A DNA stretch of 39,427 bases from Betaproteobacteria bacterium. GTDB lineage: Bacteria > Pseudomonadota > Gammaproteobacteria > Burkholderiales > Burkholderiaceae_C. How positions within the stretch are numbered: the stretch's first letter is position 1; each line of letters opens with the position of its first letter. The notes beneath the pieces are model-generated. The model was not told the DNA's origin and ran no database searches. It saw only the letters and a program-made list of their open reading frames with translations. The translations under genes were made by a program, and so were the position numbers. Positions 1 to 39,427 of the stretch are shown here, piece by piece. The stretch spans positions 1-39,427 of the forward strand of contig CANFOR010000003.1 of assembly GCA_947448675.1 (NCBI GenBank), read 5' to 3'.

Positions 1-444
1 CAAGACTTCCCCGACGTGCGCTGGGACAAAGAGCTGGTAGACGCCATGACGGCGCGCATGGTCAACCGCCCTGCGAGCATTGACACCGTGGTGGCCACCA
101 ATTTGCACGCCGACGTGCTGAGCGACTTGGCGGCTGCGTTGGCGGGTAGCTTGGGCATAGCCCCCACCGGCAACATTGACCCCTCGCGCCGCTTCCCCAG
201 CATGTTCGAGCCCATCCACGGCTCGGCTTTCGACATCATGGGCAAAGGCTTGGCCAACCCGGTCGGTACCTTCTGGAGTTGCGTGATGCTGCTAGAGCAC
301 CTGGGCGAGCACGCAGCGGCAAAGCAACTCATGGCGGCAATTGAGGCCGTGACGGCCAACCCCGCGCTGCATACTGGCGACCTAGGTGGCACCGCCACCA
401 CGGCGCAGGTGACGCAGGCGGTGTGCGCGCTTTTGAACGCATAG
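1..444 (+). CDS. ttuC: Tartrate dehydrogenase/decarboxylase (isocitrate/isopropylmalate dehydrogenase family), C-terminal part
   Basis: Frame is open from base 1. Protein contains DTVVATNLHADVLSDLAAALAGSLGIAPTGNID and MFEPIHGSAFDIMGKGLANPVGTFWS, typical of tartrate/D-malate dehydrogenases. 5' end is outside the window. Confidence 0.88.
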   Translation, partial: QDFPDVRWDKELVDAMTARMVNRPASIDTVVATNLHADVLSDLAAALAGSLGIAPTGNIDPSRRFPSMFEPIHGSAFDIMGKGLANPVGTFWSCVMLLEHLGEHAAAKQLMAAIEAVTANPALHTGDLGGTATTAQVTQAVCALLNA

Positions 445-489
445 CATTTTTGAAAAACCAAGAACTACAGAATAAATTCGAGACACCGT

Positions 490-1440
490 ATGAAAAAAAT
501 CCTTTCGTATTTAGCGCTTATTTTGGCGGTGCCTATGGCTTGGGCGCAAACCTGCCCCGAGAAAAACCTGCTGTATTGGCAAGCTTTTCCACCCGGCGGC
601 GAGTCCGATTTATCGGCCCGGCACCAGCAAATCATGCTGAAGAAAAAATGCGCAGCGATAGACACCATCGTGCAGTACAAAGCCGGTGCCGGTGGTGGTC
701 TGATGTGGGGGCAAATGAACCAGCTGCCCGGCGACGGCTTGAACATTGTGGGCATCAATTTGCCGCACATCGTGTTCCAGCCTTTAGAGGGCCAGGTGCA
801 ATACAAAACGACCGATGTCGTGCCAGTGTTTTGGTTCCACTACACACCCGACGTGCTGCTAGTGCCCGAGGCCAGTCCGATGAAAAACTTTGCTGACTTT
901 GTCAAAGCCGCCAAAGCCGAGCCGGGCAAAATAAGCCTCGGCGGCTCGGGCTTGAACTCGGCTAACCACGCGGCGCATGAGCGGCTCGACGCCATCTTCA
1001 AAATCAAAACCAATTACATCCCCTACAAGGGCACGGGCGATATGTCTACCGCCGTGCTCGGCGCGCAGGTCGACGGTGCCATGACCTACAGCGCCTTTGC
1101 CATCAACAACAAAGGCCGGGTGCGCGCCCTGGCCATTGCCATGGACAAGCGCCACCCGCTGCTGCCCGATGTGCCCACTTTCAAAGAGCTGGGCGTAGAC
1201 TGGGTCGACGGTGCTTACCGTGGCATCGGTGTGCCCAAGTCCACCCCGCCCGAGGCGCGCAAACGTCTCTCCGACATGTGGATGGCACTCAACAACGAGC
1301 CCGAGATGAAAGAACTGGCCGCCAAAAACGGCTTTGAACTCGTCAACATTGGTCTGGAGCAAATGGACGCCTTCATGAAAGAAAAAACCAAGCTCTACAC
1401 CGAGGCTGCGGCCCTGCTAGGCCTGGGTAAAAAACCCTGA
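490..1440 (+). CDS. Bug/TctC-family tripartite tricarboxylate transporter substrate-binding protein
   Basis: N-terminal signal peptide (MKKILSYLALILAVPMAWAQ) and Bug-like fold motifs (FPPGGESDLSARH, YKGTGDMSTAVLGAQVDGAM, GVPKSTPPEARKRL). Confidence 0.85.
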   Translation: MKKILSYLALILAVPMAWAQTCPEKNLLYWQAFPPGGESDLSARHQQIMLKKKCAAIDTIVQYKAGAGGGLMWGQMNQLPGDGLNIVGINLPHIVFQPLEGQVQYKTTDVVPVFWFHYTPDVLLVPEASPMKNFADFVKAAKAEPGKISLGGSGLNSANHAAHERLDAIFKIKTNYIPYKGTGDMSTAVLGAQVDGAMTYSAFAINNKGRVRALAIAMDKRHPLLPDVPTFKELGVDWVDGAYRGIGVPKSTPPEARKRLSDMWMALNNEPEMKELAAKNGFELVNIGLEQMDAFMKEKTKLYTEAAALLGLGKKP

Positions 1441-1474
1441 ACCGGGCTTGGCCGCGAGGGCTTCAAGCCGAGGG

Positions 1475-2134
1475 TTAAATGCGCCGCCGGCGTGGCACGA
1501 CGCTCAATTGCATGGTGGTTTGTACTGGCGTTGCGCCTACCGTAATGCGCTGAGGCGGCAGGTCGAGCAATTGGTCAGAATGCCAAGTGCGTACCTGCGC
1601 TAGGCCATTGGGCAAGTTTTCAAAGCTGGCAATACCTTCGGCATTGGTGAGCGCGGCCCAGGGCGAGTCGCTCACATAAATATGGCCGCGCATCGACGCA
1701 TGCAAATGGCAACCTAAGAGCACGGCGCCAGCTTTGTTAAAGGTGCTTTCCGCGCTCTCTGCGGCTTTGCCTTCGGGCTTGGCCCCTAAGCGCAGCTCAA
1801 AGCCACCACCGGCGTTGCTGTCAAATTGCGCTAGGCCCGTAGCCGAGCCTCGCACATGGTGTTCCCAGGGGTCGTTGTTTACAAAGCGAATCTTGGCCCC
1901 TACGCTGACGAGCGTTACCAAGGGCGCAAACCGCATTTTTTCTTGGTTGATCGTGGCTTGCAGGGGCAGCGCCACACGGGGCGTGCCTGCTGTAGCGGGT
2001 TGCACCACCACCACGGCGTCGGGTACGGGTTTGCCTTCTTTGTCTAACACGCTAATTTGAACGGTCGCAGCGCTGGCCCATGCACTGGCTGCGCAGAGTA
2101 AGAGCGCGCTGCATCTTTGAATGGTTTTGTACAT
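1475..2134 (-). CDS. Cupredoxin/plastocyanin-like exported protein ('methylamine utilization protein'-like)
   Basis: Start set at MYKTIQRCSALLLCAASAWASA (signal peptide). Contains VSVGAKIRFVNNDPWEHHVRG and GCHLHASMRGHIYVSD, resembling copper-ligand regions. Confidence 0.7.
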   Translation of the reverse strand: MYKTIQRCSALLLCAASAWASAATVQISVLDKEGKPVPDAVVVVQPATAGTPRVALPLQATINQEKMRFAPLVTLVSVGAKIRFVNNDPWEHHVRGSATGLAQFDSNAGGGFELRLGAKPEGKAAESAESTFNKAGAVLLGCHLHASMRGHIYVSDSPWAALTNAEGIASFENLPNGLAQVRTWHSDQLLDLPPQRITVGATPVQTTMQLSVVPRRRRI

Positions 2135-2144
2135 GACTACACCG

Positions 2145-2522
2145 CTATTTGACGATGTGCCAAACTTTGAGGTAGTTGTCGCCAAACTTGTCGCCAGGCT
2201 CTTGGTCTTCAGGCCAGGTGTACAAAGGTTTGCCTTTGTAAGCCCATTGTTTTTGCCCGTTGTCACGCATCACCACGCTCCAGTCGCCGTTGCTTTTGTC
2301 GGCGTCGGCAGCCAACATGGGTGGCCATTTCACGGCGCAGTCGCCGTTGCAAACCGACTTGCCGCTGCCCGCTACATCTTTGTCAAAGGTGTAGAGCGTC
2401 AGGCCTTTGCTATTGACCATCATGCCGTCTTTCATATTGCCAGGAGCTGCAGCGTACATGCTGGCGCAAGCGCTGAGAAAGGCGAGCACTAAGGCAAAGA
2501 ATGCAAAAAATATTTTTCTCAT
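2145..2522 (-). CDS. COG4315-like lipoprotein with secreted repeat
   Basis: Start set at MRKIFFAFFALVLAFLSACAS (lipobox). Contains MVNSKGLTLYTFDKD...CNGDCAVKWPPM...GKPLYTWPEDQEPGDKFGD, typical of this family. Confidence 0.8.
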   Translation of the reverse strand: MRKIFFAFFALVLAFLSACASMYAAAPGNMKDGMMVNSKGLTLYTFDKDVAGSGKSVCNGDCAVKWPPMLAADADKSNGDWSVVMRDNGQKQWAYKGKPLYTWPEDQEPGDKFGDNYLKVWHIVK

Positions 2523-2717
2523 GCGTGTCTCCAGAGGGTGAATTGAGGTTGCGAGCGTCAGTCGCTTGAGGTGGCTTTGTGACAAAAAATAAGACTCCTG
2601 TTTGGCTGTCGAGTTCCTGTTGCAGCCTAGGTGGTCGTTTATATTTGAAACAATATGTATCGATAAGTTGATGCGCACATTGGCCTAGCTCAAGCACAAT
2701 AGCGCCAGGAGACGCCT

Positions 2718-4112
2718 ATGACACCATGCAATCCGCGCCGCCAGCCGCGCGAATTTTTAGAACAGCTTTACCAAGCCGCCGTCACGCGGGCGCTGCCACT
2801 GCACAACACCTCAGCTTATCTGCCCCCGCCGCCCACGCGCGCGAGTGGTGGCCGCACCATCGTGCTGGGCGCGGGCAAGGCGGCGGGGGCGATGGCCCAG
2901 GCGGTCGAGGCGCTGTGGGCTGCGCATGCGGGCTGGGACGCGCCGCTCAGCGGCTTGGTGGTCACACGCTACGGCCACACGCCGCCGCGACCTGCGAGCC
3001 TGGTGGGCCTGGCGCAGCGCATTGAAGTGGTGGAGGCTGCCCACCCCGTGCCCGATGCAGCAGGCCTGGCGGCATCCGAGCGCATCATGGCCATGGCGCA
3101 GGGGCTCACCGAGCATGACCTGGTGCTGTGCCTCATCTCCGGCGGCGGCTCGTCTTTGCTGACCCTGCCGGCGGAGGGTTTGACGCTGGCCGACAAGCAG
3201 CGCATCAACCAAGAACTGCTGGCCAGTGGCGCCAGCATCGGCGAGATGAACTGCGTGCGCAAACACCTCTCGCGCATCAAGGGCGGGCGCTTGGCTGCGG
3301 CCTGTGCGCCTGCGCGCGTGGTGACGCTTGCCATTAGCGATGTGCCAGGTGACGACCCCAGCACCATTGCCAGTGGCCCGACTGTGCCCGACGCCACGAC
3401 TTGCCTCGATGCGCTACAAATTTTAGAGCGCTACACGCACAGCCTGCCTGCCTCGGTGGCCGATTTGCTGCGTAACAATGCCTTAGAAACGCCCAAACCT
3501 GGCGACCCGATTTTTGCTGCGCAAACGGTGCACGTGATCGCCACACCGCAGCAGTCTTTGGAAGCAGCAGCGGTACTGGCGCGGCAAGCGGGCCTGGCGG
3601 CATACATCTTGAGCGACGAAATGGAAGGCGAGTCGCGCGAGGTCGGTAAGGTGCATGCAGCCCTGGCGCGGGCCGTGGCACGCGGCCAAGGCGCATGGCA
3701 AAAACCCTGCGTGATTTTGAGCGGCGGCGAGACCACGGTGACGGTACGCAAGCCTGCTGCCAGCACGCCCGCAATGGGCCTCAGCGCTACGGGCCAAGCG
3801 GCTACCCCAGGCAAGCCTGGCCGGGGAGGCCGCGCAGGCGAGTTTTGCATGGGCCTGGCCCTGGCCCTGCAAGGCCAGGCCAGCGTCTGGGGCTTGGCTG
3901 CTGACACCGACGGCATTGACGGCGTGGAAGACAACGCCGGTACTTTCGTCGCGCCCGACACCCTACGCAAAGCAGAGCAGCTCGGCATGAAAATCAATGA
4001 CTATTTAAGCCGCAACGATGCCTACGGCTACTTCGAACCACTGGGCGATTTGCTCTTCACCGGGCCCACCCATACCAATGTGAACGATTTTCGTGCGCTA
4101 TTGATTTTGTAG
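2718..4112 (+). CDS. ttuD: Glycerate 2-kinase / hydroxypyruvate reductase (MOFRL family)
   Basis: Contains VLGAGKAAGAMAQAVE, CLISGGGSSLLTLPAEGL, SDVPGDDPSTIASGPT, LSGGETTVTV and a C-terminal MOFRL-like DTDGIDG region. The stop codon TAG lies inside repeat copy R2. Confidence 0.92.
   Translation: MTPCNPRRQPREFLEQLYQAAVTRALPLHNTSAYLPPPPTRASGGRTIVLGAGKAAGAMAQAVEALWAAHAGWDAPLSGLVVTRYGHTPPRPASLVGLAQRIEVVEAAHPVPDAAGLAASERIMAMAQGLTEHDLVLCLISGGGSSLLTLPAEGLTLADKQRINQELLASGASIGEMNCVRKHLSRIKGGRLAAACAPARVVTLAISDVPGDDPSTIASGPTVPDATTCLDALQILERYTHSLPASVADLLRNNALETPKPGDPIFAAQTVHVIATPQQSLEAAAVLARQAGLAAYILSDEMEGESREVGKVHAALARAVARGQGAWQKPCVILSGGETTVTVRKPAASTPAMGLSATGQAATPGKPGRGGRAGEFCMGLALALQGQASVWGLAADTDGIDGVEDNAGTFVAPDTLRKAEQLGMKINDYLSRNDAYGYFEPLGDLLFTGPTHTNVNDFRALLIL
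3413..3466 (+). repeat. GCT-N11-AGC repeat copy R1 (inside ttuD)
   Basis: Core gctacaaattttagagc (3413-3429); CGCA exactly 6 nt after core; tail ...ggtggccgattt. Encodes LQILERYTH. Confidence 0.75.
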
Positions 4113-4150
4113 CTGCTTAAGCACATAGAATGGGTGTTCCAAGGCATTTT
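4097..4150 (+). repeat. GCT-N11-AGC repeat copy R2 (ttuD 3' end)
   Basis: Core gctattgattttgtagc (4097-4113) contains the ttuD stop TAG; followed by tgcttaagcac. Confidence 0.7.
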
Positions 4151-4174
4151 GTTCGATTTATCGAGGAGAAAACC

Positions 4175-4459
4175 ATGCATATTAGTTTTGCAGAATTTGA
4201 AGCCGCCACCCAAGCCCAAGGCTATCCCGAGGTGTTGGCGCGCGAATGGCTCGCCAACACTGTAGCGGGCGAGCACAGCCACCCCTTTGACGCCAGCGCC
4301 TTGCTGGTGCAAGGCGAAATGTGGCTCACCGTCGATGGCAAAACCCAGCATCTGTTGCCCGGCGACCGCTTTGCCTTGCTGCGCGACACCCTGCACGATG
4401 AACGTTATGGCCCCGAAGGCGCCACCTACTGGGTCGGGCGACGCGGAGCTAGCGCTTGA
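4175..4459 (+). CDS. Cupin-like small protein
   Basis: Short protein with AGEHSHPFDASALLVQGEMWLTVDGKTQHLLPGDRFALL, a cupin-style His/Gly pattern. Start set at MHISFAEF after GGAG. Confidence 0.7.
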   Translation: MHISFAEFEAATQAQGYPEVLAREWLANTVAGEHSHPFDASALLVQGEMWLTVDGKTQHLLPGDRFALLRDTLHDERYGPEGATYWVGRRGASA

Positions 4460-7452
4460 GCTGGCTGCGCTGGCTGTATGCGGCGCTCTGCCTCTGTGCG
4501 GTGGGCCCTGCCTTGGCGCAAGATGCGCAGCTCGACGCCAGCTTTCGCCGCGTTAGCCCACAAGAGCAGCAGCGGCTCGAAGCCGTGCTGGCCGCGCCGG
4601 TGCCACAAGGGGCCACGCCCGAGGCGCTGGACAAACACTTTGTGGAGAAAGAAGTCGCGGCCCAAATGTTGGGCGAGCGCGTCCAGCGTGAAGACACTTT
4701 GCGGGCCTGGGCCGCCGCCGTGCCCAACTGGGTGCCACGCCTGAACTTGGCCTTGACCTACCAGTACCGCCAAGACTACGCGCAAGCTAACCAGTGGATG
4801 CGCGATGCCTGCGCCAACACCGCCAATGCCTGGACCAAGAGTTTTTGCACAGCCCGCTTTGCCGAGATGCTGGCCCAGCAGTTTCAGCCCGAGCAGGCCG
4901 AGCAAAAAGCCGCCGAAGCACGCAGCCAGGTGGCCAGCGCCGAGCCCGGGGCCAAGCAAGTTTGGCAGCAAGTCAACATCGCCCGCGCCAAGTACCAACT
5001 CGACATGGCCCGCTGCACCCTGCTGCGAAATGCAGGCCAGCGCGAGAAGGCCTTGCAAGCCGCCCACGAGGCCGAGCAAAGCGCGCGCTATACCGTGCAA
5101 TTGGTTGCCAAGGAAGGCCGTGCGCAGCGCATCGGCCCGGGGGTGGATTTGTCTGACGCGCTAGCCCGCAGCACCGCCCTGGCGCGCGACCTGGGCCTGT
5201 ACTCCCAGGCCGAAGCGTCTTTGGCCAAGCACCTGCGCGCCGCCAAAGAGCTCGAGCTCCCGTTGGTGCAGCGCATGGCGATTTACGAGAGCGCAGCCAA
5301 CCTGCGCTTTGTCCAGCGCGAGTTTGCTGCTGCAGAAAAGCTGGCACGCCAGGCTGACGAAATCACCGCCAACATGGGCTATGAGCCCACCCACCCTTGG
5401 CGCGTAGCCAAAATGCGCTTGATCTTGCTGAGTATGGGTGGGCAAAAGCATTGGGCGCCAGCGGCGGCCGAGTTGGCCCGGCTCGACGCAGCGGCCAGCA
5501 CCAGCGCCCAGCAAGCCCGCGCCCAAATGGGCTACGAGCGCGGCCTGGTTTACCTGCACACTGGCCGTGGCCCTGAGGCTGCGCCTTTGTTTGCGCAAAG
5601 CGCCCAGAGATACAAGCGCACTTTTGGTGAGCAGCATTTGTTCACCGCCAACGCCCAAGGCTTGCAAGGTGCAGCCCTGTGGCAAAGCGCCGTGCCCGCT
5701 GACAAAGCCAAGGCCTTGGCTTTGCTCAAACTGTCGGTGCAAAACCAGCTCTTGCCCAGCAATGCCGACTACTCTGAAAACCACGGCGTGCGCAAAGAAA
5801 TTCGCGCCGCGATTTTTGCCGCCTACCTCGAAGCCCTGGCCACCACGCCGGGTGAAGACCCCCTGCAAGCCCTGGGCGTGGCCGACTGGGTGCGCGGCGG
5901 CGTGGTGCAAGGCGCGTTGGCCGACGCAGCGGTGCGCTCGGCCGCGCAAGACCCGGCCCTGGCCGAGTGGGTGCGGCAAGACCAAGACGCTAAAAACGAA
6001 ACCGCTGCATTGCGCAATTATTTGCAAGGTGACGCGGGCGACGCGGCCTCGCCATTGCCTGACGTTGCTACCAAAATGAGAGCGCGAATCGCAGAACTGG
6101 AGCGCATTAGAAGCCAATTGCATGCCAAAATCCAGCAGGGATTTCCAGATTACGACCGCCTGGTGCGGCCGCAAGCACCCAGCACGCAAAGCATTCGCCA
6201 GGGCATAGGTGCCAATGAGGCCCTGCTGATGCTTTTGCCCACGCCAGACGCCGTTTACGTCTGGGCCCTGGCTGCGGATGGCGCGCCCGCCTTTGCCCGC
6301 GTGCTCCTGCCGCAAAGCGAATTGGCAGCGCTGGTGCGCGAGCTGCGCCGCACCTTGGCCGAAGACAGCAGTACGCACCGCCCGCCCGACTTCAGCCTGC
6401 GCAACGCCTACGCCATTTACCAGCGCCTGCTGGCCCCTGTAGCCCAAGTATGGGCTGGTAAAAAGCACTTGGTGGTGGCGGCCGGGGGCGAGTTGGGGCA
6501 AATCCCGTTTGGCCTCTTGCTCACCGCGCCGGGGCCCGATGCCAGCGCCACGCGGGTGCCCGGCCAAGGTGTGCCCGCTGCGCAATGGCCCTGGTTGATT
6601 CGGCAAATCGCCATCAGCCACGTGCCCAGCGTGACGGCTTGGCTGGCCACCAAACTGTTTGCCAAAGCGCCTTCAGCGCCCGAGGCTTTGATGGCCTGGG
6701 CCGACCCAATTTTTAAGCTCCATTCAGAAGAAAAAAGGCCTGAGACGCCCGCCAAACGTGCGTTAGCAGCTACAGAAATGGTAGCGCCTATCGCATTGGA
6801 GTTGAGCGAAACGCTGCGCGCCAGGCCCGACTATGGCGACATATTGCCGCGCTTGTTTGACACCGAAGACGAGGTGCTGGAGATCGCCCACTCGCTGCAG
6901 GCCAACCCGCAGACCGACGTGGTCTTGGGCGCGCGGGCTACGCGCGACAGCGTGCTGCTGGCCAGCAGCAGCGGCGCTTTGCGGCGCAAACGGGTGCTGG
7001 CGTTTTCGACCCACGGGCTCAAAGCCAATGACCTACCGGGCCTGGACCAACCGTCTTTGGCCATGGCCGCTACCAGCGCCACGGCGGGCCGTATCCAAAG
7101 CTCTTTGCTGCTGCTGAGCGATGTGCTGGGCCTCAAGCTCAATGCCGACTGGGTGGTGCTTTCGGCCTGCAACACGGCCTCGGCCGACGGTCAAGCCGAC
7201 GAGGCCTTGAGCGGTTTGGCGCGCGGCTTTTTCTATGCTGGCTCGCGCAGCGTGGTGGTGACGCATTGGTCGGTCTACAGTGGCAGCGCCAAAGACTTGA
7301 TGGTGGCGACCTTTGCCCACTACGCGCAAAACCCACAAGCGCCCAAGGCCGAGAGCCTGCGCCAAGCCATGCTCAAAGTCATGGCCAAGCCCTCCTATGG
7401 CCATCCTATCCATTGGGCGCCCTATGCGCTGGTGGGGGACGGTGGGCGCTAA
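4456..7452 (+). CDS. Exported TPR-repeat protein with C-terminal CHAT (caspase-like) domain
   Basis: Signal peptide MSWLRWLYAALCLCAVGPALAQ, long helical/TPR-like region, and a C-terminal CHAT signature: RVLAFSTHGLK (His) and ADWVVLSACNTASADG...LSGLARGFFYAGSRSVVVTHW (Cys). TTG start overlaps the upstream TGA. Confidence 0.85.
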   Translation: MSWLRWLYAALCLCAVGPALAQDAQLDASFRRVSPQEQQRLEAVLAAPVPQGATPEALDKHFVEKEVAAQMLGERVQREDTLRAWAAAVPNWVPRLNLALTYQYRQDYAQANQWMRDACANTANAWTKSFCTARFAEMLAQQFQPEQAEQKAAEARSQVASAEPGAKQVWQQVNIARAKYQLDMARCTLLRNAGQREKALQAAHEAEQSARYTVQLVAKEGRAQRIGPGVDLSDALARSTALARDLGLYSQAEASLAKHLRAAKELELPLVQRMAIYESAANLRFVQREFAAAEKLARQADEITANMGYEPTHPWRVAKMRLILLSMGGQKHWAPAAAELARLDAAASTSAQQARAQMGYERGLVYLHTGRGPEAAPLFAQSAQRYKRTFGEQHLFTANAQGLQGAALWQSAVPADKAKALALLKLSVQNQLLPSNADYSENHGVRKEIRAAIFAAYLEALATTPGEDPLQALGVADWVRGGVVQGALADAAVRSAAQDPALAEWVRQDQDAKNETAALRNYLQGDAGDAASPLPDVATKMRARIAELERIRSQLHAKIQQGFPDYDRLVRPQAPSTQSIRQGIGANEALLMLLPTPDAVYVWALAADGAPAFARVLLPQSELAALVRELRRTLAEDSSTHRPPDFSLRNAYAIYQRLLAPVAQVWAGKKHLVVAAGGELGQIPFGLLLTAPGPDASATRVPGQGVPAAQWPWLIRQIAISHVPSVTAWLATKLFAKAPSAPEALMAWADPIFKLHSEEKRPETPAKRALAATEMVAPIALELSETLRARPDYGDILPRLFDTEDEVLEIAHSLQANPQTDVVLGARATRDSVLLASSSGALRRKRVLAFSTHGLKANDLPGLDQPSLAMAATSATAGRIQSSLLLLSDVLGLKLNADWVVLSACNTASADGQADEALSGLARGFFYAGSRSVVVTHWSVYSGSAKDLMVATFAHYAQNPQAPKAESLRQAMLKVMAKPSYGHPIHWAPYALVGDGGR
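6067..6122 (+). repeat. GCT-N11-AGC repeat copy R3 (inside CHAT gene)
   Basis: gctaccaaaatgagagc gcgaat CGCAgaactggagcgcattagaagccaatt. Confidence 0.7.
6769..6805 (+). repeat. GCT-N11-AGC repeat copy R4 (inside CHAT gene)
   Basis: gctacagaaatggtagc gcctat CGCAttggag. Confidence 0.65.
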
Positions 7453-7483
7453 AGCGCAAGGGCTGCTGTGGTCGGCAAGGCTG

Positions 7484-7903
7484 CTATGCGCACAAGCTGC
7501 GAATAGCCTCGGGTATGGGCATGGCCCGAATTCCCGGCGTGCCGTCGGCGCGCGGGGCCGAGAAGATGCGCACTTCTTGGCATTCCAAAATTAAAGTTTC
7601 GCCGCGCAGCACGCGGTGGCTTTGCACAAAGCTTTTGCCGCGCCATTCGCTGATGGAGCTGTGGATGTGCAGCACGTCGCCGTAGCTGGCGGTGGCGACA
7701 AAGCGGGCGTGGGTGTCAACCAAGGGCGTGCCGTTGATGCCTAAAGTTTGCTCGGTCTCGTGCCAGGGCGGCACGCCGCATTGCACGAAGAAGTGGCGCG
7801 AGGCGGCGTCGATCCAGCGGAAGAAATTAGGGAACCAGACGATGCGCGCCGGGTCGCAGTCGCCAAACTCCACGTGTACGCGGTAGATGCTTTCTTTGCT
7901 CAT
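7484..7903 (-). CDS. Acyl-CoA thioesterase, 4-hydroxybenzoyl-CoA thioesterase/YbgC-like hotdog fold
   Basis: Contains VEFGDCDPARIVWFPNFFRWIDAAS, the hotdog thioesterase active-site motif. Confidence 0.88.
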   Translation of the reverse strand: MSKESIYRVHVEFGDCDPARIVWFPNFFRWIDAASRHFFVQCGVPPWHETEQTLGINGTPLVDTHARFVATASYGDVLHIHSSISEWRGKSFVQSHRVLRGETLILECQEVRIFSAPRADGTPGIRAMPIPEAIRSLCA

Positions 7904-7917
7904 AAAACGCTAGCACG

Positions 7918-9219
7918 CTAGCCCATGCGGCCGGGCAACCACAGCGCGATGATGGGGAAGGCGATCAAGATGATGAGGCGAATGATGTCGGTCGCTACAA
8001 AGGGCAAAACGCCTTTGAAAATGGTGGTAAAGCTCACGTCTTTCACCACGCTTTTGATGACGAAGACGTTCATGCCCACTGGCGGGTGGATCAGCCCCAG
8101 CTCCACCGTCATGACGATGATGATGCCAAACCAAATCGGGTCAAAACCCATGGCCACCACCACCGGGAAGATGATGGGCACGGTGAGAATAATCATGGCC
8201 ATGGCGTCCATCAAGCAGCCCAGCACCAAGTACATGAGCATGATGAGCGCCAACACGCCATAGCGCCCCACGCCCAGGCCCGTGAGGAAGGCGGTAAGCT
8301 TTTGCGGGCTTTGCGTGATGGTTAAAAAATAACCAAACAGCAACGCACCGATTAGCACCGTGAACACCGCTGCGGCGGTGCGGGTGGCCGACAGCAGGGC
8401 CTCTTTGATTTTGGGGCCGTCGAGTTTGCGCCGTACCAGGCCCAAAATAAACGCGCCGCTGGCTCCCACGCCGCCGGCCTCGGTGGGCGTGAAGAAGCCG
8501 CCGTACAAACCACCGATGACAAAGATGAAGAGCACCAGCGGCGCCCACACGGCTTTGACGTCTTGCAGTCGTTCGTTCCAAGGCTTGAGCTCGCCTGCAG
8601 GCAACCAGTTGGGCCGCACGCGCACGATGATGGCAATGGTCAGCACGTACATCAGCATGGCCAGCAAGCCCGGCAAAATGCCCGCCATGAAAAGCTTACC
8701 AATGTCTTGCTGGGTCAAGATGGCATAGACCGCTAGCACGGTTGAAGGCGGCAGCATGGCCCCCAGGGTGCCACCCGCAGCGATCACGCCGGTCGAGAAA
8801 GACTGCGGGTAGTTGAAGCGCCGCATCTCGGGGTAGGCCACCGCAGAAAAGGTGGCTGCAGTGGCCACCGAGGAGCCGCAGATGGCGGCAAAGCCACCGC
8901 AGGCAAGCACTGTGGCCACACCCAGGCCACCGCGCAAATGGCCGATCATGGAGTTGGCGGCTTTGAACAGCTCGCGGCTCACACCCGAGACGGAAACCAA
9001 AGCGCCCATCAGCATGAACATGGGGATCACGCCAAAGGTGTAGTCGGTGACGGTGCGCATCGAGGTTTGGCCCACTAGCTTGAGCGCCGGGCCGGGGCCG
9101 ACGATGTAGCTGTAGCCGGTAACGCCAACCAAGCCCATGGCCATGCCCACGGGCACGCGCAAGAGCATGAGGACGAAGAGGGAAACAAAGCCCAGCAGGG
9201 CGACAATATCGGTGCTCAA
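7918..9219 (-). CDS. dctM: TRAP transporter large permease (DctM)
   Basis: 433-aa polytopic protein with GFAAICGSSVATAATFSAVAYPEMRR and AGGTLGAMLPPSTVLAVYAILT. Confidence 0.92.
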   Translation of the reverse strand: MSTDIVALLGFVSLFVLMLLRVPVGMAMGLVGVTGYSYIVGPGPALKLVGQTSMRTVTDYTFGVIPMFMLMGALVSVSGVSRELFKAANSMIGHLRGGLGVATVLACGGFAAICGSSVATAATFSAVAYPEMRRFNYPQSFSTGVIAAGGTLGAMLPPSTVLAVYAILTQQDIGKLFMAGILPGLLAMLMYVLTIAIIVRVRPNWLPAGELKPWNERLQDVKAVWAPLVLFIFVIGGLYGGFFTPTEAGGVGASGAFILGLVRRKLDGPKIKEALLSATRTAAAVFTVLIGALLFGYFLTITQSPQKLTAFLTGLGVGRYGVLALIMLMYLVLGCLMDAMAMIILTVPIIFPVVVAMGFDPIWFGIIIVMTVELGLIHPPVGMNVFVIKSVVKDVSFTTIFKGVLPFVATDIIRLIILIAFPIIALWLPGRMG

Positions 9220-9237
9220 AATAGGGTGCCCTGTGGG

Positions 9238-9762
9238 TTATTCAACGCGGTGCTCGGCAGCGTGTTCGGCTTCCAAGGCCTCGGGCTTGGCGATCAAACG
9301 CCAGGTACGGATGGCGATCAAAATCACGGCACACACATCGCCCGCCCAGGCCACGGCGTAAAACGGCCAGGTGGGGATGTTGAGGTCATAGGTTTGCACG
9401 TTGTCGGTGAAGGTGCCACGCACTTTGTCAAACAGCATGGCGGTTTGCACCGTGACCACAAAGAGCAGAACCACGGTGGCAAACACGTCGATCACGCGTC
9501 GCCAGTTTTTGTTGGCGGCCTGCCAGACCAAGTCGACCGTGATGTGGCCACCCCGGTAGCTGGTGGCAGCAATGCCCCAAAAGATCAAAATGCCCAGGAG
9601 CATGCGGCCAAAGTCGTAGGCGTCAGGGATCGAGGTGCTGAAGAACTTGCGCAGCACCACGGCCACAAAAATGTTCAGCGCCACGATGCCCACAAACATA
9701 GCCGCCAGCCACTCGATCGCATTGATCAAGCGGTCGGCCAGGTTTTTATCCTGGCGCTGCAT
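9238..9762 (-). CDS. dctQ: TRAP transporter small permease (DctQ)
   Basis: 174-aa, four predicted TM segments, located between dctM and dctP. Confidence 0.88.
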   Translation of the reverse strand: MQRQDKNLADRLINAIEWLAAMFVGIVALNIFVAVVLRKFFSTSIPDAYDFGRMLLGILIFWGIAATSYRGGHITVDLVWQAANKNWRRVIDVFATVVLLFVVTVQTAMLFDKVRGTFTDNVQTYDLNIPTWPFYAVAWAGDVCAVILIAIRTWRLIAKPEALEAEHAAEHRVE

Positions 9763-10809
9763 TTACAGCGCCGACTTGTACTTGGCCAAGCTGGCTTTGA
9801 AGGCATCGAGCACGGCTTTGGGGTCTTGCCCCGCCTTCTTCACGCCCTCGGCCCATTGCGTTTCGACCGGGCCCATAGCACCGCGCCAAGCGGCGAGTTG
9901 GTCGGGCGTGAGCTGGTAGACCTCGCGGTTGGGGTCGGCCTTGAGCTTGGTGCGGCCTGCGATCTCAAAGTCGGCCCAGGCGCTGCCTACTTTCTCGGCC
10001 CACTCGCTGGTGCAATGGCTGTCAACAGCCTTCTTCTGGCTGGCGGACAGGGCGTTGTATTTGTCGGTGTTCATGGCCCATACAAAAGGGGTGACGTAGA
10101 GCGCCGTGTCCATGTGGTACTTGACCACTTTGTCAATGCCAAACAAGGTCAACGAACCCCAGGGGAAGGTGATGGCGTCGGCCACGCCGCGCTCCAGCAC
10201 GTCACGCGCTTCGGGCGCAGACGACTGCACATTGGTGCCGCCCAGCGAGGTAACCATTTGACCAATGGTCGCGGTGGCGGGGCGGATCTTCATGCCCTTG
10301 AGGTCACTGGGCAGACTGATTTTTTTGCGTGAGTGAAAGGTGCCAGGGTCGTGGGCAAAGGCGAAGCAGAAATGCACGTCTTTCATTTCTTTAGCGGCAT
10401 AGGCGCGATACCACGCGTCGATTGCACCAGAACCGGCCTTGGCGTTGTTCACCATAAAGGGCAGGGACGCGGTAGCAAACACCGGGAAGCGACCCGGCTG
10501 GTAGCCGGGGTTGATGTAGGCAAAGTCGGCAATCCCGTCGCGCGCCATGTCGTAGTGGTCAAAGGCTTTGCCCAGTTGCTCCGAGGGGAACAAGATGGTG
10601 TTGAGCGAGCCACCTGAGGCCGCCTTGAGGCTGTCGGCCCAGGCTTGCAGGGCAGGGTTGAGCGCGTGCTGCGCAGGCACCCAGCTAGAGAGCTTGAGGG
10701 TGACGGCTTTGTCTTGCGCGCTGGCGCTGCCAGAGGCCAAAGCGGCCACTGCTGCTAGGGCTAATGCAGCGGCTTTGAAAGAAGATGGAAAAGCAAAAAT
10801 GCGGGCCAT
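9763..10809 (-). CDS. dctP: TRAP transporter substrate-binding protein (DctP)
   Basis: Signal peptide, LKLSSWVPAQHALNPALQAWADSLKAAS..., DLKGMKIRPATATIGQMVTSLGGTNV; adjacent to dctQM. Confidence 0.92.
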   Translation of the reverse strand: MARIFAFPSSFKAAALALAAVAALASGSASAQDKAVTLKLSSWVPAQHALNPALQAWADSLKAASGGSLNTILFPSEQLGKAFDHYDMARDGIADFAYINPGYQPGRFPVFATASLPFMVNNAKAGSGAIDAWYRAYAAKEMKDVHFCFAFAHDPGTFHSRKKISLPSDLKGMKIRPATATIGQMVTSLGGTNVQSSAPEARDVLERGVADAITFPWGSLTLFGIDKVVKYHMDTALYVTPFVWAMNTDKYNALSASQKKAVDSHCTSEWAEKVGSAWADFEIAGRTKLKADPNREVYQLTPDQLAAWRGAMGPVETQWAEGVKKAGQDPKAVLDAFKASLAKYKSAL

Positions 10810-10885
10810 GGTGTCTCCAAGTGGGAAAGGGTGAATGTTCTACAGCAACAGCTTATGTTTTATAACAAGTCCTGCGCTTTGGGTA

Positions 10886-12538
10886 TCAGGCTTTCCCCAG
10901 GGTCTGGCTTTTGCTGGCATTGCGCACAAAGCGCATCGGCACGGCCTTGACTTCGCGCGCGGGTACGCCGTGCGCCAACAGAGTGTTGTCGAAAGCTTTG
11001 CCTGCGTCGTCGGCCAAGGCGGCTTGGCGTGCGGCTGCGATGGCTTTTGCAGCCACAGCGGCATCGCTGCCATGCGCCAAATGCTGCAGCACGTGCAGCA
11101 GGCTGTCTTTGCCGCGCTCATTGGTGCTGCCATAGCCTTTGATGAGGCGGCCACACAGGGCCAGCTCGTGGCCGAGTTGCCAGTGGCGCTGCGTGCCATG
11201 CACCACGCCGAGCAGCCATTGTTCGATCATGGCTTGCTCGGTAGCGTAGCGCTGGCCGCGCATGCGCAGCCACTTCAAGCTGGCCAATATGCGCAGCGCC
11301 AACATGCCCAACACGGAATGCGTGCCCACTTTGAGGGGCAGGGCCCAAGGCAGCTTGCCGCGCAGCACGCGGGCCCGGTCCCAGGCGGTGATACGGGTCG
11401 CCAGAGCGGCGGGCAGCAAGGCGGCAAACTCGGGCACGCCAGGCTTGAAGTGGTCATAGAGTTGGACGAGGTCGGCGTCTTGCGCTTTGACCTCGGCCTT
11501 GACCCGCTGCCAGCGGCTGGCGCGGCTTTTGAGATCGGCCACGCGCACGATGTCATCAAAGGCCATCCACAGCGCCAACCAACGTGCCATCTCTTGCGTG
11601 GTGGCAAAGCCGTGCGTGGCCGACGGGTCGGCAGCGCGTTCGGCAGCCAGCACTTGGGCCAGGCGGTCGACATAAAGTTGCGCGTAGGCTGCGTCTTGGT
11701 AGTCGCGCATGCGCGTGTGGCCCAGGGCCAGCATGGCGTGCACGGGCTGCGGAAATTGCGCCGCCAGTTCGGCGGGTAAATTGGTGGCTGCATTGACGCC
11801 CGAATCAGTAGCGAAATCAGCAGCAAAATTGGCCACTAAGCCTTGTGGGCTGTGCGTAGACTGCTCATTATTTTGTAGCACTTCGGCAACGTAGGCCGCT
11901 TGCACACGCGGCGCGCTCACGGCGGCGTAGGCCAAAGCCAAGCCGCGCAAACTCGCTGCCGCCGACTTGCCACCAGCGGCTACCACGGCCTCGTAGTCGG
12001 CACGGCTAAAAGGGAAGAGCCCGCTGCCCGCCACGGCCCCGAGCATCACTGCGCTGACCACGGTGCCCGCTTCTTTGGCCATGGTTGCCATGTCGAGCAC
12101 ATAGTGCTCGCGGCTGAAGGCGGCCACCGTGGCCAGTAGCGGCTCACTGGCCGCGCGCCCATCGCCCAACTGCATGCGCTCTTCGGTGGTGAGTGTGCGC
12201 GCCGATGAGGTGATGACGCAGGTGCGATCGGGCGTGGCCATGCCATTGCCAATTTGCCGCGTGGTTTCTAAAAGCTCCGACGAGACCATGGCGTCGAGCG
12301 CGCCGGGCACCGGGTTCAGGCTGAACACCGGGCGCTTGCCTGCCAGTTCGGCCAGCGTGAGCGGAAAGACTTCGATGTAGTAGGTGGTGGCCCCCGTGCG
12401 CTGCGCCACGCCAGGGATGGATGTGGCCTGGGCCGGGTAGCCTGCGTGGCGCGCGGTGTCGATGATCCATTCGGTGAGGACGCCGCCGCCTTCGCCGCCG
12501 AGGGCGCAGATTAAAAGGGATATGGGTTTTTTATTCAT
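10886..12538 (-). CDS. iorB: Indolepyruvate oxidoreductase beta-subunit-like protein (2-oxoacid:acceptor oxidoreductase gamma domain plus C-terminal extension)
   Basis: Start set at MNKKPISLLICALGGEGGGVLTEWIIDTARHAGYPAQATSIPGVAQRTGATTYYIEVFP, the PFOR gamma-type domain. Paired with iorA. Confidence 0.87.
   Translation of the reverse strand: MNKKPISLLICALGGEGGGVLTEWIIDTARHAGYPAQATSIPGVAQRTGATTYYIEVFPLTLAELAGKRPVFSLNPVPGALDAMVSSELLETTRQIGNGMATPDRTCVITSSARTLTTEERMQLGDGRAASEPLLATVAAFSREHYVLDMATMAKEAGTVVSAVMLGAVAGSGLFPFSRADYEAVVAAGGKSAAASLRGLALAYAAVSAPRVQAAYVAEVLQNNEQSTHSPQGLVANFAADFATDSGVNAATNLPAELAAQFPQPVHAMLALGHTRMRDYQDAAYAQLYVDRLAQVLAAERAADPSATHGFATTQEMARWLALWMAFDDIVRVADLKSRASRWQRVKAEVKAQDADLVQLYDHFKPGVPEFAALLPAALATRITAWDRARVLRGKLPWALPLKVGTHSVLGMLALRILASLKWLRMRGQRYATEQAMIEQWLLGVVHGTQRHWQLGHELALCGRLIKGYGSTNERGKDSLLHVLQHLAHGSDAAVAAKAIAAARQAALADDAGKAFDNTLLAHGVPAREVKAVPMRFVRNASKSQTLGKA
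11824..11879 (-). repeat. GCT-N11-AGC repeat copy R5 (inside iorB)
   Basis: Minus strand: gctacaaaataatgagc agtcta CGCAcagcccacaaggcttagtggccaattttg. Encodes LQNNEQSTHSPQGLVANF. Confidence 0.8.
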
Positions 12539-12640
12539 ATTGCTTTTGGTATGGATTGCTGGCGGGGCGAGACAGGGCGGGGGGTGTGAGCGGGGCAAGC
12601 CGCGGTTTGGCCTCGCCCAGAAAACAAGAAAAAAGCCATA

Positions 12641-14794
12641 TCAAGCCGACTGCAAAGCGCGAATAAAACCTTGGCGCAGGCCATGCAACAGCCGCTCATG
12701 CCAACGCGGGTTTTGAATCACCTCGGCCCGGTAAAACGAGGGGCAGAGCGTGGCGGCATGCGCGTTCTCGCCGCATAGACCGCAGCCCACGCAGCCGTCG
12801 ATCACGGTGGCCACTGGGTCTACCTTCAATGGGTCGGGGTTGTCTTTCAGCGTGAGGGTGGGGCAACCCGAGAGGCGGATGCAGGCGTGGTCACCATTGC
12901 AGACATCTTCGTCTACGCCATATTTGACGCGCACAACGCGCTCTTTTTTTTGTAGCAGGCTGGCGATCCAGGGTTTGATGCGGCGCTGGCGCTCGAGCTG
13001 GCATTCGCCCTCGGCGATGATGACTTTCAGGCCATTGAAGTCGCTGGTGAAGGCCTGCTTGATGGTCTCGCGCACCTTGGCTACTTCGTAGGTGGTGACG
13101 GTGCGCATCCATTGCACGCCCATGCCTTGCAGGGTGCGCTCGATCGACTGGTTGGCGTGCGCGCTGCTGGCGCCTTTGTCGGTGGCGGCGTCTTTGGAGC
13201 GCTGGCTGGGCGTAGACCAAATGTCTTGCGTGCCGGTGGCTGCGGTGTAGCCGTTTTTGAAGATCATCAGCACCGCGTCGTCGTTGTTGAAGAGCGCGCT
13301 TTGCACGCCGGTGAGCAGGCCGTTGTGCCAAAAACCGCCGTCACCCATGATGGACAGGGTGCGCCGTTGCATCATCGGCGAGACGCCTGCGCGGCTGGCC
13401 AGGCTCATGCCATAGCCCAAGATCGAGTGGCCAAAAGAGAAGGGCGCAAAGGTGCCAAAAGCGTGGCAGCCAATGTCGGCCGCAATGTGTACGGGGCCCA
13501 GGTCTTGCTGCGCCAGTTTGAGCGCTGAGAACACCGGGCGCTCGGGGCAGCCTATGCAAAAACCGGGCGGGCGAATCGGTAGCGGTTTGCCCAGGGTGGC
13601 GGCGACTGCAGTGCGGCGCTCGGCATTGCCCGCCAGCCAAGCCAGGCCATCGCCCACCGCCGCGCTGGGCAGGTGCTGGGCCAAGAACGCGCCCAAGCCC
13701 CGCGCCATGGCCTCGGCGGTGTATTCGCCAGTGGCACTCAGCATGTCTTTGCCGTGCAGTTTGGTTTGCACGTCTTGCCTGCGCAAAATGGTGGACACCT
13801 CTTGCTCGATGTATTCGGGCGAGCCCTCTTCCACCACCAGCACGGCGTGTTTGCCCAGTGCAAATTGCGCAATTTGGTCGGGCACCAACGGGCAGGTGAC
13901 GTTGAGTACCAAGAGCGCAATGGCACTCTCACCAAAGGCGTCGGCCAAGCCAAACTGCTGCAGCGCGCGAATGAGCGTGTTGTACACCCCGCCCTGCACA
14001 ATGATGCCCAGTTGCGTGTGCTCGCCGGGCATCAACTCGTTTAAATTGTTTTCAACAATGTAGCGTCGCGCAGCGGGGATGCGCTCTTCAACTTTGCGCT
14101 TCTCATGGCCAAAGGTCACCGGTGGATGCGCCAGCTTGTCGTAGTTAAAACTGGCGGGCTCGGCCATCAGCGCCTTGGTGGAAATGGCGGGCGCTACGTT
14201 GTCTTTGCAAACAAAGCTGCCACGCACATGGCAAGCGCGGATGCGCAGTTCCAAAATCGCGGGCATGTTGCAGGCCTCTGAGAGGCGAAAGGCATGCTCC
14301 ACCGTATTCACCATATGGCCCAGCTCGGGCCGGGGGTCGAGCAGGCACATGGTGGACTTGAGCGCAAAGGCGTGCGTGCGCTCTTGGATCACACTGGCAC
14401 CCTCGCCAAAGTCTTCGCCCACAACAATCAGCGCGCCGCCGAGTACGCCGGGGGACGAGAGGTTGGAGAGCGCATCGGCCGCCACATTGGTGCCGACGAT
14501 GCTCTTCCAGGTCACCGCGCCACGCAGCGGGTAGTGGATGCTGGCGCCCAACATGGCCGCAGCCGAGGCTTCGTTGGCGCATGCCTCTACGTGCACACCC
14601 AGCTCGTCCATATAGGCCTTGGCCTGCACCATCACGTCGAGCAGGTGCGAGACCGGCGCGCCCTGGTAGCCGCCCACATAGGCCACGCCCGACTGCAGCA
14701 AGGCTTTGGTAATCGCCAAGATGCCCTCACCGTGAAAGGCCTGCCCCGCGCCCAAGCGCAGGGACTCGATCTCTTGGCTGAATGAAACTTCCAC
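12641..14794 (-). CDS. iorA: Indolepyruvate ferredoxin oxidoreductase alpha subunit-like (TPP-binding, C-terminal Fe-S region)
   Basis: Contains FHGEGILAITKALLQSGVAYVGGYQGAPVSHLLDVM, CIGCPERPVFSALK, MGDGGFWHNGL and CVGCGLCGENAHAATLCPSF. GTG start preferred (GGAGACACGCCGTG); the ORF-track start at 14920 is upstream. Confidence 0.9.
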   Translation of the reverse strand: MEVSFSQEIESLRLGAGQAFHGEGILAITKALLQSGVAYVGGYQGAPVSHLLDVMVQAKAYMDELGVHVEACANEASAAAMLGASIHYPLRGAVTWKSIVGTNVAADALSNLSSPGVLGGALIVVGEDFGEGASVIQERTHAFALKSTMCLLDPRPELGHMVNTVEHAFRLSEACNMPAILELRIRACHVRGSFVCKDNVAPAISTKALMAEPASFNYDKLAHPPVTFGHEKRKVEERIPAARRYIVENNLNELMPGEHTQLGIIVQGGVYNTLIRALQQFGLADAFGESAIALLVLNVTCPLVPDQIAQFALGKHAVLVVEEGSPEYIEQEVSTILRRQDVQTKLHGKDMLSATGEYTAEAMARGLGAFLAQHLPSAAVGDGLAWLAGNAERRTAVAATLGKPLPIRPPGFCIGCPERPVFSALKLAQQDLGPVHIAADIGCHAFGTFAPFSFGHSILGYGMSLASRAGVSPMMQRRTLSIMGDGGFWHNGLLTGVQSALFNNDDAVLMIFKNGYTAATGTQDIWSTPSQRSKDAATDKGASSAHANQSIERTLQGMGVQWMRTVTTYEVAKVRETIKQAFTSDFNGLKVIIAEGECQLERQRRIKPWIASLLQKKERVVRVKYGVDEDVCNGDHACIRLSGCPTLTLKDNPDPLKVDPVATVIDGCVGCGLCGENAHAATLCPSFYRAEVIQNPRWHERLLHGLRQGFIRALQSA
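12928..12956 (-). repeat. GCT-N11-AGC repeat copy R6 (inside iorA), degenerate tail
   Basis: Minus strand core gctacaaaaaaaagagc (12940-12956). Encodes LQKKER. Confidence 0.55.
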
Positions 14795-14895
14795 GGCGTG
14801 TCTCCGGTATTTTTTTGAACTGCAGCGCATATTGTCGGCGATTCGCGCGGCGCAGGGCAGCACCATTGTCACCAGGCTGAGAGATACTATTGCCC

Positions 14896-15603
14896 ATGGA
14901 TTTTTCAACACCCGCATCACCCTTCACGCCCACGGGCACCAAGCCAGGCGCACGCCGCTTCGACCTGATCGCCTTCGACTGGGACGGCACCCTGTTTGAC
15001 TCTACGCAAATCATCGTGCGCTGCATCCAAGCGGCGGTGCAAGACGTGGGCGGGGCCATGCCCACGCGCGAGGCGGCGTCGTATGTGATCGGCCTGGGCC
15101 TGATGGAAGCCTTGGCCCACGCCGCGCCCGATGTGCCCCAAGAAAAATACCCCGAGCTGGGCGCGCGCTACCGATTTCACTACATGCAAAAGCAAGACGA
15201 GATTGCGCTGTTTGAGGGCACACTGGGCCTGCTGCACGCGCTCAAGGCGCGCGGCCATTTGCTGGCTGTGGCCACTGGCAAAAGCCGCCGCGGCCTCGAC
15301 CAAGCCCTGCACTCGGTCGAACTGCATGGCGTGTTTGACGCCTCGCGCACCGCTGACGAAACCCAGGGCAAACCACACCCGCTGATGCTGCACGAGCTGA
15401 TGGCCGAGCTGGGCACCAGCCCTGAGCGTACCCTGATGGTGGGCGACACCACGCACGACCTGCAAATGGCTTTGAACGCGCGCTGCCCCAGCGTCGGCGT
15501 GAGCTACGGCGCGCACGAGCCCCAGGCCTTTGCCGCCTTGGGCCCGCTGCATGTGGCGCACAACGTGGGCGATCTGGCCGACTGGTTGGCCCAGCATGGC
15601 TGA
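14896..15603 (+). CDS. HAD-IA family hydrolase (phosphoglycolate phosphatase-like)
   Basis: DLIAFDWDGTLFDSTQ (motif I), AVATGKSRRGLDQAL, LMVGDTTHDLQMALNA. Confidence 0.9.
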   Translation: MDFSTPASPFTPTGTKPGARRFDLIAFDWDGTLFDSTQIIVRCIQAAVQDVGGAMPTREAASYVIGLGLMEALAHAAPDVPQEKYPELGARYRFHYMQKQDEIALFEGTLGLLHALKARGHLLAVATGKSRRGLDQALHSVELHGVFDASRTADETQGKPHPLMLHELMAELGTSPERTLMVGDTTHDLQMALNARCPSVGVSYGAHEPQAFAALGPLHVAHNVGDLADWLAQHG

Positions 15604-16036
15604 GCACCCCTTGCACCCGTTGCACCCTCGGCAGGCGCTGCCCGCGACCATGCCAGCGGCCATGCCCGAAGCCAGCGCGCAAGCCATTGCCCTGTGCAAC
15701 AGCCAGCACCTGCTAGACGGCGGCGAAGCCGTGCCCTTCGATGTGCAGTACGCAGGCCAAACTTGCCGCGCCTTTGCCATCCGCTTTGAGGGCGTGGCCC
15801 ACGCCTACTTGAACCGCTGCGCCCATGTGGCCATGGAGATGGACTGGCAGCCCAACCGCTTTTTTGACGACACCGGCCAGTGGTTGCTCTGCGCTACCCA
15901 CGGCGCGGCCTACCAGCCCGCCACCGGGGCCTGCGCGGGCGGGCCCTGCACGGGCGGCTTGGTGAAAATTGCGCTCAGCGAGCAAGCGGGCGTGGTCTAC
16001 TGGCATGCCCAGCACCCGCTCCAGCCCCTGTTTTAA
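15596..16036 (+). CDS. Rieske (2Fe-2S) domain protein
   Basis: CAHVAMEMD...LLCATHGAAYQPATGACAGGPC matches the Rieske CxH...CxxH motif. Start overlaps the end of the HAD gene. Confidence 0.85.
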   Translation: MAEHPLHPLHPRQALPATMPAAMPEASAQAIALCNSQHLLDGGEAVPFDVQYAGQTCRAFAIRFEGVAHAYLNRCAHVAMEMDWQPNRFFDDTGQWLLCATHGAAYQPATGACAGGPCTGGLVKIALSEQAGVVYWHAQHPLQPLF

Positions 16037-16082
16037 AGCCCTGCACTGCGCACATGCCTTTGCAAACAGCTAAAGTGACGCT

Positions 16083-17153
16083 ATGAATGACAACACCCAC
16101 GATCACCCCGCGCAGCCCGATACCCTGCCTGCAGATTTAGAAGAAAAAACGCCGCAAAGCCGCATAGAAACTGCGCAGGCAGCTACTAAAAGTATAGCGC
16201 CTGAAGCGATCGCCACAGCGCCCCTGCAGCCCGGTTGGGAACGCGCCACGCTAGAAAAGTTGGCCTACGCCGCGCTCGAAGAGCAGCGCGCCAGCCGCCG
16301 CTTCAAGATGTTCACCCGCCTGAGCTGGCTGGTTTTGCTCTTGGTCGGCGGGTGGTTGCTGTTCCACCGTGGCAGCGCAGGCACCGACAAAAGCACCCCG
16401 CACACGGCGGTGGTCGAGATCAAAGGCGAAATCGCCTCGGGCGGCGACGCCAGTGCCGACAACATTGTCGGTGCCATGCGCGCCGCCTTTGAAGACGATG
16501 GCACGCAGGCCGTGGTTTTGCTCATCAACTCGCCCGGTGGCAGCCCTGTGCAGGCGGGCATCATGAACGACGAAATCAAACGCCTCAAGGCCAAGTACAA
16601 AAAGCCGATTTACGCCGTGGTCGAAGAGTCGTGCGCCTCGGCGGCTTACTACATTGCCGTAGGCGCAGACAAAATTTTTGTCGACAAAGCCAGCATCGTG
16701 GGCAGCATTGGCGTGCTGATGGACGGCTTTGGCTTTACCGGTCTGATGGACAAACTCGGCGTCGAGCGCCGCCTGCTCACCGCAGGGGAAAACAAAGGCT
16801 TTTTAGACCCGTACAGCCCGCAAACCGAGAAACAGCGCGCCTATGCCCAGGCCATGCTCAACCAAATTCACCAGCAGTTTATTGACACCGTCAAAGCTGG
16901 GCGCGGCGCGCGTTTGAAAGAAAGCCCGGAGATCTTCAGCGGCCTGTTTTGGAGCGGCCAACAAGCCGTCAGCATGGGCCTGGCCGACGGCCTGGGCAAC
17001 CTCGATTACGTGGCCCGCGAAGTGGTCAAAGCCGAAGACATCGTCGACTACACCGTGCGCGACAACGTGGCCGAAAAGCTCGCCAAACGCTTTGGCGCGG
17101 CTATGGGCGAGGGCATGATCAAGGCTCTGAAAGTAGCGCCAACGCTGCGTTGA
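16083..17153 (+). CDS. S49 family peptidase (SppA/SohB-like), membrane anchored
   Basis: INSPGGSPVQAGIMNDEIKRLK, VEESCASAAYYIAVGADKIFVDKASIVGSIGVLMDGFGFTGLMDKLGVERR. N-terminal TM segment after a disordered region. Confidence 0.92.
   Translation: MNDNTHDHPAQPDTLPADLEEKTPQSRIETAQAATKSIAPEAIATAPLQPGWERATLEKLAYAALEEQRASRRFKMFTRLSWLVLLLVGGWLLFHRGSAGTDKSTPHTAVVEIKGEIASGGDASADNIVGAMRAAFEDDGTQAVVLLINSPGGSPVQAGIMNDEIKRLKAKYKKPIYAVVEESCASAAYYIAVGADKIFVDKASIVGSIGVLMDGFGFTGLMDKLGVERRLLTAGENKGFLDPYSPQTEKQRAYAQAMLNQIHQQFIDTVKAGRGARLKESPEIFSGLFWSGQQAVSMGLADGLGNLDYVAREVVKAEDIVDYTVRDNVAEKLAKRFGAAMGEGMIKALKVAPTLR
16151..16198 (-). repeat. GCT-N11-AGC repeat copy R7 (inside S49 peptidase N-terminus)
   Basis: Minus strand: gctatacttttagtagc tgcctg CGCAGtttctatgcggctttgcggc. 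Confidence 0.75.
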
Positions 17154-17172
17154 GCGCTATTTTTTTAAGAGC
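17124..17172 (-). repeat. GCT-N11-AGC repeat copy R8 (between convergent genes)
   Basis: Minus strand: gctcttaaaaaaatagc gctcaa CGCAGcgttggcgctactttcagagc. Supplies the TAG stop of the minus-strand gene and covers the end of the peptidase gene. Confidence 0.7.
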
Positions 17173-17726
17173 AACTTGTGCGTCATTAGCACATGCCCTA
17201 GCACCGCCAAACTGACCAACACGATCGGCAATAGCGCATAGGGAAAGAATTGCACCCAGGTGTTGATGTGCGCGGCCTCGGTGCCAAAGGCGTGCAGCCT
17301 GGGCGAGGTCAGCAGGGCCAACGCGGCAATCACCACCAGGCAGGCAATGCCCAGCAGGTTCCAAGCCCAAAGCAGGGGTTTAGGCAAAGTCCCACGCAAG
17401 GCGCTGGCGATGGTGAGCAGCAAAGCGCCCAAACCGGTGAGCACGTCGTAGTTGTAGCCCAGCATGGAAAACTCCACCGGCATGATGCCCAACAGAGCGG
17501 CGCGCAGCATCAGCAGCTCCAGCGGCAGCCTGAAAATTTGCAAGCAGAGCAAGGTGGTGTAAGACAGTTCGCGCGCCAGCTTGCGCGACAGATCGCGCGG
17601 CGGCCACAGAGGCCCCAGTGGCCTGGCCTGCCAGAGCAGCCAAGCCCATGCGCTCAGCATCAGCACGGGAAGGAGCAGCATGCCGCTGTAGAGCAGGGCG
17701 TCGAACGCGGGTGCGGGTGTATTCAT
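17157..17726 (-). CDS. Hypothetical integral membrane protein
   Basis: Start set at MNTPAPAFDALLYSGMLLLPVLML; several hydrophobic segments. The stop codon TAG lies within repeat copy R8. Confidence 0.6.
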   Translation of the reverse strand: MNTPAPAFDALLYSGMLLLPVLMLSAWAWLLWQARPLGPLWPPRDLSRKLARELSYTTLLCLQIFRLPLELLMLRAALLGIMPVEFSMLGYNYDVLTGLGALLLTIASALRGTLPKPLLWAWNLLGIACLVVIAALALLTSPRLHAFGTEAAHINTWVQFFPYALLPIVLVSLAVLGHVLMTHKLLLKK

Positions 17727-17815
17727 GCTGAGACTTTCGCAGTGGCTGGCGTGGCTGGCGTGGCGGATGAGGGATGGGTTTGCCAATCAAGGTACAGGCT
17801 TTGCTAGCGGCACTG

Positions 17816-18679
17816 CTAGCGGCCAATGGCAAACACCACGGGCGTGTCTTTGCCCAAAGCAGGTGGCTGTTGGCGCCAGGTTTTGGCGCTTTTGCATTGC
17901 ACGCTGGCGCTGGGCAAAGTCAGTCCGCAAGCAAGCGCCAAGCGCGTGTTGTGCTCTAAATTTTGTAGCAAAGCAGCCAGCAGGGCAGCGTTGCGATAGG
18001 GCGTTTCGATGAAGATTTGGGTCTGCCCGGTTTTCAGCGCCATCGACTCCAGCTGCGCAATGCGCAGCTTGCGCTCGGCCGCGTCTTGCGGCAGGTAGCC
18101 GACAAAGGCAAAGTTCTGGCCATTGAGGCCACTGGCGGCCAAGGCCAAGAGCAAAGACACCGGACCCACCAGGGGCACGACCTCTAGCCCCAGCTCGTGC
18201 GCGGCGCGCACCACCGAGGAGCCCGGGTCGGCCACGGCGGGCATGCCCGCCTCGCTGCACAGGCCGATGGAGTGCCCGCCGTTTTCCGGCAGCGCGGCAA
18301 CTAGCAGGGGCTTGGCGTCAAAGCTGCCGCTGCTGCCCGCATGGTCGCCTTTTTTGTGCGCCTCGCGCGGCAGCTCTTGGATGATAAGCTCTTGAATTGA
18401 TAGCGGCTCACGCAGTGCTGGTGCGCTTTTCAGGCTGTTTTCACTTGCACTTTCATTTGCATTCGCGCTGATTGCGGCACTGGCACTGGCGTTTGCTTGC
18501 AAGCGCTTGAAGTAGGCGCGGGTGGTTTTGGCGTTCTCGCAAATCCAGTGCTGCAAATGGGCGGCGATGTGCAGCGTGGCCTGCGGCAGCACGTCGGTGA
18601 GCGGCGCTTGTTCGGCGCAGCCAAAGTCCAGCGGCGCGGGCACCAGGTAGAGCTTGCCGTGGGCGGGGCCTTGGCTCAT
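17816..18679 (-). CDS. SAM-dependent (tetrapyrrole-methylase fold) methyltransferase, RsmI-like
   Basis: LCSEAGMPAVADPGSSVVRAAHELGLEVVPLVGPVSLLLALAASGLNGQNFAFVGYLPQ...QTQIFIETPYRN. Carries a low-complexity Ala/Ser/Asn insert. Confidence 0.85.
   Translation of the reverse strand: MSQGPAHGKLYLVPAPLDFGCAEQAPLTDVLPQATLHIAAHLQHWICENAKTTRAYFKRLQANASASAAISANANESASENSLKSAPALREPLSIQELIIQELPREAHKKGDHAGSSGSFDAKPLLVAALPENGGHSIGLCSEAGMPAVADPGSSVVRAAHELGLEVVPLVGPVSLLLALAASGLNGQNFAFVGYLPQDAAERKLRIAQLESMALKTGQTQIFIETPYRNAALLAALLQNLEHNTRLALACGLTLPSASVQCKSAKTWRQQPPALGKDTPVVFAIGR
17927..17969 (-). repeat. GCT-N11-AGC repeat copy R9 (inside RsmI-like gene)
   Basis: Minus strand: gctacaaaatttagagc acaaca CGCgcttggcgcttgc. 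Encodes LQNLEH. Confidence 0.65.
18388..18445 (+). repeat. GCT-N11-AGC repeat copy R10 (inside RsmI-like gene, antisense to it)
   Basis: gctcttgaattgatagc ggctca CGCAGtgctggtgcgcttttcaggctgttttcac. Confidence 0.75.
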
Positions 18680-19326
18680 AGCGTGGCTGCTTGCACGCTG
18701 GGCGCTGCCGCGAGGGGCGTAGCCATAACGGGTGCGACCAAAAGCGCCAGGCCTGCGGCGCGCAGCATGCGGCAGGTGCGGATCAAGGGCAGGCCAACCA
18801 AGGCGGTGGGGTCGTCGTTGTCAATGTGCTCAAGCAGGGCGATGCCCAGGCCCTCGCTTTTGGCGCTGCCTGCGCAGTCATAGGGCTGCTCGGCTTGCAA
18901 GTAGGCCTCTATCTCGGCGTCGCTCAAGTGCCGAAACTGCACGCGCACTGCGGCTAACTCGGTTTGTGCAAAGCCGCTTGCCAAGCAGACCACCGAGACC
19001 GCGGTTTGGAACACCACCGTCTGCGCGCGCATGCGGCGCAGCTGCTGCACGGCGCGCTCATGCGTACCGGGCTTGCCCAAGGCTTCGCCTTGCAAGTCGG
19101 CTACTTGGTCGGAGCCAATCACCACCGCCTGCGGAAAGCGCGCGGCTACGGCCTGGGCCTTGGCCAAGGCCAGGCGCAGGGCCAGGGCGGCGGGGGCTTC
19201 ACCATTGCGCGGCGTTTCGTCTACATCGGGCGAGGCCACGTCAAAAGGAATGCGCAAACGCTCTAGCAGTTCGCGCCGGTAGCGAGAGGTCGAGCCCAAA
19301 ATCAAAGTACGCGCTGCTAAGTTCAT
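18676..19326 (-). CDS. Maf family nucleotide pyrophosphatase (YceF-like)
   Basis: LILGSTSRYRRELLERLRIPFDVASPDVDET...VIGSDQVADLQGEALGKPGT. Overlaps the methyltransferase start by 4 nt. Confidence 0.92.
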   Translation of the reverse strand: MNLAARTLILGSTSRYRRELLERLRIPFDVASPDVDETPRNGEAPAALALRLALAKAQAVAARFPQAVVIGSDQVADLQGEALGKPGTHERAVQQLRRMRAQTVVFQTAVSVVCLASGFAQTELAAVRVQFRHLSDAEIEAYLQAEQPYDCAGSAKSEGLGIALLEHIDNDDPTALVGLPLIRTCRMLRAAGLALLVAPVMATPLAAAPSVQAATL

Positions 19327-19351
19327 GGCCCGATTCTCTTACACTGCCAGC

Positions 19352-19963
19352 ATGCACAAAGATTTTTCTCCCACACGCTTAGACGTGGCGGCCTTTGCCG
19401 AGCAGCAATCGAGCTTGACAGGCGCTGACGACGGCCTCGCAGCGCTACAAAAATATGAGCGCCTTGCGCAGGACTGGCAAGGCTTGGAGCCCGATGCCAT
19501 CGCCGCCATCAGCGTGCACTGGCAGGCCCAGGGCAGTATGCAGCACGGGCCCGGCACCACGCGCGAGGTTTGGCTCACGCTGCAAGCCAAGGCGCATTTG
19601 CAGCAAACCTGCCAGCGCTGCTTGCAAGCCGTGGGCGTGCCAGTCGAGATCGAGCGCAGCTACCGCTTTGTGGCCGACGAGGCCACCGCTGAGCGCGACG
19701 ACGCCGAGGTTGAAGAAGACCTGTTGGTGACCAGCCGCCAGTTCAACTTGCAAGACTTGGTAGAAGACGAGTTGCTGATGGAGCTGCCCCTGGTCGCCTT
19801 GCACGAGGTCTGCCCGGTGCAATTGCCGACCCAGGCGGTGAGCCCAGGTTTTGAAGAGCCTGCTGTACCCAGCACTGCGGGTGCCGATGCGCCCAGCCTG
19901 GGCAGCTCGGGCAAGCCCAACCCCTTTGCGGTGCTGGCCTCGCTGAAGCTTCCGCCGGGCTGA
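19352..19963 (+). CDS. yceD: YceD/DUF177 family protein
   Basis: LQQTCQRCLQAVGVPVEIERSYRFV and EEDLLVTSRQFNLQDLVEDELLMELPLVALHEVCP, immediately upstream of rpmF. Confidence 0.88.
   Translation: MHKDFSPTRLDVAAFAEQQSSLTGADDGLAALQKYERLAQDWQGLEPDAIAAISVHWQAQGSMQHGPGTTREVWLTLQAKAHLQQTCQRCLQAVGVPVEIERSYRFVADEATAERDDAEVEEDLLVTSRQFNLQDLVEDELLMELPLVALHEVCPVQLPTQAVSPGFEEPAVPSTAGADAPSLGSSGKPNPFAVLASLKLPPG
19444..19498 (+). repeat. GCT-N11-AGC repeat copy R11 (inside yceD)
   Basis: gctacaaaaatatgagc gccttg CGCAGgactggcaaggcttggagcccgatgcc. Encodes LQKYERLAQDWQG. Confidence 0.8.
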
Positions 19964-19988
19964 TGCGGGCTCGCATGGGTCTTTAGGT

Positions 19989-19994
19989 TATAAT
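19989..19994 (+). promoter_or_regulatory. Candidate -10 box upstream of rpmF
   Basis: TATAAT within aggtTATAATcaaagg, about 75 nt before rpmF. No clear -35. Confidence 0.45.
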
Positions 19995-20068
19995 CAAAGG
20001 CTTATCGCAGCATTGCACTACAGTGTTTGCGCAACCGACTAACCCCCTTACCTCTCAAGGAGCCTGAC

Positions 20069-20251
20069 ATGGCCGTCCAACAGAACAAAAAATCCCCCTC
20101 CAAGCGCGGGATGCACAACTCACACACCGCTTTGAAGGTGCCTGGCATTGCTGTGGAATCCACCACCGGCGAGACCCATCTGCGCCACCACATCAGCCCG
20201 ACCGGTTTTTACCGTGGCCGCAAGGTGCTGAAAACCAAGTCTGAAGCCTGA
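20069..20251 (+). CDS. rpmF: 50S ribosomal protein L32
   Basis: [22 protein letters not shown]...[16 protein letters not shown]. Confidence 0.97.
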
Positions 20252-20279
20252 TCCACAGCGCCACAATGCGCTGAACAAG

Positions 20280-20317
20280 GCCCGAAGCTACTGCGTGTAG
20301 CAGCGGGCTTTTTTTTT
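20280..20317 (+). terminator. Rho-independent terminator after rpmF
   Basis: GCCCGaaGCTACtgcgtGTAGCagCGGGC followed by a run of T, between rpmF and plsX. Confidence 0.8.
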
Positions 20318-20336
20318 GCTGCATGATGGAGTTCAG

Positions 20337-21410
20337 ATGATTACCCTGTCTGTTGACTGCATGGGGGGCGACCACGGCCCCTCTGTGACCCTGCCAGCTT
20401 GCCGCAGTTTTTTAGACGCCCATGCGGATGCCCAGCTTTTGTTGGTCGGCCTGCCCGATGCGCTGGCCGGCTTTGTGCACGCGCGCGCGCAGATCGTTGC
20501 GGCCAGCGAGGTGGTGACCATGGACGACCCGGTCGAAGTGGCGATGCGCAAGAAAAAAGATTCGTCGATGCGTGTGGCCATTGCGCAGGTCAAGTCGGGC
20601 GCTGCCGCTGCCGCCATTTCGGCGGGCAATACCGGCGCGCTGATGGCCTTGGCGCGCTACCTGCTCAAAACCGTCGAGGGCATTGACCGCCCGGCAATTG
20701 CCCCGCAAATCCCCAACGCCTTGGGTGGCTCCACTACTGTGCTCGACATGGGCGCCAATGTCGATTGCAGCGCCGAACATTTGCTGCAGTTTGCCATCAT
20801 GGGCTCGGCCTTGGTCTCGGCCCTCAAAGGCAATGAGAGCCCCAGCGTGGGCCTGCTCAATATTGGCGAAGAAGTCATCAAGGGCAGCGAGGTCATCAAG
20901 CAAGCGGGCGAATTGCTGCGCGCAGCGGCCAAGGCCGGCGACTTAAATTTTTATGGCAATGTCGAAGGCAATGACATCTTCAAGGGCACGGTGGACATCG
21001 TGGTCTGCGACGGCTTTGTCGGCAATGTGGCGCTCAAGTCCAGCGAGGGCTTGGCCAGCATGATTGGCGGCTTTTTGACCGCCGAGTTTTCGAAAAATAT
21101 TTTTACCAAAATCGCCGCTGTGATGGCCTACCCGGTGCTCAAGGCTTTTAAAAACCGGGTCGATCACCGGCGCTACAACGGCGCGGCTTTGCTGGGCCTG
21201 CGCGGCCTGGTGTTCAAGAGCCACGGCTCGGCCGACGCCATGGCCTTCGAGCAAGCCCTGCAGCGGGCGTATGATGCAGCCCGTAACAACCTGCTGGAGC
21301 GTGTGCAGGCCCGCATTGCGCGAGCAGCCCCCCTGTTGGCAGCGCACGATGTAGCAGCCACACCCGCATCGGCACCCGACGAGTTGATGACCACTTCTGC
21401 CTTTCAATAG
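20337..21410 (+). CDS. plsX: Phosphate acyltransferase PlsX
   Basis: [50 protein letters not shown]. Confidence 0.96.
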
Positions 21411-21415
21411 CCCGC

Positions 21416-22393
21416 ATGAGCCCTTATTCCCGTATCACCGGCACTGGCAGCTATTTGCCACCGCGCCGTTTAAGCAATGCCGACCTGGCAGCCGAACTCG
21501 CTACCCAAGGCGTAGAAACCTCCGACGAATGGATCGTTGAGCGCACTGGCATCCGTGCCCGCCACTTTGCTGCGCCCGAAGTCTGCACCAGCGACCTGGG
21601 CGCTGCGGCCGCACGCAAAGCCATGGAAGCGGCCGGCGTGTTGCCGTCCGAGATTGACCTCATCATCGTCGCCACCTCCACGCCCGACATGGTCTTCCCG
21701 TCTGCCGCGTGCATCTTGCAGCACAAGCTGGGCATTGCCGGTTGCGCGGCCTTTGACGTGCAAGCCGTGTGCAGCGGCTTTGTCTACGCCCTCACCGTGG
21801 CCGACGCGCTCATCAAAACCGGCTCGGCCACCAAAGCCTTGGTGATTGGCGCTGAAGTGTTCAGCCGCATCTTGGACTTCAAAGACCGCACCACCTGCGT
21901 GCTGTTTGGCGACGGCGCTGGCGCGGTGGTGCTCGAAGCTTCCGAGACGCCAGGCATCTTGGCCACCGACTTGCACGCCGACGGCAAATATGTGGGCATT
22001 TTGTGCGTGCCCGGCACCGTCTCGGGTGGCCAGGTGCTGGGTGACCCGCTGCTCAAAATGGATGGCCAAGCGGTCTTCAAGCTGGCGGTGGGCGTGCTCG
22101 AAGACGCGGCCCGCGCCACCCTGGCCAAGGCTGGCAAGACGGACGCCGACATCGACTGGCTGATCCCGCACCAAGCCAATATCCGCATCATGCAAAGCAC
22201 GGCGAAAAAGCTCAAGCTGCCGCTGTCTAAGCTCATTGTCACGGTGGACCAGCACGGCAATACCTCGGCGGCGTCTATCCCCTTGGCGCTCGACACGGCC
22301 GTGCGCAATGGCACCATCCAAAAGGGTGACACGCTCATGCTCGAGGGCGTGGGCGGTGGTTTCACCTGGGGTGCGGTGCTGCTGAATTTGTAG
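21416..22393 (+). CDS. fabH: 3-oxoacyl-ACP synthase III
   Basis: [56 protein letters not shown]. The stop codon TAG lies inside repeat copy R12. Confidence 0.97.
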
Positions 22394-22440
22394 CGCTCTA
22401 CGCAGGTCAGACGCGCCTTTTGGGCATATTTACTTCAAAC
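22378..22440 (+). repeat. GCT-N11-AGC repeat copy R12 (fabH 3' end and fabH-fabD gap)
   Basis: gctgctgaatttgtagc gctcta CGCAGgtcagacgcgccttttgggcatatttacttcaaa. Supplies the fabH stop and fills almost all of the fabH-fabD gap. Confidence 0.8.
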
Positions 22441-22444
22441 GCGT

Positions 22445-23395
22445 ATGAAAAATTTTGCATTTGTTTTCCCCGGCCAAGGCTCGCAAACGGTGGGCATGCT
22501 CGACGCTTGGGGCAGCCACCCGGTGGTGGCGCAAACCCTGGCCGAGGCCAGCGATGCCCTGGGCGAAGACCTGGGCCAACTCATTCACCAAGGCCCTAAA
22601 GAAGCCTTGGCGCTGACCACCAATACCCAGCCGGTGATGCTGGTGGCCGCCATTGCGGCCTACCGCGTCTGGCGTGCCGAAGGCGGCGCTGCTCCGGCGG
22701 CGGTAGCCGGGCATTCGCTGGGCGAGTACTCGGCCTTGGTGGCTGCGGGTGTGCTGACGCTGGCGCAGGCCGTGCCCTTGGTGCGCTTGCGCGCCCAGGC
22801 CATGCAAGACGCGGTGCCCATGGTGGACGGCCAGAGCACCGGTGCCATGGCCGCCATTTTGGGTCTCGATGCTGCAAAAATCATAGCTGTCTGCGCAGAG
22901 TCCACGAGCGCTAGCGGCGAGGTGGCCGAGGCGGTGAACTTCAACGACCCAGGCCAAACCGTGATCGCCGGGAGCCGCGCGGGAGTTGAAAAGGCCTGCG
23001 AGGCGCTCAAAGCCGCAGGGGCCAAACGTGCACTCATGTTGCCCGTCTCGGCACCCTTCCATTCGAGTTTGATGCGGCCCGCGGCTGAGCAATTGCGCCA
23101 GCGTTTGGCTGAGCTGCAGTTTGCCGCGCCGCAAATCCCGTTGGTGAACAACATCGACGTAGCGGTAGAAACCGACGCGCAGCGCATCACAGACGCGCTG
23201 TACCGCCAAGCCTTTGGCCCGGTGCGCTGGGTTGAGTGCGTGGCTGCTTTAAAAGCGCGCGGTGCCACGCACTTGGTCGAGTGCGGCCCCGGCAAGGTGC
23301 TGGCGGGCATGGTCAAGCGCATCGACCCCGAACTCACGGGCTTGGCCCTGTTCGACCCGGCCAGTTTGGCTGAAGTACAAGGAGCCTTGGCATGA
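22445..23395 (+). CDS. fabD: Malonyl-CoA:ACP transacylase
   Basis: FVFPGQGSQTVGMLDAWG, VAGHSLGEYSALVAAGVL, VNFNDPGQTVIAG. Confidence 0.97.
   Translation: MKNFAFVFPGQGSQTVGMLDAWGSHPVVAQTLAEASDALGEDLGQLIHQGPKEALALTTNTQPVMLVAAIAAYRVWRAEGGAAPAAVAGHSLGEYSALVAAGVLTLAQAVPLVRLRAQAMQDAVPMVDGQSTGAMAAILGLDAAKIIAVCAESTSASGEVAEAVNFNDPGQTVIAGSRAGVEKACEALKAAGAKRALMLPVSAPFHSSLMRPAAEQLRQRLAELQFAAPQIPLVNNIDVAVETDAQRITDALYRQAFGPVRWVECVAALKARGATHLVECGPGKVLAGMVKRIDPELTGLALFDPASLAEVQGALA
22871..22927 (+). repeat. GCT-N11-AGC repeat copy R13 (inside fabD)
   Basis: gctgcaaaaatcatagc tgtctg CGCAGagtccacgagcgctagcggcgaggtggcc. Encodes AAKIIAVCAESTSASGE. Confidence 0.8.
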
Positions 23396-24174
23396 GCGAC
23401 ACAGCAAGCCCTGCAGCACCATCGGCTGCACACGCCACAGCACAGGTGGCCTTGGTCACCGGCGCTACACGCGGCATTGGTGCGGCCATTGCATTGCAAC
23501 TGGCGCAGCAAGGCTACACCGTTATCGGTACCGCCACCAGCGCTGAAGGTGCTACAAAAATAGGAGCTGCTTACGCAGCAACGGCGGGCGTTGGCAGCCT
23601 GCGTGGCATGGTACTCGACGTTACCGACGGCCCCGCTGCCGAGGCTGCCGTAGACGCCATCGTGAAGGAACACGGCGCGCTGCAAGTGCTGGTGAACAAC
23701 GCTGGTATTACCCGCGACATGCTGGCCATGCGCCTCAAAGACGCCGACTGGGACGCGGTGATCGACACCAACCTCAAAGCCGTGTTTCGCATGAGCCGCG
23801 CGGTGATGCGCACGATGATGAAGCAGCGCTATGGCCGCATCATCAGCATCACCAGTGTGGTGGGAGCCTCGGGCAATGCGGGTCAGGCCAATTACGCCGC
23901 CGCCAAGGCTGGCGTAGCGGGCATGACGCGGGCCCTGGCACGCGAGCTGGGCAGCCGCAACATCACCGTCAACTGCGTCGCTCCGGGCTTTATCGCCACC
24001 GACATGACGGCTGGTTTGCCCGAGGCGCAGCAGCAAGCCTTGCTCGCGCAAATTCCGCTGGGCCATTTGGGCCAGCCCTCAGACGTCGCGCATGCGGTGG
24101 CGTATTTGGCCTCGGCCAACGCGGCTTATGTGACGGGGCAAGAGCTGCATGTCAATGGCGGCATGTACATGTAG
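23392..24174 (+). CDS. fabG: 3-oxoacyl-ACP reductase
   Basis: VTGATRGIGAAIALQL, VNNAGITRDMLAMRLKDADWD, NYAAAKAGVAGMTRALAREL, HVNGGMYM. Confidence 0.97.
   Translation: MSDTASPAAPSAAHATAQVALVTGATRGIGAAIALQLAQQGYTVIGTATSAEGATKIGAAYAATAGVGSLRGMVLDVTDGPAAEAAVDAIVKEHGALQVLVNNAGITRDMLAMRLKDADWDAVIDTNLKAVFRMSRAVMRTMMKQRYGRIISITSVVGASGNAGQANYAAAKAGVAGMTRALARELGSRNITVNCVAPGFIATDMTAGLPEAQQQALLAQIPLGHLGQPSDVAHAVAYLASANAAYVTGQELHVNGGMYM
23551..23600 (+). repeat. GCT-N11-AGC repeat copy R14 (inside fabG)
   Basis: gctacaaaaataggagc tgctta CGCAGcaacggcgggcgttggcagcc. Encodes ATKIGAAYAA. Confidence 0.75.
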
Positions 24175-24219
24175 GCACTGTCCTACAGCATCTGGGCCGT
24201 CAAGTGCGCAGGCCATTAA

Positions 24220-24543
<324 letters not shown>

Positions 24544-24608
24544 GGCCACTCGGCCTTTCAGGTGGCCATTGACTTGGCCCCTTACTTGGCCCATTAACCC
24601 GGCCTGCA

Positions 24609-25868
24609 ATGGCCTCGATCAGTATGACCCGACGTCGCGTTGTAGTCACCGGACTGGGCTGCGTTAGCCCGGTTGGTAATTCGGTAGACCAGGCCTGGAG
24701 TAATTTGCTCGCAGGCCAGTCTGGTATTGGGCCCATCAGCAAATTCGACACAGCAGACTTTGCGTGCAAATTTGCTGGTGAGGTGAAAAACTTCAAAATT
24801 GAGGACTACCTTAATACCAAAGAAGTTCGCACCATGGATACGTTTATCCATTTCGGCATTGCGGCTGCCGACCAAGCGGTGCGCGACTCGGGCTTGCCCA
24901 CGGGCGAGGCGCTGTCAGAAGAGCAGTCGCTGCGCATTGGCTGCAACATTGGCTCGGGCATTGGTGGCCTGCAGCTGATCGAGCAAACCCATAGCGAACT
25001 AACCGCGCGCGGCCCACGCCGCATCACGCCGTTTTTTGTGCCTGCGTCCATCATCAACATGATCTCGGGCCACGTATCGATTCGCTTTGGCTTCAGAGGC
25101 CCCAACATCGCCGTCGTTACCGCATGCACCACCGGCTTGCACGCGATTGGTTTGTCGGCACGGATGATTGAATACGGCGACGCGGATGTGATGATTGCGG
25201 GTGGTTCTGAGTCCACTATCTCGCCTCTGGGTGTGGGTGGTTTTACTGCGGCGCGGGCCATGTCTACGCGCAATGACGACCCCACCACCGCTTCGCGCCC
25301 CTTCGACAAAGACCGTGACGGCTTTGTGTTGGGCGAAGGCGCTGGCGTGATGGTGTTGGAAGAATACGAACACGCCAAAGCACGGGGCGCCAAGATTTAC
25401 TGCGAGCTCTCGGGCTTTGGCATGAGCGGCGACGCATACCACATCACCTCTCCCAATACCGACGGGCCGCGCCGCGCCATGCTCAATGCACTCAGCAATG
25501 CCGGTGTGCAGCCTGAGCAGGTGAACTACATCAACGCCCACGGCACATCCACCCCCTTGGGCGACCTGAACGAAACCAATGCCATCAAAGCGGCCTTGGG
25601 TGCGCATGCGCATAAAACCCTTATCAGCTCGACCAAGTCGATGACGGGGCATTTGCTCGGCGGCGCCGGTGGCATTGAGTCGGTGTTTACGGTTTTGGCC
25701 TTGCACCACCAAAAGGTGCCGCCGACCATCAATATCTTTAACCAAGACCCCGAGTGCGACTTGGACTACTGCGCCAACACCGCCCGCGATGTCAAGATCG
25801 ACGTGGCCATGAAAAACAACTTTGGTTTTGGCGGCACCAACGGCACGCTGGTCTTCAAGCGCGCCTGA
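24609..25868 (+). CDS. fabF: 3-oxoacyl-ACP synthase II
   Basis: [62 protein letters not shown]. Confidence 0.97.
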
Positions 25869-25878
25869 GCCCGTTCAC

Positions 25879-26463
25879 ATGCACAGCGCCCCGTCGGTCA
25901 GTTACCCGGTGGGTAGAACGCGCGGCTTGCGCCTGCTTTTAGGCACGCTATGCGTCGTCAGCCTAGGCGGGCTGTGCGTATGGTGCTATCAAAAATATAG
26001 CTCTGCGGGGCTCTTGGCTGGGGCGCTTGCAGCGCCATTTTCAATGCCAACTCTAGGGCAATGGCTGTGGCAACAGGCTGGGCCGCAAGTGCTTGGCTGC
26101 TTGGCTTGGCTCAGCGCTTGCGGTGTCGCTTGGCATAGCTGGCGCACCACGCCCAGTGGGCGCATGCGCTGGGACGGCAGCCACTGGTACTGGGAGCAGC
26201 CCGAGTCAGACCTTGCCGGCCATATGCACGTGGTGCTCGACGCGCAAAGCCAATTGCTCTTGCATTGGCAGGCGCAAGAGCAGTTGCCCGAAGTACTGCC
26301 CGAAGCGTTGCAAGCGCGCAGTAACGCAATGCCCCATGCCAAGCCGCGCAGCCGCACGCACTTGTGGCTTTGGGCCGAGCGCCGCGCCTGTCCGGCCGAC
26401 TGGCTGGCCCTGCGCCGCGCCGTGTATTCGCGCGCTGCACCGATGGCGCAAGCCTATGCCTGA
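25879..26463 (+). CDS. Hypothetical membrane protein between fabF and rpoE
   Basis: Open frame from MHSAPSVSYPVG with two hydrophobic segments. Its stop overlaps the rpoE start. Contains repeat copy R15 in frame. Confidence 0.65.
   Translation: MHSAPSVSYPVGRTRGLRLLLGTLCVVSLGGLCVWCYQKYSSAGLLAGALAAPFSMPTLGQWLWQQAGPQVLGCLAWLSACGVAWHSWRTTPSGRMRWDGSHWYWEQPESDLAGHMHVVLDAQSQLLLHWQAQEQLPEVLPEALQARSNAMPHAKPRSRTHLWLWAERRACPADWLALRRAVYSRAAPMAQAYA
25985..26046 (+). repeat. GCT-N11-AGC repeat copy R15 (inside membrane protein gene)
   Basis: gctatcaaaaatatagc tctgcggggctcttggctggggcgcttgcagcgccattttcaa; perfect core palindrome ends, conserved tail. Confidence 0.75.
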
Positions 26464-27094
26464 TAACGCGCCAGCCAACCCCACCGCAAGCGCCAGCGAT
26501 ACCGACGCTGAACTGGTCGCGCGTACGGTCGCAGGTGACCAGCGTGCCTTTGGCCTCTTGGTGCTCAAGTACGAGCGGCGCATCCAGCGTTTGATTGGCC
26601 GCATGGTGCGCGACGTCGATTTGGTGCCCGACATTGCGCAAGAGAGCTTTATCCGTGCCTACCGCGCCCTGCCGCAGTTTCGCGGCGACGCCCAGTTCTA
26701 CACTTGGCTCTACCGCATTGCCGTCAATACCGCCAAAAAAGCCTTGATGGACATGAAGCACGACCCGGTGGTCACTTACACCACGCTGCAAAGTCGCGAC
26801 GACGAAGATGAAACTTTTGGCCCGCAAGACAACCTAACCAGCAACGAAACCCCCGACAGCGCCTTGCAGGCCAAGCAAATTGTGCAGGTAGTGAACGAGG
26901 TGATCGAATCTTTACCCCAAGAGTTGCGTCAGGCCGTGGTCTTGCGCGAGATTGAAGGACTGAGCTACGAAGAAATTGCCCAAGCCATGGATTGCCCGAT
27001 TGGCACCGTGCGTTCGCGGATTTTCCGCGCGCGGGAGGCCATTTCGCTGCGGCTCAAACCCATGCTCAACCAACACAGCGGAAAACGCTGGTAG
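26456..27094 (+). CDS. rpoE: ECF RNA polymerase sigma factor (RpoE/AlgU)
   Basis: Start set at MPDNAPANPT. Contains LVLKYERRIQRLIGRMVRDVDLVPDIAQESFIRAYRALPQFRGDAQFYTWLYRIAVNTAKKAL and LREIEGLSYEEIAQAMDCPIGTVRSRIFRAREAI. Confidence 0.96.
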   Translation: MPDNAPANPTASASDTDAELVARTVAGDQRAFGLLVLKYERRIQRLIGRMVRDVDLVPDIAQESFIRAYRALPQFRGDAQFYTWLYRIAVNTAKKALMDMKHDPVVTYTTLQSRDDEDETFGPQDNLTSNETPDSALQAKQIVQVVNEVIESLPQELRQAVVLREIEGLSYEEIAQAMDCPIGTVRSRIFRAREAISLRLKPMLNQHSGKRW

Positions 27095-27115
27095 TACAAC
27101 CGACAGGTGCCCACC

Positions 27116-27868
27116 ATGAACCATCATGCCCCTCTTCCCAATGCGCTGCATAGCCCGGCCAGTACGCCTGTGCCTGCCGACGATGCCAGCTTGGAATGCG
27201 TGAGCGCCCTGGTCGATGGCGAGTTGTCGGGCGCTGCATTGCAGCAGGCCATCAGCCTCGCGCTCAAGGCGCCCGAAGGCCAGGTTGCTTGGCAGCACTA
27301 CCATCTGCTGCGCGAGGTTTTGCACGAGCCGCAAGGCGCGCAAAGAGCCACGGTGGCCGCATGGGCTGTGCCCAAGCCTGCGGCGCAGGGTGACACAGAC
27401 TTTGTGCAGGGCGTGATGCAGCGCATTGCCGCCGAGCCCGCCTGGGCTTTGCAAAGCGTGCCAGCGCAGCCTGTCTTGGTAGCGCACAGCGCCCCGGCGG
27501 CCAATGACGCGCGGGCCTGGAAGTGGCTGGCCAGTTGCGCCTCTGTTGCTGCAGTGGTCGCCTTGGGCTGGAACCTGTGGTCACCCGTAGGCCAGGGAGC
27601 GGGCCAGGGGGCATTGCAGGCCGCTGCGCCCACCCTGGCGGTGCCAGCTACCGCCAGTGCAAACCTAAGCGCAACCCCAGTGGCCACAGTGGCCACAGTG
27701 GCCCCGGCCTTGGCGCAAGCCTCCGCTGGCAGCGAGCCGCTGACCATGATCCGCGACCCGCGCTTAGACGAACTCTTGGCCGCGCACCGCCAGTTTGCCG
27801 GCACTTCGGCCCTGCAAGCACCAGCTGGGTTTTTGCGCAATGCCACTTTTGAAGTGCCCAAGCCTTGA
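27116..27868 (+). CDS. rseA: Anti-sigma-E factor RseA/MucA-like
   Basis: ECVSALVDGELSGAALQQAI at the N-terminus, a single TM segment (WLASCASVAAVVALGWNLW), directly downstream of rpoE. Confidence 0.87.
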   Translation: MNHHAPLPNALHSPASTPVPADDASLECVSALVDGELSGAALQQAISLALKAPEGQVAWQHYHLLREVLHEPQGAQRATVAAWAVPKPAAQGDTDFVQGVMQRIAAEPAWALQSVPAQPVLVAHSAPAANDARAWKWLASCASVAAVVALGWNLWSPVGQGAGQGALQAAAPTLAVPATASANLSATPVATVATVAPALAQASAGSEPLTMIRDPRLDELLAAHRQFAGTSALQAPAGFLRNATFEVPKP

Positions 27869-28965
27869 GCCGATTGCAGCCCATCATGATGCATTTCCCC
27901 CAATCATTTCTAGAGCAAAAAGTTCCGCTAACGCTTGCTGGCTGTGCGTTGTTAGCTACACATTTTGTAGCAGCGCAGGTGCCCAGTGTGGGCAATGCGG
28001 TGACTACGGGGAACGCAAGCAACGCCGTTGCAGCGCCCCATACCGACCGCACGCTGAGCGACTGGCTGATGCGCTTGCATACGGCGTCACTGAAAAATCG
28101 TGCCTACATCGGCACCTTCGTGGTCAGCTCGGGCAGCAATATGTCGAGCGCCCGCATTTGGCATATTTGCGAAGGCGACCAGCAAATGGAGCGGGTTGAA
28201 AATTTAACCGGTGCGCCGCGCTCCACCTTTCGCCACAACAGCCAGGTAGTGACCTTTTTGCCCGAAGCCAAGCTGGCCCGCTCCGAGAAGCGCGAGTCCT
28301 TGGGTCTGTTCCCTGAGCTGCTTAAAAGCAATGCCGGTTCGATCCCCGAGTTTTACCAAGCCCGCAGCTTGGGCAACGAGCGCGTAGCAGGCCTAGAGGC
28401 CGATGTGGTGCAACTGCAGCCGCGCGACGCGCTGCGTTTTGGCTACCGCGTCTGGACCGAGAAAAAAACCGGCTTGGTGGTCAAACTGCAAACGCTGGAC
28501 ACCGCAGGCCGGGTGTTGGAGCAAGCCGCATTTTCTGAGCTGCAGCTCGACGCACCCGTGCGCATGGACAAGCTCAGTCACATGATGGCCAGCACCGAGG
28601 GCTACCGGGTCGAGAGCAGCGAGTTGCTCAAGACCACGGCCCAGGCCGAAGGCTGGTGGTTGCGCACACCGGTGGCGGGGTTCACACCCATGAGCTGTTA
28701 CCTGCGGCCTGCGCCCACCGGGGCTGCTGCGAGCACCATGCAATGGATTTTTTCAGATGGTTTGGCCACCGTCTCTTTGTTTGTGGAACCCTTTGACCGC
28801 ATGCGGCATCTACAAGAAGGTGCGGTCTCGGTAGGCGCTACGCAAACCTTGGTGCGCAAGTTAGACGACGCTGCTGGCAACCGCGAATGGTGGTTGACGG
28901 CAGTCGGTGAGGTGCCGTTAGGCACACTGGCCAGTTTTGCCAGCGCATTGGAACGCAAGAAATAA
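27865..28965 (+). CDS. rseB: MucB/RseB-family sigma-E regulatory protein
   Basis: DWLMRLHTASLKNRAYIGTFVVSSGSNMSSARIWHICEGDQQMERVENLTGAPR. TTG start overlaps the rseA stop (an internal ATG at 27886 is also possible). Confidence 0.87.
   Translation: MSRLQPIMMHFPQSFLEQKVPLTLAGCALLATHFVAAQVPSVGNAVTTGNASNAVAAPHTDRTLSDWLMRLHTASLKNRAYIGTFVVSSGSNMSSARIWHICEGDQQMERVENLTGAPRSTFRHNSQVVTFLPEAKLARSEKRESLGLFPELLKSNAGSIPEFYQARSLGNERVAGLEADVVQLQPRDALRFGYRVWTEKKTGLVVKLQTLDTAGRVLEQAAFSELQLDAPVRMDKLSHMMASTEGYRVESSELLKTTAQAEGWWLRTPVAGFTPMSCYLRPAPTGAAASTMQWIFSDGLATVSLFVEPFDRMRHLQEGAVSVGATQTLVRKLDDAAGNREWWLTAVGEVPLGTLASFASALERKK
27955..27995 (+). repeat. GCT-N11-AGC repeat copy R16 (inside rseB signal-peptide region)
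   Basis: gctacacattttgtagc ag CGCAGgtgcccagtgtgg; CGCAGG is 2 nt after the core instead of 6. Confidence 0.65.
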
Positions 28966-28989
28966 CGAAACCCTGAAAGGTCTTTACCC

Positions 28990-30498
28990 ATGGCACGTTT
29001 TGATCAAGCCCCATTTTTACAACTCAGCCGCGTTTGGGGCAAGTTGCGCTCGTACGCATTCGTTGGCGCTTTGGCCATTGTCGGCACCGCGGTACTAATG
29101 CCCGCCAAACCGATTGCCGCGCAAGCACGGGCTTTGCCGGACTTTACCGATTTGGTCGAGCAGGTCGGGCCCTCGGTGGTCAATATCCGAACCCTGGAAA
29201 AGGTGGTGCCACAGTCGGCCGCAGACGGCCCCAGTGACGAAGACATGCAAGAATTTTTTCGCCGCTTTTTTGGCCAACCCATGCCAGGGCGGCCGGGTGT
29301 GCCCAAGCAAGCGCCGCGGCCTAGCCGGCCCCAACAAGATGAAGAGCAGCCGCGTGGTGTGGGCTCGGGCTTTATTTTGTCGTCTGACGGCTATGTAATG
29401 ACCAATGCGCATGTGGTTGATGGTGCCGATGAGGTGATGGTCACACTCACCGACAAACGTGAGTTCAAGGCCAAAATCATTGGTGCCGACAAGCGCAGTG
29501 ATGTAGCCGTGGTGAAGATCGAGGCCACTGGCTTGCCCGCCGTGAAATTAGGCGACGTGAGCCGTTTGAAGGTGGGCGAGTGGGTGATGGCCATTGGCTC
29601 GCCCTTTGGCCTAGAGAACACCGTTACTGCGGGCATTGTGAGCGCTAAGCAGCGCGACACTGGTGAGTACCTGCCCTTCATCCAAACCGACGTGGCCATC
29701 AACCCCGGTAACTCGGGCGGTCCGCTCATCAATATGCGCGGTGAAGTGGTGGGCATTAACAGCCAAATTTATTCGCGCTCGGGGGGCTTCATGGGCATCT
29801 CGTTTGCCATCCCGATCGATGAAGCCACGCGCGTGAGTGACCAGCTGCGTAGCAGTGGCCGCGTAGCACGCGGCCGCATTGGCGTGCAGATTGACCAAGT
29901 CAGCAAAGACGTGGCCGAGTCCATCGGCCTGGGCAAGCCCCAAGGTGCTTTGGTGCGCAGCGTAGAGCCCGGTGCACCCGCCGACAAAGCCGGTGTTGAG
30001 GCGGGCGACATCATCACCAAATTTGATGGCAAGGTAATTGAAAAATCCAGCGACTTGCCGCGCTTGGTCGGCAATGTGAAGCCCGGCACCAAGAGCACCG
30101 TCACGGTGTTTCGCCGCGGTAGCAGCAAAGATTTGAGCGTGACCGTAGTGGAGTTTGAAGCAGAAAAACCCATGAAGAAAACCGTCGACAAAGAAGAGAA
30201 GCCCAAGGCTGCTTCAACGGCGCACTCCCTGGGCTTGGGCGTGAGCGAACTCACAGATGCGATGAAGAAAGAGCTCAAGCTCAAGGGCGGCGTCAAGGTG
30301 GACACCGTGGCCGAGGGCGCTGCGCGTGCGGGTCTGCGCGAGGGCGATGTAATTGTCGCGGTGGGCAACGCTGAAGTGGCCAACGTCAAAGAGTTTGAAG
30401 CTGCGATGGCCAAGGTCGACAAAAGCAAAGCTGTGAATGTTTTGTTTCGCCGTGGCGAGTGGGCGCAGTACGCGCTGATTCGGCCCCAGACCAAGTAA
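28990..30498 (+). CDS. mucD: DegQ/MucD-type periplasmic serine protease (trypsin plus two PDZ)
   Basis: GVGSGFILSSDGYVMTNAHVVDGADEVMVTL (His), SDVAVVKIEA (Asp), TDVAINPGNSGGPLINMRGEVVGIN (Ser), two PDZ-like regions. Confidence 0.95.
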   Translation: MARFDQAPFLQLSRVWGKLRSYAFVGALAIVGTAVLMPAKPIAAQARALPDFTDLVEQVGPSVVNIRTLEKVVPQSAADGPSDEDMQEFFRRFFGQPMPGRPGVPKQAPRPSRPQQDEEQPRGVGSGFILSSDGYVMTNAHVVDGADEVMVTLTDKREFKAKIIGADKRSDVAVVKIEATGLPAVKLGDVSRLKVGEWVMAIGSPFGLENTVTAGIVSAKQRDTGEYLPFIQTDVAINPGNSGGPLINMRGEVVGINSQIYSRSGGFMGISFAIPIDEATRVSDQLRSSGRVARGRIGVQIDQVSKDVAESIGLGKPQGALVRSVEPGAPADKAGVEAGDIITKFDGKVIEKSSDLPRLVGNVKPGTKSTVTVFRRGSSKDLSVTVVEFEAEKPMKKTVDKEEKPKAASTAHSLGLGVSELTDAMKKELKLKGGVKVDTVAEGAARAGLREGDVIVAVGNAEVANVKEFEAAMAKVDKSKAVNVLFRRGEWAQYALIRPQTK

Positions 30499-30925
30499 AA
30501 CCATGCTTTTGCGCATGTCAATGGGGCCCTTGGCTTCCTAGGGTTTTTACCTTGAGAAGTCTTTTTTCCGGCCATGGTCGATAATTTTTAGCTATGATCC
30601 AGGCGCGCTAATTTGTTGGCGCACGCTAACTTTTCAAAAGCCAAACCCAAAATTCGTTAGAATAGAGGCTTATTCGGTGCTGTTGCTAGCGATGCGCCGT
30701 GTCAAAATCCACCATATGGCATGAAATTCGGGAATCCTGGCCTGATCCACAGGTCGCCCACAACTTGCCCACTGGTCTTCGCACTAATTTTGTTAATAAG
30801 CTGTGTATAAATATTTTGTTGCTGCACTGCAACGACGTGAAAATGGGACTGCTGGGCTGTACGAACGGGGCTTTTTGCCTACAATGAAGTCCCAACTATC
30901 GCAGTTGCCATTGATTGTTGGTTCA

Positions 30926-30956
30926 GGGCGCGTCACTTCCCGACGCGCCCTTTTTT
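30926..30956 (+). terminator. Strong rho-independent terminator/attenuator upstream of lepA
   Basis: Perfect 9-bp stem GGGCGCGTC-acttccc-GACGCGCCC followed by TTTTTT. Confidence 0.85.
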
Positions 30957-31020
30957 CTTGTCTGCTCGCTTGTCTACCGATAGCGTGCAGCCTTATCTAT
31001 CAAGCACTTGTTGAACTTCA

Positions 31021-32835
31021 TTGATGAAGCACATCAGAAATTTTTCTATCATCGCGCACATCGATCACGGCAAATCTACGCTGGCCGATCGTTTGATTCA
31101 ACGCTGCGGCGGCTTATCCGATCGTGAGATGGAGAGCCAAGTGCTCGACTCCATGGATTTGGAAAAAGAGCGTGGGATAACCATCAAAGCGCAGACCGCT
31201 GCGCTGCATTACAAAGCCAAAGATGGGCAGATCTACAACCTGAATTTGATCGACACACCGGGCCATGTGGACTTTAGTTACGAAGTCTCGCGCTCGCTGT
31301 CGGCGTGCGAGGGCGCATTGCTGGTGGTCGATGCAAGCCAAGGCGTAGAAGCACAAACGGTAGCCAATTGCTACACCGCTACCGAGTTGGGCGTGGAAGT
31401 GATTCCGGTGCTCAACAAAATGGACTTGCCCCAAGCCGACCCAGAGGGAGCACGCGCAGAAATTGAAGACGTGATTGGCATTGACGCGACAGATGCCATT
31501 CCTTGCTCGGCTAAATCGGGCATGGGCATTGACGAAATTTTAGAAGCCATTGTCACGCGCATGCCCGCGCCACGTGGCAACCCAGACGGCCCACTGCGCG
31601 CCATGATCGTCGACAGTTGGTTCGATGCTTATGTCGGCGTGGTCATGCTGGTGCGTGTGGTCGACGGGCGTTTGGCCAAGGGCGATCGCATCAAGATGAT
31701 GGCCACCGAGGCCACCTATAACGCCGATAACCTCGGCGTCTTCACACCCGCCAATGAGCCGCGCCAGGCCTTGAATGCGGGCGAAGTAGGCTATGTGATT
31801 GCTGGCATTAAAGAGCTGCAAGCCGCTAAGGTGGGCGACACTATCACCCTGATTAAAACGGGCTCTGGCGGGGCGGCTTTTACGGCTACGCAAGCGCTGC
31901 CAGGCTTTAAAGAAATTCAGCCCCAGGTGTTTGCAGGCCTGTACCCGACCGAAGCCAATCAGTACGACTCGCTGCGTGATGCCCTGGAAAAGCTCAAGCT
32001 CAACGACTCCTCATTGCACTATGAGCCCGAGGTGTCGCAGGCCCTGGGTTTTGGTTTTCGCTGCGGCTTCTTAGGCCTGCTGCACATGGAGATTGTGCAA
32101 GAGCGATTGGAGCGCGAGTTCGACCAAGACCTCATCACCACGGCGCCCAGTGTGGTCTACCAAGTTGAGCGCGCCGATGGCGAGGTCATCATGGTGGAGA
32201 ACCCTTCCAAGATGCCCGAGCCCGGGCAGATCAACGAGATCCGCGAGCCCATCGTGACCGTGCACCTTTACATGCCGCAAGAGTATGTGGGTGCGGTGAT
32301 GACCCTGGCCAACCAAAAGCGCGGCGTGCAACTGAACATGGCTTACAAGGGCCGCCAAGTGGTGCTGACCTATGAGTTGCCGCTGGGGGAGATCGTGCTG
32401 GACTTTTTTGACAAGCTCAAAAGCGTTAGCCGCGGTTACGCCAGCATGGACTACGAGTTCAAAGAATACCGCGCTGCCGACGTAGTGAAGGTTGACATCT
32501 TGCTCAATGCCGAGAAGGTAGACGCGCTGTCCATCATCGTGCACCGCAGCCAGAGCCAATACCGGGGTCGTGCCGTGGCGGCCAAAATGCGCGAGATCAT
32601 CAGTCGGCAAATGTTCGACGTGGCCATCCAAGCGGCCATTGGAGCCAACATCATCGCCCGCGAAAACATCAAAGCCCTGCGCAAGAACGTGCTGGCAAAA
32701 TGCTACGGTGGCGACATCAGCCGCAAACGCAAACTCCTAGAGAAACAAAAAGCAGGTAAAAAGCGCATGAAACAAATTGGTTCGGTCGAAGTGCCCCAAG
32801 AGGCATTCTTGGCCATATTGCAGGTAGAAGACTGA
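31021..32835 (+). CDS. lepA: Elongation factor 4 (LepA)
   Basis: [53 protein letters not shown]-terminal [24 protein letters not shown]. Confidence 0.98.
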
Positions 32836-33824
32836 TGCCTCTACTCACTTCATTCTTGTTGGCCGCTTTTGTGGGCTATGCCGCGTCTTGGTACTTTGGC
32901 GTGGTTGAGGGTAATTTTGCCTTGCTGTTGTTCATGGCCACTGTGGTTACTGGCGTGTACTGGTTGGCCGAGCGTTTTTACTTTTTACCGCAGCGCCAAA
33001 GTGCTGCAAGCAAGCTCGAAGTAGAGTCTGCTGCGCGCCGCGAGCAACTGAGCCGACAAGGCATCAGCCAAGTAGATGGCGACATCCAAGAAGCCAAGGC
33101 CAAGTTGGTGATGCAGCCTTGGTGGCTCGATTGGACGGCCGGTTTGTTCCCGGTCATTATCGCGGTTTTTGTGCTGCGCTCCTTCTTGTTTGAGCCCTTC
33201 AAAATCCCCTCTGGCTCCATGATTCCTACCCTGCTGGTGGGCGATTTGATTTTGGTGAATAAATTCACCTACGGCCTGCGCTTGCCGGTGCTCAATACCA
33301 AGATCACCGAGGGCAGCAAGCCCCAGCGCGGCGACGTCATGGTGTTTCGCTACCCACCCAAACCCAGTCTGGACTACATCAAACGTGTGATTGGCACACC
33401 TGGCGATGAAGTCTCGTACCTGAACAAAAAACTCATGGTCAATGGCAAGGCCTTGAGCAAAGACGCGCTGCCAGACTTCTTCGACGAAGACAGTACCCGC
33501 TACGCTAAGCAGTTTGAAGAAGTCGTGCCCAGTGGCCCAGATGGCGTGAGTGGCCAACGCAAACACCGTTTACTCAATGACGACGAGCGCCCTGCGTTTA
33601 TTCCGGGTGCTGATGAATTTCAATTTAAAAGCAACTGCCGTTACAGTGCCGAAGGCGTGGTGTGTAAAGTACCAGAAGGCATGTACTTCATGATGGGCGA
33701 CAACCGCGATAATTCTTTAGACTCACGCTACTGGGGTTTTGTGCCCGAGAAAAACATCGTCGGCAAAGCCTTTATGGTGTGGATGAATTTTTCGAACCTC
33801 AAACGCATTGGAACTTTTGAGTAA
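32835..33824 (+). CDS. lepB: Signal peptidase I
   Basis: FKIPSGSMIPTLLVGDLILVNKFTYGLRLP, GDVMVFRYPPKPSLDYIKRVIGTPGDEV, MMGDNRDNSLDSRYWGFVP. Start overlaps the lepA stop (TGATG). Confidence 0.97.
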   Translation: MPLLTSFLLAAFVGYAASWYFGVVEGNFALLLFMATVVTGVYWLAERFYFLPQRQSAASKLEVESAARREQLSRQGISQVDGDIQEAKAKLVMQPWWLDWTAGLFPVIIAVFVLRSFLFEPFKIPSGSMIPTLLVGDLILVNKFTYGLRLPVLNTKITEGSKPQRGDVMVFRYPPKPSLDYIKRVIGTPGDEVSYLNKKLMVNGKALSKDALPDFFDEDSTRYAKQFEEVVPSGPDGVSGQRKHRLLNDDERPAFIPGADEFQFKSNCRYSAEGVVCKVPEGMYFMMGDNRDNSLDSRYWGFVPEKNIVGKAFMVWMNFSNLKRIGTFE

Positions 33825-33846
33825 ACTTTTTACAATGGAGCGGACT

Positions 33847-34188
33847 ATGAAATCGAGTCAGAGAGGCGTTTCTTTTTTGGGTTTGCTAATCGTGGGTGGG
33901 CTGCTAGCCTTTACCGGTGTCATTGGCGCGCAGGTTTTCCCTACCGTGGTGGAAAACCTGGCTGTTGAGAAAGCCGTAAACAAAGCTAAAGAAGGTAGCA
34001 CCGTGTCGGAAGTGCGTTTGATTTTTGACAAAGCAAGCCAAGTAGACGACATCAAATCAATCAATGGCAAAGACCTTGAAATTAGCAAAGAAGGCGACAA
34101 GGTGGTGGTGTCTTACGGCTATAACAAAGAAATCCATTTGGCTGGCCCGGCATTTTTGCTCATTAAATACAGCGGTCGCAGCAAGTAA
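33847..34188 (+). CDS. DUF4845 domain-containing protein
   Basis: QRGVSFLGLLIVGGLLAFTGVIGAQVFPTVVENLAVEKAVNKA; conserved position between lepB and rnc. Confidence 0.85.
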   Translation: MKSSQRGVSFLGLLIVGGLLAFTGVIGAQVFPTVVENLAVEKAVNKAKEGSTVSEVRLIFDKASQVDDIKSINGKDLEISKEGDKVVVSYGYNKEIHLAGPAFLLIKYSGRSK

Positions 34189-34190
34189 GC

Positions 34191-34886
34191 GTGGGTCCAA
34201 GCATTTCCCCTGAACTCGAACGCCTGCAGCAATTGCTGCAGCACCCCTTTGCCGATACGCGCCTGTTGCAGCGCGCCGTCACGCACCGTAGCTTTTCTGC
34301 GGACCACAATGAGCGCCTCGAATTCGTTGGCGACTCGGTGCTCAATCTTGCCGTCGCTGCGCTCTTGTACGAAGCCCTACAAACCATGCCCGAAGGCGAC
34401 CTCTCGCGCATCCGCGCTAACTTGGTCAAGCAAGACACCCTGCACGGTATTGCAACAGGCTTGGGTCTGGATAAAGTTTTGCGCCTGGGCGAGGGCGAGT
34501 CGCGCTCGGGCGGGCACAAGCGCCCATCCATCTTGGCCGACGCGTTAGAGGCTTTGATTGCCGCCGTTTACATAGACGCTGGCTACGATGCTGCCGCCGC
34601 CTTGGTGCGCCGTTTGTTTGCCGACGTGGAAATCAACCCGCAAATGCAGGCCATGGGCAAAGATCCCAAAACCGAGTTGCAAGAATGGCTGCAAGGGCGC
34701 AAGATGAAGCTGCCGCTCTACCGGGTGGTGGCCACCTTGGGCGCGGCCCACAAACAAACTTTTGACGTGGAGTGCGAGGTAGAAGAACTCGGCCACGCCG
34801 AACGCGGCATTGGCGGTTCGCGTCGTGCCGGTGAGCAAGTGGCCGCGGCCGCTATGCTCGGATATTTGAAAGCACACAAACTATGA
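34191..34886 (+). CDS. rnc: Ribonuclease III
   Basis: [41 protein letters not shown]-terminal dsRBD. GTG start. Confidence 0.97.
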
Positions 34887-35869
34887 ATGCTACGCCACCC
34901 GAATTGCCGGAGGCTGGCGCATTGCAATCCCCCGCGCCTGCCACCCACACCGCAGCTGAAGCCGCCGACCTCAAGCCGCAGCGCTGCGGCCTGATCGCCA
35001 TCGTGGGCAAACCCAATGTGGGCAAGTCCACTCTGCTCAACGCCTTGGTGGGTCAAAAAATCAGCATCACCTCGCGCAAAGCGCAAACCACGCGCCATCG
35101 CATTACCGGTATGCGTACCGAAGGCCAAGCACAGTTCGTGTTTGTAGACACACCGGGCTTTCAAACCATTCACAACAATGCGCTGAACCGCTCGCTCAAC
35201 AAAACCGTGCAAGGCGCGGTGAGCGACGTTGACTTGGTCTTGTTCACGGTCGAAGCGGGCAGCTTTACGCCAGCGGACGCCCGCGTGCTGGCCTTGCTCA
35301 AGCCTGGCATTCCGGCCTTGCTGATTGCCAACAAGTTTGACACCATCCACCGCCGAGGTGACATCGCGCCCTGGTTGCAAGCTATGCAAGAGCGCCACGC
35401 TTTTGCCGAGTTTGTGCCCATGTCGGCCAAGAACGCCCGCGACGTGACGCGTTTGCTCGACATTTGCGCCAAATACCTGCCCGAGCAAGCCTGGTGGTAC
35501 GCCGCTGATGAGTTGACCGACCGCAGCGAAAAGTTTTTGGCCAGCGAAACCATCCGCGAAAAGCTCTTTCGTCTCACTGGCGACGAGCTGCCCTACACCT
35601 CGACCGTCATCATCGACAAGTTTGAAGAAGAGCCGAGCAAAAAATTCAAGCGCTTCATCAAAGTGGCCGCCACCATCGTGGTCGAGCGCGACACGCACAA
35701 AGCCATGGTCATCGGCGAGAGCGGCGAGCGCCTCAAACGCATCGGCACCGAAACCCGGCAAGAGCTTGAAAAGCTAATGGACGCCAAAGTCTTCATCGAA
35801 ATTTGGGTCAAGGTGCGCTCCGGTTGGGCTGACGACGAAGCGCGGGTAAGGTCCTTCGGCTACGAGTAG
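34883..35869 (+). CDS. era: GTPase Era
   Basis: [44 protein letters not shown]-terminal KH domain [13 protein letters not shown]. Confidence 0.98.
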
Positions 35870-35871
35870 CC

Positions 35872-36615
35872 ATGAAGCGCATCGCGGACGAACCAGCCTA
35901 CGTGCTGCACCACTACGACTGGAGCGAGTCCAGCGTCATCCTCGAAGTCTTTACCCGCCACTACGGACGCATCGCCCTGGTAGCCAAGGGTGCCAAGCGG
36001 CCCAGCTCGAACTTTCGCCCGGTGCTACTGCCGTTGCAACCGCTGCGCATGGCCTATGGCGGCGACGCGGAAATTCGCACGCTCAAAGGTGCCGAATGGG
36101 TGGGTGGCCACGTCATGCCCACCGGCGAGGCGCTGCTCACAGGCTACTACCTCAACGAGCTGCTGCTGCGCCTGTTGGCACGCGACGATCCGCACGCCGC
36201 GCTCTTCGATGCCTATGCCCAGGTGGTGCCCGCATTGGCCAGCTCCGAGGCCAGCATTGTGCAACCTACGCTGCGCACCTTTGAGCTCTTGCTGCTGCGC
36301 GAAATCGGTCTGCTGCCCGCGCTGAACCAACAAACCATGACGCTCGAACCCCTGCAAGCCGTAGAGCGCTATTGCCTGGTGCCCGAGGGTGGCTTGCGGG
36401 TAGCCCATGGCGACGACACTGCAAGCCTGCCCGGGGCCGATTGGCTGGCCCTGCAAGCCGCTTTAGACGACGCTGCACCCCTGGCTGTTACCGCAAGCGT
36501 CTGCGCCCGCCATTTACCGGCCCTGCGGCCCCAACTGCGCACCCTGCTCAACTACCATTGCGGTGTTAAAACCCTGCAAACCCGCCAGCTCATGCTGGAC
36601 GTGCAAAATCTCTAA
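35872..36615 (+). CDS. recO: DNA repair protein RecO
   Basis: [46 protein letters not shown]. Confidence 0.95.
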
Positions 36616-36621
36616 ACCCTT

Positions 36622-37410
36622 ATGACCGCTCTGTCTGTCAACCTCAACAAAGTTGCCCTGGTGCGCAATACCCGTCACCTGGGCCTGCCCTCGGTCACGC
36701 GCGCCGCCAAGCTGTGCCTGGCGGCGGGTGCACAAGGCATCACCGTGCACCCCCGGCCCGACGAGCGCCATATGCGCGCGCACGACGTGCACGAGTTGGC
36801 TGCCTTGCTACAAGACTGGCCGCAAGCCGAGTACAACATCGAGGGCAACCCCTTTCACAACCTGATGGACTTCGTCCGCGCGCTGCGGCCGCACCAAGCC
36901 ACCTTGGTGCCCGACAGCGTCGAGCAGTCCACCAGCGACCACGGTTGGCGCTTTCCGCAAGACGCCGCACGCCTGCAGCCGCTCATTGCCGAGTGCCACA
37001 CCCTGGGCGTGCGCGTGAGCCTGTTCATGGACCCCGAGCCCGCGCAAATGGCCGCTGCCAAAGCCGTGGGCGCCGACCGTGTCGAGCTCTACACCGAGAG
37101 CTGGGCCAGTGCCTGCCTGCAGCACAGCGGCACGCCGAGCGAGGCAGCAGTGCTGGCGCGCTTTGTGGCCAGTGCGCAGGCGGCCCAAGCTGCGGGCCTG
37201 GGTGTCAACGCTGGCCACGACCTGAACCTGCACAACCTCAGGCCCTTTTTGCGTGCCGTGCCCGGCGTGCAAGAAGTGTCGATTGGCCACGCCTTTGTCG
37301 GCGACGCCCTCGAGCTGGGCTATGCCGCTGCCGTGAAAGCCTATCTGGCCTGCATTGCCGCTGCGCCAACGGCTACTGCGCGCGCGCCAACACCCGGCCT
37401 TTCGGGTTGA
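36622..37410 (+). CDS. pdxJ: Pyridoxine 5'-phosphate synthase
   Basis: [61 protein letters not shown]. Confidence 0.97.
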
Positions 37411-37426
37411 GCGAGGCCAAGCCCCC

Positions 37427-37828
37427 ATGGTCTACGGCATCGGCACCGACATCTGCGACATCCGCCGCATCCGCGCCAGCTTAGCGCGGCACGGCGAGCG
37501 CTTTGCCGCCAAGATTTTGAGCGACGAAGAATTCAAAACCTTCTCGGAGCGCAGTGCCCGCTGGCCCGAGCGCGGTGTGCGTTACCTGGCCACCCGCTTC
37601 TCGGCCAAAGAGGCCTTTAGCAAAGCCATCGGCATGGGCATGCGCCTGCCCATGACCTGGCGCAATTGCGCCGTGGCCAAGCTGCCAAGCGGCCAGCCCT
37701 GCATCGTGCTGCATGGCGCATTAAAGACATGGTTTGAAGCCCAGGGCTTGAGCGCCCACATCAGCATCACCGACGAGTCCGAATACGCCGCCAGCTTCTG
37801 CGTGGTCGAGCATTTAAGAGGTAAATAG
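37427..37828 (+). CDS. acpS: Holo-[acyl-carrier-protein] synthase
   Basis: [36 protein letters not shown]. Stop TAG lies in the tail of repeat copy R17. Confidence 0.96.
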
Positions 37829-37876
37829 GCCTGCAAGGCGCATAAAATATACGTATACAGCTATTAAATTTATAGC
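37815..37876 (-). repeat. GCT-N11-AGC repeat copy R17 (acpS-nagZ gap)
   Basis: Minus strand: gctataaatttaatagc tgtata cgtatattttatgcgccttgcaggcctatttacctctt; core and GGCCtATTTacCT tail both match. Confidence 0.75.
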
Positions 37877-37888
37877 TATAGGAATCCC

Positions 37889-38947
37889 ATGCCGCAACAC
37901 GCACCGCTCATCATCGACGTCTCTGGTACCACGCTCACACCTGCCGACCGGCGCCGCTTGGCCCACCCGCTGGTGGGTGGCGTGATCCACTTTGCGCGCA
38001 ATTGGCAGAGCCGCGAACAGCTCTGCGCGCTCAATGCAGCCATCAAATCTATCAGGCCCGATGTGCTGATTGCTGTAGACCAGGAGGGCGGTCGCGTGCA
38101 GCGCTTCAGGACCGACGGTTTCACCCACCTGCCGCCCATGCACGCCCTGGGCGAGCTGTGGCTGCAAGACGCATTGCCCGCCACGCTAGCCGCCACGGCC
38201 TGCGGCTATGTGTTGGGCACTGAGCTGCGCGCCTGTGGGGTCGACTTGAGCTTTACACCCGTACTCGACCTCGGCTACGGCGGCAGCAGCGTGATTGGCG
38301 ACCGCGCCTTTGCGCGCGACCCACGCGTGGTCAGCCTGCTAGCCAAGAGCCTCATGCACGGCCTCTTGCAGGCCGGTATGCACAACTGCGGCAAACACTT
38401 CCCTGGCCACGGCTTTGTCAAAGCCGACTCACACCACGCCGTGCCCATCGACCCGCGCAGCCTCAAAGCTATCTTGGCCGAGGACGCCGCGCCCTACCCA
38501 TGGCTGGGCAGCAGCCTGGCCAGCGTCATGCCCGCCCATGTGGTCTACCCCAAGGTGGACGCGCGGCCCGCAGGTTTTTCAGCGCGCTGGTTGCAAGACA
38601 TTTTGCGCGGCAAACTGGGCTTTGGTGGCGCGATTTTCAGCGACGATTTATCTATGGCGGGAGCCCGCGTGCTAGAGGGCCAAGAACTGAGCTACACCCA
38701 AGCCGCGCTCGCCGCCTTGCAAGCAGGTTGCGACATGGTTTTGCTGTGCAACCAAAGCGTAGATGGCGGTAGCGCTTTAGATGCATTGCTGGCGGGCCTG
38801 ACCGAAGCGCAAATCAAAAACCAGTGGCAGCCCAGCGAAGCCAGCGAGCTGCGCCGCCGCGCCTTGCTGCCCGTGGGCCCAGCGTTAGATTGGGACGCGC
38901 TGATGCGGCACCCTGCGTATATGCAGGCGGTGTTTCAGGTGCCTTGA
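37889..38947 (+). CDS. nagZ: Beta-N-acetylhexosaminidase
   Basis: LIAVDQEGGRVQRFR, GMHNCGKHFPGHGFVKADSHH, IFSDDLSMAGA. Confidence 0.96.
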   Translation: MPQHAPLIIDVSGTTLTPADRRRLAHPLVGGVIHFARNWQSREQLCALNAAIKSIRPDVLIAVDQEGGRVQRFRTDGFTHLPPMHALGELWLQDALPATLAATACGYVLGTELRACGVDLSFTPVLDLGYGGSSVIGDRAFARDPRVVSLLAKSLMHGLLQAGMHNCGKHFPGHGFVKADSHHAVPIDPRSLKAILAEDAAPYPWLGSSLASVMPAHVVYPKVDARPAGFSARWLQDILRGKLGFGGAIFSDDLSMAGARVLEGQELSYTQAALAALQAGCDMVLLCNQSVDGGSALDALLAGLTEAQIKNQWQPSEASELRRRALLPVGPALDWDALMRHPAYMQAVFQVP

Positions 38948-38951
38948 GTTT

Positions 38952-39176
38952 TTAGGCCACGGCCTTGGCGGGCGCGTCGGGCGTCAGTGGCTGGGCGCTT
39001 ACGCTCTCGCGCAGATGCCGCTTGTAGTTTTTTGACTGGGCTGGCGCGGCCACCTTGGCCCGCATGCGTCGCGCTACAGTTTGCGCGAATGGGCTCCAGC
39101 GCCCCTCCACCGCCACCCGCCACGCTTGCGGATTATCTTTGGATTGCGATCTAGCTGCTACTGTTTTTGTAGCAAA
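38952..39176 (-). pseudogene. Possible C-terminal remnant of an unidentified protein, upstream part missing near the IS end
   Basis: Minus-strand open frame reading ...SQSKDNPQAWRVAVEGRWSPFAQTVARRMRAKVAAPAQSKNYKRHLRESVSAQPLTPDAPAKAVA*, without a convincing start and with an in-frame stop just upstream beside repeat copy R18. Protein-like composition only; weak. Confidence 0.3.
39157..39173. repeat. GCT-N11-AGC repeat copy R18 (near IS element), core only
   Basis: gctactgtttttgtagc; orientation ambiguous. Confidence 0.6.
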
Positions 39177-39338
39177 CTATGACGATTTGGCGATGGCATT
39201 AGGCGGTTCTTGCTTGAAATTGATGTTTTGGGAGGCTTCTGCGATGGCTCAATGGCTTGCAGCGGGCGCGAGGAATCATGTTCAAAACCCCATCCCAACA
39301 ACCTCGATGGAGGCACGCCAATTGCGAGCTTTAACGGC

Positions 39339-39427
39339 ATGAAACAAACAGACCTCGGACTCGATCTCAGCACCCGGCGCACGCGCAAGCAAGTCTTGCT
39401 CGAAGAAATGAACCAAGTCATGCCTTG
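39339..39427 (+). CDS. IS5-like family transposase, N-terminal fragment running off the window
   Basis: ATG at 39339 opens a frame to the window end: MKQTDLGLDLSTRRTRKQVLLEEMNQVMP, resembling N-termini of IS5-group transposases. Not in the ORF track because no stop is inside the window. Confidence 0.7.
   Translation, partial: MKQTDLGLDLSTRRTRKQVLLEEMNQVMP

Follow-up and report, generated by a model that had tools for sequence, protein, structure and literature searches.

The window analysed here, a stretch of 39,427 nucleotides of betaproteobacterial DNA, carries in order a glycerate kinase-type gene, a gene for a cupin protein of 94 aa and a gene for an apparently exported protein in which a TPR-like helical region is followed by a C-terminal CHAT domain. 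This last gene (the CHAT gene) faces thioesterase and TRAP transporter genes, and its Pfam-annotated neighbours in the window are metabolic and transport genes. The features referred to below are as follows.

2718..4112, + strand: glycerate 2-kinase/MOFRL-type protein, the upstream neighbour, which lies outside the proposed system (Pfam, family-genome search)
4175..4459, + strand: small cupin protein of 94 aa, not a conserved partner (Pfam, sequence, family-genome search)
4445..4448, + strand: GGAG within the cupin gene, a possible ribosome-binding site for the CHAT gene (sequence)
4456..7452, + strand: gene for the apparently exported TPR-CHAT protein of 998 aa, starting at TTG (ORF, Pfam, AlphaFold, Foldseek)
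4456..4518, + strand: predicted Sec signal peptide, residues 1-21, with cleavage between PALA and QDA (sequence by eye, homologue N-termini)
4558..6141, + strand: TPR-like helical solenoid, residues ~35-562 (AlphaFold secondary structure, homologue-profile matches to solved TPR proteins)
6406..7440, + strand: CHAT domain, residues 651-995 (Pfam PF12770, E 4.2e-39)
7012..7014, + strand: codon of the predicted catalytic His853 (STHG), invariant in 31/31 homologues
7168..7170, + strand: codon of the predicted catalytic Cys905 (SACNT), invariant in 31/31 homologues

The original prediction of a 998-aa, apparently exported TPR-CHAT open reading frame at 4456-7452 was borne out by the reading frame itself, Pfam, AlphaFold and the homologue alignment. 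Because an in-frame TAG lies at 4450-4452, just 5' of the TTG at 4456, this TTG is the first usable start codon. The GGAG at 4445-4448 is located 7 nt 5' of it, and the TTG (4456-4458) overlaps the TGA stop codon of the cupin gene (4457-4459), confirming the TTGA overlap described earlier; this arrangement may couple the translation of cupin and CHAT in the source strain. For the cupin gene, the probable start is the ATG at 4175, which follows GAGGAG, rather than 4130.

Two copies of a dispersed repeat had also been placed within the CHAT coding sequence. The element, GCTACNAAAANNDGAGC, is found at 15 sites in the window at up to two mismatches, against 0.84 expected (for example at 19444-19470, 23551-23577 and, on the - strand, 12940-12956), and a search of the assembly with a longer form, fitted to the window copies, gave 8 occurrences, 4 within the window and 4 elsewhere, against 0 for a reversed control. 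Within the CHAT gene one copy is an exact match (6067-6083), while the other, at 6769, is only weak. The copy at 6067 encodes VATKMRARI, and since this protein segment is conserved, aligning without gaps in close homologues, the copy gives no evidence of an insertion, a reading that we set aside.

The TTGA overlap and its plausible GGAG site are what speaks for the idea that CHAT and the adjacent cupin act as a co-translated pair, a functional partnership that the original prediction had proposed to check by neighbourhood conservation. Across the family genomes the association is absent. Cupin homologues are common, being present in 59 of 201 family genomes. Where a genome carries both genes (G064, G184, G039 and G162), the cupin gene lies far from CHAT or on a different contig, never adjoining it in the relatives examined. 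The glycerate kinase gene is nearly universal (184/201), and neither it nor the cupin gene is present in any mapped neighbourhood of a CHAT homologue, the comparison being one of family genomes from outside the source genus. Moreover, the cupin lacks a signal-peptide-like start, and the cupin and CHAT products would therefore be expected in different compartments. Absent conservation thus largely refutes the pair model, and we consider joint action of the two proteins very improbable.

We then turn to the CHAT protein itself. The CHAT assignment is strong, with PF12770 scoring 135.1 bits against a cut-off of 24 and covering profile positions 4-289 of 289. The Pfam signal for TPR is weak by comparison (TPR_12 at E 1.5e-6, narrowly missing its cut-off), and the TPR region becomes clear only through the structural model and a profile built from 18 homologues, which matches designed and natural TPR proteins among the matches listed; with this qualification, the HMM check for CHAT and TPR came out as predicted. 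Sequence searches for relatives of solved structure with the single sequence, or with a CHAT-only profile, returned none. The AlphaFold model (mean pLDDT 82.8, pTM 0.78) consists of paired helices over residues ~35-562 and then an alpha/beta CHAT domain, and its best Foldseek matches against the PDB are human separase (E 1.7e-12) and Csx29 (8eey_B, E 1.1e-11, target-normalised TM 0.51). AlphaFold, Foldseek and the homologue profile support the order of TPR solenoid followed by CHAT, as in Csx29, and on the predicted model the protein would adopt a separase/Csx29-like fold.

An alignment of 31 homologues identifies the C-terminal region as the most conserved portion of the protein, with identity to the homologues of ~0.2 over much of the TPR part and of 0.5-0.67 over the catalytic end. 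The His/Cys pair recognised earlier in FSTHG (residues 850-854) and LSACNT (residues 902-907) is intact, with H853 and C905 kept in 31/31 homologues, and D750, W938 and P984 are likewise invariant in the aligned sequences (n=31). By these residues the CHAT protein is a putative cysteine protease. If the CHAT domain were instead catalytically dead, the protein might serve as an envelope scaffold, a role that would suit a TPR solenoid making up more than half of its length; invariance of the His, the Cys and their flanking residues in all 31 homologues argues against this, and we regard it as unlikely.

Judged by eye, the N-terminus (MSWLRWLYAALCLCAVGPALA, followed by QDA) opens with a short basic stretch, continues into a hydrophobic core and closes with an A-x-A site, as a Sec signal peptide would. 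Nearly all homologues likewise begin with a signal-peptide-like stretch, the exception being the truncated L050, although the homologue starts were chosen by a simple hydropathy criterion, biased towards hydrophobic stretches. Lipobox-like sites are present at the expected end of a lipoprotein signal in L039 and L041, and a lipobox match further upstream in L042 may be due to chance. Sequence features and family-wide N-termini support the apparent Sec signal peptide of the original prediction, and the CHAT protein may be periplasmic. The contrast drawn there with CHAT proteases as cytoplasmic enzymes was too strong, as a membrane segment is present in HetF (PMC8406250) and an N-terminal helix, perhaps a signal peptide, in many metacaspases (PMC3501461).

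CHAT homologues at E<=1e-20 were found in 25 of 401 family genomes, and outside the family a match at E<=1e-40 was seen in just 3 of 369 genomes from the class, the source genome not counted. The nearest relatives belong to the Comamonadaceae, the named ones being Rhodoferax bucti and Limnohabitans; plasmid matches are partial relatives of <60% identity. Two CHAT fragments (L052:8001-8324 and G325:C415:4220-4546), 76-77% identical to residues ~889-997 and lying in 151-aa open frames, are apparently remnants of a close CHAT homologue. A second CHAT-like match in the source genome, on contig C258 (L002/L056), was set aside as not CHAT: its domain is Peptidase_C14, followed by many MORN-like repeats, and its N-terminus looks exported.

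To map the neighbourhoods of these homologues, reference proteins were placed on the homologue loci, with domains confirmed by Pfam in several. This revealed a conserved cluster that encodes a small lipoprotein, an OmpA-family protein, a CHASE2 membrane protein and several Peptidase_C14 proteins, one of which carries SH3/DUF4384. The CHAT gene lies within or beside it in six relatives, G155 (L034), G237 (L108), G306 (L094, where a CHASE2 start lies just 3' of CHAT at the contig end), R. bucti (L048), G260 (L113) and G064 (L038). In five others (L043, L044, L045, L047 and L118) CHAT is followed by a gene for a CHASE2-PAS-GGDEF-EAL protein, and this group forms a separate branch of the tree. At L041, the neighbours of CHAT are two C14 genes together with a gene for an ECF-type sigma factor (L041:6401-6985), an arrangement reminiscent of the CHAT genes reported near ECF54 sigma factors (PMC8999054).

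In the source genome the cluster is found on contig C2, in the order OmpA-CHASE2-C14(DUF4384)-C14 with a divergent C14 gene and without CHAT, so that the source CHAT gene lies outside the CHASE2/OmpA/C14 cluster; a search of the source genome for the cluster lipoprotein did not find it. The three Peptidase_C14 proteins of C2 have exported-looking N-termini and intact GHG and DAC caspase motifs. For the C2-type CHASE2 protein the prediction is a single helix ahead of the sensor domain, three helices behind it and a small cytoplasmic domain; its model (pLDDT 85) contains four membrane-type helices, and its cytoplasmic end gave no match in the PDB below E 0.2. Two further CHASE2 proteins, on source contig C128 (L061), flank FHA-like and PP2C-like genes, the middle genes being assigned by eye, and this appears to be a typical kinase/phosphatase signalling locus.

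Among the 401 family genomes, 25 have CHAT, 22 have CHASE2 and 10 have both, more than expected (Fisher p 5e-8), with a CHASE2 orthologue threshold of ~E 1e-30 that was set after the table had been seen. Counted by genus (n=141), the figures are 17, 14 and 7 (p 2e-4), this count being the only way in which phylogeny was handled, and five of the CHASE2 genomes come from a single genus, g30. CHAT was not detected in 12 of the 22 CHASE2 genomes, and 15 of the 25 CHAT genomes are without that CHASE2. Stronger evidence for a link than the co-occurrence test is the adjacency of CHAT and CHASE2, found in eleven genomes that fall on separate branches of the tree.

About half of the CHAT homologues examined are stand-alone. 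They include the nearest homologue, L033, which adjoins an MlaE gene, and L035, which lies beside an MlaD gene; in each of the two-copy genomes G064, G237 and G306 one CHAT copy is located outside the cluster. The tree groups the source CHAT with the cluster-linked R. bucti copy (L048) and the stand-alone L033 (support 91/89), a placement that would fit either departure of this copy from the cluster or loss of CHAT by the cluster. It is possible, though less likely than the reading favoured below, that the source protein is a stand-alone exported TPR-CHAT protease with a role in envelope protein processing or quality control and without a tie to CHASE2 and C14, the linkage then reflecting the clustering of similarly regulated exported proteins. 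The stand-alone copies, with L033 among them, and the extra copies of the two-copy genomes fit such a role; what it explains less well is the recurrence of the adjacency (six genomes and five more, on separate branches) together with the non-random co-occurrence of CHAT and CHASE2. Since the GGDEF-EAL group branches apart, the CHAT-CHASE2 link may also express a general affinity and not a single system.

The reading that we favour, and hold with even confidence, is that the CHAT protein is a cysteine protease of the envelope, exported by Sec and separase/Csx29-like in fold, that acts with a CHASE2/OmpA/C14 system encoded elsewhere in the genome. In such a system the TPR solenoid would be the binding site for a partner or substrate, and the TPR body would restrain the C-terminal CHAT domain (His853/Cys905) until it receives a periplasmic or envelope-located trigger. 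The functional partners of CHAT would most likely be the C2-encoded OmpA-family protein, CHASE2 membrane protein and three Peptidase_C14 caspases, and not the cupin. CHAT might then cleave an envelope target, perhaps a C14 caspase or the periplasmic domain of CHASE2, both of which are the first substrate candidates because of the genetic association, and this cleavage would feed CHASE2 signalling. What the analysis shows are the domain, its predicted fold, the conserved dyad, export-signal-like N-termini in the family as a whole, and the linkage and co-occurrence of the genes in relatives; protease activity, a periplasmic location, substrate, activation and joint action of the separate source copy with the C2 cluster are all proposed. 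More speculatively, exported CHAT and exported caspases could form an envelope caspase cascade that works through the CHASE2 receptor, in one branch with a GGDEF-EAL c-di-GMP output, as a form of periplasmic proteolytic signalling; we put this forward as a possibility that is doubtful at present.

The fold class shared with Csx29 also raises the prospect of an anti-phage or cell-suicide protease, either Csx29-like or like the gasdermin-associated proteases. The export signal of the CHAT protein and the lack of any defence gene among its annotated neighbours speak against such a function, as does the PADLOC result, a weak and partial match to BovA (E 0.0068) over 46 residues only. A phage search gave no match and, as neither PADLOC nor PHROGs gave more than a weak one, we dropped the defence reading as improbable.

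Csx29, the best-studied TPR-CHAT protease, works inside the cell, and an exported family tied to CHASE2 and caspases would put caspase-type proteolysis in the Gram-negative envelope, with one branch connecting it to c-di-GMP enzymes. Among the papers searched, none joined CHASE2 with a CHAT domain, or TPR-CHAT with the periplasm; the parts are already known (CHAT, TPR-CHAT, CHASE2, orthocaspases), and their combination is not known to have been described as a unit. An earlier link between CHASE2 sensing and caspase-type proteases is the metacaspase-CHASE2 fusion of Trichodesmium, reported in a 2012 study that also raised a possible extracellular role for metacaspases (PMC3501461). The metacaspase domain of that fusion was inferred to be cytoplasmic, whereas here the proteases are separate and look exported, CHASE2 is a membrane protein, and CHAT is present besides. 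DdvA, a transmembrane anti-sigma factor (PDB 8rot), has a body similar to the predicted one (Foldseek E 1.9e-11) and serves as a lead only.

HetF of Anabaena, the founding member of the CHAT family, resembles the present protein in having TPRs and a membrane segment (PMC8406250), but its CHAT domain is N-terminal, its single TM segment is internal and it works with the divisome (FtsI). The reversed domain order (here signal peptide, TPR and CHAT last) rules out an orthologue of HetF; the relatives of the present protein are Comamonadaceae, not cyanobacteria. Separase, the best Foldseek match, likewise joins a helical-repeat body to a caspase-like protease end, but at ~11% identity and a TM of ~0.25-0.33, and it is a eukaryotic cohesin protease under the control of securin. 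Csx29 of the type III-E Craspase has TPR and a C-terminal CHAT domain with a His/Cys dyad, and matches in fold (E 1.1e-11); it differs in binding Cas7-11/gRAMP and in being activated by target RNA, while the CHAT protein described here is longer, carries an export signal and has no CRISPR genes among its annotated neighbours. Craspase loci carry Cas7-11 and a CRISPR array, and the substrate is Csx30. The Craspase TPR-CHAT dyad is H585/C627, with about 3-7 angstrom between His and Cys, and its site is autoinhibited until the binding of RNA rearranges it (PMC9729208). By analogy with this TPR-CHAT protein, control by the TPR body of access to the CHAT site would be the best-supported mode of regulation for the present protein.
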